DNA of 64,000 bases from assembly GCA_035627955.1 (NCBI GenBank), contig DASPKU010000023.1, forward strand, positions 1 through 64,000. The letters are read 5' to 3'. The stretch's first letter is position 1; every line of letters begins with the position of its first letter. Position numbers and translations under genes: made by a program. Under the pieces are notes generated by a model that was not told the DNA's origin, ran no database searches, and saw only the letters and a list, made by a program, of their open reading frames with translations. The DNA is from Phycisphaerales bacterium (GTDB taxonomy: Bacteria; Planctomycetota; Phycisphaerae; Phycisphaerales; UBA1924). This document shows positions 1 through 64,000 of this stretch, piece by piece.

Positions 1-150
1 CGCCGCCCGCATCCTCCTCCGCATCGCCAACCACAAGCCCACTTCGCCTCATGCCTCGAAGCCAAGTGCCTCGTTGCCTTCTTCCAACCCGACTACCCGC
101 AGCCCTGCGGCCACCTCCTCGCCCACTCACCCCCCCACCCCCTCTCCTAA
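1..150 (+). CDS. 3' end of an upstream gene, partial and uncertain
   Basis: A frame is open from the window edge to a TAA at 148-150. From about position 46 its third codon positions are almost all G or C, as in the real genes here, and it reads CLEAKCLVAFFQPDYPQPCG before the stop. Before position 45 the coding-like third-position pattern lies in the next frame instead (ARILLRIANHKP). This could be the tail of a gene with a frameshift, or chance coding bias. I do not recognise a family. The stop codon overlaps the -10-like hexamer proposed for purQ. Confidence 0.3.
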   Translation, partial: RRPHPPPHRQPQAHFASCLEAKCLVAFFQPDYPQPCGHLLAHSPPHPLS

Positions 151-153
151 ACT
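148..153 (+). promoter_or_regulatory. -10-like hexamer for purQ (predicted leaderless)
   Basis: TAAACT ends 6 nt before the purQ ATG. There is no Shine-Dalgarno in the gap. It follows the TANNNT-5..8-start pattern seen before many genes here. Confidence 0.45.
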
Positions 154-159
154 CCCCAC

Positions 160-993
160 ATGCCAGGTAAACCCACCGCCCTCGTCCTCCGCGCCGCCGG
201 CACCAACTGCGACGGCGAGATGGTCCGCGCCTTCGAGCTCGCCGGGGCGGACGCCCAGCTGGTCCACCTCGACCGGCTCATCGAGAACCCGCGCCTGCTC
301 GCCGGGGCCGACCTCATCGGTTTCCCCGGCGGCTTCAGCTACGGCGACGACATCGCCAGCGGGCGCATCTTCGCCATGAAGGTGCGCGAGCGGCTGTACC
401 CCGCCCTTAAGCGCGCCGTGGACGATGGCTGCCTCATCATCGGCGCGTGCAACGGGTTCCAGGTGATGGTGCAGTGCGGGCTGCTGCCGGGGCCGCAATC
501 GGGCGAACAGAGTGGCGAAACGCCCCCGCCCCAGCGCGTCTCTCTGACCGACAATCAGGACGCCCGCTTCTGCGACCGCTGGGTCGGCGTGGAGTTCAAC
601 CCGCGCTCCGTGTGCGTCTGGACCCGCGGCCTCACCGACTTCCCCGAGGACACAACGCCCGCGCACGTCGCCACCATCAACCAGCTCCCCGTCGCCCACG
701 GCGAGGGCCGCTTCGTCACCGCCGAGCCCGCCGTCCTCAAGCAACTCGAGCAGAACGGCCAGGTCGTGCTCCGCTACACCGACAACTACAACGGCAGCGA
801 GGGTGCCGTCGCCGGCATCTGCGACACAACGGGCCGCGTCTTCGGCCTCATGCCCCACCCCGAGCGCTACCTCGACTGGACCCGCCACCCCTACTGGACC
901 CGCCTGGACGCCAGCACCCGCAAAGGCGCAACCCCCGGCCTGCGCATTTTTCAGAACGCCGTGGAGGCGGCGAAGGGCGTCGTCGTCGCGTGA
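160..993 (+). CDS. purQ: Phosphoribosylformylglycinamidine synthase, glutaminase subunit PurQ
   Basis: Class I glutamine amidotransferase subunit. It supplies ammonia to PurL for the fourth step of purine synthesis (FGAR to FGAM) in the cytoplasm. The 277-residue protein opens with LRAAGTNCDGE and carries the oxyanion-loop motif FPGGFSYGDD (about 55-64). The nucleophile elbow is GACNGFQ with Cys97, and the His/Glu pair is in GLMPHPERYLDW (about 233 and 235). It is slightly longer than many PurQ proteins, with a short insert around GPQSGEQSGETPPP. The ATG at 160 puts the conserved N-terminus in place and lies 6 nt after TAAACT. A large imperfect hairpin follows the stop. No other purine gene is in the window. 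Confidence 0.95.
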   Translation: MPGKPTALVLRAAGTNCDGEMVRAFELAGADAQLVHLDRLIENPRLLAGADLIGFPGGFSYGDDIASGRIFAMKVRERLYPALKRAVDDGCLIIGACNGFQVMVQCGLLPGPQSGEQSGETPPPQRVSLTDNQDARFCDRWVGVEFNPRSVCVWTRGLTDFPEDTTPAHVATINQLPVAHGEGRFVTAEPAVLKQLEQNGQVVLRYTDNYNGSEGAVAGICDTTGRVFGLMPHPERYLDWTRHPYWTRLDASTRKGATPGLRIFQNAVEAAKGVVVA

Positions 994-1011
994 CCATGTC
1001 GCACTGAGGAC

Positions 1012-1107
1012 CACCGCGGAGGAGCGCGGAGTGAGCGGAGTGACGCGGAGTCTGATCCATGATCCTCAACTCCGCGCAACTCCGCCTACTCCGCCAACTC
1101 CGCGGTA
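1012..1107 (+). repeat. Large imperfect inverted repeat built of CGGAG units
   Basis: The left arm (about 1013-1051) repeats CGGAG every 9-10 bases. The right arm (about 1063-1107) is its approximate reverse complement, so the transcript could fold into a stem of about 40 bp. The loop region holds GATCCATGATCC, and the same 12 bases recur at 1141-1152 over the start codon of the next gene. It could act as a purQ terminator, or be a small mobile repeat. Confidence 0.6.
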
Positions 1108-1145
1108 GAGCCTTTCAGCTTCGCTCGCAGCAGCGCCGGTGATCC

Positions 1146-2201
1146 ATGATCCACGACGACCCCAAGCTGAAGCTCAAGCGTGAGGTCGCCGAGGACCGCG
1201 CCTGCCCGACCTGCGGCTACAACCTCCGCGGCCTGAAACTCGGCGACAAGTGCCCCGAGTGCGGCTCGCGCATCACCTCCGGCATCACCGACCCGCTCGC
1301 GGGCTGGGTCATCACCGACGCGGGCTTCGGCTACCTCCAGGCGCTTGGGTTCGGCGCGCTGCTCATGGCCCTGTGCGCGCCGTTCATCCTGCTGGGGCTG
1401 ATCTGGACGCTGGTCGAAGCTCCATGGGAGAACGGCCTGACCCTGTGGCCCGGCGGCGGCGCGAGCATGGCGGCGCTGGGCTTTGCGCTGGGCGTGTGGA
1501 TCACTACCTCGCCGCGACCGACGCCCGCGTCAACGGAGAACGCGGGCAGCCACATGCACGGCGAGTGGCTGGTCGTCCGATGGGTCAGCCGCGCCACGCA
1601 GCTGCTGTGGATCGGCGCGACGCCGATGTTCGTGTGGGGGGCCGATCAGATCAGCGAGTTTCATCTCAACGGCACCGCCCCGCACGCGGCCACCGAGATC
1701 GCGCTTTGGTGCGGGGCGATCCTGTGGGTCGCCGCGTTCGCGGGGCTCGGTTTCCTCGCGGTCTACCTGTCGCGCCTGGCCGACTGGGCGACCGACACCA
1801 CGCTTGCCGACCGCCTACGTCTCGTCCCGTACTCGCTGGGCATCGGCGGCTTCATCATGGGCTCGCTCGTGCTGCTCCGCGGCCCGATCGGGTACGAGGG
1901 CGGTGGGCTCGTCCTGATGTTCGTCGGCTGCCTCGGCGCCCTCATGCTGCTCATCGCCATCGGCACCTTCGGCTGGGGGCTGCTCACCTTCGCGAACCTG
2001 GCGCGGTGGTCGGCCTCCAGCCGGCGCGCCAAGCTCGCCACCGAGGCCCGCCGCTCGCAGATCATCCTCGACCGCATCGAGGCCCAGAAGGCCAAGCCGA
2101 TTGATACCCACGACGCGGTTCTCGAAGGCACCCGCCCCAGCAAGCCGCAGGGCAAGGTGGTGCAGAAGAGCGGCGACGTGCAGCCCTACGACCTCGCGTG
2201 A
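1146..2201 (+). CDS. Zinc-ribbon polytopic membrane protein, function unknown
   Basis: The 351-residue protein has an N-terminal zinc ribbon: Cys20, Cys23, Cys36 and Cys39 in CPTCGYNLRG...CPECG. About six hydrophobic segments follow (near 58-82, 95-117, 150-170, 180-205, 220-240 and 250-280), then a charged cytoplasmic tail. The CPTCGYNLRGL ribbon fused to membrane spans is, as far as I know, common in planctomycete hypothetical proteins. No catalytic motif is visible. The start lies in the second copy of a GATCCATGATCC repeat and has neither a Shine-Dalgarno nor a nearby TANNNT box, so it is less certain than the rest. It converges on the pyrophosphorylase gene with a 16-base gap. Confidence 0.75.
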   Translation: MIHDDPKLKLKREVAEDRACPTCGYNLRGLKLGDKCPECGSRITSGITDPLAGWVITDAGFGYLQALGFGALLMALCAPFILLGLIWTLVEAPWENGLTLWPGGGASMAALGFALGVWITTSPRPTPASTENAGSHMHGEWLVVRWVSRATQLLWIGATPMFVWGADQISEFHLNGTAPHAATEIALWCGAILWVAAFAGLGFLAVYLSRLADWATDTTLADRLRLVPYSLGIGGFIMGSLVLLRGPIGYEGGGLVLMFVGCLGALMLLIAIGTFGWGLLTFANLARWSASSRRAKLATEARRSQIILDRIEAQKAKPIDTHDAVLEGTRPSKPQGKVVQKSGDVQPYDLA

Positions 2202-2217
2202 CCGTTCTTTGACAACC

Positions 2218-3663
2218 TCACAGCGCCATCCGCGCCCCCGGCTCAATCGCCCGTGGCAGCTTCGCCTTGTACGCGTCCAATTCTTCGGCCGAGGTGGCCG
2301 TGCGGGCCGAAACCTCGAGCAGCGCGTCCACCGTCCCATCGGCCTTGGTCGGCACCTTTACGCCCGCGGCCGTCAGCCAACGGGCCGCGCGGCGCGTCTG
2401 GATCTCGCGGCTGCTCTCCACGCTGTCAACGCCGGTGGCGTTCTTGATGGGCGCGAACTCCTCGATCCGGTCGGTCTCGTAGACAATCGACGAGCGGCAC
2501 AGCGGCAGAGCGTCGAACACGAACCGCTCGAGCTTCACGCCGTTGTTGCCGGTTGGGGCGACCGGCTCGCCCTTGTCGTTCACGTGCGGGATCTTCTTCT
2601 CCGCGCGGTGGTACGGAAGCGCGAACTGCGGGTCGGTCGCGAGCCGCTGCACGAACTCCACGCTCATCACGTGGATGGCGATCGAGCCGGCGATGAAGCG
2701 GAGCGTGCCGTCGGGCAGGGTCTGCTCCTGGAGGGTCTGCGGCAGGTCGGAGTACTCGATGACCTCGGTCTTGCCGTTGACGGAGCAGAACACGCCAACC
2801 TTCTCGCCGGGGCCGGTCTTGCGGACCATCTTGCTGGACATTTCGCCGGAGGACTCGAGCCCGCCGCCGCCCGCGCCCGCGTGCAGGCCGAGGAACACGG
2901 GGTCGATCGCCCGCACGATCGGGTTGTCGACCTGGAAGTAGCTGATCTGCTCAACGCCGCGCTTGCGCATGTCGGCGAGGGCGCCGCTGACGTGCAGGGC
3001 GCGGATGGAGCCGCCGTGCCCGTCGGGGTTCGTGGCGACCTCGCCCTTGCTCGCGAGCAGGATTTTGCCGGAACTCATGTCAAAGCTGGGCAGCACGCCC
3101 TGCGGAAAGAACATCACATTGCGACGGTCGAGGCCGAAGAAGCGATTCTGCTCGAAAAAGCTGACCGTGGACTGGTGGTTGAGCGGGCTGGTCATGATGT
3201 ACCAGGGCACCGGCGCCCCGTAGCGGTCCTGCACGCCCAGCAGGTTCTCGGCGAAGATCTGGAACAGCGGCTTGCCGGTCACCGCGCCCGCGGGGTAGCA
3301 GCCCTTGGGGCCGTCGAAGCCCAGGCGCGAGCCCTGGCCGCCGGCGACGGTGAACGCGGCCACCTTCCCGGCGCGGATGAGGGCCTCGCCGGCCTTCTGG
3401 GCCGCGGCCTTGTCCCAGCGGCGCGTCGGCGAGTTCGGGTCATTAGGGAAGTAGGGCGCGGGGCCGACGTCGGCCGACAGGCTGAACGCGGGTTTGCTCT
3501 TGACGTACGCCTGCACGAGTGCCGGGACCGACTCAAGGTCGAGCTGGTCGATCTGGGTGAGCAGGGCGTCCTGCTCGTGGCTGGAGAGCTCGTTATAGAA
3601 CCGGAGCAGGTGATCCTGCTGGATGTTCTCGAGCCGCTGGCGAACCTGGGCGTACGTGGGCAT
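2218..3663 (-). CDS. UDP-N-acetylglucosamine / UDP-sugar pyrophosphorylase, eukaryote-like (UDPGP family)
   Basis: Predicted to make a UDP-sugar from UTP and a sugar-1-phosphate (GlcNAc-1-P or hexose-1-P), feeding cell-envelope glycan synthesis. The 481-residue protein carries the nucleotide-binding loop AGGQGSRLGFDGPKG (about 113-127), then MTSPLNH, FFPQGVLP, GHGGS and YFQVDNP. That layout matches eukaryotic UAP1 and UDPGP type 1 enzymes rather than bacterial GlmU, and there is no left-handed beta-helix acetyltransferase domain. The ATG lies in a roughly 80-base gap shared with the divergent rlmN. I cannot tell GlcNAc-1-P from Glc-1-P specificity by eye. Confidence 0.85.
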   Translation of the reverse strand: MPTYAQVRQRLENIQQDHLLRFYNELSSHEQDALLTQIDQLDLESVPALVQAYVKSKPAFSLSADVGPAPYFPNDPNSPTRRWDKAAAQKAGEALIRAGKVAAFTVAGGQGSRLGFDGPKGCYPAGAVTGKPLFQIFAENLLGVQDRYGAPVPWYIMTSPLNHQSTVSFFEQNRFFGLDRRNVMFFPQGVLPSFDMSSGKILLASKGEVATNPDGHGGSIRALHVSGALADMRKRGVEQISYFQVDNPIVRAIDPVFLGLHAGAGGGGLESSGEMSSKMVRKTGPGEKVGVFCSVNGKTEVIEYSDLPQTLQEQTLPDGTLRFIAGSIAIHVMSVEFVQRLATDPQFALPYHRAEKKIPHVNDKGEPVAPTGNNGVKLERFVFDALPLCRSSIVYETDRIEEFAPIKNATGVDSVESSREIQTRRAARWLTAAGVKVPTKADGTVDALLEVSARTATSAEELDAYKAKLPRAIEPGARMAL

Positions 3664-3731
3664 GGACCAACTTCTCCCGTTTCGAAAAGCCTAGCACCGC
3701 GCGAACGAACTCCGGTCCAGCACGGCCACCA

Positions 3732-3737
3732 TACGAT
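3732..3737 (+). promoter_or_regulatory. -10-like hexamer for rlmN (predicted leaderless)
   Basis: TACGAT ends 6 nt before the TTG start of rlmN. No ribosome binding site is present between them. Confidence 0.45.
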
Positions 3738-3743
3738 GCCACG

Positions 3744-5081
3744 TTGAAACACCCTCGCCATCACATCTTCGAGCAAACCCCCGAGTCGCTGGCCGCGTGG
3801 TGCGCCGAGCGGAAGATGCTGCCCTTCCGCGCAAAGCAGATTCTGGAATGGGTTTACCAGAAGGGCGTGGCCGACCCGGCCATGATGTCCAACCTGTCCA
3901 AGCTCGATCGCGACACCCTTGCCCGCGAGATGACATTCCTTTCAGGCGAGGTGCTGCTGCACCAGCGGGCGACGGACGGGACGCAGAAGCTGCTGGTGGA
4001 GTGGAGCGACGCCGGGCCGCGGAGCCCCACGGCCGCGGACAACCCCCAGTTCGACAAGCCGATCCCGCTGCCGGTGCTGCCGGCGCAGAAGAACCTGGGC
4101 GATCCGAGCCGGCAGACCGAGTGCGTGATGATCCCGTCGCTGGGTACCCCGACACTCCGTGCTGGGAGTTCACGGGTCGATGACGCGGCGGATGAGGACG
4201 GGATGGAGATGGTGGACACGGACGAGGAAGCGGAGTCGCATCATTGTTCGGTGGCGAAGAGAACAGGCAGAGCAGGCCCGGCTCGGAGAGACGGGGTACC
4301 CAAAGGCGAGAGCTCGCAGCGGTTCACGGCGTGCATCAGTTCGCAGGTGGGGTGCCCGGTGGGATGCAAGTTCTGTGCGTCGGGGCTGGGCGGGCTGGAC
4401 GCGTCGCTGTCGGCGGGGCGGATCGTCGAGCAGGTGTGGCGGCTGGGGCGACTGCCCGGCGTGCGGCGGATCACGAACGTCGTGTTCATGGGGATGGGCG
4501 AGCCGCTGAGCAACCTGCCGGCGGTGGTACCGGCGGTGCGGACGATGACGAGCCTGTGGGGGCTGGGGATCTCGGCCCGCAAGATCACGATCTCAACGGT
4601 GGGCCTGCCCAAGGCCATCGACAAGCTGAGCGAGCAGCTGGACCTGCCGGTGACGCTGGCGCTTTCGCTGCATGCGCCCAACGACGAGCTGCGGCGGCAA
4701 CTGATCCCGTGGGCGGAGTACACGACGATCAAGGACCTGCTGGCGGCGTGCCAGCGGTGGTTCGAGAAGACCGGGCGGGAGATCACGCTGGAGTACACGC
4801 TGCTGCGGGGAGTGAATGACCGGCCGGAGCATGCCGAGCAGTTGTCGCAGGTGGCCCGGACGCTGCGGGCGAACGTGAACCTGATCCGGTACAACGAGGT
4901 GAAGGGCATGCCGTTCGAGCGGCCGCAGACCGAGGACGTGCGGCGGTTCCAGGAGGTGCTGCGGGCGCGGAACGTGAATGCGCACATCCGGGCGAGCCGC
5001 GGGCGGGATATCGCGGCGGCGTGCGGCCAGCTGCGGCACGAGGCGACGCACTCACCGGCGAATCCGGCGGCACCGGGCTGA
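3744..5081 (+). CDS. rlmN: 23S rRNA (adenine2503-C2)-methyltransferase RlmN with an internal insertion
   Basis: Radical-SAM enzyme that methylates C2 of A2503 in 23S rRNA, and of A37 in some tRNAs. The N-terminal helical region (FRAKQILEWVYQKGV) is followed by the iron-sulfur motif CxxxCxxC at Cys204, Cys208 and Cys211 (GCPVGCKFC), then MGMGEPL and the STVGLP and LSLHAPND strands. The protein is 445 residues, while family members are usually about 340-380. The excess lies at residues about 133-188, between TECVMIPS and RFTACISSQVG. Both edges of this stretch are TGGGTACCCCG repeats (see the repeat entry), so the extra segment came with an inserted element yet keeps the frame open. The start is TTG; the next Met is inside the conserved domain. 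Confidence 0.92.
   Translation: MKHPRHHIFEQTPESLAAWCAERKMLPFRAKQILEWVYQKGVADPAMMSNLSKLDRDTLAREMTFLSGEVLLHQRATDGTQKLLVEWSDAGPRSPTAADNPQFDKPIPLPVLPAQKNLGDPSRQTECVMIPSLGTPTLRAGSSRVDDAADEDGMEMVDTDEEAESHHCSVAKRTGRAGPARRDGVPKGESSQRFTACISSQVGCPVGCKFCASGLGGLDASLSAGRIVEQVWRLGRLPGVRRITNVVFMGMGEPLSNLPAVVPAVRTMTSLWGLGISARKITISTVGLPKAIDKLSEQLDLPVTLALSLHAPNDELRRQLIPWAEYTTIKDLLAACQRWFEKTGREITLEYTLLRGVNDRPEHAEQLSQVARTLRANVNLIRYNEVKGMPFERPQTEDVRRFQEVLRARNVNAHIRASRGRDIAAACGQLRHEATHSPANPAAPG
4140..4306 (+). repeat. In-frame repeat element in rlmN with TGGGTACCCCG inverted ends
   Basis: The left end (from 4140) reads CTGGGTACCCCGACACTCCG. The right end (to 4306) is the inverse, GGAGAGACGGGGTACCCAAAGG. The same ends bound the 17602-17716 element, and one end occurs alone at 48646-48671. 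It is about 167 bp here against 115 bp at the second site. It adds roughly 55 residues to RlmN without breaking the frame. Confidence 0.65.
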
Positions 5082-5084
5082 TCT

Positions 5085-5858
5085 ATGGGCGATGTGTTGC
5101 CAGCCCTGCTCGCGGTGGCGGACGCTTCGGAACAGCGGACATTCTGGCCGTACACGCGCGACCACTGGATCGCGCTGGCGGTCACGGCGGTGGTGACGGT
5201 CGGGCTGTCGTGGCTGGGGGCTCGGTGGCGGGGCACGCCCAAAGGGCGCACGCTGCACGAGGGGTGGACGTGGTTCGTGATCGTCGTGCAGGTGCTGAGC
5301 CTGTACTACTACGTGTGGCACCGCGGCTTCAGCTGGGAGACGAGCCTGCCGCTGGAGATCTGCGATCTGGCGGGGATGGTGTCGGTGGTGGCGCTGTGGA
5401 CCGGGCGGCGGGTGCCGACGCTGATCCTCTATTACTGGGCGTTCGCGCTGACGACCAACGCGTTCGTGACACCGATCCTGAGACAGGGACCGGAGAACCT
5501 GCGGTACTACGTGTTCTGGATCACGCACATCGTGATCCTGGCGTCGGCGGTGTACGTGGTGGTGGTGCAGCGGTTCAGGCCGCGGGGCTGGGACTTCGGG
5601 ATGATCACGCTGGTGATGTGCCTGTATGGTGCGGTGGTGATCCCTCTAGACGTGATCATGGAGTTCAACTACGGGTTCGTGGGGGACAGCAAGCCGGACA
5701 CGCCGACGGCGGTGGACATCCTGGGGCCGTGGCCGCTGCGGCTGGTGTGGATGTTCCTGGCGGTGCACGGTTTGTTTCTGTTGTTGACGGTGGTGTGGTG
5801 GAGGCCCCGAAGGCGCGAAGCGGTCGGTTCGGTCGGATCAGTCCAACAGGTCAGATAG
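5085..5858 (+). CDS. YwaF/TIGR02206-type integral membrane protein
   Basis: The 257-residue polytopic membrane protein has six to seven hydrophobic segments. Motifs typical of the YwaF family are visible: LPLEICDLAG near residue 90, YYWAF near 112, then NYGFVGD and DILGPWPLR (about 190-215). The family has no established function that I know of. It begins 3 nt after the rlmN stop, so the two are probably co-transcribed. The C-terminal REAVGSVGSVQQVR is encoded by a 9-bp tandem repeat (5821-5865) and looks like an acquired tail. Confidence 0.8.
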   Translation: MGDVLPALLAVADASEQRTFWPYTRDHWIALAVTAVVTVGLSWLGARWRGTPKGRTLHEGWTWFVIVVQVLSLYYYVWHRGFSWETSLPLEICDLAGMVSVVALWTGRRVPTLILYYWAFALTTNAFVTPILRQGPENLRYYVFWITHIVILASAVYVVVVQRFRPRGWDFGMITLVMCLYGAVVIPLDVIMEFNYGFVGDSKPDTPTAVDILGPWPLRLVWMFLAVHGLFLLLTVVWWRPRRREAVGSVGSVQQVR

Positions 5859-5865
5859 GGCGGGA
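5821..5865 (+). repeat. 9-bp tandem repeat, degenerate (AGGTCNGAT type)
   Basis: Five 9-base units (CGGTCGGTT, CGGTCGGAT, CAGTCCAAC, AGGTCAGAT, AGGGCGGGA) cover the 3' end of the YwaF-like gene. A cleaner copy with the same order and the same G-rich final unit lies at 7768-7812. Confidence 0.55.
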
Positions 5866-5874
5866 CGGAATCGG

Positions 5875-5880
5875 TAGACT
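5875..5880 (+). promoter_or_regulatory. -10-like hexamer for the WecA/MraY-like gene
   Basis: TAGACT ends 8 nt before the ATG at 5889, with no Shine-Dalgarno between. This suggests an internal, leaderless promoter. Confidence 0.45.
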
Positions 5881-5888
5881 CGCGGCCC

Positions 5889-7040
5889 ATGGCTTCGTAC
5901 GTGCTGATGCTGATCGGGGTGGGGTTCGCGGTGTCGTTGCCGGCGACGTGGGTCGTGCGGGCGGTGAGCAACCGGCTGAACGCGCACGACACGGAGCCGG
6001 TGCCGGGGCAGGTGAAGGAGCAGCGGCGGCGCGTGCCGAACACGGGCGGGGTCGCGGTGTTCCTGGGGCTGGTGCTGCCGATCGCGGCGGGGCTGGTCTT
6101 CGCGAACCTGCTGGAGGGGCACAGCGCCGACAAGGGCGGGGCGGATTACGCGTGGCTGCCCGGGGCGGTTCGGGAGCACATCGGGGGCATCCAGAACCAG
6201 ACGCGCCTGGGGCTGCTGCTGCTGGGGTCGCTGACGCTGCTGCACGTGCTGGGGCTGGTGGATGACCGGCGGCCGATGGGGCCGTGGGTGAAGCTGCTGA
6301 TCATGGCGGTGCCGGCGGTCGCGGTGCCGGCGCTGTCGGACACGCGCCTGCTCACGCTGCTGGATGCGCATGTGGGCAGCCCCTGGCTGTCGATCGTGGT
6401 GACGGCGCTGTGGTTCCTGGTGGTCACCAACGCCATGAACTTCATGGACAACATGGATGGGCTGGCGGGCGGCGTGGGCGTGGTGGCGGCGTCGTGCTTT
6501 CTCGCGGCCACGCTCATGCAGGGGCAGTGGTTCGTGGGTGCGTGCCTGGCGCTGCTGATCGGGTCGGTGCTGGGGTTCCTCGTGTTCAACTTCCCGCTGC
6601 GGAGGCCGGCGACGATCTTCATGGGCGACGGGGGGTCGCTGTTGCTGGGGTTCACGCTCGCGTTCCTCACGGCGCGGACGACGTACTACAACGAGTTCAA
6701 TCCGGAAGGGACGCAGTGGCACGCGGTGTTCATGCCGCTGATCGTGCTTGCGGTGCCGCTGTACGACTTCGTGAGTGTGACGGCGATCCGGCTGTCGCAG
6801 GGGCGGAGCCCGTTCGTAGGCGACCTCAACCACCTGTCGCACCGGATTGTGCGGCGGGGATTGTCGAAGCGCGCGGCGGTGACGGCGATCTGCGCGCTCG
6901 CGGCGGTAACGGGGTCCAACGCGGTGTTCCTGGGAGAGATGTCGGCGGTGCACGCGTTGTTCGCGGGGGTGCAGACGCTGCTGGTGCTTCTCGTGATCGC
7001 GCTGATTGAGTTCGCGGCGACGCCGAAGGGGGTTGGGTGA
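5889..7040 (+). CDS. MraY/WecA-family polyprenyl-phosphate sugar-1-phosphate transferase
   Basis: Membrane glycosyltransferase family 4 enzyme. It transfers a UDP-sugar phosphate (probably a HexNAc-1-P) to undecaprenyl phosphate and so starts a surface glycan. The 383-residue protein has about ten membrane spans. Signature motifs are LGLVDDR (metal binding, about 120), NAMNFMDNMDGLAGG (about 181-195), FMGDGGS (about 245) and LNHLSHRIVRRG (about 312), the last typical of WecA-like members. True MraY has a different C-terminal His motif and normally sits in a cell-wall cluster, so I favour WecA-like. Its stop overlaps the GTG of the next gene (GTGA), which supports a joint role in polysaccharide export and assembly. 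Confidence 0.88.
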   Translation: MASYVLMLIGVGFAVSLPATWVVRAVSNRLNAHDTEPVPGQVKEQRRRVPNTGGVAVFLGLVLPIAAGLVFANLLEGHSADKGGADYAWLPGAVREHIGGIQNQTRLGLLLLGSLTLLHVLGLVDDRRPMGPWVKLLIMAVPAVAVPALSDTRLLTLLDAHVGSPWLSIVVTALWFLVVTNAMNFMDNMDGLAGGVGVVAASCFLAATLMQGQWFVGACLALLIGSVLGFLVFNFPLRRPATIFMGDGGSLLLGFTLAFLTARTTYYNEFNPEGTQWHAVFMPLIVLAVPLYDFVSVTAIRLSQGRSPFVGDLNHLSHRIVRRGLSKRAAVTAICALAAVTGSNAVFLGEMSAVHALFAGVQTLLVLLVIALIEFAATPKGVG

Positions 7041-9496
7041 ACGGCGCCGCGGTGGGACCATCTCGTGGGAAGGGGGACCCGCTCGCTGACGCTCGGGGCT
7101 CCTTGAAGACATCTCGATGGCACGTCGGGGTTTTCGTGATCCTCGTCGTGCTGGGGATTCGCTGCACGGGGGCGCCGGACTTGTTCCCGGGGTGGAGCGG
7201 GGATCCGCTGGTAATGGAGTCGCCAATCACCGGGATCACGCCGGCGATGTCGGTGGGGCTGGACCTAATCACGCTGCTGGCGAGCGCGGCGGTGCTGATG
7301 GGGTGTGCGCGGCGGGGGTGGAGGCCGCGGGCGTGGGAGCTGGTGCTGTACATCGTGGGCGGGTGGGTGGTGGCGTGGTACAGCCTTCGGGGGAACTCAA
7401 CGCTGATGAACATGGTGCAGGGGTGCCAGTGGCTGGCGGGGTTCGGCGCCGCGGTGGCGAGCGTGCAGGCGTGCCGCGACGCGGCGGTGCGGCGGCTGGT
7501 GCTGGCGGTGCTGCTGGGCGTGGGGGTGATGGTGGCGCTGAAGGGCGCGCACCAGGTGTACTTCGAGCACGCGGCGGTGTACCAGGACTTCCTGCGGAAC
7601 AAGGCGCAGGTGCTGGAGGCGCACGGGTGGAGCGAGGGCTCGCCGATGGCGCTGGCGTACGAGCGGCGGATCAGCCAGGCGGATCCGACGGGGTGGTTCG
7701 GGCTGTCGAACGTGTACGCGACGGTGATGGCGGCGGGGATGACTGTGTGTGTGGGGCTGGGGGCAATAGGTCTGCTAGGTCTGCGAGGTCGGATAGGTCT
7801 GATGGGGCGGGGAGTGGTTGCCGCGTTGCTGGTGGGCGCGGTGGTGTTTGGCGGGGGCGTGTGGCTGAGTCATTCGAAGGGTGGTTTCGCGGCGGCGCTG
7901 ATGGGAATGGGCTTGTTGGCCGTGGGCTGGGCCTTGTCGCGGGTGCGGTGGCGGCCGTCTGCGCGGGCTCTGGGGATTGCGGCAGCGGTGCTGCCGTTGA
8001 TAGCTCTAGTGGCGGTGGCGGTGCGGGGGGTGGTGGGCGAGCGGTGGTCGGAGTTGTCGATCTACTTCCGGTGGTTCTATCTCGAAGGAGCGGCGCGGGT
8101 GATCACGGAGTCGCCGCTGCTGGGAGTGGGGCCGGACGGGTTCAAGGACGCGTACGTGCGGCTGAAGCCGGCGCTGTCGCCCGAGGAGGTGTCGAGCCCG
8201 CACTCGTGGTACGTGGACCTGATCGCGACGCTGGGTGTGGGCGGGTGGGCGTGGGTTGGGTGGGTGGTGTGGCAGCTGAACCGCGGGGGGAAGTGGCAAA
8301 GTGGCAAAGTGGCGGAGTGGCAAAGTGGCGGAACTGAGGAGCGGAGTGTTCGTGATGATGTGCGGGTGCTGCTGGTGGTGTTTGGGGTGGTGACGGCGGC
8401 TGGGGCGTTGATCGAACAGCGGATCGCGTCGGTGGATGGGACGGTGCTGCGGGTGGTGAGTCTGGTGGGGGCGATGGTGGTTGGGGGGGTGGTATGTGCT
8501 GCGCTCAAGGGAGCGGAAGAGGGAAGACATAGCGACGAAGACGTTGCCATGGCACGCGGGGCAGCACGCATCCCAGTGATTGCTGCAGTGATCGCGGCGG
8601 TGACGCACTGCCAGATCGAAATGACGGGGATCACGCCGGGGGCGGGGATGTGGGTGCTGCTGCTGATCGCGGTGGGCGCGGGCTGGACGCTGGAGCGGGA
8701 GCGGGCGCGGCTCGGGAGCAGCGGGACGTTGCGCGGGCGGATGGGCACCGCGACCATGGTGATGGCGGCGGTGGTGCCGGCGGTGGCGCTGGTGCCGCTG
8801 GTGCGGTGGGAGCGGCATATCCGCGCGGCGACGGAAGTGGTCCTGCCGGTGCCGGGTTTCAGCGAGCGGCTCGCAGCGTTGCAGCAGGGGTCGCCAGCGC
8901 GGGGCGATTCGGTCGAGCGGCTGGCGCGGGACCTGTCGCTGGCGCTCGGGCAGGCGGTGCCTGGCACGCCGTCGGGGGTGGTGGACGGGGTACAGGTGGT
9001 GCGGTGGAGTGCGCTCGAGGGGGCGGTGAAGTCGCTGGTGAAGGCGCAGGAGGAAGGGCCGCGTGACTTCCAGACGGCGCGGGCGCTGAGCCGGCTGCTG
9101 ATGATCCGTGCGCTGGGCGGGCCCACCGTGGATCGGACCGATGCGCGGGCGGCGGAGGCGGTGTTCCTGTCGCACATGGACGCGACGGGTTACAGGGCCA
9201 ACGGGTGGGCATGGGTGGGGACGATGCGGCGGACGGTGTACGAGAAGTCGAAGGACCCGGCCGATGCGCGGGCGGCGTTGGATGCGTTCAATGCGGCGGC
9301 GGCGCTATCGCCGGGTGAGCCGATGTACCGGGTGGAGGCGGCGCGGCTGAGTCGGGCTCTCGGGCGGGATGCTGAGGCCGCGAAGTGGGCGTCGGAGGCG
9401 TTGCGGGTGAACGAGTACCTGCGGCTGGACCCGGTGCGGCAGCTGGGGGCTGAGGAGTTGGAGGAGATGAGGGGGTTGGCCGGGCGGGGGCCGTAG
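7037..9496 (+). CDS. O-antigen ligase/polymerase-like membrane protein with a C-terminal helical domain
   Basis: The 819-residue polytopic protein carries a Wzy_C/WaaL-like domain. Signs are WLSHSKGG in a membrane span (about 277), a large loop with YFRWFYLEGAARVI and ESPLLGVGPDGF (about 345-372), then the HSWYVDLIATLGVGG span (about 391). It probably ligates or polymerises lipid-linked glycan at the outer face of the inner membrane. The last 200 or so residues (LAALQQ to the end) look TPR-like helical. The GTG start overlaps the previous stop. Four different repeats lie inside the frame: 7072-7124 (peptide GDPLADARGS), 7768-7812, 8293-8332 and 8524-8556. They encode extra loop residues, so the protein is longer than its core family needs. 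Confidence 0.8.
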   Translation: MNGAAVGPSRGKGDPLADARGSLKTSRWHVGVFVILVVLGIRCTGAPDLFPGWSGDPLVMESPITGITPAMSVGLDLITLLASAAVLMGCARRGWRPRAWELVLYIVGGWVVAWYSLRGNSTLMNMVQGCQWLAGFGAAVASVQACRDAAVRRLVLAVLLGVGVMVALKGAHQVYFEHAAVYQDFLRNKAQVLEAHGWSEGSPMALAYERRISQADPTGWFGLSNVYATVMAAGMTVCVGLGAIGLLGLRGRIGLMGRGVVAALLVGAVVFGGGVWLSHSKGGFAAALMGMGLLAVGWALSRVRWRPSARALGIAAAVLPLIALVAVAVRGVVGERWSELSIYFRWFYLEGAARVITESPLLGVGPDGFKDAYVRLKPALSPEEVSSPHSWYVDLIATLGVGGWAWVGWVVWQLNRGGKWQSGKVAEWQSGGTEERSVRDDVRVLLVVFGVVTAAGALIEQRIASVDGTVLRVVSLVGAMVVGGVVCAALKGAEEGRHSDEDVAMARGAARIPVIAAVIAAVTHCQIEMTGITPGAGMWVLLLIAVGAGWTLERERARLGSSGTLRGRMGTATMVMAAVVPAVALVPLVRWERHIRAATEVVLPVPGFSERLAALQQGSPARGDSVERLARDLSLALGQAVPGTPSGVVDGVQVVRWSALEGAVKSLVKAQEEGPRDFQTARALSRLLMIRALGGPTVDRTDARAAEAVFLSHMDATGYRANGWAWVGTMRRTVYEKSKDPADARAALDAFNAAAALSPGEPMYRVEAARLSRALGRDAEAAKWASEALRVNEYLRLDPVRQLGAEELEEMRGLAGRGP
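7072..7126 (+). repeat. Repeat-derived segment ending in a half GAAGAC palindrome
   Basis: GACCCGCTCGCTGACGCTCG followed by GAAGACATCTCGATGGCAC lies at the N-terminus of the ligase-like gene and encodes DPLADARGSLKTSRWH. The second half matches the right arm of the palindromes at 37773, 39113 and 8524. The left arm is missing. Confidence 0.5.
7768..7812 (+). repeat. 9-bp tandem repeat (AGGTCTGNN) in coding sequence
   Basis: Units AGGTCTGCT, AGGTCTGCG, AGGTCGGAT and AGGTCTGAT, then GGGGCGGGG. The repeat is in frame (LLGLRGRIGLMGRG) inside a membrane region of the ligase-like protein. Confidence 0.6.
8293..8332 (+). repeat. 8-bp tandem repeat GTGGCAAA x5 in coding sequence
   Basis: Five units (GTGGCAAA, GTGGCAAA, GTGGCGGA, GTGGCAAA, GTGGCGGA) encode a KWQSGKVAEWQSGG loop after a predicted membrane span. 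Forty bases is not a multiple of three, so a change in unit number would shift the frame. Confidence 0.65.
8524..8556 (+). repeat. GAAGAC palindrome copy inside the ligase-like gene
   Basis: CATAGCGACG-AAGA-CGTTGCCATGGCAC. The arms pair around an AAGA centre, and the copy matches the one at 39113-39143 almost base for base. Confidence 0.6.
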
Positions 9497-9618
9497 GACG
9501 GCAGAAGGCGGGTGGAAGAAAGGCATCGGGGCAGGAGGCATCCAGGTATCAAGTGGGGGCCCGGAAGAGACGTGCCGGGGAGCCCGTCCAAGCCCCCTAC
9601 GCCGGGTGGGGGACAACC

Positions 9619-9646
9619 TTGATTCGGACCCCCTGACCGTTACTAT
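9619..9646 (+). promoter_or_regulatory. Candidate sigma70-type promoter for fusA
   Basis: TTGATT, a 16-nt spacer, then TACTAT. It would give an EF-G leader of about 300 nt. The spacer is one base short of ideal. Confidence 0.4.
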
Positions 9647-9788
9647 TCCGCTCCCCCGGGGCTGGCGTTGGTTGCGTGGACGCGGGCTTGCAGCAAGCCC
9701 GGTCCCTGCGGCAGTTTGCGAGTAAGGGGGTCTGGACGCGGTCGCCCTATGGACGAGGACGAAGAGATCGAACCCACGTTCTGATGAG

Positions 9789-9828
9789 GCGCCGGCCTGC
9801 GGGTCGGCGCGGCGCGTCCGTCCTTTTT
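9789..9828 (+). terminator. Hairpin plus T-run in the fusA leader, possible attenuator
   Basis: GCGCCGGCC (9789-9797) pairs with GGTCGGCGC (9802-9810) with one G-T wobble. CTTTTT lies at 9823-9828. The T-run is further from the stem than in a standard terminator. Confidence 0.3.
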
Positions 9829-9955
9829 GAACAACGAGTGTGACCGGCGAGGGCGTGTCAGCCCCGGCGGTAGTCAAGAACGCAACCCCTCCCATTGGCC
9901 CGCGGCCCCGCGAAAGGGACCGGCGGGTCCAGCAGCAACGAAAGCAGTACGAGCC

Positions 9956-12082
9956 ATGGCAGACCTGTCGAAAATCCGCAACATCGGCATCTGTGCACAC
10001 ATCGACGCCGGCAAGACGACCGTGTCCGAGCGCATCCTGTACTACACGGGCAAGAACTACAAGATCGGCGAGGTGCACGAGGGCACCGCGACGATGGACT
10101 TCCTGCAGGACGAGCAGGAGCGCGGCATCACCATCCAGTCGGCGGCGACGACCTGCCCGTGGACGCGGCACGGGGTTGACTACAAGATCAACCTGATCGA
10201 TACCCCCGGGCACGTGGACTTCACCATCGAGGTGGAGCGGTCGCTGCGCGTGCTGGACGGCGCGACGGCGGTGTTCGACGGCAAGGAAGGCGTGGAGGCG
10301 CAGTCCGAGACGGTGTGGCGGCAGGCGGACCGGTACAAGGTGCCGCGCATGTGCTTCATCAACAAGATGGACAAGATCGGCGCGAGCTTTGACTTCAGCT
10401 ACGAGACGATCAAGACGCGCCTAGGCGCGAACGGCCTGCCCGTGCAGTGCCCGATCGGGAACGGGCACGAGTTCAAGGGCATCATCAACCTGCTCACCAT
10501 GCGGGCCTTCTACTTCGAGGGCGACAAGGGCGAGACGGTGGTTGAGAAGGACATCCCCGCGGACCTCAAGGAGTACGCGGACAAGTGGCGGCACATCATG
10601 ATCGAGAAGGCCGCGGAGCTTGACGACGAGCTGATGGGCAAGTACCTGGAGGGGCAGGAGCCGACGATCGAGGAGCTGCAGCGGGCGATCCGCAAGGGCA
10701 CGATCAGCCGGCAGTGCTACCCGGTGCTGTGCGGGGCGGCGCTGCGGAACATCGGCGTGCAGATGCTGCTGGACGCGGTCATCGACTACCTCCCCAGCCC
10801 CAACGAGAAGCCTCCGGTCGAGGGCACGGACCCGCGCGACAAGGAGATCAAGATGTCTCGTCCGCACGACGAGAAGGCGCCGTTCTCGGCGCTGGTGTTC
10901 AAGGTCGTGAGCGATCAGCACGGCGACCTGACGTACATCCGCGTGTACAGCGGCACGCTGACCAAGGGAACGCGCCTCCTGAACCCCGGCAACGGGAAGA
11001 AGGAGAACGCCAGCCGCATCTTCGAGATGCACGCGAACAACCGCATCCCGCTGGAAGAGGTTACCGCGGGCAACATCGTGGCGGTGGTGGGCATCAAGGA
11101 CAGCTACACGGGCGACACCCTGTGCGACGCCGACCAGCCGATCATGCTGGAGCGGATGTTCTTCCCCGAGCCGGTGATCAGCATGTCGATCGAGCCGAAG
11201 ACCAGCGATGACAAGCGGCGTCTCTCGGAGGCGCTGGGTGTGATCCGTCGCGAGGACCCAAGCTTCCGGTCCAACTTTGATGAAGAGACGGGCCAGACCA
11301 TCATCTCGGGCATGGGCGAGCTCCACCTGGACATCATCCGGACCAAGCTCGTGCGCGACATGAAGATCAACGTGGCGGTGGGCAAGCCCCGCGTGTCTTA
11401 CCGCGAGACGATCACCAAGAAGGCCGAGTACGTGCGCGGTCTGTTCAAGAAGCAGACCGGTGGCCGCGGTCAGTTCGGCGACGTGATCATCAACATGGAG
11501 CCGTACACGGCGGAGCAGGCCAAGGCGGACGAGCTGGACTTCGAGGACAATGTCGCGGTGACGAGCGCGATCGTCGGCGGCGCGATTCCCAAGGAGTTCA
11601 TCAAGCCCGCGATGGACGGGGCGCGTCAGACGTGCACGACGGGCGTGAAGTTCGGGTACCCGATGATCAACGTCAAGGTGACGATCGTCGACGGCTCGTA
11701 CCACGCGGTCGACTCGTCGCAGGTGGCCTTCGAGCAGGCGGCCCGCCTGGCGGTGATGGAAGCGACGGAGAAGTGCGGCCCGGCGCTGCTGGAGCCGATC
11801 ATGAAGGTGGTGGTGACGGTGCCGAACGATTACCTGGGCAACGTCACGGCCGACATGAACAGCCGTCGCGGCATGATCATTGACACCGAGGACCGCGGCG
11901 TGGTCAAGCTGGTCACGTGCGAGGTGCCGCTGAGCGAGATGTTCGGGTACACGACGTCGCTGCGCGGCATGTCGCAGGGTCGTGCGAGCTCGACGATGGA
12001 GTTCCTCGAGTACCGCCAGATGCCCAAGAACATGATGGACGCGGTGCTGGCGGAGGCGGCGGGCGAGAAGGCGAAGAAGTAA
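9956..12082 (+). CDS. fusA: Translation elongation factor G
   Basis: GTPase that moves tRNA and mRNA through the ribosome and helps recycle ribosomes. The 708-residue protein has the G motifs AHIDAGKTT (about 14-22), DTPGH (about 83) and NKMD (about 137), then domains II-V with the usual RGQFGD and [15 protein letters not shown] motifs near the C-terminus. The length is normal. I start at the ATG at 9956 ([15 protein letters not shown]), which matches the family. The open frame extends 43 codons upstream with no homology. It stands apart from rpsL-rpsG, which lie 37 kb away on the other strand. A strong terminator follows. Confidence 0.97.
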
Positions 12083-12132
12083 TCCTTCGGGCCTGACCGG
12101 CTGCTGAGGCCGCGAGTTTGAGAGCAGTTTCG

Positions 12133-12164
12133 ACGGCCCGGGCCTTGTGCCCGGGCCGTTTTCT
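12133..12164 (+). terminator. Rho-independent terminator of fusA
   Basis: ACGGCCCGGGC (12133-12143) pairs perfectly with GCCCGGGCCGT (12149-12159) across a CTTGT loop, followed by TTTTCT. It overlaps the stop codon of the convergent glycoside hydrolase gene. Confidence 0.85.
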
Positions 12165-13587
12165 ATTGGAGCTCGACAACGAGGGTGTCGCCGTGGTCGA
12201 TCGCGAGGCTGACGCTCGGGCCGGAGCGGCGCGGGGCGGGGAGCTGGCGGCCCTCGGCGTCGTAGACGCGGACGGCGCGGAGGCGGTCGCGGGAGAGGGT
12301 GATGGTCTCGGCAGGGGGCTGGGCGGAAGCGGGGCTGAGGTCGCCATGATGGCGGGTGGGGACCCAGAGCACGGCGAAGGCGGAGCCGTCGGGTCGCTCG
12401 AAGCAGCGGGCCTGGGCGGTGCTGTGGCTTGCAGTGGTGATGCTGATCGTGCCGGGGTCGGGGCGGAAGGGCTGAGTGGAGAAGAGGGCGCGGGCGAACT
12501 GGAAGGCGTCGAGCGCGGGCTTGGCGCGACCGTCGATGGTGAAGAGGCCCAGGTGGCGGTTGTTGTTGTCGCCGATGACCTCTTCGGAGCGGGGCAGGTC
12601 GCGGAGCTCGTACCAGGCGAGGAGGCGGACCTCGGGGCGGGCCGCGGCCATGGCGACGGTCTTGAGGAGGTTGTCGGCGTGGTGCTCGAGCGTGTGTTCG
12701 AAGGGGTGGCGGGCGCGGTAATGGTCGGAGACGCGCGGGCCCTCGCGGAGGGTGCTGTAGCCGACCTCGGCGAGCCAGAGGGGCTCGGCCTCGGCGTGCG
12801 CGGCCGTGATGTCGGCGGCGCGGGCGAGGTAGGTGGAGAGGGTTTCGGCGGGGTCGGCGGTCCAGGTTTCGAAGTATGCGTGGAGGTTGACGATGTCGAC
12901 GGTCTGAGCGACGCCGGGCTGCTGGAGCGTCTTCTCGATGTAGCCGACGTCCCAGGCGATGCCGCCGAGGACAACGCGGGAGGTGGGGTCGGCGTCGCGG
13001 ATGGCGCGGGCGGCGGTGGTGATGAGGTCGGCGTATTGCGCGGGGGAGCCGGTCCAGTAGGCGGGGTTGTCGGGCTCGTTCCAGAGCTCCCAGGTGTCGA
13101 TGGATCGGGCGTAGCGGGACGCGGCGGCGCGGGCGAAGGCGGCAAAGTCGGCGGGATCGCGCGGCGGCCGGGTGTATGCGGGAGCATTGCCAGAGGCCGC
13201 GGCCCAGTCGGGGGTGTAGCAGAGATAGGGGTGGAGCTCGATGGCGCGCTGGTCGGCCATGCGGACGAAGGCGTCCCAGAACGCCCAGTCGTACTCGCCC
13301 TGGCGCGGCTCGATGCCGTCCCAGCCGAGGGAGATGCGGAGGTTGGTGACGCCCAGGGACGCGAGGAGGTCGAGGTCTTCGCGTGCCTGATCGAGAGTGC
13401 GGGTCTCTTCGGGGTAGTCCTCGCAGAGTCCGATCGGGAGGGTGCGGAAGGGGCCGGCGTTGAGGGCGGTGGATGTGTTTGTCGTGGCGGGTGCGCGGCC
13501 CTCGATGACCGCGATGGGGTCGGTGTGGCAGCCGCCGAGCGCGAGCGCGGCGGCGAGGAGCGGGAGCAGGAGGCGCGGGGTGTGCAT
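12163..13587 (-). CDS. Lipoprotein glycoside hydrolase, clan GH-A (GH39/GH5-like)
   Basis: The 474-residue predicted lipoprotein has signal MHTPRLLLPLLAAALALGGC with a lipobox ending at Cys20. The (beta/alpha)8 region follows, with the clan-A acid/base in LWNEPDNPAY (Glu171) and the nucleophile in LWLAEVGYSTL (Glu274). A C-terminal beta-sandwich-like part holds ARCFERPDGSAFAVLWVP. This is the layout of beta-xylosidase or glucanase relatives; substrate cannot be read from sequence. It probably acts in the periplasm or at the outer membrane. The ATG at 13587 is chosen because it begins the signal peptide. It lies 2 nt after the stop of the PGPGW gene, so they form one operon. Confidence 0.78.
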   Translation of the reverse strand: MHTPRLLLPLLAAALALGGCHTDPIAVIEGRAPATTNTSTALNAGPFRTLPIGLCEDYPEETRTLDQAREDLDLLASLGVTNLRISLGWDGIEPRQGEYDWAFWDAFVRMADQRAIELHPYLCYTPDWAAASGNAPAYTRPPRDPADFAAFARAAASRYARSIDTWELWNEPDNPAYWTGSPAQYADLITTAARAIRDADPTSRVVLGGIAWDVGYIEKTLQQPGVAQTVDIVNLHAYFETWTADPAETLSTYLARAADITAAHAEAEPLWLAEVGYSTLREGPRVSDHYRARHPFEHTLEHHADNLLKTVAMAAARPEVRLLAWYELRDLPRSEEVIGDNNNRHLGLFTIDGRAKPALDAFQFARALFSTQPFRPDPGTISITTASHSTAQARCFERPDGSAFAVLWVPTRHHGDLSPASAQPPAETITLSRDRLRAVRVYDAEGRQLPAPRRSGPSVSLAIDHGDTLVVELQ

Positions 13588-13589
13588 GG

Positions 13590-14060
13590 TCAGGCGGCCT
13601 TGCGTGCGGGTGCGGGCGTGCGATCGTCGCAGGCGGTGATGGTGAAGGGGGGCTTCTTGCCCTTGCGGCGGATCCAGTTGAGGAAGCCCAGGACCTTCTT
13701 GCGGCAGACGAGCCAGTTGATGAGGCGCTGCTTGCCGGGGACGTCGGCGAGGAGGAGGCCGAAGACAAGGACCAGCAGGCCCTGGCCGGGGAGCAGGAGC
13801 ATGGCGAGGCCGGCGAGGATGATGAGGCCGGCGACGACGTTCTTGATGATCTTGTAGGTGATCCGGCCGGCGCGGTTGCTGTTGTTGGAGTCGAAGAGGC
13901 GGGCGAGCGGGCCGCGGCGCTTCTCGTCGGAGTTGAAGTAGTCGGCGGGTAGCTTGATGATGATCCAGGGGACGATGAACACCGACGCGACGGCGAGGAT
14001 GACCGAGCCGATCGTGGTCCAGTACAGGAACGTCTTGTTGACCGGGAGCCAGTCGAGCAT
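13590..14060 (-). CDS. PGPGW-family transmembrane protein
   Basis: The protein is 156 residues from the ATG at 14060 (MLDWLPVN). It has three hydrophobic segments: about 11-35 (YWTTIGSVILAVASVFIVPW), about 75-95 and about 95-115. The second contains LLLPGQGLLVLVFGLLLAD, a variant of the PGPGW motif of small bacterial membrane proteins. The C-terminus is basic. An earlier in-frame ATG at 14135 would add 25 residues of low-complexity sequence and is less likely. Function is unknown; it is transcribed with the glycoside hydrolase. Confidence 0.7.
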   Translation of the reverse strand: MLDWLPVNKTFLYWTTIGSVILAVASVFIVPWIIIKLPADYFNSDEKRRGPLARLFDSNNSNRAGRITYKIIKNVVAGLIILAGLAMLLLPGQGLLVLVFGLLLADVPGKQRLINWLVCRKKVLGFLNWIRRKGKKPPFTITACDDRTPAPARKAA

Positions 14061-14129
14061 GATCCATCGTCCATCACGGTGTGGAAGAGACGGATGAGAG
14101 CGGGGTGATGTGGTGGGGGAAGCCGGGTC

Positions 14130-14135
14130 TACCAT
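14130..14135 (+). promoter_or_regulatory. -10-like hexamer for ygfZ (predicted leaderless)
   Basis: TACCAT ends 6 nt before the ATG at 14142. No Shine-Dalgarno is present. Confidence 0.45.
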
Positions 14136-14141
14136 CGGCGC

Positions 14142-15353
14142 ATGGCGCGAGTGAGCCCGCTTTCAAGTGTGCAGCAGCAGGCCGGGGCGGTCTTTCTGCC
14201 CTATGGGGGCGGTGAGTCGGCGCAGCCGGTGCAGGTGGTGGGGACGTTCGGCGAGTTGGAGCTGGAGTACGCGGCCATCCGCAAGCACGCGGCGGTGTTC
14301 GATTGGCCCCACCGCGGCGTGCTGGAGGTGACCGGGGCGGACCGTGTGGACTTCCTGAACCGGATGTTGACGCAGGAGCTGAAGGGAATCGGCGAGGCGT
14401 CGGTGCGGCGGAGCTTCTGGCTCAACCGCAAGGGGCGGGTGGACGCGGATATCCGCGTGGTGAGCGTGCCGGGGCGGGTGCTGCTGGAAATGGATGTGCA
14501 CGTTGCGGGGGCGGCGGCGCAGTCGCTGGGGGCGTTCGTGATCACGGAGGATGTGACGATCGCGGACGTGACGGAGCGGGTGCACCGGCTCGCGGTGCAC
14601 GGGCCGCGTGGGGGCGAGTTGATGGAGGCGGCGTGCGGGGGTGCGCTGCCGGGGGTTGATGGGGCGGCGGTCGTGACGATCGCGGGCGCGGAGTGCGTAG
14701 CGTGGCGGGAGGATTCGGCGGGGGAGAGTGGGTACGAGATTGCGGCGCCGGTTGAGAGCGCAGCGGCGGTGTACCAGCGGCTGATCGAGCTTGGGCATGA
14801 CGCGCAGCACGGGGCGGCGGCGCTGCGCGGCGGGAGCACCGGCGCGCTGAGTGAGCGCGTGCGGCTGCGGCCGGCGGGGTGGCACGCGTACAACATCGCG
14901 CGGATCGAGGCGGGCACGGCGTGGTTCAACATCGACTTCGGGCCCAGTTCGCTGCCCGTCGAGACGGGCGTCATCGACGACCGCGTGAGTTTCAAGAAAG
15001 GCTGCTACCTGGGGCAGGAGGTGGTGGCGCGGATGCACGCGCGGGGGGCTGGGAAGCAGACGCTGGTGGGCGTGCGGTTTAATCTGATGCAGACGCCGGA
15101 TGACTTTCCCTTCCAGCCTGTGGAGGGGGCGCTGCTGTACCCGGTGGTGGATGGAGTGCGTGGGGAGGAGGCCGTGGGGGCGGTCACGAGTTCGACGATC
15201 AGCCCCATGCTCGGGTCGGCGTGCGTGTGCCTGGCGCAGGTGCGGAGTGGGTTCTGGTCCGCGGGTACACTCCTGGCGACCGATGTAGATGGGCGTGAGC
15301 TTCGAGGCGCGGTCCAGCCCTCGCTCCGGTTGGTCGAGAGGGCCCGGTCCTGA
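14142..15353 (+). CDS. ygfZ: YgfZ/GcvT-like folate-binding iron-sulfur cluster maintenance protein
   Basis: COG0354-type protein that uses tetrahydrofolate and helps repair or assemble certain Fe-S enzymes, including MiaB in E. coli. The 403-residue protein has an aminomethyltransferase-like fold with GVLEVTGADRVDFLNRMLTQ (about 60-78). The diagnostic motif KGCYLGQEVVARMHARG (about 286-302) has the conserved Cys. That motif separates it from true GcvT of the glycine cleavage system. miaB lies two genes downstream on the same strand, which fits the known YgfZ-MiaB link. The N-terminus carries about 20 extra residues. Confidence 0.85.
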   Translation: MARVSPLSSVQQQAGAVFLPYGGGESAQPVQVVGTFGELELEYAAIRKHAAVFDWPHRGVLEVTGADRVDFLNRMLTQELKGIGEASVRRSFWLNRKGRVDADIRVVSVPGRVLLEMDVHVAGAAAQSLGAFVITEDVTIADVTERVHRLAVHGPRGGELMEAACGGALPGVDGAAVVTIAGAECVAWREDSAGESGYEIAAPVESAAAVYQRLIELGHDAQHGAAALRGGSTGALSERVRLRPAGWHAYNIARIEAGTAWFNIDFGPSSLPVETGVIDDRVSFKKGCYLGQEVVARMHARGAGKQTLVGVRFNLMQTPDDFPFQPVEGALLYPVVDGVRGEEAVGAVTSSTISPMLGSACVCLAQVRSGFWSAGTLLATDVDGRELRGAVQPSLRLVERARS

Positions 15354-15368
15354 GCGTTGGGGGCATCG

Positions 15369-15848
15369 ATGGGAGCCTGGGGACATCACGCGTTTGAGAA
15401 CGACGTGGCCTGTGACTGGGCGGCCGCGTTTGTTGAGCTGCCGGACAAGCGCCGGTGGCTCTCGCGCAAGCAGGACAAAATGACAAGGCTCCGCGCTACC
15501 CTCGCCAGCGCCGCGAGCAACGGCGAGTTATCGAGCGCGGCCGCGCTCGAGCGGGGCGCCGAGCTCGAGGAGGTACTGGGCGCATCGGAGGTGGTGGCGG
15601 CGCTGGCCGGAGCACCTGGGTACCAGCTTGCGGCGCCCGACGCCTATACCGAGGATCTAGTCCGGTGGATCAGGACCGCCAAGGTACTCTTGCCCCCCGG
15701 ATTGCTGGAGAGTGCGCGCGACGCGGTTCGGCTGGTGCTCGACGGGTCGTCTCTTGCAGAACTCTGGGGCGATGACGAGGACGGCGCTGAGTGGCGGAAG
15801 GTGACCGAGAACCTTCTCCAGAGGCTGGAATCGAAGGCGGGTAGGTAG
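15369..15848 (+). CDS. DUF4259-like protein
   Basis: The 159-residue cytoplasmic protein begins MGAWGHHAFENDVACDWAAAF, the N-terminal signature of DUF4259. The rest is helical and acidic at the end. The family has no known activity. It starts 15 nt after the ygfZ stop, so the two are probably co-transcribed. I chose the ATG at 15369 because the family motif begins there; a TTG lies four codons upstream. Confidence 0.75.
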   Translation: MGAWGHHAFENDVACDWAAAFVELPDKRRWLSRKQDKMTRLRATLASAASNGELSSAAALERGAELEEVLGASEVVAALAGAPGYQLAAPDAYTEDLVRWIRTAKVLLPPGLLESARDAVRLVLDGSSLAELWGDDEDGAEWRKVTENLLQRLESKAGR

Positions 15849-15871
15849 CATTTCCTAAGGGTGCAAGCACC

Positions 15872-15877
15872 TACGAT
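15872..15877 (+). promoter_or_regulatory. -10-like hexamer for miaB (predicted leaderless)
   Basis: TACGAT ends 8 nt before the ATG at 15886. No ribosome binding site lies between. Confidence 0.45.
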
Positions 15878-15885
15878 TGCGGCCC

Positions 15886-17601
15886 ATGCCGCGGAATGTG
15901 TACATCGAGACGTTTGGCTGCCAGATGAACGAGCTGGATTCGGAGCTGGTCTCCGGGCAGCTGCGGGCGTTGGGGTACCGGTTTGTTCCGGAGGCGGACG
16001 CGGCCGACGTCGTGCTGTACAACACGTGCTCGGTGCGGGAGCACGCGGAGCAGAAGGTGTGGTCGCGGCTGGGGGAGCTGGCGGTCCGCAAGCGTGAGGA
16101 GCCGGCGCTGGTCGTGGGCGTGCTGGGGTGCCTGGCGGAGCGCGACGGCGAGGCGCTGGTGAAGCGGATGCCGGTGGTCGACATCCTGTGCGGGCCGGGG
16201 GAGCTGGACAAGCTGCCGGGGCTGCTGGACAACGCGGTGCGGACGCGTGAGTCTTTGATGTCGGATGTCGGATGTCGGACGTCGGATGTGGGAGAAGAGA
16301 AGACCGGGCGCGAGCCGCTGGTTTCGGCGCGGCAGGTGGCGCTTCAGGGAAGTGCATCGAGGCGCTCGGCGACATTGGCCGCGGCGGGGGATTCGCTGGA
16401 ACTGCTGGACCTGTCGCGGTCGATCTCGGCGGTGGATGAGCATGACGCGGCGAAGCGGTCCGCCTATGTGCGGATCACGCGCGGGTGCAACAAGTTCTGC
16501 ACGTACTGCGTGGTGCCGTTCACGCGCGGTGCGGAGGTGCACCGGCCGCCGCAGCACATCATCGATGAGTGCAAGCGGCTGGCGGACGCGGGTGTGATCG
16601 AGGTCACGCTGCTGGGGCAGACGGTGAACCACTACCGGTTCGAGCACGGGGCGGCGGTGACGGTGAACGGGCTGACCCAGCCGCAGAAGGGGCGGACGTA
16701 CGCGGGCGGGCACTCGCGCGATCCGTTCGCGGGGGCGAACACGACGACCTTCGCCGACCTCCTCGCGCGCATTCACGACGAGGTGCCGGCGATCCGGCGG
16801 CTGCGGTTCGTGACGAGCTACCCGCGCGACTTCGGCAACGACGTGCTGGAGGTGATGCGCGACCACCCGCGGATCTGCCGCTACCTCCACGTGCCGGGGC
16901 AGAGCGGGAGCGACCGCATCCTCAAGCTGATGAACCGCGGGTACACGGTTTCGGAGTACGTCGAGTTCCTGGACCGGGCGCGGAGCTATTTGCACCAGCC
17001 GGAGATCAACCGCCCGCTGATGATCAGCGGCGACTTCATCATCGGGTTCCCCACGGAGACCGATGAGGACTTCGAGGGCACGGTCGCGCTGGTGAAGCGG
17101 GCGCGGTACAAGAACTCGTTCATCTTCAAGTACTCGGCGCGCCCGGGGACGGTGGCGATCGACAAGTACCCCGACGACGTGCCCGAGAGCGTTAAGCGCG
17201 AGCGGAACGGGCGGCTGCTGGCGCTGCAGGGGGCCATCAGCGAGGAGATCAGCCGCGAGCAGGTCGGGGAGACGCTCGAAGTGTTTGTCGAGGGGCTGTC
17301 GCCGCGCGAAAGGAAGAAGCGGGCGCGGGCTCAGGCCCCCCACCACTCTCATGGCACTGTGTCGCTGACCATTCGTGGGCTGTCTGCGGATGAGGGTGAT
17401 GACTCGTGCTGCTCGGTTTCTCCTGCTGAAGAGGTGGTGGAGGCGGGGGCGCCGCAGCTGCGGGGGCGGACGGATGGGGACCTGATCGTGCTGTTCGATG
17501 TGCCGCAGGGGCGCGCGGCGGAGTCGCTGGTTGGTGAGATGGTGCGCGTGAAGATCACGGGGGCGAGCGGGTTGTCGTGCTTTGGGGATGTGGTGGGCTG
17601 A
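15886..17601 (+). CDS. miaB: tRNA-2-methylthio-N6-dimethylallyladenosine synthase MiaB
   Basis: Radical-SAM methylthiotransferase acting on i6A37 of tRNAs reading UNN codons. The 571-residue protein has the N-terminal cluster ligands Cys12 (TFGCQMN), Cys48 (NTCSVRE) and Cys82 (VLGCLAERD). The radical-SAM triad is Cys201, Cys205 and Cys208 (CNKFCTYC), and a C-terminal TRAM-like region closes the protein. MiaB proteins are usually about 430-480 residues. Here the extra length lies at about 120-165, which includes a 7-bp tandem repeat, and at about 475-530 (ERKKRARAQAPHH and on). I start at ATG 15886 (MPRNVYIETFG) rather than the TTG three codons earlier. Confidence 0.93.
   Translation: MPRNVYIETFGCQMNELDSELVSGQLRALGYRFVPEADAADVVLYNTCSVREHAEQKVWSRLGELAVRKREEPALVVGVLGCLAERDGEALVKRMPVVDILCGPGELDKLPGLLDNAVRTRESLMSDVGCRTSDVGEEKTGREPLVSARQVALQGSASRRSATLAAAGDSLELLDLSRSISAVDEHDAAKRSAYVRITRGCNKFCTYCVVPFTRGAEVHRPPQHIIDECKRLADAGVIEVTLLGQTVNHYRFEHGAAVTVNGLTQPQKGRTYAGGHSRDPFAGANTTTFADLLARIHDEVPAIRRLRFVTSYPRDFGNDVLEVMRDHPRICRYLHVPGQSGSDRILKLMNRGYTVSEYVEFLDRARSYLHQPEINRPLMISGDFIIGFPTETDEDFEGTVALVKRARYKNSFIFKYSARPGTVAIDKYPDDVPESVKRERNGRLLALQGAISEEISREQVGETLEVFVEGLSPRERKKRARAQAPHHSHGTVSLTIRGLSADEGDDSCCSVSPAEEVVEAGAPQLRGRTDGDLIVLFDVPQGRAAESLVGEMVRVKITGASGLSCFGDVVG
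16257..16291 (+). repeat. 7-bp tandem repeat GATGTCG x5 inside miaB
   Basis: Three GATGTCG units, then GACGTCG and GATGTGG. The segment encodes SDVGCRTSDVG between the N-terminal and radical-SAM domains, in a region where MiaB homologues are shorter. Confidence 0.65.
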
Positions 17602-17716
17602 CTGGGTACCCCGCCGCTCCGCGGCGGTTGTTTGATCCAGGAAATTGGTGCGCACCCAGGTCGTCGCGACCATCAGTCGCGCGAAGACCGCAGCGGAGCG
17701 GCGGGGTACCCAAAGG
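17602..17716 (+). mobile_element. MITE-like element with TGGGTACCCCG terminal inverted repeats
   Basis: CTGGGTACCCCGCCGCTCCG begins the base after the miaB stop. Its inverse, CGGAGCGGCGGGGTACCCAAAGG, ends 10 bases before the DUF58 stop. Inside the ends the arms extend as CGCCGC/GCGGCG pairs. There is no transposase frame, so it would move in trans if it is mobile. Related ends occur in rlmN and at 48646. Confidence 0.6.
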
Positions 17717-17726
17717 CCCAACGCAG

Positions 17727-18737
17727 CTAGCGCAGGAGGCCGCCTTTTCGCAGCGAGCCGAGGATCAGTTGATCAACTGGTGTGTCGGTTGGGACCAGGA
17801 AGTAGGCGATGCCGCGGGAGAGGCAGTCGTTGCGGAGGGCCTGGTTGTGCTTCTGGAGGGCCTGCTTGTAGCGGGCGACGGAGGCGGGGGTGACGGTGAC
17901 CTCGGCGGCGCCGCCGGTCTCGATGTCGGTGAGGCGGAGGTCGCCGACGAGACCGCGGTCCTGATCCTTGGCGGGGTCGATCTCGGCTGGGGCGAGAACC
18001 TGGAGGGCGTAGGTGTCGAACGCGCCATCCATGGTCGCCGCCCCGAGGTATTGCAGGCCGGCGCTGCTGCTTCCCGGGTGCAGGAAGTCGGAGATGACAA
18101 TCATGACGCCGCGGCCGGCACGCCCGAGCGCGGCGGTACGCATGGCCTCGGCGAAGAGAGCGTCTGGGTCGGGGCCGCTGCCCAGGGAGCGGCGTGTGGT
18201 CGCGGCGAGGTTGTCGAGGAGGAAGTTGGCCAGGCGTTGCACGCCGGTGCGGCCGCGTAGAGGGGCGAGCTGGTGCAGGCGGGTGCGCGTGGCGCCGGTG
18301 GGCGAATCGGGGTCGGGGCCGCCGAAGGTGGCCATGCTCACGCGGTTCTGGTTGACGAGGCCGACGTAGCCCAGGGCCATTGCGAGCTGGTGGGCGTAGA
18401 CAAGCTTGTTGGGGTTGCCGGTGTCCATCGACGCGGAGGCGTCGAGGATGAGGTGCAGGGCGAGGTCTTCTTCCTCGCGGAAGAGCTTGATGAAGAACTT
18501 GTCCAGGCGTGCGAGGATGTTCCAGTCGATGTGGCGGAGGTCGTCGCCGGGGACGTAGTTGCGGAAGTCGTCAAACTCGACGGAGCGGCCGCGGCGCTTG
18601 GAGCGGCGCTCGCCGGGGAGTTTGCCCGCGAGCATCTTGCGGGAGAGGACGTCGAGGCGGTCGAGGCGTCCGGCGAGCTCGGGGCCGAGGAGCTCGTCGA
18701 GTGTGCGGGGGCGCTCGGACTTGGTGGAGGGGAGCAC
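17727..18737 (-). CDS. DUF58 (MoxR-associated) protein
   Basis: The 336-residue protein carries the DUF58 core: RRGRSVEFDDFRNYVPGDDLRHIDWN (start near residue 48), then a VWA-like region with LHLILDASASMD (about 95), where DxSxS is the metal-binding motif. DUF58 proteins usually occur with a MoxR ATPase and VWA membrane proteins in complexes thought to act on envelope or metal-centre assembly. No MoxR gene is in the window, and the VWA/DUF4175-like pair lies 10 kb away. The GTG start at 18737 follows a TACCCT box by 6 nt. Confidence 0.85.
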   Translation of the reverse strand: MLPSTKSERPRTLDELLGPELAGRLDRLDVLSRKMLAGKLPGERRSKRRGRSVEFDDFRNYVPGDDLRHIDWNILARLDKFFIKLFREEEDLALHLILDASASMDTGNPNKLVYAHQLAMALGYVGLVNQNRVSMATFGGPDPDSPTGATRTRLHQLAPLRGRTGVQRLANFLLDNLAATTRRSLGSGPDPDALFAEAMRTAALGRAGRGVMIVISDFLHPGSSSAGLQYLGAATMDGAFDTYALQVLAPAEIDPAKDQDRGLVGDLRLTDIETGGAAEVTVTPASVARYKQALQKHNQALRNDCLSRGIAYFLVPTDTPVDQLILGSLRKGGLLR

Positions 18738-18743
18738 GGGGGG

Positions 18744-18749
18744 AGGGTA
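18744..18749 (-). promoter_or_regulatory. -10-like hexamer for the DUF58 gene
   Basis: TACCCT on the minus strand, 6 nt before the GTG at 18737. The surroundings are C-rich with no Shine-Dalgarno. Confidence 0.4.
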
Positions 18750-18780
18750 GGGGCGGGTGGTCCGCGCGGTGAGTCACCGC

Positions 18781-18823
18781 CGATCCGAGACTTCGCCCAG
18801 AGCGGCTCAGTCTCGGCTTCGGG
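18781..18823 (+). repeat. Dispersed repeat, copy 1 (CGATCCGAG...CTCGGCTTC)
   Basis: About 40 bases match 42193-42233 with roughly six differences. CCGAGACT and AGTCTCGG form a perfect 8-bp inverted repeat. The stop codon region of the following minus-strand gene lies in it. Confidence 0.55.
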
Positions 18824-19469
18824 TCGCAATGGGCAGCTGGTTCATTAGCTCTCGGATGATCCGTTGGTTGCTCCCGGAGAGTGCGGGGAGCGGGAGGGTC
18901 GCGTACTCGCCTTCGTCCACCGTGATCCATAGCGCGTTGACAGAGGCGACCGTCGCCGAGCTGTTGTGGTAGTGGCGCACCCACCTGTGTTCGAATGCCA
19001 CTGTGCGGACCTCCTCCATCCCGATACGAACGCGTCCGGCGTCGAAGCTGAGGGTCTGATCTTTCGGATCCCAACGGGCCAGCGGGTTGTAGGCGTGCAG
19101 AGGGGCGCGTGGGGAGAGGACGCCGAAGAAGCCCAGGACCAGGACAACAGCGGCGATGAGCGTGGCGAAAGCGAAGAGGATCAACTGGAGGACATCGGAT
19201 CGAACCAGCAGCGCGAGGACTGCTGGAAATGCACAGAGTGCGGCGGCGAGCAGGACTGTGGTGAGGAATTTGGCGAATCGGCTTGAGGGTTCGGAGGTGA
19301 TCTCAAGCACGCCGTCGGGCGCACGATGTAGTTTCATGCGACCGGGGAGCGTGCCGTAGGCCGCGCCCGAAGGGGTCATGAAGTAGCCGCTCGAATCGAC
19401 GTGGACCGGCTCGCCGTGGCGGTAGATGGGGGGTCGTTCGCCGGTGGCAGGGGCCGGCGGGTGGCTCAC
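18807..19469 (-). CDS. Membrane protein of unknown function
   Basis: The 220-residue protein has two hydrophobic segments back to back (about 64-85 and 90-113: FLTTVLLAAALCAFPAVLALL, LQLILFAFATLIAAVVLVLGFF). They are flanked by beta-rich polar domains (RMKLHRAPDGVLEIT; FDAGRVRIGMEEVRTVAFEHRWVRHY). I recognise no family. The GTG at 19469 overlaps the stop of the 3D-domain gene as GTGA, so translation is probably coupled. The open frame extends 26 codons further but overlaps that gene. The last residues (PIATRSRD) come from a dispersed repeat, so the original C-terminus may have differed. Confidence 0.7.
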   Translation of the reverse strand: MSHPPAPATGERPPIYRHGEPVHVDSSGYFMTPSGAAYGTLPGRMKLHRAPDGVLEITSEPSSRFAKFLTTVLLAAALCAFPAVLALLVRSDVLQLILFAFATLIAAVVLVLGFFGVLSPRAPLHAYNPLARWDPKDQTLSFDAGRVRIGMEEVRTVAFEHRWVRHYHNSSATVASVNALWITVDEGEYATLPLPALSGSNQRIIRELMNQLPIATRSRD

Positions 19470-20242
19470 CGCAGCTTCCGCGGGTTGTCGGCGGGCTTGC
19501 CGTCGACGTACTGCCAGACGATGACCTTGACCTTCTTGACGCCCCACTTGCGGGCCTGCTCGTGGGTAGGGAAGAGCAGGTCGAGGCGGCGGCCCTTGAT
19601 GGCGCCGCCGCAGTCGAGCACGGGGACGATCTCGTTGCTGGCGTAGCCGGGGATGGTCAGCATCGAGCCGTAAGGCAGGAGCTTGGGGTCGGCGGCGACG
19701 AGGCGGAAGTTGTTGGTCTCCACCGAGTGCATGGTGGCGGTGTAGCCATCGGCCGAGTCACCGCAGGAGCGGGCGTCGGGCGAGTAGCCGGTCACCTTCA
19801 TGGTGATGGTCTTGGCGGGCTTGACGGGGCGGCCGTTGAACCATCGCACGGCGGGGTCGGCGCAGAGCTTCTGGAGCTCTGGTGTGAGCGTGGCGAAGGT
19901 AGGGATGGGCTGGGGGCCGACGAACTCCTGGGCGTCCTCCTCGACCTGATCGAGGAAGGTCTGCTCGGCCTCCTCCATGTCGACTTCGGAGACGCCGGCG
20001 AGGCGGTCGCCGTGTAGTACGGGCTCGCCCACGGCCACGGGCTCGATGGCGAGCAGGGGCATGGGGTGGCGGGCCTGCTTGGTGATGATGGCGGACCAGA
20101 CGGTGAGGGCGACAATTCCGGTGAGCGCGCCGGCGGTGGCCCAGCGGCGGGCGGGGAGGGTGGCGGGCGCGTGGTTCTGCGCGTGGGCGGCCGCGGGGTC
20201 TTGTTCGCGCGGCAGAGCGAGTGCCGTGTCGCCAGTCTTCAC
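19466..20242 (-). CDS. 3D-domain (double-psi beta-barrel) cell-envelope protein
   Basis: The 258-residue protein has one membrane anchor (about 30-55, WATAGALTGIVALTVWSAII), a linker rich in Glu, and a C-terminal 3D domain. Three conserved Asp-containing blocks are visible: TGYSPDARSCGDSADG, RLVAADPKLLPYGSML and VPVLDCGGAIKGRRLDLLF. The fold is related to RlpA and lytic transglycosylases of the MltA/YuiC type, so a murein- or glycan-cleaving role outside the membrane is plausible. The GTG at 20242 is chosen because GGAGG lies 5 nt upstream. Another GTG two codons earlier overlaps the GGAGG itself. Confidence 0.8.
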   Translation of the reverse strand: MKTGDTALALPREQDPAAAHAQNHAPATLPARRWATAGALTGIVALTVWSAIITKQARHPMPLLAIEPVAVGEPVLHGDRLAGVSEVDMEEAEQTFLDQVEEDAQEFVGPQPIPTFATLTPELQKLCADPAVRWFNGRPVKPAKTITMKVTGYSPDARSCGDSADGYTATMHSVETNNFRLVAADPKLLPYGSMLTIPGYASNEIVPVLDCGGAIKGRRLDLLFPTHEQARKWGVKKVKVIVWQYVDGKPADNPRKLR

Positions 20243-20566
20243 ATCCACCTCCAGAGACCGGCGAGGGTCACCACACCCCTGGCCCCTGAGGGCCGCCACC
20301 GATCTTCACCTCACGCACCTTACCAGAAGGTCCCTCGCCCGAGCATTACCCGGGTGGCTTCGGGTGCCTGGAGAGTGCCACGATGGCAGCTTTTCCACCA
20401 CCCAATACAGGCAAAGGGCAGAAAAACGGCGGGTTGGGTCCGGCATAAGCGTTGCAGGTGCTATGGGCTGAACCCACCCGGGCCGGATGGTCGAACTCAT
20501 GGGGCCCCCCGGGTGTACTCTGTGCGGACAAACGCCCCCAAAGGGGGATAGAAGGAGACTGGATCG
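20243..20566 (+). other. 324-base intergenic region with the htpX leader
   Basis: It lies between divergent genes. On the plus strand there is a TACTCT box (20516-20521), a CCCCC-AAA-GGGGG hairpin (20535-20547) and an AAGGAG ribosome site (20552-20557). Nothing else is recognisable in the first 250 bases. Confidence 0.5.
20516..20557 (+). promoter_or_regulatory. htpX -10 box, small hairpin and ribosome binding site
   Basis: TACTCT, then CCCCCAAAGGGGG, then GAAGGAGA about 9 nt before the ATG. This is a leadered arrangement, in contrast to the leaderless genes. The hairpin could affect expression of a stress protease. Confidence 0.4.
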
Positions 20567-21451
20567 ATGGCACGCTTTGCGAACAACGTCAAGACGGCGT
20601 TGCTCATGGGTGGGTTGATGGGCCTGTTCCTGGCGGTCGGGAGTATGTACGGCCAGAACGGGATGATCTTTGCGCTGGCCTTCGGCGGGCTGGCGAACAT
20701 CATCGCGTGGTTCTTCTCGGACAAGATCGCCATCATGGCGATGCAGGGCCAGGAGGTCGGCCCGGACGAGGGCGGGATCCATGGCGAGCTGTACAGGATG
20801 GTGGACGAGCTGCGGCAGAACGCGGGCATGCCGATGCCGCGGGTGTACGTGTGCCCGCACCAGGCCCCGAACGCGTTCGCGACCGGGCGGTCGCCCAAGA
20901 AGGCGGCGGTGGCGGTGACGGAGGGGGCTCTGGAAATCCTGTCGCTTGAGGAGCTGCGGGGTGTGATGGCGCACGAGCTGGCGCACGTGAAGAACCGCGA
21001 CACGCTGACCAGCGCGATCGCGGCGACGATCGCGGGCGTGCTGGCGTACATCGCACAGTGGGGCATGCTCTTTGGCGGCGGGCGCGACCGCGAGACCAAC
21101 CCGATCGTGATGTTCGTGACGTTCATCGTGGCGGCGCTGGGCGCGGCGGTGATCAAGTCGATGATCAGCCGCAGCCGCGAGTTCGTGGCGGACCATGACG
21201 GCGCGGTGATCGCGGGCACGCCGCGGGGCCTGATGGGGGCGCTGCTGAAGCTGGACGCGTACAGCCAGCGGATCCCGCTGCAGAACCCCAACCCGGCGCA
21301 GAACAGCATGTTCATCGTGGAGCCGCTGACGGGCGGGTCGAGCATCCTGAACCTGTTCGCGAGCCACCCGCCCACGGAGAAGCGGGTGGAGGCGCTGCGG
21401 AAGCTGGAGGCGGAAATGCGGGGCGTGGCGCCGCAGTACGGGCTGGTCTAA
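20567..21451 (+). CDS. htpX: Membrane zinc metalloprotease HtpX
   Basis: Membrane protease that degrades misfolded membrane proteins (M48 family). The 294-residue protein has two N-terminal spans (about 10-28 and 31-50), the zinc site HELAH (His136, Glu137, His140) with the third ligand Glu205 in SREFVADHDG, and two more spans around 150-195. CPHQAPNAFATGRSPKKAAVAVTEG is characteristic of the family. The length is normal. A good ribosome site precedes it. It converges with plsC after 34 bases. Confidence 0.95.
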   Translation: MARFANNVKTALLMGGLMGLFLAVGSMYGQNGMIFALAFGGLANIIAWFFSDKIAIMAMQGQEVGPDEGGIHGELYRMVDELRQNAGMPMPRVYVCPHQAPNAFATGRSPKKAAVAVTEGALEILSLEELRGVMAHELAHVKNRDTLTSAIAATIAGVLAYIAQWGMLFGGGRDRETNPIVMFVTFIVAALGAAVIKSMISRSREFVADHDGAVIAGTPRGLMGALLKLDAYSQRIPLQNPNPAQNSMFIVEPLTGGSSILNLFASHPPTEKRVEALRKLEAEMRGVAPQYGLV

Positions 21452-21485
21452 ACACAGAGCACGCAGTTGCAGAGCAGAGGCTGGA

Positions 21486-22148
21486 TCAATGGGTCTGCGA
21501 CTTCAGCTGATCCCTGAGTTTGACAACCTCGGCGCGGACACGCTCAAGGGCGGCGTCCGCGCCGTTTTTCATGAGGTCGTCGTAGGGGATGGGCTGGCCG
21601 TAGAGGACGCGGACTCGGGGGCCGGTCAAGGTGGGCTTCTTGCGGTGGATGGGCCAGCGCTCGTAGGCGCCGGCGATGGCGACGGGGACCACGGGGCACT
21701 TGCCCTTCTTGACGAGGAGGGCGACGCCCCGTTTGAACTCGTGCATGTGGCCGTCGGGGGTGCGGGAGCCCTCGGGGAAGATGAGGACGGCGCGCCCGAC
21801 CTCGAGGCGGCGGAGGGCTTCCTTGATGGCGCCTGCGTCGCCGCTCTCGTCCTTGAGGGGGATGGCGTTGAGGTTTTTGATAACGTGCCCGAAGAAGCCC
21901 TTGAAGAGGCTGGCGCGGGCGATGAACTCAAGGTGGCGGTGGTAGAGCAGCACCGCGATGGTGGGCGGGTCGAGGAAGGACTCGTGGTTGGAGGCGAGCA
22001 GCACAGGGCCGGTCGCGGGGACGTTGAGCGAGTCGTAGCCCTTGGCCCGGAAGAGGATCTTGAAGGCGAGGCGGACGGTCCGCAGGACGAACTCGTAGAA
22101 GAGGACCTTGTGGAGCGGCGACCCGGGCTGTCGGTCTTTGAGGAACAT
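21486..22148 (-). CDS. plsC: 1-acyl-sn-glycerol-3-phosphate acyltransferase (PlsC family)
   Basis: Acylates lysophosphatidic acid to phosphatidic acid at the inner membrane. The 220-residue protein carries the H(X)4D motif NHESFLD (His55, Asp60), the substrate motif FPEGSRTPDG (about 125) and VVPVAIAGAYE (about 156). It lies 38 bases downstream of cmk on the same strand, a pairing seen in many bacteria. Confidence 0.9.
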   Translation of the reverse strand: MFLKDRQPGSPLHKVLFYEFVLRTVRLAFKILFRAKGYDSLNVPATGPVLLASNHESFLDPPTIAVLLYHRHLEFIARASLFKGFFGHVIKNLNAIPLKDESGDAGAIKEALRRLEVGRAVLIFPEGSRTPDGHMHEFKRGVALLVKKGKCPVVPVAIAGAYERWPIHRKKPTLTGPRVRVLYGQPIPYDDLMKNGADAALERVRAEVVKLRDQLKSQTH

Positions 22149-22186
22149 CGTGGTGGTCGGGGCCGTGGCGGCGCGGGTGGCGGGCG

Positions 22187-22966
22187 TCAGGGCTCCTCGG
22201 CCTTTTTACGCACGATGGTCTCGAGCTCGGCGACGACCTCGCCGAACTGGAGCCCGGAGGTGTCGACCACGATGGCGCCGTCGGGGCGGACGAGGGGGCC
22301 GTCGGTGCGGCTCATGTCGCTGCGGTCGCGCTCGATGATGTCGCGGAGGAGCTGCTGCTCGTCGGCGGCGACACCGGAGGCGTGGAGCTGCTGGGCACGG
22401 CGGGCGGCGCGGACCTGGGCGGAGGCGTCGAGGTAGAACTTGACGTGAGCGTCGGGGAAGACAACCGATCCCTGGTCGCGCCCTTCGGAGACCAGGCGCG
22501 GGTGCTGGCGGGCGATGATGCGCTGCTTGGCCACCATGTGCTGGCGGAGGGCGCCGATGCCGGCGACGGGCGAGACGATGGCCGTGACGTCGGCATGGCG
22601 GATGCGGTCGTTGATGGAGCGGCCCCAGGCGAGGATGTGGGGCGGGTCCTTGGACCAGTCGAAGTGCAGGTCGGCCTGCTTGACGAGCTCGACCAGGCGG
22701 TCAGGTTCGGTCATGGGCACGCCCTGGTCGAGCGAGATGGCCGCGGCGGCGCGGTACATGGCGCCGGTGTCGAGGAAGTCCAGGCCCAGGCGCCTGGCGA
22801 GGGCACGGGCGACGGAGGACTTGCCCGTGCCGGCGGGTCCGTCGATGGTGATGATGATGGGCTGATCGAGCCGGAACACGTTGTCTTTGGACGGGGCGGG
22901 CAGCTCTCTGATGAGCACGACCGGGCTCTCGTCCGTCTCCACGCCTCTGAGGGTTTGCGTCCTCAT
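22187..22966 (-). CDS. cmk: Cytidylate kinase
   Basis: Phosphorylates CMP and dCMP for nucleotide and phospholipid precursor supply. The 259-residue protein has the P-loop GPAGTGKSS (about 43-51) and the acceptor-site strand LDFLDTGAMYRA (about 63-74). Conserved SEGRDQGSVVFPDAHVKFYLDA with Arg-rich lid helices follows. About 35 residues precede the P-loop, longer than in E. coli Cmk (P-loop near residue 10). A later start is possible, but no better start codon is visible. Confidence 0.92.
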   Translation of the reverse strand: MRTQTLRGVETDESPVVLIRELPAPSKDNVFRLDQPIIITIDGPAGTGKSSVARALARRLGLDFLDTGAMYRAAAAISLDQGVPMTEPDRLVELVKQADLHFDWSKDPPHILAWGRSINDRIRHADVTAIVSPVAGIGALRQHMVAKQRIIARQHPRLVSEGRDQGSVVFPDAHVKFYLDASAQVRAARRAQQLHASGVAADEQQLLRDIIERDRSDMSRTDGPLVRPDGAIVVDTSGLQFGEVVAELETIVRKKAEEP

Positions 22967-23010
22967 GACCGGCCCCGTTCCGCTAGTTGCAACACCTTAA
23001 ACCGTCAGGC

Positions 23011-23880
23011 TCACTCCTCGATGTCCAGCTCGTCGTCTTCCAGGTCTTCCGGCTCGCCGAAGGTCGCCATGATGGCGTCGCGGGAGCGGATCAGCCCCAT
23101 TGTAACATCGCCCCCGCCCCGGTAGTCCAGCGCGAGGGGGCCGTCGTAACCGACGGAGACCACCGCGTCTACAAGGGGTTTGAGGTCGTAGGGCTGGTGC
23201 TTGACGGGGGTGTCCAGGTCTTCATCACCCGGCTCGGCGCCGGCGCTGGTGACGAACTTGGCGGTGGAAGCCGAAACGGCGGTGGCGTAGGGGGTGAGCC
23301 GCTGCATGTAGGCGGCCGGGTCCTTGGACTCGGAGGCGGTCTGAAAGTCGGGGTAGGTGCCGATGCGGAAGCCGCCGACCTTCTTGAGGAGCTCGGTGAC
23401 GCGCTCGGGGCGGCCGGTGAGGCCCTTGGTGGGCGAGATGAGCAGGTTGATGTCGAGTTTCTCGGCCCGCTCCATGATGGGCTTGAGGCGGGTGGCGACC
23501 TTCATGAAGGTGGCGTCGTCATCGTTGGCCTCGATGCGGACGGCCGCGGCGGAGCAGCCGAGGATGTGGGCGGCTTCCACGACGCGGAGCATGCGTTCGC
23601 CGGCGCCCGACGAGGACTTTTCGTTGGCGGCGCCGAAGGGCTGGAGGTCGGCCTCAACCAGGAGCAGGCAGGCGCAGCTGGAGCGATCGGCACGCTCGCG
23701 CACGGCCTCCAGGCGGGAGCGGTCGGCGCCGGCGAGCAGATCGGTAGAGAGATTGATACCGGCGAGACCGAGGGTCTCGCGCGCGTAGGAGGGGAGGTCG
23801 AGGAGGTCGAGCTTGGGCTTTTTGCCGCGGCTCGCCGTGAGCATGGAACGGAGACAGCTCGCTGAGAGGGTGAGAAGCAT
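23011..23880 (-). CDS. Xylose isomerase-like TIM-barrel protein
   Basis: The 289-residue protein belongs to the sugar-phosphate isomerase/epimerase (AP_endonuc_2) superfamily: LLVEADLQPFG, ILGCSAAAVRIEANDDD, LDINLLISPTKGL, GFRIGTYPDF and YDGPLALDYRGGGD trace successive beta strands with acidic metal ligands. The substrate is unknown. The C-terminus is very acidic (EPEDLEDDELDIEE). The N-terminus is uncertain: a second Met 13 codons in (MLTASRGKKPKLDLL) would also fit. The 270 bases upstream hold no recognisable gene or riboswitch. Confidence 0.75.
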   Translation of the reverse strand: MLLTLSASCLRSMLTASRGKKPKLDLLDLPSYARETLGLAGINLSTDLLAGADRSRLEAVRERADRSSCACLLLVEADLQPFGAANEKSSSGAGERMLRVVEAAHILGCSAAAVRIEANDDDATFMKVATRLKPIMERAEKLDINLLISPTKGLTGRPERVTELLKKVGGFRIGTYPDFQTASESKDPAAYMQRLTPYATAVSASTAKFVTSAGAEPGDEDLDTPVKHQPYDLKPLVDAVVSVGYDGPLALDYRGGGDVTMGLIRSRDAIMATFGEPEDLEDDELDIEE

Positions 23881-24150
23881 CGTCGATGGGCACTCGCTGT
23901 GGCGTCGGGATCCCGTTGCCGCCCCGGTACGACCGGAGTGACCCCTGCGGGAGGCGCGACGCCCGCGGCTAAGAGGCGGGGCAGACTAGCCGGGTGCCGG
24001 GGGGGCGTCAATGAACTGGTGGGTCCGGAAGGGGTGCGTGGATAGCGGGCGGCGGGGCGTAGAACGGGTGCAGGGAGCATGACGGGGCCACCCCGCTGGC
24101 TACCATGAACGCCCAAGGCCGGGAGCACCGGCCGAATGAGGACAATCTTC

Positions 24151-24528
24151 ATGCCAACGCCCGCCGACCGCCAGTATTCATCCTCCCACGAGTGGCACAA
24201 GCTCGAGGGCGACACGCTGACCCTGGGACTGACCCAGTTTGCCGTGGATCAGCTGACCGACGTGACGTACGTGGAGATGAAGAAGGCAGGGACGAAGTTC
24301 AAGGCGGGGGATGTGATTGGTGAGGTGGAGTCGGTCAAGACGACCAGCGACATCTATTGCGCTGTCGCGGGTGAGATCGCCGAGGTCAACGCGGCGCTGG
24401 CTGACAAGCCGCAACTGCTGAACACCGACCCGTATGGGCAGGGCTGGTTGGTCAAGGTGAGGGTGACGGACAAGGGTGGCCTATCCAAGCTCATGGACTC
24501 CAAGACCTACGACGCGCAGCACCCGTGA
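24151..24528 (+). CDS. gcvH: Glycine cleavage system H protein
   Basis: Lipoyl carrier that shuttles the aminomethyl group between P, T and L proteins in glycine breakdown. The 125-residue protein carries the lipoylation site GEVESVKTTSD with Lys63, SSHEWHKLEGDTLTLGLTQFAVDQL at the N-terminus, and NTDPYGQGWLVKV. The ATG at 24151 has GAGGA 8 nt upstream; an in-frame ATG five codons earlier overlaps that site. gcvP lies 15 kb away on the other strand. The ABC ATPase start overlaps this stop as GTGA. Confidence 0.94.
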   Translation: MPTPADRQYSSSHEWHKLEGDTLTLGLTQFAVDQLTDVTYVEMKKAGTKFKAGDVIGEVESVKTTSDIYCAVAGEIAEVNAALADKPQLLNTDPYGQGWLVKVRVTDKGGLSKLMDSKTYDAQHP

Positions 24529-25313
24529 GTGGTGCGATGGATCGGGCGGGGGGCGCTGGGGACGTGACGGGCGGCGCGTCGATCCGCTGCGCGGGGGTGC
24601 ACAAGGCGTACCGGCTGGCGGGTCGCGAGGTGTGGGCGCTGCGGGGCGTTGACCTGACGATCGATCGACCGGGGTTTTATGCGATCATGGGGCACTCGGG
24701 CAGCGGGAAGTCCACGCTGCTGCACCTGCTCGCGGCCTTGGACCGGCCGGACAAGGGCGAGGTGCACGTGGCAGGGAGGGCGCTGCACGCGCTCAGCGAG
24801 CGCGAGGCCACGGCGTTCCGGCGCGAGCAGATCGGCATCGTGTTCCAGCAGTTCAACCTGATCCCGACGCTGACAGCACGGGAGAACGTGGAACTGCCGG
24901 GCATGCTGGCGGGGCGGCCGGAGGCGGAGCTGCGCTCGCGGAGCGGGGAGCTGCTGGAGCGGCTGGGGCTCGGCTCGCGTTCCGGGCACCGGCCCGATGC
25001 CCTGTCGGGTGGCGAGCAGCAGCGGGTGGCGATCGCGCGGGCGCTGCTGTTCTCGCCGGGCGTGCTGTTCGCGGATGAGCCCACGGGGAACCTGGACTCG
25101 GCGACGAGCGAGCGGCTGTGGGGGCTGCTGGGGGAGCTGGCGCGGGAGCGGGGGATGCTGGTGCTGATGGTGACGCACGAGCCGGCGGCGGCGGTGCACT
25201 GCGAGAAGATCTTCATCCTGCACGATGGACGGGTGGTGTCGGAGATCCTGACGGAGGGGCTGGATGCGGCCGGCGTGGCGTCTCGCTACCAACAGTCTGC
25301 TCGCCCGGCGTAA
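24525..25313 (+). CDS. ABC transporter ATP-binding protein, MacB/LolD type
   Basis: The 262-residue ATPase has Walker A GHSGSGKST (about 56-64), Q-loop VFQQFNLIPT, signature LSGGEQQRVA (about 161-170), Walker B VLFADEPTG (about 183) and the H-loop VTHEP. The LolD/MacB-style subgroup motif NLDSATSERLW is present. Its partner is the FtsX-type permease directly downstream, with a 50-base gene overlap. The GTG start overlaps gcvH by 4 nt; an ATG four codons later is an alternative. It probably powers lipoprotein extraction or mechanotransmission across the periplasm rather than import. Confidence 0.9.
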   Translation: MSGAMDRAGGAGDVTGGASIRCAGVHKAYRLAGREVWALRGVDLTIDRPGFYAIMGHSGSGKSTLLHLLAALDRPDKGEVHVAGRALHALSEREATAFRREQIGIVFQQFNLIPTLTARENVELPGMLAGRPEAELRSRSGELLERLGLGSRSGHRPDALSGGEQQRVAIARALLFSPGVLFADEPTGNLDSATSERLWGLLGELARERGMLVLMVTHEPAAAVHCEKIFILHDGRVVSEILTEGLDAAGVASRYQQSARPA

Positions 25314-27978
25314 CCGCTCGCTGCTGCTGGTGGGCGCGGTGGCGCTCTCGGCGGCGCTGATCGCGGTGGTGTCGTGCGCGATGGCGTCGCTCACGGCGGC
25401 GGTGGAGAGCCGGCTCAACGAGACGGTGGGGCGCAGCGATATCCGCGTGAAGCCGGTGGGCGCGGGCGAGACGATGCCCGCGTCCGTGCTCGAGCGGGTG
25501 CGCGGGTGGGAGGGCGTGGAGATCGCTGTCCCATCGATGCAGGAGAGCTCGAGCTGGCGCTTCCAGCGGCACCAGTGGAGCGAGTCGCCCACGGGGTTTG
25601 TGCGCGAGCGGGTGACGGCGGTGGGCACCGCGATCCTGCACGGGATCGACCCGGCGCTCGAGACGCGGGTGCGGGATGTGCGGATGGTGGAGGGGCGGCT
25701 GCCCAGCGCGCCGGGGGAGGTGGCCCTGGACCGGCCGCTGGTGGCGCACCTGAACAAGGAGAGCAACCGGGCGGGCGGCGCGGCGGGCGCCGGCGGCCCG
25801 GGGCCCGCGAGCGTCGAGGATGCGGCGGAGGCGGCCAAGCTGAATGAAGAGCATCGACTGAAGGTCGGGGACACGGTCGAGTTCGTGCGGCTGTTCAGGA
25901 AGAACGAGACGTTCAAGGTGGTGGGGATCGTGGCGGAGCCGCCGTTTGGGCCGCGGTGGCGGGCGTTTGTAACGCTGGAGACGCTGCAGGGGCTGACGGG
26001 TGACAGGAGCCGCGTCGGGCAGGTGGACCTGGTGCTCGCGAAGGGGGTTGACGCGGAGGCTTTGGCCGCGGCGCACAGGGAGGAGTTCGGCAAGGGCGTG
26101 ATCGTGCAGACGACGGAGCGGATCACGAGCGGGCTTGAGAACAACGTGCGGTCGCAGGACCTCGGGTTCGTGGTGGCGACGGTGATGTCGTTCCTGGCCG
26201 CGGCGTTCATCATCATGACGGGGATGTCCACGGGGGTGACGGAGCGGCAGCGGGAGCTGTCGGTGATGCGGTGCATCGGAGCGACGCGGGGGCAGCTGGC
26301 GTGGGCGCAGCTGATGGCGGGCGGGCTGGTGGGGGCGGCGGGTGCGGTGGTCGGGGTGCCGCTGGGGCTGGCGATCGCGGCGCTGCTGATTCATCTGGGG
26401 CGCGAGCACGTGCCCAACGGGCTGCACGTGTCGGTGCTGGGGCTGGGGGTGGCCGGCGCAGGGGCGGTTGTGGCAGGGCTGGCGGGGGCGGCGTTCCCGG
26501 CGTGGAAGGCATCGCGGGTGTCGCCGCTGGAGGGATTAGGCGTGCGGGCCCGGCCCGTGCCGGCGGGGGCGGTCGTGGTGCTGGCGGCGTGCGGCATCGG
26601 GGCGCTGGCGGTGCAGCTGACGCTGATGTTCGGCGGGGACGACAGCCAGTTCGCGTTCTGGAGCTACGCCACGGCGGGGCTGCCGCTGATGTTCATCGGG
26701 TACTTCCTGCTGAGCGTGCCGGTGCTGGTGCTGTTGAATCGGGCAGTGGAGCCGGTGTTGCGGCGGGTGATGGGGCTGCACCGGCACCTGCTGGGGCGGA
26801 CGGTGCGGGCGACGCCGTACCGGTACGGGTTCACCGCGGGCGCGATGATGAGCGGGCTGGCGCTGATGGTGGCGATCTGGACCCAGGGGCACGCGATCCT
26901 GAACGACTGGCTGGGGAAGCTGGAGTTCCCCGATGCGTTCGCGGTGGGGCTGAACCTGACGGAGGAGAGCCGCGCGAAGGTGGAGGCGCTGCCGTTTGTG
27001 ACGGGGACGGTGCCGATCACGCTGCACAACGTGGAGACGCAGGCGTTCGGCGTGAAGGCGCTGCAGACGTACAAGACGACGTTCATCGCGTTCGACCCCG
27101 AGCCGTTCTTCAGGCTGACCAGGCTGAACTGGGTCGAGCCGACGGATGAGGCGGGGCAGCAGCGGGCGATGCAGCGGCTGCGCGAGGGCGGGGCGGTCAT
27201 CGTCGCCCGCGAGTTCAAGGTGGCGCAGGGGATCGGGGCGGGCGACACGTTCACGATGAAGGGGGCGGACGGGCGCGAGCACCCGATGGAGGTCGTCGGC
27301 GTCGTCACCAGCCCGGGGCTGGAGATCGTGAGCAACTTCTTCTCGATCGGTGACAACTTCACCGAGCAGGCGATCCACGCGGTGTTCGGCTCGCGCAAGG
27401 ACCTGAAGGAAAAGCTGGGGAGCGACGCCATCAGCATGCTGCAGATCGGGCTGTCGAAGGATGTGAGCGACGAGGAGGCGATCAGCACGATCCGAAGTCA
27501 GCTCATGGACGCGGGGATCCTGGATGCGGGCAGCGGGCGGAAGATCAAGGCGGACATCCTCAAGGTGATCAAGGGGACGCTGCTGATCAGTTCGGGGATC
27601 GCGGTGTTCGCGATGGTCATCGCGTCGTTCGGGGTGGCGAACATCATCGTGGCGGGGATACAGACGCGCCGGTTCGAGTTCGGCGTGCTGCGGGCGGTGG
27701 GCGGGTCGCGGGGGCTGCTGGTGCGGCTGGTGCTGGGCGAGGCGGTGCTGATCGCGCTGGCGGCGGGGCTGCTGGGCACGGCCTTGGGAACGCAGGCGGT
27801 GGCGAGCGCGCAGCACCTGGACAAGCTGCTGTTCGGACTTGAGCTGAGTACGAGACCCCCACTGCTGCCGGTTGTGGCCGGGTGGTGCGCGGTGTTCGTG
27901 GTGACGCTGGGGGCGGCGGCGCCGGCGGTTTTTGCGCTGTCGCGGGCGCGGCCGCGGGAGTTGCTGGCAAGCCGGTGA
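25264..27978 (+). CDS. FtsX-family ABC transporter permease (MacB/LolC-like, two-repeat)
   Basis: The 904-residue permease has two MacB_PCD-FtsX repeats. The first N-terminal span (about 17-38) is followed by a large periplasmic region, then three spans (about 300-430) with SVMRCIGATRGQL, the usual cytoplasmic coupling segment. The middle region has further spans (about 440-545), then a second periplasmic domain (about 555-770), and final spans with FEFGVLRAVGGSRGLL (about 800-830). Such duplicated permeases act as a single-chain dimer. It overlaps the ATPase gene by 50 nt, in keeping with a fixed complex. Cargo cannot be read from the sequence. Confidence 0.88.
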   Translation: MRPAWRLATNSLLARRNRSLLLVGAVALSAALIAVVSCAMASLTAAVESRLNETVGRSDIRVKPVGAGETMPASVLERVRGWEGVEIAVPSMQESSSWRFQRHQWSESPTGFVRERVTAVGTAILHGIDPALETRVRDVRMVEGRLPSAPGEVALDRPLVAHLNKESNRAGGAAGAGGPGPASVEDAAEAAKLNEEHRLKVGDTVEFVRLFRKNETFKVVGIVAEPPFGPRWRAFVTLETLQGLTGDRSRVGQVDLVLAKGVDAEALAAAHREEFGKGVIVQTTERITSGLENNVRSQDLGFVVATVMSFLAAAFIIMTGMSTGVTERQRELSVMRCIGATRGQLAWAQLMAGGLVGAAGAVVGVPLGLAIAALLIHLGREHVPNGLHVSVLGLGVAGAGAVVAGLAGAAFPAWKASRVSPLEGLGVRARPVPAGAVVVLAACGIGALAVQLTLMFGGDDSQFAFWSYATAGLPLMFIGYFLLSVPVLVLLNRAVEPVLRRVMGLHRHLLGRTVRATPYRYGFTAGAMMSGLALMVAIWTQGHAILNDWLGKLEFPDAFAVGLNLTEESRAKVEALPFVTGTVPITLHNVETQAFGVKALQTYKTTFIAFDPEPFFRLTRLNWVEPTDEAGQQRAMQRLREGGAVIVAREFKVAQGIGAGDTFTMKGADGREHPMEVVGVVTSPGLEIVSNFFSIGDNFTEQAIHAVFGSRKDLKEKLGSDAISMLQIGLSKDVSDEEAISTIRSQLMDAGILDAGSGRKIKADILKVIKGTLLISSGIAVFAMVIASFGVANIIVAGIQTRRFEFGVLRAVGGSRGLLVRLVLGEAVLIALAAGLLGTALGTQAVASAQHLDKLLFGLELSTRPPLLPVVAGWCAVFVVTLGAAAPAVFALSRARPRELLASR

Positions 27979-28065
27979 GTTCCTCTCGCGATCGCCGAGC
28001 GGCGGGCCCGGTGACTTGCCGGATTTTCATTGAATCACTGGGCCGTGTCGGGCACGCTGGTTCAC

Positions 28066-28437
28066 ATGGTGGCGCCAGAGAACAGCGGGTGGGAGCTTGC
28101 GCTGAACTACTCCGAGACGGCGACGGGGGCGGCACGCTTGGCGTCCCGGATGATCAGCGGGGATATCGGGCTGCTCGAGGGGCTGCCCGAGCTGCACCAG
28201 CAGCTGCGCGAGCTGGGCGAGTTCGACAAGGGCGACTTCAGCGGCGACTTCGCGGCCCTGTCGTTCATGCTGCTGGACATCGAGCCGTACCTGCCCGCAG
28301 CCGGCGGTGAGGCCAACGAGCAGGCGGCACGGTGGGTGCCGACGGTGGTGGCGCGGCATCGGCTGAACGTGCTGGAGGCGTGCCGGCGGGTGGTGGCGCG
28401 GTACGCGGCGCAGGAATCGACGCTCAAGCGCGCGTGA
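28066..28437 (+). CDS. Hypothetical protein, helical
   Basis: The protein is 123 residues from the ATG at 28066 (MVAPENSGWELALNYSE). It is predicted mostly alpha-helical and acidic, soluble, with no signal or membrane segment. I recognise no family. An in-frame TTG 12 codons upstream could extend it. Codon use is normal for the window. It sits between the ABC permease and the DUF899 gene on the same strand. Confidence 0.55.
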   Translation: MVAPENSGWELALNYSETATGAARLASRMISGDIGLLEGLPELHQQLRELGEFDKGDFSGDFAALSFMLLDIEPYLPAAGGEANEQAARWVPTVVARHRLNVLEACRRVVARYAAQESTLKRA

Positions 28438-28443
28438 TCGTGG

Positions 28444-28449
28444 TAGCAT
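28444..28449 (+). promoter_or_regulatory. -10-like hexamer for the DUF899-like gene
   Basis: TAGCAT lies 20 nt before the ATG at 28470, with GAGGAG in between: a leadered gene with a ribosome site. Confidence 0.35.
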
Positions 28450-28469
28450 CGGCGGCGAGGAGATCCGCC

Positions 28470-29054
28470 ATGCCCACCCGCGAAGACCTGCTTGCTATTG
28501 ACCGTGAGATCCAGGCGCTCAAGAAGCGGCGAGTGGAGATCATCCACGCGATCCCGCACGAGCCGGTGAGCGACTACACGTTTGAGACGCTGCACGGGCC
28601 GGTGCGGCTTTCGGAGCTGTTCGACGAGCGGCCCGACCTGTTTGTCGTGCACAACATGGGGCGGAGCTGCCGCTGGTGCACGCTGTGGGCCGATGGGCTC
28701 GCGGGCCTGTACGGGCACCTGAGCAGCCGTGCACCGTTCGTGCTCAGCAGCCCGGACTCGCCGCAGGTGCAGGCGGAGTTCGCGGCCTCGCGCGGCTGGC
28801 CGTTCCGCATGCTGAGCACGCAGGGGTCTTCGTTCGCGAAGGACATGGGGTACATGGACAGCGACGGCGATCCGGGGCCGGGCGTGAGCGTGTTCCACCG
28901 GCTGCCCAGCGGCCAGATCGTTCGAACGGGGCACGATCGCTTTGGACCGGGGGATGACTATTGCGCCCTGTGGCCGCTGTTCGACATGCTCAAGGGCGGC
29001 GTGGCGGACTGGGAGCCGCAGTACCGGTATGAGACGCCGGTCACGGCTTCGTAA
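28470..29054 (+). CDS. DUF899-family thioredoxin-like protein
   Basis: The 194-residue soluble protein has an N-terminal coiled helix (LLAIDREIQALKKRRVEIIHA) and a thioredoxin-like region with SELFDERPDLFVVHNMGRSCRWCTLWADG. CRWC occupies the redox-motif position. The later GVSVFHRLPSGQIVRTG and DYCALWPLFDML are typical of DUF899. A dithiol or peroxiredoxin-type reaction is possible but unproven. The start at 28470 has GAGGAG about 7 nt upstream; the longer open frame upstream overlaps the preceding gene and lacks homology. Confidence 0.75.
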   Translation: MPTREDLLAIDREIQALKKRRVEIIHAIPHEPVSDYTFETLHGPVRLSELFDERPDLFVVHNMGRSCRWCTLWADGLAGLYGHLSSRAPFVLSSPDSPQVQAEFAASRGWPFRMLSTQGSSFAKDMGYMDSDGDPGPGVSVFHRLPSGQIVRTGHDRFGPGDDYCALWPLFDMLKGGVADWEPQYRYETPVTAS

Positions 29055-29136
29055 CTCGGGGCGTGCTTCGAGGCGATTGCGACGGGTTTGAGGCGGGATC
29101 GTGCGGCGGGGCCCAACCCGGCGCGGTGCCAAACCG

Positions 29137-29142
29137 TACCAT
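29137..29142 (+). promoter_or_regulatory. -10-like hexamer for the DUF4175-like gene
   Basis: TACCAT lies 5 nt before GTG 29148 and 11 nt before ATG 29154. The spacing rule seen elsewhere favours the GTG. Confidence 0.4.
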
Positions 29143-29147
29143 TGGGC

Positions 29148-32100
29148 GTGAGCATGACACCGCTGGCGACGCTCAGGGTTTCTCGGGCCGCGGCCCGGCG
29201 TGCGACGCTTGCCCGCGTGCTGAGGCGCGGCGGGTGGGGGTTCTTCGCCGGATCGGTGGCGGGGCTGGTCGGCGCGGCGCTGGTGAAGGCGGCGGGCTCG
29301 CCGATGCCCTGGGAGACAGCGCTTGCGGTGCCTGCGGGCGCGGGGCTGCTAACGGGTGTGGCGCTGGGGCTGGTGCGGCCGTGGTCGGCAAGGCGTGGGG
29401 CGCAGGAGCTGGACCAGCGGTTTGGACTGAGGGATCGGTTGAGCTCGGCGCTTGAGCTGGAGGGTGGGCTTGAGCACGGCGCGGGGCGCCAGGCGCATAA
29501 CGATCCGGTATTCACAGCGATGGCGTTGGAAGAGGCCGAGCAGGTCGCGCGCTCGGTGGACCCGGCCAAGGCTGTGGCGGTGAAGGTGCCGTGGACGTGG
29601 GCGGGGGCGACGCTCGCGGCCGGGCTGGCGGTGGCCGCGGGGCTGTTCGTGCCGGACATGGGGCTGTTCGAGGGGTCGGCGACCGTGGCACGGGAGCCCG
29701 TGCGGCCGGAGACCGTGCAGGAGGTCGCGAAGCTGGTGGAGGAGACGCGCGAGGCCGCGGCACAGGACCCGCAGGCGGCGCGGGAACTGGCGGAGCTGGC
29801 GTCGCTTGAGCAGGAGCTCGCGGGCGGCGGGCTGGATGAGCCGGAGGCGCGTTCGCGTGCGGCGCGGAGCCTGGAGCGGGCGGCACAGGCGCTGGCGCAG
29901 AAGTCGCGCGAGCAGCAGGAGCGGCAGGACCGGGTAATGGAGCAGCTGTCGAAGCTGCAGAAGCGGGTGCCGCAGGACGCGGCGACGTCGCCGCTGGCGC
30001 GGCGGTTGTCGGCGGGGGATATGGAGGGGGCCGCGGGGGAGGCGCTGCGGCTGAGCGACCAGTTCCAGGATCTGTCGCCGGAGGAGCGGGCGCAGGTGGC
30101 GGAAGACCTCGCGGCCATGGCGGATGCGCTGGAGGAGGGTGCGGGGGCGGAGGGGGCGGGGAGTGGCGTTGAAGGTGGGAGTGCGGAGCGGTCGGAGGCT
30201 GGTGCAGAGGCGGGGTCGGACGCTGGTGCAGGAAGTCGCGCGGAGAACCCTGGCCCTGCAAGCGCGGGTGAGCGGGCGAGCGGAGGTGCTCCGACGGCTG
30301 AGCGCGAACCCGCGGGTGGTTTGGATACTTCTCGGAGCGACGTGCGCGAGTCTCAGGGGAGTCCGAACGCCGGTGGAGAGCGGGAAGGTGGTGAGCGGTC
30401 GCGCGGTGAGGGGCCTTTGGACGAGCGGGCTCCTGCGGGTGCGGAGAGTTCAAGGGAGCGGGGGCCGGATAGTTCGGCGCAGGAGCCGCCGGAGTTTCCG
30501 AGCGAGAGCTCGCGGCAGTCGCCGACGCGGGAGTTGAGCCGGTCGTTGCGGGACGCGGCGAGGGCATTGCGGGAGAGTGAGGCTTACGGTAGCGAGCAGG
30601 CCGCGTCATCGCCTGAGCAGCAGCACAGCGGTGGGGAGCAGCAGCCGCAGGCGGGGGAGCGGCAGCAGTCCAGGGGTGGGGAACAGCAGCAGCCCCCGGG
30701 GAGTCAGCAGCGGACGCCGGAGGGCCCTCAGCCGCAGAATCCATCTGGAGCGCAGCAGCAGTCGACGCCGGGAACACAGCAGCAACCGCAGTCTCAGGAG
30801 CAGGCTGCGGCATCGCGCCAGCAGAACGGTTCGAATCAGCAGCGGCCATCTGCGCCACAGCAGCAGCAGACTGGGTCGCAGCAGCAGTCGGAATCTCAGC
30901 AGCAGCAGCAGCAGGGCGGTGAGCGGCAGCCAGGGTCGCAGCAGCAGCCTGGGTCGCAGCAGCCGTCGGGGTCCCAGCAGCAGCAGGGCAGTGAGCGGCA
31001 GTTTGGCTCGCAGCAGCAGACCGGGTCGCAGCAGCAGACCGGATCACAACAGCAGACCGGATCGCAGCAGCAGCCAGGGTCGAAGCAGCAGGCCGAGTCA
31101 CAGCAGCAGTCTGGATCGCAGCAGCAGCCCGGTTCACAGCAGCAGTCTGGATCACAGCAGCAGACCGGGTCACAGCAGCAGAATGGATCGCCGCAGCAAA
31201 CTGGGTCACAGCAGCAGACTGGATCGCCGCAGCAGACTGGATCGCAGCAGCAGCCAGGGTCGAAGCAGCAGGCCGAGTCACAGCAGCAGTCTGGATCACA
31301 GCAGCAGACCGGGTCACAGCAGCAGACTGGATCGCCGCAGCAAACTGAGTTACAGCAGCAGACTGGGTCACAGCAACAGTCGGGATCGCCGCAGCAGACG
31401 GGATCACAGCAGCAGACTGGGTCACAGCAGCAGACTGGATCGCCGCAGCAGACTGGGTCACAGCAACAGTCGGGATCGCAGCAGCAGACTGGGTCGCAAC
31501 AGCAGTCAGGGTCACAGCACCAGGGCAGTCAACAACAGCGGCAGAGCGAGCCAGGTTCCGCGGGTGCGAGCCAGCAGCGTGAGCCCGGTAGCGGGCGTGA
31601 AACTGGGGCGCGGCAGGAGAATCAGTCGAACAGCCAGCAGCAGGGTTCGGAGGAGAAGCCGGGGTCGCTTCCGGGGTCGCAGCCGCAAGGCGGGGTGCAG
31701 CGCGAGGTGACGGCGCCGGACAAGGCTGCGGGGGCGCAGCAGTCACCGGCAGAAAGTGGATCGCGGCAACCCGGTGAACCACAGACTGGGAGCAACGCTG
31801 CGCGTCAGTCTCAGCGAAGCATGGAAGGCAGCGGCGCGCAGCAGCAACAACCCTCTTCGCAGCAGCAGCAAGCTGCTGAGCAAGGGACCTCAACTCAGCA
31901 GGCACCGCAAAGTTCGAAGCAGCCTGCATCGTCTCAACAGCAGCAGACAACAAAGCAGCAGCAGCGATCCACATCAGGCGAGCCGCAGTCATCGTCCTCG
32001 ACGCAGCGATCGACGGCTTCGGAGCCTCGGACAACACAGCAGACAGAGCGGCAATCGCAGCAGCCTGGTGCTGGGGCCGAGGAGCAGCAGGGGCAATCGC

Positions 32101-33104
32101 GAGAACAAGGCGAGCACCAGCCCGGGCCGGGGCGGCAACAGCAGGCGGGCGAGCAGAGTTCGGCGCAGGGCGAGGGCGGCGAGAACGCGCCGCTGCCGGA
32201 CCGGCTGCCGTCGGCCGAGCAGATGCGGAAGGTGGCGGAGCAGCTCAAGAACATGGGCGCGGACAAGCGGGCGCCGGAGATGACGCGGGAGCAGGCCGAG
32301 CGGCTGAACCGGCGGGCGCAGGAGCTGCTGCAGAAGGCGTCGCCCAAGGAGCGGGAGGAGCTGCGGAAGCTGGCGGATGAGCTGGCGAAGCAGCAGGCGC
32401 AGAATGGTGAGCGCGGCGGCGATACGCCGCGTCGGGATGCGCAGGGGCCTGAGAGCCAGCGTCCGGAGCAACTGAACAGTGAGAGCGATCAGCAGCGGCA
32501 GGCATCGCGCCAGCCGAACGCCCCCGGGTCGAGCGGCTCGCAGGAACAGCCCGGCTCTCAGGGTCAGCCCGGATCCCAGGATCAGCCGGCCTCGCAGGAT
32601 CAGCCCGGCTCATCCGATCGATCGAATGAAGGTGACGCACCCACAGGTACGCCGCAGGGCATCGGCCGCGGCTCCGACCGGCACGCAGCTAACGGCGCCC
32701 GCAACGGCTCGCCGGGCGGCGGCACTCAGGCCGGCGACGGGGCGCGTCGCAACCCGCCGGTGACGATGCAGCGCTCGCCCACGCCGGTAACGCCGGTGGA
32801 CGTGCGGCCGCGCCAGGAGGCTGAGGGCGGCGGGCGCGTGATCGCCGACTACTTCAGCCGCGACAACGCGCGGCGCACAGGCACGTCCAGCGAGACGCTG
32901 TCGGAGGGTTTCCGCGAGGCGGCCGCGGGCGTGGAGCGCGGGATCGAGCAGCAGAACATCTCCAACCAGCACAGCGACCTCGTGCGGCGCGTGTTCCGGC
33001 GTTACGTGGAGCGGACCACCCCCACTCCTTCGACGGGCGGCCAGCCCGCCAACTCAACGCCGCAGCCGCTGCCCGACGCACAGGACGTGCCCAGCCGCCG
33101 ATGA
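29148..33104 (+). CDS. Very large DUF4175-like membrane protein with a Gln/Ser/Gly minisatellite
   Basis: The protein has about 1318 residues. Two N-terminal spans (about 28-72) precede LDQRFGLRDRLSSALEL, typical of planctomycete DUF4175-like proteins. A third span (about 150-170) and a long coiled coil (about 185-330) follow. Residues about 330-1040 are low complexity, dominated by (GSQQQ-T/S/P) hexapeptides at about 565-795. After a second coiled coil (about 1040-1090) comes a conserved C-terminal helix block with SEGFREAAAGVERGIEQQNISNQ. The stop overlaps the next ATG (ATGA), so it is translated with the VWA protein. The start is GTG 29148 or ATG 29154. A structural or envelope-tethering role is inference. 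Confidence 0.75.
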   Translation: MSMTPLATLRVSRAAARRATLARVLRRGGWGFFAGSVAGLVGAALVKAAGSPMPWETALAVPAGAGLLTGVALGLVRPWSARRGAQELDQRFGLRDRLSSALELEGGLEHGAGRQAHNDPVFTAMALEEAEQVARSVDPAKAVAVKVPWTWAGATLAAGLAVAAGLFVPDMGLFEGSATVAREPVRPETVQEVAKLVEETREAAAQDPQAARELAELASLEQELAGGGLDEPEARSRAARSLERAAQALAQKSREQQERQDRVMEQLSKLQKRVPQDAATSPLARRLSAGDMEGAAGEALRLSDQFQDLSPEERAQVAEDLAAMADALEEGAGAEGAGSGVEGGSAERSEAGAEAGSDAGAGSRAENPGPASAGERASGGAPTAEREPAGGLDTSRSDVRESQGSPNAGGEREGGERSRGEGPLDERAPAGAESSRERGPDSSAQEPPEFPSESSRQSPTRELSRSLRDAARALRESEAYGSEQAASSPEQQHSGGEQQPQAGERQQSRGGEQQQPPGSQQRTPEGPQPQNPSGAQQQSTPGTQQQPQSQEQAAASRQQNGSNQQRPSAPQQQQTGSQQQSESQQQQQQGGERQPGSQQQPGSQQPSGSQQQQGSERQFGSQQQTGSQQQTGSQQQTGSQQQPGSKQQAESQQQSGSQQQPGSQQQSGSQQQTGSQQQNGSPQQTGSQQQTGSPQQTGSQQQPGSKQQAESQQQSGSQQQTGSQQQTGSPQQTELQQQTGSQQQSGSPQQTGSQQQTGSQQQTGSPQQTGSQQQSGSQQQTGSQQQSGSQHQGSQQQRQSEPGSAGASQQREPGSGRETGARQENQSNSQQQGSEEKPGSLPGSQPQGGVQREVTAPDKAAGAQQSPAESGSRQPGEPQTGSNAARQSQRSMEGSGAQQQQPSSQQQQAAEQGTSTQQAPQSSKQPASSQQQQTTKQQQRSTSGEPQSSSSTQRSTASEPRTTQQTERQSQQPGAGAEEQQGQSREQGEHQPGPGRQQQAGEQSSAQGEGGENAPLPDRLPSAEQMRKVAEQLKNMGADKRAPEMTREQAERLNRRAQELLQKASPKEREELRKLADELAKQQAQNGERGGDTPRRDAQGPESQRPEQLNSESDQQRQASRQPNAPGSSGSQEQPGSQGQPGSQDQPASQDQPGSSDRSNEGDAPTGTPQGIGRGSDRHAANGARNGSPGGGTQAGDGARRNPPVTMQRSPTPVTPVDVRPRQEAEGGGRVIADYFSRDNARRTGTSSETLSEGFREAAAGVERGIEQQNISNQHSDLVRRVFRRYVERTTPTPSTGGQPANSTPQPLPDAQDVPSRR
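30860..31530 (+). repeat. Coding minisatellite, 18-bp unit CAGCAGCAGACTGGATCG
   Basis: More than 30 imperfect 18-bp units encode GSQQQT/S/P hexapeptides. Larger blocks also repeat: the segment around 31070-31130 recurs at 31250-31310, showing duplication of several units at once. All units keep the frame. Confidence 0.85.
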
Positions 33105-36100
33105 ACCTCCGCTTCGAGCAACCCGTGTGGTTCTGGCTGCTCCTGGCCCTCATCCCCGCGGCCGCGTTGGGGTTGCTGTGGTTCTCGTCGATGAGCCCGG
33201 CGCGGCGTGTGTCGGCGATCATCGCGCGGCTGGTGCTGTACTCGCTCATAGCTGCGATGCTCGCGGGCATGGCGTGGGTGCGGAAGACCGACCGGCTTGC
33301 GGTGGTGGCGCTGGTCGACGTTTCGGGCTCGGTGCGGCGGTACGCCGGTGACGTGGAGATGGAGAGTGCGCCGGGGCGACGGCTCACGGCTGTCGCGGCG
33401 GCGCGGGAGTTCCTGCAGAGGGCGGCGGAGGGGCGCGGGCCAGATGATCTTGTAGGGGTGGTGGCGTTCGACGGGCGGGCCGCGGCGGTGGCGGTGCCGA
33501 CGACGGGCAAGGACCTGGACCCCGAGCTCGATGTGCACCTCGCCGAGGGCACGAACATCGCGGACGCGATCAGGCTTGGGCGGGCGCTGATCCCCCCGGA
33601 CGCGTCGGGGCGGCTGCTGCTGATTTCCGACGGCAACCAGACGACGGGCGATGCGCTCGCGGCGGCCGCTGAGGTATCGGCGCCGGCGCTCGCGGCGCTG
33701 GGCGCGTCGGTGCCGATCGACGTGGTGCCGCTGCGGTACAAGCTGGAGCACGAGGTCACGGTGGAGTCGGTGGACGCCCCCCCCACCGCCGCGGCGGGTG
33801 CTATGGTGAATGTGCGCGTGGTGCTCAATGCCACCACGGCGTCGCGGGGCACGCTGCAGTTGCTCCGCGAGGGAAGCGCGGTTGACCTCAACGGCGAGTC
33901 GCCGGGCAACGGGCGGCGGATCGAGCTGCGGCCGGGGCTGAACGTCGAAGTCGTGCAGGTGCTGCTGGATTCGGGGCGTGTGCACCGCTTCCGTGCGGTG
34001 TACGAGCCGGACGTGGTGGCCACCGGCAACGGCGGCACGGCCCTCGCGGGGGACACGACCACCGAGAACAACCGGGCCGAGGCGTTCACGATCACGCCGG
34101 GCAAGGGCGCGGTGCTGCTGGTGGACGGGAGCGCGGCCACCGGGGGCGACAGCACGGGCGCGACGCTCGCTGCCTCGCTGCGCAACAGCGGGCTGGAGGT
34201 GGTGGTCAGCGGCCCCGAGGCGTTGCCGCAGGACCTGCTGTCGTTGCAGGCGTACGACGTGGTGCTGCTGCAGAACGTGCCGGCGGAGGCGGTGCCGGTG
34301 CAGGCGCAGGAGACGCTGGTGGCGTACGTGCGCGACCTGGGCGGGGGGCTGGTCATGATTGGCGGGCCGGCGTCGTTCGGCGCGGGCGGGTGGAAGGGCT
34401 CGCCCATCGAGCCGATCCTGCCGGTGGCGCTGGACATCCCCGACAAGCTGGTCACGCCCGAGATCGCGATCGTGTTCGTGCTGGACAACTCGGGGTCGAT
34501 GCGGGAGCCTGTGCTGGGGACGACCAAGTCGCAGCAGCAGATCGCCAACGAGTCGGCGGCGATGGCGATCCGCACGCTGGACCGGCGCGACCTGGTGGGC
34601 GTGATCACCTTCAACACCAACGCCGAGCTGCTGTGGCCGCTGCAGCGGAACACCAACACGACGGCGCTGACCGAGGCCGTGGAGGACATCTCCCCTGGCG
34701 GGGGCACGAACATGGTCCCGGGGCTGGAGCTGGCGCGGGCGCAGCTGCGGAACTCGCAGGCGAAGGTCAAGCACGTGGTGGCGCTTACCGACGGCAAGTC
34801 GCGCGGGAATGAGGTCGCCATCTCGCTCGCGGAGCAGATGAAGGCCGAGGGGATCAAGGTCTCCACGATCGCGGTGGGCGATGACGCGGACATCCGCACG
34901 CTGCAGACGATGGCGGACCACGGCGAGGGCGTGTTCTACCACGCGATCAGCGCGAGCCAACTGCCGCGAATTTTCCTAAAGGCCGTGCGGCTGGTGCGGA
35001 CGCCGCTGATCCGGGAGACGCCGTTCGAGCCGGTGATCCTGCCGACGGGCTCGCCCATGGTGGCGGGGCTGGACGATCCGCCGCCGCTGAACGGCCTGAC
35101 GCTCACGCAGCCGCGCCCCGAGCCGACGATCGTCAACGCCATCATGACACCGACGAACGAGCCGGTGCTGGCGCACTGGCAGGTGGGGCTGGGGCAGGTA
35201 GTCGCGTTCACGTCTGACACGTGGAAGTGGGCGCAGCCGTGGCTGCCGTGGGATGGGTACGAGAAGATGTGGGCGCAGGTGGTGCGGCAGACGTCGCGCC
35301 CGCAGGGCTCGCGGAACTTCCAGGCGACCACGCGGACCGATGGCGAGATGCTGCGGCTGCGGCTGGAGGCCAATGACGAGTCGGGCCGGCCGATGGAGCG
35401 GCTGGATGTGCCCGCGACGGTGTACGCGCCGTCGGGCGCTTCGCGCCAGGTGCGGCTGGTGCAGACCGGCCCGGGGACATACGAGGCGGATGTGCCCGCG
35501 GCGGAGACGGGGAGCTATGTGGCGCTCATCAAGCCGGTCGCCCGCGAGGGCAACTCGGAGCGGCGGCTGGCGCCGGTGATCGTGGGGTCGACCGTGCAGG
35601 AGGGCAGCGAGTTCCGGGCGCGGGAGTCCAACGATGCGCTGCTCGCGGCGATCGCCTCGACGAGCGGCGGGCGCGTCATCGAGCTCGCGGCGGCGGAGCG
35701 GGCGGAGCTGTTCGACCGTGCCCAGACGCGCCCGCGCGAGGCGGTGACGCCGATCTGGCGGACGCTGCTGATCTGGTGCATCGGCGTGTTCCTGTTGGAC
35801 GTGGCGACGCGCCGGGTGGCGTGGGATCGGTGGCTGAGCCGGCGGTTCCGGCCGGAGCTGTCGGCGGAGGCCGCGGCGGAGCGGGAGCGGGCTCACGCGG
35901 CGGAGCGGACGGTGTCGGCGCTGAAGTCGCGCGTGGGTGTGGATGGCGCTGCAGGCGCGACGCCGGCGATCGCGCTGTCGGAGCAGGATGCGCGGGACCT
36001 GGCGGTGGCGGCGCGGGACCGGCGGCGGGCGCAGCGGCTGGCGGGGCTTTCGGCGCAAGCTCCTGGCGGAGCAGTAGAGACAGGCGCGGGCGGGGCGACT

Positions 36101-36190
36101 TCACAACCCCCGTCGAAACCGATGAAGGAGCCCGAAACAGGGCTGCTCGCGGCCAAGCGGCGGGCCACCGAGCGGTTCGAGGACGATTGA
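33101..36190 (+). CDS. Membrane protein with two VWA domains and a GATase1-like region
   Basis: The 1029-residue protein has two N-terminal spans (about 8-27, 36-58) and a first VWA-like domain with DVSGS (about 73). A middle beta domain follows, then a class I amidotransferase-like fold (VRDLGGGLVMIGGPASFGAGGW, about 408-430) without an obvious catalytic Cys. A second VWA domain has the full MIDAS motif VLDNSGSMRE (about 460). A C-terminal span (about 887-905) and a charged cytoplasmic tail complete it. It is coupled by ATGA to the DUF4175-like gene. Proteins of this layout occur with MoxR/DUF58 systems, so chaperone-like assembly of an envelope complex is likely but unproven. Confidence 0.85.
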   Translation: MNLRFEQPVWFWLLLALIPAAALGLLWFSSMSPARRVSAIIARLVLYSLIAAMLAGMAWVRKTDRLAVVALVDVSGSVRRYAGDVEMESAPGRRLTAVAAAREFLQRAAEGRGPDDLVGVVAFDGRAAAVAVPTTGKDLDPELDVHLAEGTNIADAIRLGRALIPPDASGRLLLISDGNQTTGDALAAAAEVSAPALAALGASVPIDVVPLRYKLEHEVTVESVDAPPTAAAGAMVNVRVVLNATTASRGTLQLLREGSAVDLNGESPGNGRRIELRPGLNVEVVQVLLDSGRVHRFRAVYEPDVVATGNGGTALAGDTTTENNRAEAFTITPGKGAVLLVDGSAATGGDSTGATLAASLRNSGLEVVVSGPEALPQDLLSLQAYDVVLLQNVPAEAVPVQAQETLVAYVRDLGGGLVMIGGPASFGAGGWKGSPIEPILPVALDIPDKLVTPEIAIVFVLDNSGSMREPVLGTTKSQQQIANESAAMAIRTLDRRDLVGVITFNTNAELLWPLQRNTNTTALTEAVEDISPGGGTNMVPGLELARAQLRNSQAKVKHVVALTDGKSRGNEVAISLAEQMKAEGIKVSTIAVGDDADIRTLQTMADHGEGVFYHAISASQLPRIFLKAVRLVRTPLIRETPFEPVILPTGSPMVAGLDDPPPLNGLTLTQPRPEPTIVNAIMTPTNEPVLAHWQVGLGQVVAFTSDTWKWAQPWLPWDGYEKMWAQVVRQTSRPQGSRNFQATTRTDGEMLRLRLEANDESGRPMERLDVPATVYAPSGASRQVRLVQTGPGTYEADVPAAETGSYVALIKPVAREGNSERRLAPVIVGSTVQEGSEFRARESNDALLAAIASTSGGRVIELAAAERAELFDRAQTRPREAVTPIWRTLLIWCIGVFLLDVATRRVAWDRWLSRRFRPELSAEAAAERERAHAAERTVSALKSRVGVDGAAGATPAIALSEQDARDLAVAARDRRRAQRLAGLSAQAPGGAVETGAGGATSQPPSKPMKEPETGLLAAKRRATERFEDD

Positions 36191-36979
36191 TTGGCGCTGC
36201 ACGAGCTCAACCCCACCGGACGGTTCTCTGATCGCGGGCGGGAGTACGCGCGGTACCGGCCGAGCTATCCCGCGGCGGCCATCGATGCGGTCGTGCGGGC
36301 GGTGGAGCTTGTTCGTGGTGCGGGCGGCGGCGGTCGCGAGATCATCGCGGCCGATGTCGGCGCGGGAACGGGGATCTCGTCGCGCCTGCTGACGGAGCGC
36401 GGCGTGCGGGTGATGGCGGTTGAGCCCAACGCGGGGATGCGGGACTCGGCCGAGCCGCACGCGCGGGTGTCGTGGATCGATGGATCCGCGGAGCGCACGG
36501 GCCTGGATGCGCAGAGCGTCGATCTGGTGCTGTGTGCGCAGGCGTTCCACTGGTTCGATGAGTCGAAGGCGCTGGCCGAGTTCCACCGCGTGCTCAAGGA
36601 GAGGGGCGTGCTAAGCCTGGTGTGGAACGACCGGGACAACAGCGACCCGCTGACGGGCGCGTACGGGCGGGCGATCCTGGAGGCCAGCGGGAACCACCCG
36701 GCGGCGCTGGACCGCAGTGAGTGCGGGCAGGCTGTCTTTGGGTCGCCGCTGTTTCGCGGTGCGCAAGTGCAGGCGTTCGCGTACGAGCAGCCGATGGACC
36801 TTGACGGGCTGATCGGGCGAGCGCTGAGCGCGTCGTACACGCCCAAGGCGGGGCCGGCGCACGAGAAGCTGGTGCGCGAGCTGCGGGAAGCGCACGCCGC
36901 GTTCGCTGATGCGGAGGGGGTCGTGCGGATGCGGTACCGCACGCGGGTGTACACGGCGGTGCGTGCGGACGCAGCGTGA
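36191..36979 (+). CDS. Class I SAM-dependent methyltransferase
   Basis: The 262-residue protein has the SAM-binding motif I AADVGAGTGISSRLL (about 56-70), then VEPNAGM, the acidic loop SVDLVLCAQAFHWFD and LVWNDRDNSD. HWF after motif II is typical of the Methyltransf_11 / trans-aconitate-methyltransferase-like group. The substrate is unknown. It begins with TTG directly after the VWA stop (TGA-TTG), so it belongs to the same operon. A perfect hairpin follows the stop. Confidence 0.82.
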   Translation: MALHELNPTGRFSDRGREYARYRPSYPAAAIDAVVRAVELVRGAGGGGREIIAADVGAGTGISSRLLTERGVRVMAVEPNAGMRDSAEPHARVSWIDGSAERTGLDAQSVDLVLCAQAFHWFDESKALAEFHRVLKERGVLSLVWNDRDNSDPLTGAYGRAILEASGNHPAALDRSECGQAVFGSPLFRGAQVQAFAYEQPMDLDGLIGRALSASYTPKAGPAHEKLVRELREAHAAFADAEGVVRMRYRTRVYTAVRADAA

Positions 36980-36999
36980 GTGAGGGATAGGACTTCTAT

Positions 37000-37029
37000 G
37001 TCGTCGAGGTCATCTACGACCTCGACGAC
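37000..37029 (+). terminator. Perfect 12-bp hairpin after the methyltransferase
   Basis: GTCGTCGAGGTC pairs with GACCTCGACGAC across a 6-nt loop. It is followed by TTACT rather than a T-run, so it may end transcription only weakly. Confidence 0.5.
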
Positions 37030-37077
37030 TTACTGCCTCAACGACTTACTTGTGATGCACGTACCGCGTCAACACAA

Positions 37078-37122
37078 CGACTCCGCGGAGTGGGGGCAGG
37101 AACCCCCTGTTCCGCGGAGTCG
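37078..37122. repeat. Hairpin with ACTCCGCGGAGT ends
   Basis: CGACTCCGCGGA pairs with TCCGCGGAGTCG across GGGGG/CCCCC inner arms. It lies between convergent genes and could serve either strand. ACTCCGCGGAGT resembles the units of the 1012-1107 repeat. Confidence 0.5.
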
Positions 37123-37157
37123 GATGATGAGGCGAGCGTCGCCGGGGTCGCCGGTGC

Positions 37158-37170
37158 TCACATGATGTGA
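37158..37170. promoter_or_regulatory. Palindrome TCACATGATGTGA
   Basis: A 13-bp palindrome with arms TCACAT/ATGTGA. It differs by one base from TCACATGACGTGA at 57588, upstream of an HTH regulator. It lies just past the glycine-zipper stop, so a regulatory role here is doubtful. Confidence 0.25.
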
Positions 37171-37171
37171 C

Positions 37172-37672
37172 TCATGGGCGACGCGGACCGTCACTGACGC
37201 GGTCCCAGGCGTCCCGCACGGCGTCCTTCGCGCGGTCCCACGTCAGGGAGCCGCGGTCGTTGACCCGGTCCCAGTCGCGGGCGAGCGTGGGCTCGACCTC
37301 ATCGAAGCGGCGGCCCTGCGAACGCGAGGCGTTCTCCCAGCCATAGCGGTACGCGGGGCGGTAGGTGGTGTAATCGGCGTTGCGGGCGTAGGGGCGGGTC
37401 TTGTAGTTCTCCGCCCAGTAGGCGTCCTCGACCGTGGGGTTCACGGCCTCGCCCGCGGCCTTGCCGCCCAGGCCGCCGGCCACAGCGCCGATCACGGCGC
37501 CGACGGCCGAGCCGATGGGGCCGGCTGCCGCGCCAATGGCCGCGCCGGCAGCGCCGCCGCCCGCGGCCCCCAGGCCGGTGCCCACCGGGTGGGAACCCGG
37601 GGCGCCGCTGATGGGGTCACGGTTGGCAGGGTTGTTGTCGATCCGATCCTTGCGATTGTTGTTGGTGTCCAT
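37172..37672 (-). CDS. Glycine-zipper domain protein
   Basis: The protein is 166 residues from the ATG at 37672 (MDTNNNRKDR). It has a polar N-terminus, then a long glycine/alanine zipper (about 26-75: GTGLGAAGGGAAGAAIGAAAG and on) that could form membrane-inserting helices. A C-terminal domain rich in Tyr, Arg and Trp follows (YWAENYKTRPYARNADYTTYRPAYRYGWENA). The C-terminal motif is, as far as I know, common in small bacterial stress-related proteins, but the function is not known. The longer open frame upstream lacks homology and includes a repeat. Confidence 0.75.
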   Translation of the reverse strand: MDTNNNRKDRIDNNPANRDPISGAPGSHPVGTGLGAAGGGAAGAAIGAAAGPIGSAVGAVIGAVAGGLGGKAAGEAVNPTVEDAYWAENYKTRPYARNADYTTYRPAYRYGWENASRSQGRRFDEVEPTLARDWDRVNDRGSLTWDRAKDAVRDAWDRVSDGPRRP

Positions 37673-37772
37673 GGGCGAACCATGGGGCACCCGTGTGGGA
37701 GCGGCGTGAGGGGGTGCGGAAAGTGGGGTTGGCAGCTGGAATCGGTGCGCAGTGCACCGGGTGGAACGGTTA

Positions 37773-37801
37773 CCACCGAGATGAAGACATCTCGGTGGCA
37801 C
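37773..37801. repeat. GAAGAC palindrome, best copy
   Basis: CCACCGAGATG-AAGA-CATCTCGGTGG: 11-bp perfect arms with an AAGA centre. It is followed by CACGA. It lies between the glycine-zipper gene and the prepilin-like gene. Confidence 0.65.
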
Positions 37802-37822
37802 GATGAGCTTTCAGCTGATGAG

Positions 37823-38890
37823 TCACCGCGGACGCCACGTGTACACGCGCGTCGTGGGGTGCGTGTTCTCGGCGGCGAAGTCGTCCCAGTACTTCATGTC
37901 GCGCAGCTCATCCAGCTTGAGGCGGCCGGCGCTGGCGTCCAGGCGTGTGTTGGCGACCGTCTTGAAGTAGCGGGGGTTGAGATAGCCGTACTGGCTGGGC
38001 GGGGTGCGGGGCGTGAAGGGCTGGTTGGCGGCGCCCTGCCAGCCGGGGGCGAGGGAGTAGCCGAAGCCGTGGTCGGGGTCGCTGACGGGGATATTGGTGG
38101 GCGGAAGGACCTTGTAGAAGCCGTCGCGGATGATGTTGGGCGTGGTGGTGCCCGCGTCGGCGGGGTTGCGGCCGTTGCTCCAGTAGCCGGTGCCGGAGAC
38201 GTCGGCGGCGCGCGACGCGGCGAAGGTCAGCAGGTTGGAGGGGAAGCGGACGTCGGTGGACTTGGTGCGGTAGAACTGGCCGCCCTGCGACATGGGGTTG
38301 CGGTCACCGACGATGCCGTCCCACCCGCAGGGGGTCATGCCGTGCATCTTGAAGGCGGAGTGGTTGCAATCGCCGCCGAAGAACACGGTGTTCATGCCGA
38401 AGGAGGGGTGGGTCGCGACCGCGCCGACGAAGGAGGTGTCGGGGTAGGTGTAGCGGTTGTGCTGGTAGAGGGCGCGGCCGTTGTAGCCGCGGGCGCGGAA
38501 GTCGGCGTTGTCCTGCTTGTTGATGACGAGCACCTGGTCGACGCTGAGGTTCGCGTAGCCGGCGAGGCGCCACGTCCAGTTGCGCATCGACTCGTGTGAG
38601 ATGCGCGAGCGGTTGTCGAAGGGGTCGTTGGGGAACATGTCCGTGCCGCAGTTCTGCCACCAGATCCAGTACTTGCTGATGCGGCCGGGGATGATCGTGT
38701 CCTTGAAGTCGTTGGAGTAGGTCGCGTTCACCTTGGCGAGCTGACTGATGCTCGAGAGCTCGAGCGCCGAGCGTGCGGCCTCGCGGGCCTTGCCGAGCGC
38801 GGGCAGCAGCACTGCGATCAGCAGCGCGACGATCGCGATCACCACGAGCAGCTCAATCAGCGTGAACGCACGGCGGGCGGGGCTGGACAT
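37823..38890 (-). CDS. Prepilin-type N-terminal domain protein (pseudopilin-like)
   Basis: The 355-residue protein begins MSSPARRAFTLIELLVVIAIV, a class III prepilin leader cut before Phe by a prepilin peptidase, followed by one hydrophobic helix. The long C-terminal region is rich in Asn, Tyr and Trp (DMFPNDPFDNRSRISHESMRNW; FFGGDCNHSAFKMHGMTPCGWDG) and is typical of the large planctomycete pseudopilin families. It is probably exported and surface or periplasmic. The ATG at 38890 has GGAG 8 nt upstream; a GTG three codons earlier is possible. It is a stand-alone gene, not next to secretion machinery. Confidence 0.85.
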   Translation of the reverse strand: MSSPARRAFTLIELLVVIAIVALLIAVLLPALGKAREAARSALELSSISQLAKVNATYSNDFKDTIIPGRISKYWIWWQNCGTDMFPNDPFDNRSRISHESMRNWTWRLAGYANLSVDQVLVINKQDNADFRARGYNGRALYQHNRYTYPDTSFVGAVATHPSFGMNTVFFGGDCNHSAFKMHGMTPCGWDGIVGDRNPMSQGGQFYRTKSTDVRFPSNLLTFAASRAADVSGTGYWSNGRNPADAGTTTPNIIRDGFYKVLPPTNIPVSDPDHGFGYSLAPGWQGAANQPFTPRTPPSQYGYLNPRYFKTVANTRLDASAGRLKLDELRDMKYWDDFAAENTHPTTRVYTWRPR

Positions 38891-39112
38891 CGCGGGCACT
38901 CCGGGGGAGGTGACAACCAGAGATGCGGGAACGGGCGGGGCACGTCAGCCTGTTGAGGCGCATGGGGCGGAGAACCCCGCGAGTGCGGGGGCGGCAACAA
39001 ATTACCACGGCGAGGGGGTAGGGGCTTGCGGGAATTGAGGAAAAGGCGGCGGGGGGCTGCCATCGCACGCTAAGCCGCTGCTGTTCCGTGGCTTACAGGT
39101 GCGCCCGCGTCA

Positions 39113-39143
39113 CTCCATAGCGACGAAGACGTCGCCATGGCAC
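39113..39143. repeat. GAAGAC palindrome copy downstream of gcvP
   Basis: CCATAGCGACG-AAGA-CGTCGCCATGG then CACCC. It is nearly identical to the copy inside the ligase-like gene (8524-8556). It may also act as a gcvP terminator. Confidence 0.6.
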
Positions 39144-39165
39144 CCAAGACCCGTGCTCGCGCCGG

Positions 39166-42123
<2,958 letters not shown>

Positions 42124-42131
42124 GGGTTCCG

Positions 42132-42137
42132 ACTGTA
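42132..42137 (-). promoter_or_regulatory. -10-like hexamer for gcvP (predicted leaderless)
   Basis: TACAGT on the minus strand ends 8 nt before ATG 42123. No ribosome site and no glycine riboswitch is visible. Confidence 0.45.
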
Positions 42138-42192
42138 GGTTCGCCGGGTTGGGTTTTTGCGATTTCGGGCGGGGTGACGACTTGCGGTGACT

Positions 42193-42233
42193 CGATCCGA
42201 GCCTTCGCCGAGGACGACTCAGACTCGGCTTCC
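42193..42233 (+). repeat. Dispersed repeat, copy 2 (CGATCCGAG...CTCGGCTTC)
   Basis: It matches 18781-18823 with about six differences over 40 bases. The inverted arms are weaker here. It lies between gcvP and the M28 peptidase promoter region. Confidence 0.55.
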
Positions 42234-42250
42234 AGGGGCACGCTTTCCGC

Positions 42251-42256
42251 TATCCT
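42251..42256 (+). promoter_or_regulatory. -10-like hexamer for the M28 peptidase gene
   Basis: TATCCT lies 36 nt before the ATG at 42293. GGAG lies 9 nt before that ATG, giving a short leader. Confidence 0.35.
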
Positions 42257-42292
42257 TCGGGCACACACGGGGTGTGATCAGGAGCGGCACGT

Positions 42293-44437
42293 ATGCGGCC
42301 ATGGCGTTCGTCGGTGGTGGTGCTCGCGGCGGTGGTTTCGCTCGCGGGGGTTGGCGCCGGCCTGCCGGCGATGCCGCGGGGCGGCTCGGGGACCGGCTCG
42401 GGCAATGTGGAGCCTTCCCCCGCTGAGGTGCTTGCGGATGACGCGAAGGTCTGGCGTCAGCACGTGACCACGCTCTCGAACCCGTTCCTGGAGGGGCGTG
42501 CGCCGGACACCAAGGGCAACCGCATCGCCGCGGACTACATCCAGTGGAACTACGAGCGGCTGGGTTTGGGCCCGGCGTTCCCGACCGAGGTGAAGGGCAA
42601 GGACGGCGAGGTCACGTTGAGGCCCTTCACGAGCTACCGCCAGGAGTTCAAGGCCCCAGCGTCGCAGCGGCCGGAGTTCCGCTACAAGCTCGTTGAGCAG
42701 GCCGCGTCGTACCAGGTTCGTCGCAACCGCACCGAGCTGATCGGCGGTGAGGACTTCAACGTCATCGGCCACTCCGGCAGCGGCGAGGTGACGGGGGCCG
42801 TGGTGTTCTGCGGGTACTCGCTCGACGACGAGGAGAAGGAGTACTACTCGTACCCGCCGAAGACCGACCTCACCGGCAAGATCGCCATGATCCTGCGGTT
42901 TGAGCCCATGGACGAGCAGGGCAAGAGCCGGTGGTCGGAGGATGAGGACCAGCCGTGGACGCGGGCGACGCGCCTGGAGCCCAAGTTCCGCGAGGCGATC
43001 TACCACAACGCCGCGGCCATCGTGCTGGTCAACCCGCCGGGCGTCGCCGACGACCGCGCCGACAAGCTGGAGGGCATCCAGTTCAGCGGGGCGCAGCAGC
43101 AGAAGGTGCCCGTGATCATGATGTCGCGGGCCGCCGCGGAGGCGTTCGTCAAGAAGGCGGACCCCAAGGGCCGCTCGCTGATGGAGCTGCGGCGGCTGGC
43201 GGACAAGCAGGGCGGAGTCGTCCCCTTCCGCGATAACGTGAAGCTGAGCATCAAGGCCAAGGTCGAGAAGCCGATCATCACCACCGACAACGTGGGGGCG
43301 ATCCTGCCCGGCAAGGGGCGGCTGGCGGATGAGTACATCGTGATCGGCTCGCACTACGACCACGTGGGCTACGGGTACTTCGGTTCCCTGGACAACTCGC
43401 GCGGGCGGATCCACGCGGGGGCCGACGACAACGCCAGTGGCACGTCGGGCAATCTGCTCGTGGCGAAGAAACTGGTGGAGGCGTACCGCAACCTGCCGGA
43501 CAACGCCGAGGCCCGCTCCGTGCTGTTCATGGCCTTCAGCGCTGAGGAGTCGGGGCTGGTGGGCAGCGCGTACTACACGCGCCACCTGATCGCACCCGTT
43601 GAGAAGCACTACCTGATGCTCAACATGGACATGATCGGGCGGCTGCGCAAGAAGCCGCCGCTGGAGATCGGCGGGGTGGGCTCTGGCGTGGGGCTGGAGG
43701 ACTGGATCCAGCCGTACCTTGAGAGCAGCGGCATGGCCACCAAGCAGTCGCGCATCGGAGCGCCCAACTCCGACCATGCCAGCTTTCACGTCAAGAAGAT
43801 CCCCAATCTGTTCTTTTTCACCGGGCTGCACCGCGAGTACCACACGCCCGCGGACACGGTGGACACGCTGAACTTCGAAGGGGCCGCGCAGGTGGCGGAC
43901 CTCGTCTACCGCATCGCCCTAGACGCGGCCCAGCGGACCGAGCCGCTGCCGTTCAGCAGCGGTCGCGATGCCGATGAGAATGACGAGGCAGAGTCGCCGC
44001 CCCGCGTGGTGCCGCGGGATGAGCCCAACCGTGACGACCCGCGGAATCCGGCGAACCAGCGGGCACGCGCAGACGAAAAACCCGAGGCTCCTGCCGCTGA
44101 TGCGGGCGATGCGCCCGCGCCGCAGCCGCGGTCCTCGCGTCGCGTACGCATGGGCATCATGCCCGGCAACTACGGCGTCGAGGGCGAGGGCGTCGAGGTC
44201 GCGGGTATCACTGACCCAGAGTCGCCCGCCGCGAAGGCGGGGATCAGGGAGGGCGACGTACTGCTCAAGTGGGACGACCACACCCTCGGGCGCGTCGAGG
44301 ACCTTCAGGAGCGCATGACCAAGGCCGAGCCGGGACAGGTCGTCAAGATCACGTTCCGTCGCGAGGGCAAGGAGCAGACAGTCGAGGTGACGCTCGCAGG
44401 AGCGGGCGAGCGGAGGCCCGCGCCGGCCCGTCCCTGA
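42293..44437 (+). CDS. Exported M28-family metallopeptidase with PA and PDZ domains
   Basis: The 714-residue protein has a signal peptide (about 1-26). A PA-type insert follows (about 150-320) and then the M28 zinc aminopeptidase core. Ligands are in IGSHYDHVG, GADDNASG, SAEESGLVGS (catalytic Glu) and MDMIGR, with the late His in EYHTPADT. A Pro/Glu/Arg-rich linker (about 560-615) leads to a C-terminal PDZ domain (MGIMPGNYG; GITDPESPAAKAGIREGDVLLKWD). It probably digests peptides outside the cytoplasm. PDZ fused to M28 is known in several phyla. Confidence 0.88.
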   Translation: MRPWRSSVVVLAAVVSLAGVGAGLPAMPRGGSGTGSGNVEPSPAEVLADDAKVWRQHVTTLSNPFLEGRAPDTKGNRIAADYIQWNYERLGLGPAFPTEVKGKDGEVTLRPFTSYRQEFKAPASQRPEFRYKLVEQAASYQVRRNRTELIGGEDFNVIGHSGSGEVTGAVVFCGYSLDDEEKEYYSYPPKTDLTGKIAMILRFEPMDEQGKSRWSEDEDQPWTRATRLEPKFREAIYHNAAAIVLVNPPGVADDRADKLEGIQFSGAQQQKVPVIMMSRAAAEAFVKKADPKGRSLMELRRLADKQGGVVPFRDNVKLSIKAKVEKPIITTDNVGAILPGKGRLADEYIVIGSHYDHVGYGYFGSLDNSRGRIHAGADDNASGTSGNLLVAKKLVEAYRNLPDNAEARSVLFMAFSAEESGLVGSAYYTRHLIAPVEKHYLMLNMDMIGRLRKKPPLEIGGVGSGVGLEDWIQPYLESSGMATKQSRIGAPNSDHASFHVKKIPNLFFFTGLHREYHTPADTVDTLNFEGAAQVADLVYRIALDAAQRTEPLPFSSGRDADENDEAESPPRVVPRDEPNRDDPRNPANQRARADEKPEAPAADAGDAPAPQPRSSRRVRMGIMPGNYGVEGEGVEVAGITDPESPAAKAGIREGDVLLKWDDHTLGRVEDLQERMTKAEPGQVVKITFRREGKEQTVEVTLAGAGERRPAPARP

Positions 44438-44442
44438 GCCGC

Positions 44443-44448
44443 TAGGCT
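44443..44448 (+). promoter_or_regulatory. -10-like hexamer for the methyltransferase gene at 44456
   Basis: TAGGCT ends 7 nt before the ATG. No Shine-Dalgarno is present. Confidence 0.45.
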
Positions 44449-44455
44449 GCCGCCG

Positions 44456-45229
44456 ATGGAGTACGTGATCGCAGGGTTGTGCGTGCTTGGCTTCGCGGCC
44501 GCGGTGTACCGGCTGCGGCAGTACCGCGCGAAGTACGAGGGGCGTGGGCTGTTCCTGCCCTGGCCCATCAAGAAGGTGAGCGCGGGCGAGGTCGATGAGG
44601 TGCTCGCGCCGGGCGAGCTGGGACCGAAGATCGAGTCCGAGACGATCTTCCTGCCGGCGATCAACGTGCTCGGCGGCATCAGCGACCGCGAGACGTGGGT
44701 GCTGTGCGCGATTGCCAGCAAGTCGAAGCTGATCTTCGAGTTCGGCACCTGCACCGGCAAGACGACGTACCTGCTGGCCCGCAACGCGCCGGCGGATGCG
44801 AGGGTGGTGACGCTGACCCTCGCTCCCGAGCAGGCGCCCGCGTACGCCAACGCGGCCGGCGACTCGGGGCGCGACCGCCGGGCAGCGCTGGAGGAGTCGG
44901 CGTTCACCGAGTTCTTCTACTCGGGCACCCCGGTGGAGGGACGGATCACGCAGCTCTTCGGCGACAGCAAGGCCTTCGACGAGAGCGAGTACGCGGGGCA
45001 GTGCGACATGATTTTCGTCGACGGCTCGCACGCGGCTTCGTACGTCGAGAGCGACAGCCGCAAGGCGCTGCGGATGGTGAAGCCCGGCGGGTTGATCTTC
45101 TGGCACGACTACCGCGGGCCGAACCGGGCGCCTGGCGTGTTCAGGACGCTGAACAAGCTCGCGAAGGAGCTGCCGCTGCGGCACATCGAGGGGACGACGC
45201 TGGTCTGCTACCGGGCGCCGCTGAGGTGA
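44456..45229 (+). CDS. Membrane-anchored class I methyltransferase (Methyltransf_24-like)
   Basis: The 257-residue protein has one N-terminal membrane helix (about 3-20, YVIAGLCVLGFAAAVYRL), then a SAM-binding fold: LIFEFGTCTGKTTYLLARN (about 91-109), DMIFVDGSHAASYVESD (about 184-200) and LRMVKPGGLIFWHDYRG. The FVDGSH motif and HD pair match O-methyltransferases acting on sugars or small molecules. The membrane anchor suggests a lipid or glycan substrate, but this is inference. It converges with the lipoprotein gene after 6 bases. Confidence 0.8.
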   Translation: MEYVIAGLCVLGFAAAVYRLRQYRAKYEGRGLFLPWPIKKVSAGEVDEVLAPGELGPKIESETIFLPAINVLGGISDRETWVLCAIASKSKLIFEFGTCTGKTTYLLARNAPADARVVTLTLAPEQAPAYANAAGDSGRDRRAALEESAFTEFFYSGTPVEGRITQLFGDSKAFDESEYAGQCDMIFVDGSHAASYVESDSRKALRMVKPGGLIFWHDYRGPNRAPGVFRTLNKLAKELPLRHIEGTTLVCYRAPLR

Positions 45230-45235
45230 CGCTGA

Positions 45236-45817
45236 TCACTCGTCGGGCCCGTAGAACCAGCGCAGCTTCCAGTTGCCCTTCTCCATCACCATGTCGAAGC
45301 CGGTCCACGTGAGGTCCTTCGCGCCCAGGCCCTGTACTTCGACGCGCTGGGTCTTGGGGCCCAGCTTGCGCGAGATCGCGCCCGGGGTGAGCTCCGCGTT
45401 GGGCATGGCGTTGAAGAGGGCGAGCACGTCGTCGCGCCGACGGACGAGCTCGTCGAAGGTCTCGCCGGGGTCGACGCCGCGGGCAGCGCACTCGGCCTTG
45501 GTCTCGCTGGCGAGGATCTGGTCGACGAAGGTCTTCTTGTCGTTGTCCTTGAGGGCGTTGTAGATGTGCACCATGAGGTGTCGGCCGCTGCGGGTGGTGA
45601 GCGTCTTCTTCTTGGTGACCGGGTCCTCAACGACGAGCTTGTCCTCGGGGATGGCGGTGGGGTCCTGGTAGTTCATGTCGCCGCGGACCACGGGCGTGCC
45701 GGACTCGGCGTTGGGCAGGCCGCCGAGGAAGGGGTTGTAGCGGACGACGCGCTTCTCGCACGCGCCGAGCACGCACGAGCAGATGATGACGAGCGCGATG
45801 GCGGCGTGCGCGGTCAT
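45236..45817 (-). CDS. Lipoprotein of unknown function coupled to nadB
   Basis: The 193-residue protein has a signal peptide and lipobox VLGAC (Cys20). A soluble domain follows with KTFVDQILASETKAECAARGVDPGETFDELVRRRDD (in part) and a final strand EKGNWKLRWFYGPDE. The tail resembles the small SnoaL/NTF2-like nutrient-stress folds, but I cannot assign it. Its ATG overlaps the nadB stop (ATGA), so translation depends on nadB. A much longer open frame in this phase overlaps nadB and is spurious. Confidence 0.72.
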   Translation of the reverse strand: MTAHAAIALVIICSCVLGACEKRVVRYNPFLGGLPNAESGTPVVRGDMNYQDPTAIPEDKLVVEDPVTKKKTLTTRSGRHLMVHIYNALKDNDKKTFVDQILASETKAECAARGVDPGETFDELVRRRDDVLALFNAMPNAELTPGAISRKLGPKTQRVEVQGLGAKDLTWTGFDMVMEKGNWKLRWFYGPDE

Positions 45818-47523
45818 GTCGTTGCCTGCGGCACTCCCGCGACTTCGACGGTCTCCACCTGGCCCCGCCCGCGCCGCCAGCAGTCGTGTATCGCAAACTC
45901 CGGGCGCGGCTCGGGGAAGTCGGTGCGGGTGTGGCAGCCGCGGCTCTCCTCCCGCCACGCGGCGGACCGGGCCACCAGCGCCCCCACCAGCAGAAGGTTC
46001 TGCGTTTCCCACCCGCTCGGCTCGTCGAAAATCTTGTCCAGCGTGTAGCGGGCCCAGAAGTCGATCATCTCGATCACGCCCGACAGCTTGGCGTCGGTGC
46101 GCTCGATGCCCGCGTTGCGCCACATGGCCGAGCGGAGCGAGCTGCGCACGTCGGCGAGGTCCAGCTCGCTGCGGTCGCTGGGACGTATGTCGCTGATGAT
46201 CGGCACCGGTGCGAAGCGGGCGGGCGAGCCCGCCCAGCCCGCGGGGCGGCCGTCGCCGCTGGGGGCCTGCTTCATCTCCGCGCACGTGCGGCCGGCGATC
46301 TCGCCGAACACCAGCCCCTCGAGCAGCGAGTTGCTCGCCAGGCGGTTGGCCCCGTGCAGGCCCGTGCACGTGCACTCGCCCGCGGCGTACAGCCCCGGCA
46401 CATCCGTACGGGCGGCGCGGTCGGTGCGGATCCCCCCCACCATGTAGTGGGCGGCGGGGTGCACCGGGATGAGGTCCTGACGAGGATCCAACTCGAACTT
46501 CTTGAGCAGTGCGGTGATGCCGGGGAAGCGGAGGTCGAAGTGCTCGATGTGCCGGCAGTCCAGCAGCACGTGCTCGCCGCCCTGCTTGGCGATCTGCCGC
46601 ACGATGGCGCGGCTGACGATGTCGCGCGGCGCGAGTTCCGCGAGCGGGTGCACGTCGCGCATGAAGCGGCGGCCCGCGGCGTCCAGCAGGTGCGCCCCCG
46701 CGCCGCGGATCGCCTCGGTGATCAGGGCGCGGCTGGCGCCCGCGAGGTAGAGCGTCGTCGGATGGAACTGCACATAGGCCATGTCGGCCAGCGTGGCGCC
46801 GGCTCTGTAGGCCATGGCAAGGCCGTCGGCGGTAGCGACGGCCGGATTGGTGGTCTCGCGGTAGAGCACGCCCGCGCCGCCGGTGGCGATGATGGTCGCC
46901 TTGGCCCAGATCATCTGCAGTCCGTACTTGGGGTGGTGCGTGATCGCGCCCATCACCGGCGAGCCGGGCTCGGTGTGCGGGGTGATCAGGTCGAGCGCGA
47001 AGCACTTCTGGAACACGCGGATGTTGGAGATCGACCGCACCTTCTCCAGCAGCACGCGCTGGAGCTCGGCGCCGGTCGCATCGCCGTGGGCGTGGACGAT
47101 GCGGTGGTGGGTGTGCCCGCCCTCGCGCCCGAGCGCCGGACGGGCGGCGTCCGCGGGGTCCCTGTCGATCTGCATGCCCCAGCCGATAAGCTCTTCGATG
47201 AGCCCCGGGCCGCGCTCGGCGACGAGCTTGACAACGCCCGGCTCGCACACGCCGGCGCCCGCGACGAGCGTGTCGTCAACGTGCGACTGCACGCTGTCGT
47301 CCTCGGCCATCACCCCGGCGATGCCGCCCTGGGCCCACGCGGTATTGGTCGACTTGAGGTCGCCCTTGGCGAGCACGATGACCTCGCCGTGGGCGGAGGC
47401 CGACACCGCGGCCCGCAGCCCCGCGACACCCGCGCCGATCACCAGCGTGTCGGTGAAGATCTGCGGCAGCAGCCCCGAGCGGAAGGGGATCAGGTAGCGG
47501 CGTTGATCGAAGAGGCCGTCCAT
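45814..47523 (-). CDS. nadB: L-aspartate oxidase NadB
   Basis: FAD enzyme that oxidises aspartate to iminoaspartate for quinolinate and NAD synthesis. The 569-residue protein has the FAD motif DTLVIGAGVAGLRAAVSAS (about 25-43) and STNTAWAQGGIAGV (about 58-71). The active-site region EGGHTHHRIVHAHGDATGAELQ, AAGECTCTGLHGANRLASNSLLEG (in part) and a C-terminal helical domain follow. nadA and nadC are not in the window. A TACACT box lies 8 nt before the ATG. Confidence 0.94.
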   Translation of the reverse strand: MDGLFDQRRYLIPFRSGLLPQIFTDTLVIGAGVAGLRAAVSASAHGEVIVLAKGDLKSTNTAWAQGGIAGVMAEDDSVQSHVDDTLVAGAGVCEPGVVKLVAERGPGLIEELIGWGMQIDRDPADAARPALGREGGHTHHRIVHAHGDATGAELQRVLLEKVRSISNIRVFQKCFALDLITPHTEPGSPVMGAITHHPKYGLQMIWAKATIIATGGAGVLYRETTNPAVATADGLAMAYRAGATLADMAYVQFHPTTLYLAGASRALITEAIRGAGAHLLDAAGRRFMRDVHPLAELAPRDIVSRAIVRQIAKQGGEHVLLDCRHIEHFDLRFPGITALLKKFELDPRQDLIPVHPAAHYMVGGIRTDRAARTDVPGLYAAGECTCTGLHGANRLASNSLLEGLVFGEIAGRTCAEMKQAPSGDGRPAGWAGSPARFAPVPIISDIRPSDRSELDLADVRSSLRSAMWRNAGIERTDAKLSGVIEMIDFWARYTLDKIFDEPSGWETQNLLLVGALVARSAAWREESRGCHTRTDFPEPRPEFAIHDCWRRGRGQVETVEVAGVPQATT

Positions 47524-47531
47524 CGTGGGTG

Positions 47532-47537
47532 AGTGTA
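47532..47537 (-). promoter_or_regulatory. -10-like hexamer for nadB (predicted leaderless)
   Basis: TACACT on the minus strand ends 8 nt before ATG 47523. Confidence 0.45.
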
Positions 47538-47568
47538 GGGGGAAACGCGTCGCGGTCTGCGGGTGTGA

Positions 47569-48612
47569 TTAGCCGCCGAGGAGGCGGCTGTAGAGCGACC
47601 GCGCGACCTCCGGACGGGTGGTCCCGCGGATGATGGCGCGGGCATCGGGGAAGACCGTCAACTCCAGGCCGTCAGGGAGGACGCAGCGAACGTGCAGGCG
47701 GCCCGAGGTTGTCTGGCCGTGGGCGGCGAGGCGTGAGGCGATCGCCGGAAGGTCGAGGCTCGCTGGAGCCGGCGGGGTGACTTGCACGGCGTTCTGGCCG
47801 CAGAGCGACGCGTGATCGGAAATGGTGGACGAGAGGACCTCGAACTGTCGTCGACCGCAGCAGGGGCAATCGGGCCGCTTGGCTTCGCTGAGATCGAGAG
47901 ATCGCGAGCGGCCGGTCCAGGCATCGACGTCGTTCAGCGTGGTGCGCCACTCCTGCGGGCTGCCCGAAATCAAAAGCCTGATCACTGCCGCAGCCTGCAA
48001 CGCCGCCACCACCGCCACTGCGGGGCCGAGCACCCCCGCGATATCGCACGTCGGTGTTGCTCCCGGGGCCGCGGGCTCCGGGAACACGCAGCGCAGGCAC
48101 GGGCCCGGCGGTGTGAAGAGGGCGGACATGCCGGCCGTGCCCACGACGCCGGCGTAGGCGTATGGAATCGCGTGCTTCACCGAGAGATCATTGAGCAGGT
48201 AGCGCGTCTCGAAGTTGTCGGTGCCGTCGATGAGGATGTCGGGTTGGACCTGGGCCAGCGTCTGCTCGGCGATGGTCGCCGTCAGGTCGCGCACGAGAGG
48301 CACGATCCCAATCTGCGAGTTCACGCGCGAGAGCCGCGCCGCCGCGGCCGCGGCCTTGGGTGTCGCGGATGCCGCGTCGGCTTCGTCGAACAGCGTCTGC
48401 CGCTGGAGGTTCGTGAACTCCACGAGGTCGCGGTCGAGCAGGTGGAGTGTGCCGACACCGGCACGTGCGAGGAGGTCGGCGCTTGTGCATCCGAGCGCGC
48501 CGACACCGACGACGAGCACGCGTGCCCGCGCGAGGCGTTCCTGGCCGACATCGCCGACTTGCGGAAGCAGTTGCTGGCGGTGGTAGCGGTTGACTGGGCC
48601 CGGTGAACTCAC
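47569..48612 (-). CDS. ThiF/MoeB-family sulfur-carrier adenylyltransferase
   Basis: E1-like enzyme that adenylates the C-terminus of a ThiS- or MoaD-type sulfur carrier. The protein has 347 residues from GTG 48612 (VSSPGPVNRYHRQQLLPQVG). The ATP site is VLVVGVGALGCTSADLLARAG (about 31-51) with DRDLVEFTNLQRQ. Zinc cysteines lie in CLRCVF and CPCCGRRQ, and CDIAGVLGP is conserved. The C-terminal GTTRPEVARSLYSRL is typical of MoeB. The open frame runs 27 codons further upstream, but that part is repeat-derived (PGYPAAPPRLL), so I reject it. No thi or moa partner is nearby. Confidence 0.85.
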   Translation of the reverse strand: MSSPGPVNRYHRQQLLPQVGDVGQERLARARVLVVGVGALGCTSADLLARAGVGTLHLLDRDLVEFTNLQRQTLFDEADAASATPKAAAAAARLSRVNSQIGIVPLVRDLTATIAEQTLAQVQPDILIDGTDNFETRYLLNDLSVKHAIPYAYAGVVGTAGMSALFTPPGPCLRCVFPEPAAPGATPTCDIAGVLGPAVAVVAALQAAAVIRLLISGSPQEWRTTLNDVDAWTGRSRSLDLSEAKRPDCPCCGRRQFEVLSSTISDHASLCGQNAVQVTPPAPASLDLPAIASRLAAHGQTTSGRLHVRCVLPDGLELTVFPDARAIIRGTTRPEVARSLYSRLLGG

Positions 48613-48618
48613 GCTGCC

Positions 48619-48624
48619 AGCGTA
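48619..48624 (-). promoter_or_regulatory. -10-like hexamer for the ThiF/MoeB-like gene
   Basis: TACGCT on the minus strand ends 6 nt before GTG 48612. It supports that start over the longer frame. Confidence 0.45.
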
Positions 48625-48645
48625 GCGGCACGCGCAACAGAGAAG

Positions 48646-48671
48646 CCGCGGCGGAGCGGCGGGGTACCCAG
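48646..48671 (-). repeat. Solo end of the TGGGTACCCCG element
   Basis: CCTGGGTACCCCGCCGCTCCGCCGCGG read on the minus strand, matching the terminal repeats at 17602 and 4140. No partner end is near. It sits between the rpsG terminator and the ThiF promoter. Confidence 0.55.
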
Positions 48672-48709
48672 GAAAAGAAACAGGGCCCGGCATCGCTGCC
48701 GAGCCCTGC
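48672..48709 (-). terminator. Rho-independent terminator of rpsG
   Basis: On the minus strand CAGGGCTCGGCA pairs with TGCCGGGCCCTG (one wobble) across GCGA, then TTTCTTTTCC. Confidence 0.85.
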
Positions 48710-48732
48710 GGTTTGACTGCTGTCGGTCAGAC

Positions 48733-49227
48733 TCAGGCGAAGTGGGCGAAGGCGCGGTTGGCCTCGGCCATGCGGTGGGTCTGATCGCGGGTCTGCATCG
48801 CCTTGCCCTCACCCTTGGCCGCGGCGTAGAGCTCATCGGCGAGGCGCTGGGCGTAGGGGCGGCCCTTCTCGGAGCGGGTCGCCTCGATGATCCAGCGGAA
48901 CGCGAGGCTCTGCTGGCGCTTGCGGTTGACCTGCATGGGCACCTGGTAGTTGGCGCCGCCAATTCGCTTGCTGCGGACCTCGACGAACGGCTTCACGTTC
49001 TCGATCGCCCGCTGGAAGACCTCCATGGCCTCCTTGGGGGCCTCGGGGACGGTCTCCTTCGCGAGCTTTGCCTGGATGATGTCCATGGCGTCATAGATGC
49101 ACCGCTGCGCCACGGCCTTCTTGCCGTCGTACATGATGCAGTTAATGAACCGGGCCAGCGTCCGATCGCCGTAGCGGGGATCGGGACGAAGCTGCTTCTC
49201 GGCCGCGGTGAAAGACTTGCCGCCCAT
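48733..49227 (-). CDS. rpsG: 30S ribosomal protein S7
   Basis: Primary 16S rRNA-binding protein of the 30S head and usually the autorepressor of the str operon. The 164-residue protein has the YGDRTLARFINCIMYDGKK and FQRAIENVKPFVEVRSKRIGGANYQVP blocks and NRAFAHFA at the C-terminus. It is a few residues longer than E. coli S7 by an N-terminal MGGKSFTAAEKQL extension. GGAG lies 9 nt before the ATG. It follows rpsL after 130 bases, and the spacer can form a GGGACC/GGTCCC hairpin. Confidence 0.96.
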   Translation of the reverse strand: MGGKSFTAAEKQLRPDPRYGDRTLARFINCIMYDGKKAVAQRCIYDAMDIIQAKLAKETVPEAPKEAMEVFQRAIENVKPFVEVRSKRIGGANYQVPMQVNRKRQQSLAFRWIIEATRSEKGRPYAQRLADELYAAAKGEGKAMQTRDQTHRMAEANRAFAHFA

Positions 49228-49242
49228 ACCTGAAACTCCTTT

Positions 49243-49267
49243 GGCTGGGGGACCTGTTCAAGGTCCC
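49243..49267 (-). promoter_or_regulatory. Hairpin in the rpsL-rpsG spacer
   Basis: GGGACC pairs with GGTCCC across TTGAACA, just upstream of the rpsG ribosome site. It is a possible S7 autoregulation element, weak evidence only. Confidence 0.25.
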
Positions 49268-49357
49268 TGCACTGTTCACCCCGGCGGTCGGGCCGACCTA
49301 CCGGGATTACTGCCGGGCCCGGGACCATCCCGAGCCCACTGGTTGTGATTCGATGAG

Positions 49358-49729
49358 TTACTTGCCCTTCTTGGCGCCGTACTTGGACCGGCCCTGCTTG
49401 CGGCCTTCGACGCCGAGGCAGTCGAGGGCGCCGCGGACGATGTGGTACCGCACGCCGGGAAGGTCGCGCACACGCCCGCCACGCACCAGAACGATCGAGT
49501 GCTCCTGGAGGTTGTGACCCTCGCCACCGATGTAGGCGGTCACTTCCTTGCCGTTGGAGAGGCGCACACGGGCGATCTTGCGGAGCGCTGAGTTAGGCTT
49601 CTTGGGGGTGGTGGTGCGGACGATCAGGCACACGCCGCGCTTCTGCGGGGACTCGGCAAGGTCCTTGACCTTGGACTTGGTCTCAACGGGGCGGCGGGGC
49701 TTGCGGACCAGCTGGTTGATCGTCGGCAT
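49358..49729 (-). CDS. rpsL: 30S ribosomal protein S12
   Basis: Decoding-centre protein. The 123-residue protein has [15 protein letters not shown], then [23 protein letters not shown], where mutations giving streptomycin resistance occur in other bacteria (the equivalent Lys are present). [25 protein letters not shown] and the KKGK end follow. No Shine-Dalgarno is visible; the bases before the ATG are TTTTCCCCCT. A promoter candidate lies about 64 nt upstream. It pairs with rpsG downstream, while fusA is far away. Confidence 0.96.
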
Positions 49730-49792
49730 AGGGGGAAAACTCTCGCTCGGGAAGTCAAAGCAGACCGCGCCCTGTCCGGAGCGCGGGAGGGA

Positions 49793-49820
49793 AGTGTAGC
49801 GCGATGGTCCGGGCGGGCAA
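49793..49820 (-). promoter_or_regulatory. Candidate promoter of the rpsL-rpsG operon
   Basis: On the minus strand TTGCCC, a 16-nt spacer, then TACACT. The leader to rpsL would be about 60 nt. Confidence 0.45.
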
Positions 49821-49868
49821 GTGGGTTGCGGGGGTCTTCCCACCCCTTTGTTGGGGTTTGGGAGGGGA

Positions 49869-50426
49869 TCAGGGCAGGAACTCGGACAGTGACTCGGCCA
49901 CCCCTAACCGGGCCGCCCAATGGGTGAGGTAGCCGCGGTCGAGTTCGCCGCACACCAGCAGGATGTCGTCGATGTCTGCCAGGTCCTTGCGACGGCCTGC
50001 CAGCAGTTTGAGCAGAACGATGTCCTCGGCGGTCATCATCTTCACCACGACGGAATCGATCTTCGCATCGACCGCACGACGAACGGCGCTCTCAAGGAGG
50101 TCGCCCTCGCCTGCCACGAACAAGTCTGTGCGCCAGACATGACCCTCTGCGAAACGACCGAGTTTCGCTTTCTGGAGTCCCTGCAGGTTGTCCAGGAACC
50201 CGGTCCGGTGCTCGGAGGGCACGTCGAAGCCAGCCGCCTCGAACGCATCAAGCATCGCCTGATACATTGAGGCATCAACTGCAACTGCGATATCAGCGTC
50301 GTAGGTCGGGCGGGGCAGTCCCCAATACCTCGATGCGAACCCGCCCATGATGGCGTACGGAATCCGGAGTTGTTCAAGGACGGCAACGCCTTCGAGAAGA
50401 ACCTGCTGAACCGGGAGGTCCGTCAA
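49869..50426 (-). CDS. Nucleotidyltransferase-fold protein of a two-gene module
   Basis: The 185-residue protein has the minimal nucleotidyltransferase core [21 protein letters not shown] (about 28-48). G-G-F/A-x...D-x-D supplies the metal ligands, and [29 protein letters not shown] (about 128-156) is typical of DUF6036/AbiEii-like proteins. Its ATG overlaps the stop of the small upstream gene (ATGA). Such pairs occur as toxin-antitoxin or stress modules, but no toxin activity is established here. Base composition is visibly less GC-rich than its neighbours, which hints at later acquisition. Confidence 0.75.
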
Positions 50427-50626
50427 GACGCCCTCCGCAAACGCCGGAGCATTTCCGCATCGGAGTCATCGTGACGCTTGAGGTCGATCGCCAGCCGACG
50501 CTCGAGTTCTTCAGGCGGCAATCGCTTCAACTGGTCCCACGCGAAGTCCATGAGCTTCTCGACGAGTCGCCAGCGTTCTGAAGGGTCCATCTTGCGAAAT
50601 GATTCCAGTTGCTCTGGCCCTTGCAT
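50423..50626 (-). CDS. Small helical partner of the nucleotidyltransferase
   Basis: The protein is 67 residues from ATG 50626 (MQGPEQLESFRKMDPSERWRL). It is all-helical and charged, with MDPSERWRLVEKLMDFAWDQL and PPEELERRLAIDLKRHDDSD. This pattern of a short helical protein upstream of a nucleotidyltransferase resembles antitoxin-like partners in some modules. I know no exact family. It is coupled to the next gene by ATGA. A TATCAT box lies 6 nt before the ATG. Confidence 0.65.
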   Translation of the reverse strand: MQGPEQLESFRKMDPSERWRLVEKLMDFAWDQLKRLPPEELERRLAIDLKRHDDSDAEMLRRLRRAS

Positions 50627-50632
50627 AACCAA

Positions 50633-50638
50633 ATGATA
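50633..50638 (-). promoter_or_regulatory. -10-like hexamer for the nucleotidyltransferase module
   Basis: TATCAT on the minus strand ends 6 nt before ATG 50626. Confidence 0.45.
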
Positions 50639-50671
50639 CGATCAGGGCCGCCGGCGAGCCATAGGCGCTTG

Positions 50672-50677
50672 TATCCT
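50672..50677 (+). promoter_or_regulatory. -10-like hexamer for the MazG-like gene
   Basis: TATCCT ends 6 nt before ATG 50684. It lies back to back with the module promoter at 50633-50638. Confidence 0.45.
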
Positions 50678-50683
50678 CCCACC

Positions 50684-50983
50684 ATGCTCACCGTCTCCGC
50701 CTTCCAGCAGCTCATCCGCGACCGCTACTACAAGACCGACTCCGCCCGCGGCGTGCCCGGCACGTTCATGTGGCTGATCGAAGAGGTCGGCGAACTCGCG
50801 ACCTCGCTGCAGGACAACGCGCCCGGCAAGTCCCCCACCCCTGAGCAGCGGAAGAACCTCGAGGAAGAGTTCGCCGACGTGATCGCTTGGGTCACCACAC
50901 TGGCCAACATCACGGGCGTGGACCTCGAGAAGGCCCTGAGCAAGTACACCGACCCTACACGGGTTGAGGGCGTGAAGTCTTAG
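50684..50983 (+). CDS. MazG-like nucleotide pyrophosphohydrolase
   Basis: The 99-residue all-alpha NTP pyrophosphohydrolase-like protein has metal-binding acidic residues in MWLIEEVGELATSL (about 28-41) and LEEEFADVIAWV (about 63-74), then NITGVDLEKALSKY. Small single-domain members remove non-canonical or excess nucleotides; the substrate is unknown here. The start at 50684 is the first Met of the conserved helix. Its last 29 bases overlap the 3' end of the convergent phosphatase gene. Confidence 0.85.
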   Translation: MLTVSAFQQLIRDRYYKTDSARGVPGTFMWLIEEVGELATSLQDNAPGKSPTPEQRKNLEEEFADVIAWVTTLANITGVDLEKALSKYTDPTRVEGVKS

Positions 50984-52442
50984 CGGGCACGGTGACCTCT
51001 GGAGTGGGCGGGGCGGGCGCGACCGGGCGCGAAATCTCGATCACCAGCGTGTCGTCTGCCGGCGGGCCGCTGCGGTGCTGCTCCACGGCATGGATCAGCG
51101 ACTGCGGCCACTCGCCCACCCGAAGGCGCGGCATGCCGGCGATCACCCGCTGCATGCCCGTCATGCTGAACATGCGCCCGTGCTGGTCGCGGGCCTCGAT
51201 CGCTCCGTCCGTGTAGGCGATCAGCGTGTCGCCGGGGTGGAAGGGCAGGGTCACAGGGTCGGGCGCGAACTCCGCGTCGGGGCTCACCCCCAGCAGCAGG
51301 CTGGTGGAGGGCAGGTCGTGCACGGTACCGTTGACGCCGCGCAGGTAAGCGGATGGGTGGCCACCGCTGGCGTACTCGAGCGTGTCGGCCTCCGGGTCGG
51401 CCCGCAGGCACAGGGCCGTCACAAACACCGCGTGGTTGGCGAGGGTGAGGTACACGTAGCGGTTAAGCGATGCCAGCACCTCGCCGGGGCCGATGCCCGG
51501 GTTCTCGGCAAAGAGACGCTGGAGTTCCCCGTGCAGGCGGTTGACGGTGAGGGCCGCGGGGATGCCGTGGCCCGTCACGTCCATGAGCACGATGCTCAGC
51601 GGCTTGCCGGGTGCCGCGCAGGAGGTGTACAAGTAGTCCCCGCCGATCTGGTGCATGGGCTCGTACACGTACGAGAACTGCACGGGCCCGTCCTTGATGG
51701 GCGCCGGGAAGAGCGCCTCGTGGATGCGGCGGGCGTCGAACAGCTCACGCCGAACCTCGCCGTACCTTCTCTGGAAGAACGCGAGCTTGAACTCCTCGGT
51801 CCGGCGCGAGTGCCGGATGACGCAGATAAGCACCCCCGGCACCGCGATCAGCAGCGAGAACGGCGCCTTCACAGCCAGCCAGCTCAGCCCATCCTCGGAC
51901 AGCGCGGCCGCGAGCGCCGCGTTCAGGATCAGCACCGGCACGATCGGTCGGAGCGCCTGCGTCGCGGTCCAGGGCAGGAACGAGCAGGCGATGATGTGCG
52001 TGATCATGACCGCGAACAGCCCGGCCGTGCCGCGGGCGCCCGCCCAGTCCATGCTCACCTGCAGCAGGCCGTCGGCCATTACCAGGAGGTAGCTGGTCAG
52101 CAGCATTCGGTGCGGCGGGAAGGCGTTGCGTTTCGCGCCGACAAGGCACGACGCGTAGGTCACCAGGAGCGTCACGGCAAACAACCAGGACAGCACCGAG
52201 CGAAGCGTGGGGCTCAGCTGGCCAGCGATCGCGGCCAGCGGCGCACTCAGATCCGGGCCCGAGAACAGCCCGATCACACCCGAGATGACCAGCACCAGCA
52301 CCACCAGGCCGCCGAACACGGTCATCGTGCCCGAGAACCAGATGAACCGCGTGCGCAGCAGATACTGCGTATGAGCCTCGAACTCCTGGCTGAGGTCCGA
52401 GGTGATCTGCGGCTGCTGAGGTTGTGGACGGGCCCGGCGCAC
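50955..52442 (-). CDS. Membrane SpoIIE-type PP2C serine phosphatase
   Basis: The 495-residue protein has an N-terminal region with about six membrane spans (about 35-215), a linker helix (FQRRYGEVRRELFDARRIHEALFP) and a PP2C/SpoIIE phosphatase domain. Metal ligands lie in HQIGGDYLYT and SIVLMDVTGHGIPAAL, and GPPADDTLVIEI is near the end. Such enzymes usually dephosphorylate an anti-sigma-factor antagonist. It is the last gene of the pilin cluster on this strand, 27 bases after the small membrane gene. GTG start at 52442. The Pro-rich tail is probably disordered. Confidence 0.87.
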   Translation of the reverse strand: MRRARPQPQQPQITSDLSQEFEAHTQYLLRTRFIWFSGTMTVFGGLVVLVLVISGVIGLFSGPDLSAPLAAIAGQLSPTLRSVLSWLFAVTLLVTYASCLVGAKRNAFPPHRMLLTSYLLVMADGLLQVSMDWAGARGTAGLFAVMITHIIACSFLPWTATQALRPIVPVLILNAALAAALSEDGLSWLAVKAPFSLLIAVPGVLICVIRHSRRTEEFKLAFFQRRYGEVRRELFDARRIHEALFPAPIKDGPVQFSYVYEPMHQIGGDYLYTSCAAPGKPLSIVLMDVTGHGIPAALTVNRLHGELQRLFAENPGIGPGEVLASLNRYVYLTLANHAVFVTALCLRADPEADTLEYASGGHPSAYLRGVNGTVHDLPSTSLLLGVSPDAEFAPDPVTLPFHPGDTLIAYTDGAIEARDQHGRMFSMTGMQRVIAGMPRLRVGEWPQSLIHAVEQHRSGPPADDTLVIEISRPVAPAPPTPEVTVPAKTSRPQPV

Positions 52443-52469
52443 GGGCCCATGTTACCGCGCCGCTGCCAC

Positions 52470-52721
52470 TTACTGGGCCGGCTTTGCGGAATCCTCCCCT
52501 GACCGGCCGCCCTCAACAGGGCCGGCCGGATTGGGAGTGACCCCATCGGGGCTGACCTGCACGGGCTGCTGCACGGTCTCGGGCTCGGCGTAAGCCGTGC
52601 GGGGGACCGTGGTCACCATCCGCAGCTTTGCCCAGATGAGGAGCGCGACCGACCCGCCGAGCAGGAGCGCCCAAGCGAAGGACTTGACGGACTTTCCGCA
52701 CACGTTCATTCCACACGCCAT
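52470..52721 (-). CDS. Small single-span membrane protein
   Basis: The 83-residue protein has one hydrophobic segment (about 14-32, SFAWALLLGGSVALLIWA) followed by a Pro/Gly/Glu-rich extracytoplasmic tail. GGAG lies 8 nt before the ATG. It begins 11 bases after the pseudopilin stop. No family recognised; its place in the pilin cluster suggests an accessory role. Confidence 0.65.
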   Translation of the reverse strand: MACGMNVCGKSVKSFAWALLLGGSVALLIWAKLRMVTTVPRTAYAEPETVQQPVQVSPDGVTPNPAGPVEGGRSGEDSAKPAQ

Positions 52722-52732
52722 GGCGGGATCTC

Positions 52733-53257
52733 CTACCGAGGGAGGCTGGTCACGGTGACCTTGCCCGTGTACGCCTCAATATTGACACGGAAACGCTGCT
52801 GCGGGTCGACGATGTCGATAGAACCGGCCGGGGCGGGGGTCGGGTCGCCGGGGGCCATGACAGGGCCGCCCAGCTCGTCGACCACCAGCATGTTGTTGGG
52901 CAGATTGATGTTGTCGAAGGAAGCGAAGCCGAACTGCTCGCCCCCCACCCGCTGCTCACGCAGGGTGTCCACGGTCAGGTCCAGCGTCGGGCCGTTCACC
53001 TCACACACTACGTACCGCGGGTTGTCAGGGTCGTTGAAGAACACGATCGCCCGCCCCTTCTGGTAGGCGATAGCGTCGGACTGGGCGATCGCGATGTCGG
53101 ACACCAGCGTGCGGATGGCGCCCTGGACACGCAGCACGCTTGCAGAGGAGATCGACGGCACCACCATGGCCGCGGCGATGCCCAGCACCGTCACCACCAC
53201 CAGCACCTCGATGAGGGTGTAACCAAGGCGTCCTGCCCGGCGGGTACGTGCTCGCAT
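52733..53257 (-). CDS. GspH/FimT-like pseudopilin
   Basis: The protein is 174 residues from ATG 53257. Leader MRARTRRAGRLG is cut before Tyr in YTLIEVLVVVTVLGIAAAMVVPSISSA, with Glu at position +5 of the mature protein. A long helix (RVQGAIRTLVSDIAIAQSDAIAYQ) and a beta domain follow, in the style of minor pseudopilins of type II secretion or type IV pili. A strong GGAGGAGG precedes the ATG. A GTG at 53284 would overlap the previous stop as GTGA; I prefer the ATG because the leader length is normal. Confidence 0.82.
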   Translation of the reverse strand: MRARTRRAGRLGYTLIEVLVVVTVLGIAAAMVVPSISSASVLRVQGAIRTLVSDIAIAQSDAIAYQKGRAIVFFNDPDNPRYVVCEVNGPTLDLTVDTLREQRVGGEQFGFASFDNINLPNNMLVVDELGGPVMAPGDPTPAPAGSIDIVDPQQRFRVNIEAYTGKVTVTSLPR

Positions 53258-53280
53258 GGTGCGGTCCTCCTCCACCACGC

Positions 53281-53634
53281 TCACTTCGACGCCTTGCGGG
53301 GCGATTCCTTGGGCTGCATCTGCGAGGGATCGGCCATGCGCACGGGCGGCATGTCGGTGACCTTCACGTTGACGCCGCGGGCGAGGGTGCTCTCGAGACG
53401 CTCCATGCGGCTACTGAGGTTGCGGAGCTCGCTGATCATGACCTTGCGCTGCTCGGCAGCGCTGACCATGCCCTCGTCGCCGCCCTGCTGGGCGTACGCC
53501 GTGCTGACCGTGCTGACGCCGGCCTGGTTGAGGGCGTTGTAGCCCAGAATGCACGCGATGGCCGCGAGCAGGGCGTTGGTCGTGCGCCGCTGGTTGCGCT
53601 CGGCGGCGGTCGTATTGGTGTTGGTGGTGCTCAT
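53281..53634 (-). CDS. Small membrane protein with a short coiled coil
   Basis: The protein is 117 residues from ATG 53634 (GGAG 8 nt upstream). It has a polar N-terminus MSTTNTNTTAAERNQRR, one membrane span (about 23-42, TNALLAAIACILGYNALNQAG), then a coiled coil (MISELRNLSSRMERLESTLARG) and a short tail. It may be an anchored accessory of the pseudopilus. No family known to me. Confidence 0.68.
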   Translation of the reverse strand: MSTTNTNTTAAERNQRRTTNALLAAIACILGYNALNQAGVSTVSTAYAQQGGDEGMVSAAEQRKVMISELRNLSSRMERLESTLARGVNVKVTDMPPVRMADPSQMQPKESPRKASK

Positions 53635-53720
53635 CGGTCCGCTCCTTTGGTCTTCAGCATCGGCGGGTGTGAAGGGGCCGATGAGGGTTCTTGCCGAAAG
53701 TGCGTGCGGGTTCGCGGTTA

Positions 53721-54167
53721 TCAGGGCCTGGGCAGGGGCTCGTCGAGGGCGTTGCAGCCGCCGGCCCACAGCGTGCCGGTGACGGGGTCCCAGACCCAGC
53801 CGTGGGTGGTCTGAAAAGCGGCGTCGGGCGTGTTGCGGATGACGATCGTCTTAGCGTTCACGCCACCGACCCACATGTTGGCGGGCGCTTGGCGCATGTA
53901 CGGGCTTCCCGGCGCGATGAGCTCGCCCCAGGTGCCGTCGCCCGCCACGATGTTGGGGTACACGTTGCCGTTCCGCACGTAATACACGGCCAGCGCCTGC
54001 CGCACCTTCCGCACCTGGTCGGCCACGGCGGTCCGCTGCGAATCCTCCGTCGCGGTCGAGAACTGCGGCACCACGATCGCGGCCAGGATGCCCAGGATCA
54101 CCACCACGATGAGGATTTCAACGAGCGTGAAGGCGCGGCGTACGTTGTGCGAGAGTTGATGGAGCAT
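53721..54167 (-). CDS. Type IV pilin/major pseudopilin-like protein
   Basis: The 148-residue protein has leader MLHQLSHNVRRA before FTLVEILIVVVILGILAAIVVPQFSTATEDSQ, the standard N-terminal helix. The C-terminal domain (NGNVYPNIVAGDGTWGELIAPGSPYMRQ; HGWVWDPVTGTLW) resembles GspG-type pseudopilins. It shares ATEDSQ/ATQDAQ helix residues with the next pilin upstream, so the two are paralogues. Confidence 0.87.
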   Translation of the reverse strand: MLHQLSHNVRRAFTLVEILIVVVILGILAAIVVPQFSTATEDSQRTAVADQVRKVRQALAVYYVRNGNVYPNIVAGDGTWGELIAPGSPYMRQAPANMWVGGVNAKTIVIRNTPDAAFQTTHGWVWDPVTGTLWAGGCNALDEPLPRP

Positions 54168-54252
54168 TGCAGAGTCCCCGGGGGTTTCGGGAAACCGGGC
54201 AGGGGCGTGTTTCAGCCCCGGCCCGATGAAGTCAGATCACATCAGCCCACAC

Positions 54253-54696
54253 TCAGGGAGCGTTGGGGGTGATGGTGTCGGTCGCCTCGTCGTAGAAGGT
54301 GGCGCCGAGGGTGCCGTCGGCCTCGTTGTAGTGCCAGCCGGCGCCAGCGCCAGCGGCAGCGGCGACGACGTGCTGAACCGCGCTGGGAGCGGCGGGATTC
54401 TTCGGAGCCTTCTTGATGTAGTCGCCGTCGATCAGAATGCCCCAGCCGCTCGTCCCGTCATCAGGGTCGGTCGGGTTGGCGTTGAGCTGAGCGAGCGTGG
54501 GGTACGAGTTGGTACGAGCCTTGTAGAGCTCGATCTGGTTCTGCAGGCTCTTCAGCTGAGCCCGGAGGTTGCCCTGCTGGGCGTCCTGCGTCGCGTTCGT
54601 GAACTGGGGGACGACGATCGCCGCCAGAATGCCCAGGATCACCACCACGATCAGGATTTCGACCAGCGTGAAGGCCTTCTTGATTCGATTCCGCAT
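54253..54696 (-). CDS. Type IV pilin/major pseudopilin-like protein, paralogue
   Basis: The protein is 147 residues from ATG 54696. Leader MRNRIKKA is followed by FTLVEILIVVVILGILAAIVVPQFTNATQDAQQ. The GspG-like C-terminal domain has YPTLAQLNANPTDPDDGTSGWGILIDGDYIKKAPKNP and GWHYNEADGTLGATFYD, typical of the Ca-binding loop region. GGAAGGAG lies 7 nt before the ATG. It heads the run of pilin genes on this strand. The longer open frame upstream is spurious. Confidence 0.9.
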   Translation of the reverse strand: MRNRIKKAFTLVEILIVVVILGILAAIVVPQFTNATQDAQQGNLRAQLKSLQNQIELYKARTNSYPTLAQLNANPTDPDDGTSGWGILIDGDYIKKAPKNPAAPSAVQHVVAAAAGAGAGWHYNEADGTLGATFYDEATDTITPNAP

Positions 54697-55033
54697 GCAG
54701 ATACTCCTTCCGAAACGGGACACACACTCCGGGAGGGACGTCCTCTCCCGGAACACACCACACTGCGGCGGGCGCACAACCCGCCGTCGTCCCCACCGGT
54801 GCACAGGCACACCCCATGCCGATGAGGACAACAGTGTGATCGGCGTTCCCCTCGTGCGGAATGACGCTGCGGCTGTGCGGGGCGCGGGCGAGCGAGGGTC
54901 TGCGCGGGATCGGACGGCGCAGACCGCTTAGACCCATCGCCTTGACGGGGTTATTGGCAGCGGGGCACGTCCAAAAACACAGCACCCCCGCGAGAGGGCG
55001 GGGGTGCCGGATGCATTCAGATGACCGTCGGGC
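54697..55033 (-). other. 337-base gap between the HEAT-repeat gene and the pilin cluster
   Basis: It holds the HEAT gene terminator (54971-55007) and the pilin ribosome site. GGGAG/CTCCC arms about 50 nt before the ribosome site could fold. I see no confident promoter or gene. Confidence 0.45.
54971..55007 (-). terminator. Rho-independent terminator of the HEAT-repeat gene
   Basis: On the minus strand GCACCCCCGC pairs with GCGGGGGTGC across CCTCTC, followed by TGTGTTTTTGG. Confidence 0.85.
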
Positions 55034-57277
55034 TTACTTCTTCTGAGCGATCAGCCCCACTAGCTCGTTGTTGGGCAGGTTGAGAGCGCCCATCAGGGCC
55101 GCCGCGGCCGTGGCCTCGTCGTTGGAGCCCTTGGTGGCGAGCTCCACGATCTGGGCGACGCTGCGGATCTCCAGCATGTTGCCGTAGCGCTTGGCGGAGT
55201 CGGCCACCATGCCCAGCAGACGCACGCGGTCGGCGCCGCTCGCGCCCATGGCCGCGTCCATCACCGCGCGCTGCGCACGGTCCTGGCCGATGCGCGACAG
55301 CACGTCGGCGATCGCCATGCGGTCGGGCGAGTTCTGATCCGACAGAGCCGTGATCAGCGGGGCCGCGGCGTCGGCGACGTTCAGCACCTGGTTGTTCGAG
55401 AGCGACAGGTCGCGCAGGGCCGTCAGCGAGCGCTGGGCGTACTGGCGGGCCTCTTCCTCAGAGACCGGGCCGCCGGTGGAGGCATTCATCAGGTCCGTCA
55501 GGGCCGCGTTCAGCTGCTCCTCACGCGTGCCCATCGGCCGCACGGCCACCGACGCGTCGGTCGCGTAGCGGTGACGCAGGACGCTGTACGCATCCGCGCT
55601 GGTCACGGCCAGGATGGGCGTGGCCGCGAGCTTGTTGGACGCACGCACCTCGCCGATCAGGCCCGGCACCTGCTCGGCGTTGAGTCCGACGGAGACCACG
55701 AGGTCTACCGCGGGGGCCTCCGCGATGGGCTGGGCGATGTCGCTCAGCGTCCGCGCCTGGGGCAGCACGGTGTAGCCCATCCCAGTGAGCATGCGGCGCA
55801 TGCCCTGGTAGGTCTCGGCGTCGCCAGTCACGACGACCGCGTACTGGGAGGTCGCGCCGCGGATGGCCGAGGCCAGCACCGGCACGACGCGGTCAGAGCC
55901 CGCGAACGCGGTCTGTGGCTGGGCCGTGGCGAGAGCAAGGGCCGCCTCGTACTGCACGCGACGGTTCGGGTAGCCCAGGGCCTCGAGCAGGGGCATGCGC
56001 CCGCTGCCGGAGTACAGGTTCTTGCCACCCGCCGTGCGCTCCACGGCGACGAGGGCGCGCCGGGCGAGGGGCGTGTCGCGGGTATCGAGCCCGCGGGCCA
56101 GCACGCGCTGGGCGACGTCCGCACCCGAGGCGACCGCGAAGAACCCGGCCGGGCGGCGGTCAGCGCCATACGCGGGGTTCTGGTAGTCCTTGGGCGTGTC
56201 GATCTCACGCGAGAAGTTCGAGGAGACCCACAGGGCGATGGTCTCGGGGTGCGGGGCGCCGGCCTGGGACTCCAGGGCCATGCCGCGCTCGGCCAAGCCC
56301 ATGCACATGGCCTCGTGGTAGACGGGGGTGCGGATCGCCGTGGGGATCAGGCCGCCCGCGCGGGCGTCGAAGCTCCACAGGATCTGGTGCTCCTCGCCCG
56401 GGAAGCTCGTCAGCTCGCTCTTCTCGTTGTAGTACGCCTCGGCCAGCAGGCGGTAGAGGCTCGCCGTGTCGGGCAGGTTGCCGTTGGAGAGGTTGGTCAT
56501 CGCCCGCTGGCACGCGGCCCGCACAGCCTCGGAACTGGTGGAGTTAGCGACGTCGCTCAGGTACGGGAGGCTGGTGGGGTACTCGAGCAGGCCAAGCAGG
56601 TCGGCAATCCGCTCCTGATCGACCGGGCCGACCTTCATCAGCGCGGTGCACAGCGGGATGATCGCCTGGCGGCCCATCGCCCGCAGGACCTGCTGGATCT
56701 TGGGCTGCACGGCGACGTTGTTGGGCTTGAGGAACGCCTCGAGCAGCTGCGGCATCGCATACTCGCCGGCCTCGACCAGGCGCCGCTGCGCGAACATCTG
56801 CTGCTGGAGGTTGCCGCCCAGTTCCTGGATGTTGCGGGCGATCTGATCCGAGTTGCGCGCCCGGGCCATCACGCCGCGCTCGTAGGACTGCGTGAGCTTG
56901 GCCGCGAAAGGCTGGGTGGTGGAGTTGCGCAGGGCGACCTGCATCGCGTCCTCGAACTGACGGCGAGTGGTCGCGTCGCGTTCGACGATCTTCACGATGT
57001 CGGCATCGCCGGGGTTGCGCTCCATCAGCTCGGTCGCGGTGTTCGCGACCATGTCGTAGTTGCGCACCTTCACATAGTGGATGATCAGGTCGACGAGCTC
57101 GGCGTCGGTGCGCTTGCGGCTGGCGGCGCCCTCGCGAGGCTCGCCCGTCCCGGCCTGGGCGTACGCACCGGTCACCGCGGTCGTGCCCACGGCCGCGAGA
57201 AGGGCCAGGATGGACATCGTGGACAGGCGGCCGACGGTCCGGCCCCAGGGGGTAGCGACAGCGCTGCGATTGGTCAC
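55034..57277 (-). CDS. Exported HEAT-repeat protein with a degenerate receiver-like domain
   Basis: The 747-residue protein has a signal peptide with hydrophobic core MSILALLAAVGTTAVTGAYAQA (about 21-42). A helical region and HEAT-type repeats follow (about 130-320 and 420-465: MPQLLEAFL, IPLCTALMKVG, NRRVQYEAALALA). Residues about 478-595 look like a response-regulator receiver (YAVVVTGDAETYQGMRRML; GYTVL; AVDLVVSVGL; PILAVTSADA; VAVRPMG) lacking the phospho-acceptor Asp and with Arg for the usual Lys. More HEAT repeats close the protein. The GTG at 57277 has GGAG 7 nt upstream. It lies upstream of the pilin genes. Its role is unknown. Confidence 0.78.
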   Translation of the reverse strand: MTNRSAVATPWGRTVGRLSTMSILALLAAVGTTAVTGAYAQAGTGEPREGAASRKRTDAELVDLIIHYVKVRNYDMVANTATELMERNPGDADIVKIVERDATTRRQFEDAMQVALRNSTTQPFAAKLTQSYERGVMARARNSDQIARNIQELGGNLQQQMFAQRRLVEAGEYAMPQLLEAFLKPNNVAVQPKIQQVLRAMGRQAIIPLCTALMKVGPVDQERIADLLGLLEYPTSLPYLSDVANSTSSEAVRAACQRAMTNLSNGNLPDTASLYRLLAEAYYNEKSELTSFPGEEHQILWSFDARAGGLIPTAIRTPVYHEAMCMGLAERGMALESQAGAPHPETIALWVSSNFSREIDTPKDYQNPAYGADRRPAGFFAVASGADVAQRVLARGLDTRDTPLARRALVAVERTAGGKNLYSGSGRMPLLEALGYPNRRVQYEAALALATAQPQTAFAGSDRVVPVLASAIRGATSQYAVVVTGDAETYQGMRRMLTGMGYTVLPQARTLSDIAQPIAEAPAVDLVVSVGLNAEQVPGLIGEVRASNKLAATPILAVTSADAYSVLRHRYATDASVAVRPMGTREEQLNAALTDLMNASTGGPVSEEEARQYAQRSLTALRDLSLSNNQVLNVADAAAPLITALSDQNSPDRMAIADVLSRIGQDRAQRAVMDAAMGASGADRVRLLGMVADSAKRYGNMLEIRSVAQIVELATKGSNDEATAAAALMGALNLPNNELVGLIAQKK

Positions 57278-57657
57278 GAGGGACTCCTCAAACCTGCGAT
57301 GCAAGCACAGCCCCGCGGCGTGGAGGCCATCTCCATGCCGATCAGGACCCTGCTCGGTTGGCCGCCACTCTACCGGAGGCCGCCAAAGGGCGTCAACTTG
57401 GTTCGCGGACCAGCCGCCCGGTGTTGCGGGTGCGTGTGAAGTTAGGGAACAAGCCGGTCTGGAATGATCGAAACCGCTGCCCGATCGGGTGTTGCACGCC
57501 CCGGGCGGGGGGGCAACTCCCGATAACCCGCCGCTCCAGCAATTTTCTCCGCTACGCCTGAATCAGCCCTCCCAATCGCCCGATCCCTCACATGACGTGA
57601 GGCCGGCAACGCCGCCGGCCGACCAAACCTGACCCCGTGTGTTTTCCGAGGTGAGAC
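57278..57657 (+). other. 380-base divergent intergenic region
   Basis: It separates the HEAT-repeat gene from the HTH-receiver gene. It contains the palindrome at 57586-57602, a GGCCGG/CCGGCC hairpin (57601-57620) and GAGGTGAG before the regulator ATG. No gene is seen. Confidence 0.5.
57586..57620 (+). promoter_or_regulatory. Operator-like palindrome CCTCACATGACGTGAGG and adjoining hairpin
   Basis: CCTCAC/GTGAGG arms flank ATGAC, 56 nt before the regulator ATG. GGCCGG/CCGGCC follows directly. It is a candidate autoregulatory site for the HTH protein it precedes. Confidence 0.4.
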
Positions 57658-58236
57658 ATGCCGTTTGACAAAGAAGTCCTGACCACCGGTGAAGTCGCCA
57701 AGATCTGCAACGTGGCTCCCCGAACCGTCTCCAAGTGGTTCGACTCGGGCAGCCTGAAGGGGTACCGCATCCCCGGCTCCCGTGACCGCCGCATCCCCAG
57801 TGCCGAGCTCATCAAGTTCATGCGGGCCCACGGCATCCCGTTGGAGGGCTTCACCTCCGGCCGCACCCGCGTGCTGATCGTGGACGGCGAAAAGGAGGTC
57901 GTGGACACGCTCCAGAAGATCCTCACGGAGCAGACATCCTACGAGATCCACACCGCCACCTCGGCCTTCGGCGCCGGGATGGAGTGCGAGCGCTTCAAGC
58001 CGCACGTGGTCCTGCTGGACATCCACATCGGCGAGAGCGACGCCAAGGCCTTCGTGGACAGCGTCCGCAAGAACGACCAGCTCCAGTTCACCAAGGTCGT
58101 CGCGATGAGCGCCAAGCTCACCGACGGCCAGACCCACGCCCTCCGCATGGCCGGGTACGACAGCTTCCTCAAGAAGCCGTTCCAGGTGCGTCAGGTGGTC
58201 GAGGCCATCGAGGCCGCGACGAACCTGGTGCACTAA
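57658..58236 (+). CDS. HTH (excisionase/MerR-like) - receiver response regulator
   Basis: The 192-residue protein has its order of domains reversed from most regulators. An N-terminal helix-turn-helix of the excisionase/MerR type comes first (LTTGEVAKICNVAPRTVSKWFDSG, about 8-31), then a wing (YRIPGSRDRRIPSAELI). The receiver domain (about 70-190) has phospho-acceptor Asp121 in VVLLDIHIG, Asp76 in IVDGE, Ser in VVAMSA and Lys in FLKKPFQ. It is likely a DNA-binding two-component output. No histidine kinase is in the window. GAGGTGAG precedes the ATG. A strong terminator follows. Confidence 0.88.
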   Translation: MPFDKEVLTTGEVAKICNVAPRTVSKWFDSGSLKGYRIPGSRDRRIPSAELIKFMRAHGIPLEGFTSGRTRVLIVDGEKEVVDTLQKILTEQTSYEIHTATSAFGAGMECERFKPHVVLLDIHIGESDAKAFVDSVRKNDQLQFTKVVAMSAKLTDGQTHALRMAGYDSFLKKPFQVRQVVEAIEAATNLVH

Positions 58237-58266
58237 GTCCAGCGGCGACAACCACGCCCCCCAGCT

Positions 58267-58299
58267 ACCGCCACCGAGTGCTGCGCGCTCGGTGGCGGT
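58267..58299 (+). terminator. Terminator of the HTH-receiver gene
   Basis: ACCGCCACCGAG pairs perfectly with CTCGGTGGCGGT (12 bp) across a 9-nt loop, then GGTCATTTGG. The T-run is weak. Confidence 0.75.
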
Positions 58300-58404
58300 G
58301 GTCATTTGGTCGCGCGTGCATGCTTCACAACCCGCTCACTTTTGCCTCACTCGACCCTGTCAATCTCCAGCCACACCCTCTACCCACAAGGAAGGAACGC
58401 GCCC

Positions 58405-59553
58405 ATGGAGATGAACAGCGTCGAGGCATTGCTCATTGAACAGCTCCGCGACCTCTACAGCGCCGAGGGCCAGCTCCTTAAGGCGCTGCCAAAGATGGCC
58501 CGCAAGGCCAGCGACCCCACGCTCCGCGAGGCCTTCGAGACCCACGCGGAAGAGACCCGCGTCCAGCTGGAGCGCCTCCAGGAGATCGGCGAGTCGCTCG
58601 GGCTCAAGATGGGCGGCAAGAAGTGCAAGGCCATGGAAGGCCTGATCGAGGAGGGCAACGAGGTGTTCGAGATGGAGGGCGAGGACGCCATCATCGACGC
58701 CGCCCTCATCGCCGCGGCCCAGCGGATCGAGCACTACGAAATCTCCGGCTACGGCACGGCCCGCACCCTGGCGGAGCGCGTGGGCGAGCAGGAGCTCATC
58801 GATGTGCTCCAGCAGACCTTGGATGAGGAGTACGCCACCGACGAGAAGCTCACGCAGATCTGCGAGGGCGAGCTGCTGGCCAACGCCACCGTCCGCGCCG
58901 GCATGATCGAGGACGAGGGCGAGGAGGGCGGCGAAGAGGGGGAGGAGAGCTCCTCTGACTTCATGAGCGAGAGCGGCCAGTACGATGAGGACGAGGACGA
59001 GGGGTCCACCGCCTCGAGTGGTCGCTCCGGCTCGCGCGGCTCCAGCTCCTCCAACCGCTCCGGCGGCTCGCGGTCCCAGTCCCGCGGCACTTCGTCGCGC
59101 AGCGGCTACAGCAACTCCGGCAGTGGCTCCAGCGGGTCGCGCGGCGGCTCCGGCTCGTCCCGCAGCGGCGGGTCCTCGGGCGGTTCCAATCGCAGCGGCG
59201 GTTCCTCGGGCGGGGGCTCCAACCGCAGCAGCGGCAGCAGCAACCGCAGCGGCTCTCGCTCGGGCAGCGGCACCGGCGGTGGGTCCTCGGGTTCCTCTCG
59301 GGGCGGCAGCTCTTCCCGCAGCGGATCGAGCAGCGGGGGCTCGCGCAGCGGTTCCAGCTCCAGCGGCTCGCGGGGCAGCGGCGGCAGCAGCGGCGGGTCG
59401 TCCCGAAGCGGCTCCTCCAGCGGCTCGCGGGGCAGCTCGTCCCGTAGCGGCTCCAGCAGCGGCGGCTCCCGAAGCGGGTCCTCAGGCTCGAGCGGCAGCC
59501 GCAGCAGCGGCTCGCGCTCCTCGGGTTCCAAGTCGGGCAGCAGCAGCCGCTGA
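58405..59553 (+). CDS. Ferritin-like (DUF892/YciF) protein with a Ser/Arg/Gly-rich tail
   Basis: The 382-residue protein has two parts. Residues about 1-170 are a four-helix DUF892/YciF-like domain: LLIEQLRDLYSAEGQLLKALPKMA, FETHAEETRVQLERLQEI, LIAAAQRIEHYEISGYGTARTLAE and LLQQTLDEEYATDEKL-like helices with the Glu/His pattern of a diiron ferritin fold. An acidic linker follows (EDEGEEGGEEGEESSSD). The last 180 or so residues are almost only Ser, Gly and Arg with some Asn, in SGSRGGSGSSRSGGSSGG-type blocks. The tail is probably disordered and basic. GGAAGGA lies before ATG 58405. Stress-related nucleic-acid or protein binding is inference. Confidence 0.8.
   Translation: MEMNSVEALLIEQLRDLYSAEGQLLKALPKMARKASDPTLREAFETHAEETRVQLERLQEIGESLGLKMGGKKCKAMEGLIEEGNEVFEMEGEDAIIDAALIAAAQRIEHYEISGYGTARTLAERVGEQELIDVLQQTLDEEYATDEKLTQICEGELLANATVRAGMIEDEGEEGGEEGEESSSDFMSESGQYDEDEDEGSTASSGRSGSRGSSSSNRSGGSRSQSRGTSSRSGYSNSGSGSSGSRGGSGSSRSGGSSGGSNRSGGSSGGGSNRSSGSSNRSGSRSGSGTGGGSSGSSRGGSSSRSGSSSGGSRSGSSSSGSRGSGGSSGGSSRSGSSSGSRGSSSRSGSSSGGSRSGSSGSSGSRSSGSRSSGSKSGSSSR
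59030..59550 (+). repeat. Low-complexity (Ser/Gly/Arg) coding tract
   Basis: Imperfect repeats of AGCGGCGGCTCC-like units, GC-rich, encode the disordered tail. They lack a fixed unit length, unlike the CAG minisatellite at 30860-31530. Confidence 0.7.
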
Positions 59554-59561
59554 GCACTAAG

Positions 59562-60980
59562 TCAGCGGACCTCCGACAGCTCCTCACTCCTCGGCGCGGC
59601 GGTGGTGGTTGCATGTGGTGCGGACCGGGCCAGCTGGCCCTCGGTCCCCGCCAGGGCGACCGCGACCGCCGCGTCGCCGGTTACGTTCACCACCGTCCGG
59701 CACATGTCCAGAACGCGGTCCACCGCCAGGATCATCGCGATGCCCCCGTCGGGGATTCCCTGCGACCGCAGCACGATGACCAGCATCACCATGCCACCCG
59801 AGGGGATGCCGGGAGAGCCGATCGCGGCGAACACGGCCGTGAACACCAGCGCCGCCTGCGCCGCGAGCGACAGGTCCCTGCCGTAGAACTGGGCGAGGAA
59901 CACGGTAGCGACCGCCTGCATCAGGGCGGTGCCGTCCATGTTGATCTTGGCCCCCATGGCGCACACAAAGCTCGTGATGTCGCGCGCGACGCCGAGCTTG
60001 TCGCGCACGGCCTCGATTGTCACCGGCAGCGTGGCGGCCGAGCTTGACGAGCTGAACGCCACCATCTGCACCTGGGCAATGCCGCGGAAGAAGGTCCGCA
60101 GCGGCATGGGGCTGAACGTCTTCACCACGCCCGGGTAGATGATGAACTGGATGATCGCCAGCCCCAGCAGCACCGTGCCGCAGTACGCGCCCAGCGACGC
60201 CAGCACGCCGAACCCCAGGTTCGCCACGATCGGCACGATGAGGCAGAACACGCCGATGGGCGCGACCCTCATGATCCCGCGGACGATCATGATGAACGCC
60301 TCGTTGAGCCCCTCCACCACGCGGATCACGGGACGTGAGGTATCGCCCGGCAGCAGCGACAGGGCGATGCCCAGCAGCAGCGCCAGCACCACGATCTGGA
60401 GCATGTCGCCCCGCGCGAGCGAATCGAACGGGTTGGTGGGCATGATCTCGCGCACCAGCGTCCACGGGTCCGTGGTCTTCGACGCGTTGAGGACATTGCT
60501 CGTGGTCGTCTGCGTCTGCGCCGTCGTCGACGCGAGCAGCGCCCCCCGCGCCTCCTCGGAGATGAACCGCGACCCGCCCGGCTGGATCACGTTCACCAGC
60601 AGCAGCCCCACCACCACGCTCAGCACGGCCGTGCACGCGAAGATGCCGCCGGTCTTCGCCCCCAGCCTCCCCAGCTTCCGCGGGTCTCCCAGCGAGTTCA
60701 CCGCCAGGATCATCGCGAACAGGATGATGGGGGCGGCGATGAACTGGAGCGCCCGCTTGAAGAGGTCGCCGATCAGGCCCAGGAACTTTGTGATCGACGG
60801 GGCAACGCTGTTGACGCCCGAAACGAACGCGCCCGGCTCTGCGCCCGCCGCCGAGGCTTCCTTTGCTTCCACGGCCGCGTAGTTCAGCACCAGCCCCAGC
60901 GCGATGCCCAGGGCCAGGCCGATCAGGATCTTCCAGTGCAGGGCGAGCTTCACGCGCGGCTCCTCGGGCGAACAGTTCAC
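59562..60980 (-). CDS. Dicarboxylate/amino acid:cation symporter (DAACS family)
   Basis: The 472-residue polytopic transporter of the GltPh/DctA fold imports dicarboxylates or acidic amino acids with Na+ or H+. Visible are the hairpin HP1-like SSSAATLPVTIEAV, the unwound TM7 motif in GAKINMDGTALMQAV (NMDGT), HP2-like GIPSGGMVMLVIVLRSQGIP, and DRVLDMCRTVVNVTGDAAVA (TM8, Asp/Arg binding residues). A roughly 30-residue insert at about 143-172 (EEARGALLASTTAQTQTTTSN) lies in a loop. The GTG start overlaps the previous stop (GTGA). It converges with the ferritin-like gene after 8 bases. Confidence 0.92.
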   Translation of the reverse strand: MNCSPEEPRVKLALHWKILIGLALGIALGLVLNYAAVEAKEASAAGAEPGAFVSGVNSVAPSITKFLGLIGDLFKRALQFIAAPIILFAMILAVNSLGDPRKLGRLGAKTGGIFACTAVLSVVVGLLLVNVIQPGGSRFISEEARGALLASTTAQTQTTTSNVLNASKTTDPWTLVREIMPTNPFDSLARGDMLQIVVLALLLGIALSLLPGDTSRPVIRVVEGLNEAFIMIVRGIMRVAPIGVFCLIVPIVANLGFGVLASLGAYCGTVLLGLAIIQFIIYPGVVKTFSPMPLRTFFRGIAQVQMVAFSSSSSAATLPVTIEAVRDKLGVARDITSFVCAMGAKINMDGTALMQAVATVFLAQFYGRDLSLAAQAALVFTAVFAAIGSPGIPSGGMVMLVIVLRSQGIPDGGIAMILAVDRVLDMCRTVVNVTGDAAVAVALAGTEGQLARSAPHATTTAAPRSEELSEVR

Positions 60981-62470
60981 CGAACCCGGGACTTCGTCGA
61001 AGACTCCTCAGTCCCGGCGTCGGCTGACTTCCCCTCGTCCGCCGGCACCAGCCGCACGATCTTGTCCGGGCCGTTCAGCACAACGTACACAAACCCGTCC
61101 GGCCCGCACGTGACGCCGCGCACGCGCCCCATCCCGAACACGATCTCCTCGCGCTCGACCACCTTCCACGCGTCGCCGTCCTTGGCCACGCGGATGCGGT
61201 CGACGTTGTTGCCCGACAGCCCGCCCGCCAGCAGGTCCCCCTCCCACTGCTTGAAGGCCTTGCCGCTGCACACGTCCATGCCGCACGCCCCGATCGATGG
61301 CAGCCAGCGGTCCACCGGCATCTTGATGTTGAGAGCCGCGTGCTCCTCACCCGGGAACGGGCTCTTGAACGGCTGGTCGCTGTAGTTGATGCCGTACGAC
61401 ACCACCGGCCAGCCGTAGTTGCGGCCCTTCTCGATGATGTTCAGTTCATCGCCCCCCCGCGGCCCATGCTCGGTGTCCCACAGGTTTCCGTTGAGGTCGA
61501 ACACCAGCCCCTGCGGGTTGCGGTGGCCGTAGGACCAGACCGCCTCGTACACGCCCTCCTGCCCGACGAACGGGTTGTCCTTAGGGACGGTGCCGTCCTC
61601 GTGCAGGCGGTACACCTTGCCGTTGGGGCGCTTGAGGTCCTGCGAGCGCTCCGCGAGGCCGCGCTCGCCAATGCCGAAGAACACGTGCCCCTTCCGGTCG
61701 AACACGATCTGGCAGCCGAAGTGCACGCCCCCGCCCGAGTAGTCCTGCTCGCGGGCGCGGAAGATCGTCTCCTGCTCCGTCCACACGCTGTCCTTGATCC
61801 TGCCGCGCACGACCTGCGTCATGCCGTTCCGCCCCCCCGCCCCCAGCGGCTCGGAGAACGCCAGGTACACCCACCCGTTCTTCGCGTAGTCGTAGTGGAC
61901 GGTGACGTCCATCAGCCCGCCCTGCCCCTGGTCCCGCACCTCGGGCGTGCCTTTCAGCGGCTCGCTCAGCACGCCGTCCTTGAACGTCCGCAGCTTGCCG
62001 TTGCGCTCGGTGACCAGCATCGTGCCGTCGGGCAGGAAGTCCACCGCCCACGGCACCTCCACCCCGCTGCTGACGACCTGCTCGACCTTGTAGCTGGCCC
62101 GCTGCGTCTTGTAGACGCCCGCTTCCGGCCTTGGCTTGCCCACCTTCGCGCGCTGGTCCCGCGCCTGCAGCTCGCGGATGTGCACCACCAGCGACCAGAT
62201 CTGCGGATCGGTCATCGCCCCGCCGTAGGCCTCCATCCCGTTCTCGGGGCTGCCGTTCTTGATGATGTCGAAGAACGCCCGGTCGGTGTCCATCCCCCGC
62301 TTCTCGGGAATGAGCAGCGTGCGCGTGCCCGCACCGCCCCCCTCGCCCTTCTCGCCGTGGCACTTCATGCAGTTCTCTTCCCACAGGCGCGTGGCGGTCT
62401 GAGCCCGGGCAAGCGGGGCGCCCAGCACGAGGGAGGACGCAGCGATCAACAACGCGGCGGGGTGACGCAT
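60977..62470 (-). CDS. Exported cytochrome c - PQQ-type soluble aldose sugar dehydrogenase
   Basis: The 497-residue protein has a signal peptide (about 1-23), a small c-type cytochrome domain with heme motif CMKCH (Cys34, Cys37, His38) and the likely Met ligand in GMEAYGGAM. The beta-propeller of the GSDH/YliI family follows: VPWAVDFLPDGTMLVTERNGKL, GLMDVTVHYDYAKNG, YSYGHRNPQGLVFD-like and WDTEHGPRGGDELNII. It probably oxidises sugars in the periplasm and passes electrons to the fused heme. It is translationally coupled to the dicarboxylate carrier. PQQ binding is inferred from the family. Confidence 0.88.
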   Translation of the reverse strand: MRHPAALLIAASSLVLGAPLARAQTATRLWEENCMKCHGEKGEGGGAGTRTLLIPEKRGMDTDRAFFDIIKNGSPENGMEAYGGAMTDPQIWSLVVHIRELQARDQRAKVGKPRPEAGVYKTQRASYKVEQVVSSGVEVPWAVDFLPDGTMLVTERNGKLRTFKDGVLSEPLKGTPEVRDQGQGGLMDVTVHYDYAKNGWVYLAFSEPLGAGGRNGMTQVVRGRIKDSVWTEQETIFRAREQDYSGGGVHFGCQIVFDRKGHVFFGIGERGLAERSQDLKRPNGKVYRLHEDGTVPKDNPFVGQEGVYEAVWSYGHRNPQGLVFDLNGNLWDTEHGPRGGDELNIIEKGRNYGWPVVSYGINYSDQPFKSPFPGEEHAALNIKMPVDRWLPSIGACGMDVCSGKAFKQWEGDLLAGGLSGNNVDRIRVAKDGDAWKVVEREEIVFGMGRVRGVTCGPDGFVYVVLNGPDKIVRLVPADEGKSADAGTEESSTKSRVR

Positions 62471-62478
62471 AAGGGCGG

Positions 62479-62484
62479 ATTCTA
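62479..62484 (-). promoter_or_regulatory. -10-like hexamer for the sugar dehydrogenase-symporter operon
   Basis: TAGAAT on the minus strand ends 8 nt before ATG 62470. Confidence 0.45.
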
Positions 62485-62513
62485 ACGACAGCCGCTCCGT
62501 GCGGGGCCGGGCC

Positions 62514-62519
62514 TACCTT
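62514..62519 (+). promoter_or_regulatory. -10-like hexamer for the DUF4272 gene
   Basis: TACCTT ends 5 nt before ATG 62525. It is divergent from the box at 62479-62484. Confidence 0.4.
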
Positions 62520-62524
62520 GGGGC

Positions 62525-63187
62525 ATGGCCAAGCAGCCCGCCGCGAAGAAGATCCCCGAGGAGCGCAAGGCGGCATCCATCGCCCTGCTGAGCGAAAAGG
62601 GCGTGCCCGTTCTCGAGTCCCTCCCCACCATCGAGTCCGAGGACGAGGCCGGGCAGCGCTCCGAGGATGAGCTCCGCGCTCAAATTCTCGCTCTCTCGAT
62701 GGTCTGGCTCCGCGCCCACTTCGCCGCCACCGGCCGCCCGCACAAGGAGTTCCTCCGCGCGTTCGAGCCCCTCCGCGCCGACGCCGAAGAAGCCCTCGGC
62801 GACACCCAGCTCGCGTTCATCGACGACCCCCGCCCCAGCGACGAAGACACCACCGACGCCCTCTGGACGATCGAGGCCATCGCCGCTCTCCTCTGGGCCG
62901 GCGGGCTTCTCAAGAAGCTCGATTGGCCCACCACCCCCGCGGACCCCGCCGCCCTGGAGCCGCTTATCGAGGCCGCCATCGGCGGCGAGAAGCTCCACCT
63001 CCGCTCAACCTCGGACCTCCTCGACCAGGCGGACCTCTACTACCGCCTCCTGTGGGCCGTGGTGCAGAAGCAGGTGGACGGCCCCGCCTCCCCCATCAAC
63101 GGGTCGATCGTCTACGAACGCGCCCGCGCCTTCGGCTGGCTCACCCAGCCCGAGGTCGAGTGGGAGCGGGTGGACATGACCACATGA
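62525..63187 (+). CDS. DUF4272-family protein
   Basis: The 220-residue soluble protein has a basic N-terminus (MAKQPAAKKIPEERKAASIALL) and a helical body. The family motif is ALWTIEAIAALLWAGG, followed by LRSTSDLLDQADLYYRLLWAV (about 159-179) and NGSIVYERARAFGWL. The function of the family is unknown. It is short of GC-poor codons and fits its surroundings. It starts 55 bases from the divergent sugar dehydrogenase gene. Confidence 0.78.
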   Translation: MAKQPAAKKIPEERKAASIALLSEKGVPVLESLPTIESEDEAGQRSEDELRAQILALSMVWLRAHFAATGRPHKEFLRAFEPLRADAEEALGDTQLAFIDDPRPSDEDTTDALWTIEAIAALLWAGGLLKKLDWPTTPADPAALEPLIEAAIGGEKLHLRSTSDLLDQADLYYRLLWAVVQKQVDGPASPINGSIVYERARAFGWLTQPEVEWERVDMTT

Positions 63188-63240
63188 AAAGGCGTGCGAA
63201 TCCAGCACCCGCCCAGCCCGACAATTCACCGCCCCACTCC

Positions 63241-63246
63241 TAACAT
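63241..63246 (+). promoter_or_regulatory. -10-like hexamer for map (predicted leaderless)
   Basis: TAACAT ends 8 nt before ATG 63255. Confidence 0.45.
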
Positions 63247-63254
63247 CCGCCTCT

Positions 63255-64000
63255 ATGCCCCACCCGCCCCGTTTGTTGAACGCCGCGGAAGCCGACCTGG
63301 CTTACGCCTCGGCCCAGAAGGTGGTCGAGGTGCACCGCCGGCTCGCCGAGTGGCTGCACGAGGGCGTGACGCTGCCCGAGATCGACGGCTTCGTCGCCAA
63401 GCAGCTCGAAGACCTCGACTGCAAGTCCTGCTTCCTGGGCTACCGAACCGGCTCGCACGCCGCGTTCCCTAGTTACGCGTGCCTCAGTGTCAACGACTGC
63501 GTGGTCCACGGCACCGCCGGCTATTACACCGAGCCCGGCTCCAACCGGGCGAAGAAGCTCACCAAGGGCGACGTCGTCAAGATCGATATCGGCGTCAAGC
63601 ACCGCGGCTGGATCGGTGACGCCGCGTGGACCTACGTCTTCGGCCAGCCCACGCCGCAGGTCAAGAAGCTCTGCGACTCGGGCAAGGAATCGCTCCGCCG
63701 CGGCGTGCAGCAGCTCCGCCCCGGCAACTCGTACCTCGCCTTCGCCCGGGCCGTGCAGGGGCACGTCGAGGGCGAGTGCCGCTTCCACCTCATCCGCGGC
63801 CTCGGCGGGCACGGCTACGGCCAGACCCTGCACGCCCCGCCCTTCGTCTCCAACACCGTCCCCACCTACCCCGGCGAGTGGCCCGACGCCACCAGCCCCT
63901 GCCTCCCCGGCACGCTCGTTGCCGTGGAGCCCATGATCGCCATCGGCACGGGTATGACGACTCAGCGGCAGGGCCCCGGCCGCAAGACCGAGTGGCCGGT
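63255..64000 (+). CDS. map: Type I methionine aminopeptidase, 3'-truncated by the window
   Basis: Removes the initiator Met from new proteins. 248 residues are present before the window ends. The metal site is visible: VNDCVVHG, DVVKIDIGVKHRGWIGDAAWTY with the two Asp ligands, His in GLGGHGYGQTLHAPPFVSN, and Glu in LVAVEPM. The last Glu of the site and the C-terminus lie outside or at the edge. An N-terminal SH3-binding or zinc extension is absent. The start at 63255 (MPHPPRLLNAAEADLAYAS) follows a TAACAT box. Family length is about 250-260, so only a few residues should be missing. Confidence 0.93.
   Translation, partial: MPHPPRLLNAAEADLAYASAQKVVEVHRRLAEWLHEGVTLPEIDGFVAKQLEDLDCKSCFLGYRTGSHAAFPSYACLSVNDCVVHGTAGYYTEPGSNRAKKLTKGDVVKIDIGVKHRGWIGDAAWTYVFGQPTPQVKKLCDSGKESLRRGVQQLRPGNSYLAFARAVQGHVEGECRFHLIRGLGGHGYGQTLHAPPFVSNTVPTYPGEWPDATSPCLPGTLVAVEPMIAIGTGMTTQRQGPGRKTEWP

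Follow-up and report, generated by a model that had tools for sequence, protein, structure and literature searches.

The rlmN gene of a Phycisphaerales bacterium, located in a stretch of 64,000 nucleotides that we refer to as the window, contains two inverted palindromic repeats of the REP type, which lie in frame within the coding sequence and enclose an acidic segment of the encoded enzyme. We regard it as highly probable that these repeats constitute a decaying REP doublet devoid of a transposase, which resides in a surface loop of RlmN and originates from a system of the REP/RAYT type. In relatives of this bacterium, RAYT transposases appear to be embedded in housekeeping enzymes as in-frame domains, a reading that is well supported since it recurs in many separate genomes. 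While the doublet in rlmN is of a known kind, the novelty lies in the gene-resident RAYT: because in-frame intragenic REPs have been described, rlmN alone adds one clear example, namely a doublet in decay within an enzyme that modifies rRNA. The features of the window are compiled in Table 1, where G002 denotes the genome with the best RlmN match among 60 relatives.

Table 1. Position of rlmN and of REP-related features in the window.
Feature	Position	Strand	Remarks
rlmN	3744-5081	+	445 aa, TTG start according to the ORF list; open throughout the repeat segment
REP heads TGGGTACCCCG inside rlmN	4141-4151 and 4292-4302	+ and -	both exact, inverted
Left REP unit	4141-4165	+	TGGGTACCCCG-ACA-CTCC-GTGCTGG; encodes LGTPTLRAG; imperfect stem, misses the full-unit pattern
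Acidic interior	4180-4272	+	residues about 146-177; resembles the acidic loop of G002
Right REP unit	4278-4302	-	TGGGTACCCCG-TCT-CTCC-GAGCCGG; encodes PARRDGVPK; one stem mismatch
REP doublet	17603-17712		heads exact at 17603-17613 and 17702-17712; stop codon immediately before the doublet
Single REP unit, same family as the rlmN arms	48646-48670	-	head 48660-48670 exact; one stem mismatch

A preliminary description of the window had noted inverted copies of a shared terminal repeat in rlmN and at a second site, and at both places the two copies are indeed exact. Searching the window for TGGGTACCCCG with up to one mismatch returned five matches, all of them exact, against 0.96 expected, a number reached in none of 100 shuffles. 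The genome-wide search for further copies that had been proposed (4.26 Mb in 23 contigs) identified 63 exact heads, 34 on the forward and 29 on the reverse strand, whereas the reversed pattern does not occur. The sequence TGGGTACCCCG forms only the head of a REP hairpin, which spans about 25-40 bases, and is not a complete terminal repeat, so that the notion of a repeat-ended feature present in many copies holds, while its terminal repeat is better read as the REP unit of a doublet. Full units follow the pattern TGGGTACCCCG-NNN-CTCC-GNNNCGG. In 77 such units, comprising 54 of the 58 from this genome and all 23 from G002 but excluding the left arm in rlmN, which falls outside the pattern, all three variable positions of the stem are complementary in 71 cases, compared to a mean of 31.9 and a maximum of 43 in shuffles; the stem bases of the units thus covary. 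With 58 copies against none in the reversed-pattern control and with a covarying stem, the units conform to the definition of REPs as stem-loop palindromes of 20-40 bases that are found in many copies. Chance or low complexity as origin of the repeats was ruled out by the copy counts against controls.

Among 41 genomes searched, full units were found in five (58 in this genome, 23 in G002, four in G024, two in G017 and one in G023), and four additional genomes that were reached via individual loci contain 34 (G064), one (G063) and none (G061, G062). In G002, four units are arranged in tandem with a spacing of 82 bases (L193, G002:C12:91642-91912). The tag of the units is GTAC in 54 of the 58 copies of this genome, GTGG in three and GTTG in one, whereas it is GTAG in 23 of 23 units of G002. 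Since the tags of this genome are mostly GTAC and lack the GTAG that members of the GTAG superfamily carry at one end, we class its units as REP-like and not as GTAG REPs proper. The GTAC unit is free of stop codons in all six frames, while the GTAG unit of G002 contains one stop in one frame.

Twenty-six of the 63 heads combine into 13 convergent pairs with lengths between 83 and 178 bases. Neighbouring heads that are less than 500 bases apart form 15 pairs, 13 of which are convergent, two tandem and none divergent. Between the spacers of these doublets no relationship is apparent, as no 12-mer is common to any of the 78 spacer pairs, and the length is divisible by three in three of the 13 doublets (108, 111 and 162 bases), including those in metH and rlmN. 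Two of the 13 were folded, and in both the ends close onto each other (z -8.78 for 17603-17712 and -3.08 for the rlmN doublet), which together with the inverted arrangement of two REPs in all 13 convergent pairs corresponds to the anatomy of REPINs. With regard to the hallmarks of MITEs, terminal inverted repeats and a target-site duplication, the arms in rlmN are inverted, and a TCG borders the left arm, but not the right one, at either end, possibly by chance.

The product of rlmN scores 338.6 bits against the RlmN equivalog TIGR00048 (cut-off 290), and residues C197, C204, C208, C211 and C427, which we take to be the catalytic cysteines, are invariant in an alignment of 38 sequences. As noted in the preliminary description, the repeat segment is placed in frame between TECVMIPS and RFTACISSQVG and has become part of RlmN. 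The two arms encode residues about 133-141 and 179-187. The suggestion that this segment forms a loop agrees with the structure predicted by AlphaFold based on 38 sequences, which has a mean pLDDT of 85.4 and 317 of 445 residues at 90 or more, and where values under 50 are found in residues 105-112 and 139-184. The latter stretch, located between the strands 124-132 and 193-197, probably is a disordered loop. No Rfam family matched the region 3600-5200 of the window at E values up to 1. Elsewhere in the genome (G000:C11:227493-228242), we found a second RlmN/Cfr-like protein with 41% identity in the core, which is present in many relatives too.

In RlmN of this genome, the motifs ECVMIP and (R/K)xTAC are spaced by 61 residues. 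The comparison with related proteins, which had been proposed in order to find a gap at the segment, revealed shorter loops in 29 of 29 relatives, with 39 residues in G002 and 3-25 in all others, and loops of 3-69 residues in the named loci, of which 26 of 31 were readable. The length of the loop thus varies naturally. L112 has almost no loop at this site; the 69-residue loop of L126 from an uncultured Phycisphaerales, which is longer than the one described here, opens with an acidic stretch. Instead of a gap, G002 has an acidic stretch and a right-arm REP (G002:C20:27697-27721, reversed) in the absence of the left arm. Its acidic stretch resembles the interior of the rlmN segment, with a local score of 33 compared to a mean of 17.8 in codon shuffles, none of which (0 of 2000) equals it. 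By eye, L102 and L103 also contain acidic RlmN loops without a TGGGTACCCCG REP, in genomes that hold no full units, but neither is detectably similar in sequence to the interior (p 0.46 and 0.63). Homologues that carry the segment without the element, which had been named as evidence to the contrary, are thus found in part, as a similar interior lacking the left arm in G002 and as acidic but dissimilar loops in L102 and L103. L103 (QWIH01000014.1) is titled Leptolyngbya sp. PLA1, yet its RlmN and RpoB group with planctomycetes and it is probably a mislabelled MAG.

Compared to G002, the insertion of the left arm would amount to about 40 bases and end near position 4179, as judged from the alignment. 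In a tree of RpoB from eight genomes, this genome groups with G011 and L112 (92/94), and G002 with L102 (100/100) and L103. A clade of this genome and G002 is rejected (p-AU 0.00013), for a pair that was picked after the RlmN tree was known. In the tree of RlmN, G002 pairs with L102 as its sister (98/91), whereas this genome is placed outside of L103 plus these two (91/85), with a weak fork (83/19). Since RpoB separates this genome from G002, the two right arms may be independent, or they may reflect one shared arm followed by losses. A shared origin is favoured by their identity in 26 of 28 bases, their equal orientation and the similarity of the adjoining interior, whereas the rejection of the clade in RpoB, the presence of the tag of the respective genome in each copy (GTAC or GTAG) and an extra half head upstream of the arm in G002 favour independence. 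On this evidence, the arms and the interior would have arisen through more than one step.

REP copies also reside in other genes of this genome. As 10 of the 30 frames with REP copies besides rlmN were submitted to Pfam, the resulting gene counts are lower bounds. Copies are located within Pfam domains of LigA (L023), MiaA (L042) and MetH (L045, the doublet of 108 bases), and, as weaker cases, between domains of a DnaE-like protein (L024), a DinG-like helicase (L022, two in tandem) and a PfkB/cytidylyltransferase frame (L047). Including rlmN, at least seven genes and at least 10 of the 63 heads are concerned, not counting L046 and one frame of L024, both without Pfam match, and L020 and L028, whose copies may not be contained within a single gene. 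Comparison to solved structures revealed about 17 extra residues at the REP in LigA (ligase 5tt5), about four in MiaA, and extra residues around both arms in MetH. By eye, metH and miaA of G002 also bear a REP at comparable positions. In-gene assignments from codon composition (21 of 55 in this genome, 5 of 23 in G002) were discarded, as many copies scored on both strands and the REP in rlmN of G002 was missed.

In relatives, similar repeats are accompanied by transposases. A search with the profile PF01797 matched 32 of 41 genomes, and of 20 loci with long frames we kept 15, dropping L210, L220, L225, L227 and L228 as spurious or ordinary by eye. In Pfam searches, a Y1 domain shares one frame with domains of LeuS in G024, G008, G011, G028 and G033, seemingly at one site, and in G076 at a different site. 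It is equally found in frames of ValS in G002, G047, G016, G015, G039, G043, G044, G007, G051, G066 and G065, all 11 with a class I synthetase domain and eight with the ValS C-terminal arm too, and with MiaA (G002), Ham1 (G013, G016, G032) and a class I/II aminotransferase (G088). The Y1 scores of L219 (22.5), L224 (20.9) and L234 (20.7) are below the Pfam cut-off of 23, and the host is only partly visible where a contig or locus ends within the frame, as in L215 (Ham1 of G016). Inverted REPs of the family found in rlmN flank the RAYT in leuS of G024 and in miaA of G002, where two of them, about 670 bases apart, enclose the RAYT in a single frame of 573 aa (L188 and L211, G002:C5); in miaA of this genome, one REP is found at a comparable position.

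With the RAYT of G002 as query, matches were obtained in 40 of 101 genomes. Those with E values below 1e-17 reside in frames no shorter than 399 aa in 26 of 28 cases, compared to one of 34 among the weaker matches, and for 22 of these 26 long-frame RAYTs the host enzyme could be assigned from Pfam or by eye, the exceptions being G077, G011:C9, G024:C105 and G065:C66. The embedded copies exhibit the HUH motif and the catalytic-type tyrosine expected of RAYTs, with HVH in 22 of 22 aligned loci and the tyrosine of the YxxxNP motif in 21, all except G003; in the Ham1 copies of G032 and G016, NP in this motif is replaced by NA. Twenty-one of 23 embedded RAYTs could be scanned for starts of the ATG type. 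In seven of them, an ATG in frame precedes the RAYT by at most 40 codons, always without a Shine-Dalgarno-like stretch, and the 60 codons upstream are free of stops in all 21. On the thin control side of free-standing RAYTs, where the motif was missed in six of 11, the five readable cases include four with ATG, two with a Shine-Dalgarno-like stretch and four with a stop. In this genome, whose assembly is 95.67% complete, a RAYT of the G002 miaA type has no match, and none of its nine Y1 genes contains a TGGGTACCCCG-type repeat in flanks of about 1 kb. Some of its Y1 genes (L091, L092, L097) are surrounded by repeat families different from the TGGGTACC family, as recognized by eye from recurring translated peptides.

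In the case of ValS, a fragment of the protein matches 61 of 61 genomes, with G008 and G052 at just 28-29% identity and thus probably representing paralogues. A RAYT resides in the ValS loop of 12 of 49 genomes examined (G044, G015, G039, G051, G043, G047, G007, G036, G002, G003, G016 and G024, the last with the upstream anchor missing), with two RAYT types distinguished by eye. The other 12 genomes had shorter frames and their omission from this count was not random; the ValS cases of G066, G071, G065 and G073 were found in the RAYT search and are outside of the count. The loop of G011 contains an apparent doublet without transposase. ValS of this genome (L289, G000:C11:37800-42600) has no RAYT at the corresponding hot loop and instead an expanded repetitive stretch (EAPARFVEAPARSAEAPTR...).

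The route by which the segment entered rlmN can be envisioned in different ways. The model in the preliminary description amounts to a single small element bounded by inverted repeats, of the REPIN or MITE type, which would have inserted once, brought along the acidic spacer and later become part of RlmN. A doublet of 162 bases, within the range of the others and divisible by three, would suit such an event, the arms pair, and the unrelated spacers of the doublets would permit an acidic one. However, since the similar interior of G002 is found without the left arm, an origin of the acidic segment from a single element finds no more than partial support and is not supported in the form proposed; the acidic loops of L102 and L103 without REP also count against it, and we consider it unlikely. 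Two solo REPs might instead have inserted at different times at the ends of a pre-existing acidic loop, with small indels keeping the frame, to which we assign an appreciable chance that stays below even. The missing left arm of G002 and the different subtypes of the two arms would be accounted for, and about 40 inserted bases combined with a length difference of two bases would restore the frame, as derived from the alignment; conversely, the convergent orientation and end-to-end pairing are expected of a doublet, and G002 may have lost its left arm.

A segment that is under selection as functional domain or as mRNA hairpin regulating rlmN would explain why both heads are intact in 11 of 11 bases, but the region is predicted to be unstructured, loop lengths differ widely between homologues and the rlmN region has no match in Rfam, which renders this possibility improbable. 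Far less probable still is a self-splicing element, either an intein or an IStron-like intron. Its in-frame position would be in line with IStrons, of which more than half of the intragenic copies are in frame according to PMC4227781, whereas neither the rlmN region nor seven RAYT-bearing loci, the latter at the gathering score, contain an Rfam family and the Pfam tables of the loci searched contain no intein domain, thus ruling out known intron and intein families for these loci. The decaying doublet of a REP/RAYT-type system, which we favour, has to be reconciled with the imperfect stems of both arms. In the corresponding mechanism, a RAYT-type transposase would act on single-stranded REP hairpins and thereby mobilise REP doublets, one of which would have entered the surface loop of RlmN in frame. 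Since the GTAC unit is free of stops in six frames and the loop is tolerant, such an insertion would have left a readable enzyme, and intragenic copies would persist only where frame and loop permit. As there is no matching RAYT in this genome, we infer from its relatives that the rlmN doublet was moved by a RAYT; its neutrality for RlmN and the order of events are likewise presumptive.

Most components of this proposal have known counterparts. PMC3733652 describes REPs of the GTAG superfamily as palindromes of 20-40 bases with many copies and inverted dimers, whose GTAG termini often provide a stop codon and which occur within genes of several species, many of them in replication and repair; the repeats described here share the palindromes, inverted dimers and intragenic copies, but differ by their GTAC tag (GTAG in G002). 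The same paper reports Rickettsia palindromic elements inserted in frame in protein genes, a habit that is the sole feature compared and that concerns hosts of a different phylum. REPINs, defined in PMC3116915 as two inverted REPs with variable spacer forming an end-to-end hairpin, have the same anatomy, whereas here some doublets are located within coding sequence and a partner RAYT was not found in this genome. For RAYT or TnpA_REP proteins, PMC6006769 lists the HUH motif, the YxxxNP tyrosine and flanking REPs, mentions in-frame REPs in tnpA_REP genes of subclass 2.4 and excludes a small number of unexpectedly long proteins, taken to be fusions or annotation errors; the copies in relatives share the motifs and flanking REPs, but are located in frame inside housekeeping enzymes. 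IStrons contain an IS200/IS605-type transposase that is tolerated within genes, and are spliced out by a group I intron (PMC4227781); the intragenic transposase is shared, whereas the loci searched here show no intron match. In the literature covered, with most subscription journals outside its scope, we found no description of RAYTs that reside in frame within enzymes.

We tentatively propose, at a confidence approaching but not reaching an even chance, that Planctomycetes, and chiefly Phycisphaerales, carry gene-resident REP-RAYT-REP transposons within essential enzymes such as LeuS, ValS, MiaA, Ham1 and an aminotransferase. Such elements, with neither a stop nor a clear start of their own, would be translated as internal domain with preserved catalytic residues and leave behind transposase-less doublets like the one in rlmN. 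If this were true, they would represent a new mode of persistence of a mobile element and would supply core proteins with new loops and domains. For its expression, the transposase would depend on that of the host enzyme, and a frameshift would harm an essential gene. Loops of the ValS type, reused by two RAYT lineages, would act as docking sites for mobile DNA, through which core enzymes could gain residues, and the GTAC tag, by removing the one-frame stop of GTAG, would be an adaptation to intragenic life.

In a wider survey of 392 planctomycete genomes, the ValS-type RAYT matches 28 genomes at 36 places (E up to 1e-15). Three of these places are from the same family or order and all are found in frames of 1224-1389 aa, and of the remaining 33, 26 are found in frames of at most 299 aa and seven in frames of 365-1011 aa. 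Four of these seven, from other planctomycete families, were inspected by eye, and their long frames appear to combine the RAYT with FabZ-like (L334, G188), flavoprotein-like (L328, G360), DNA-methylase-like (L314, G164) and MoeA-like (L327, G260) host sequence.
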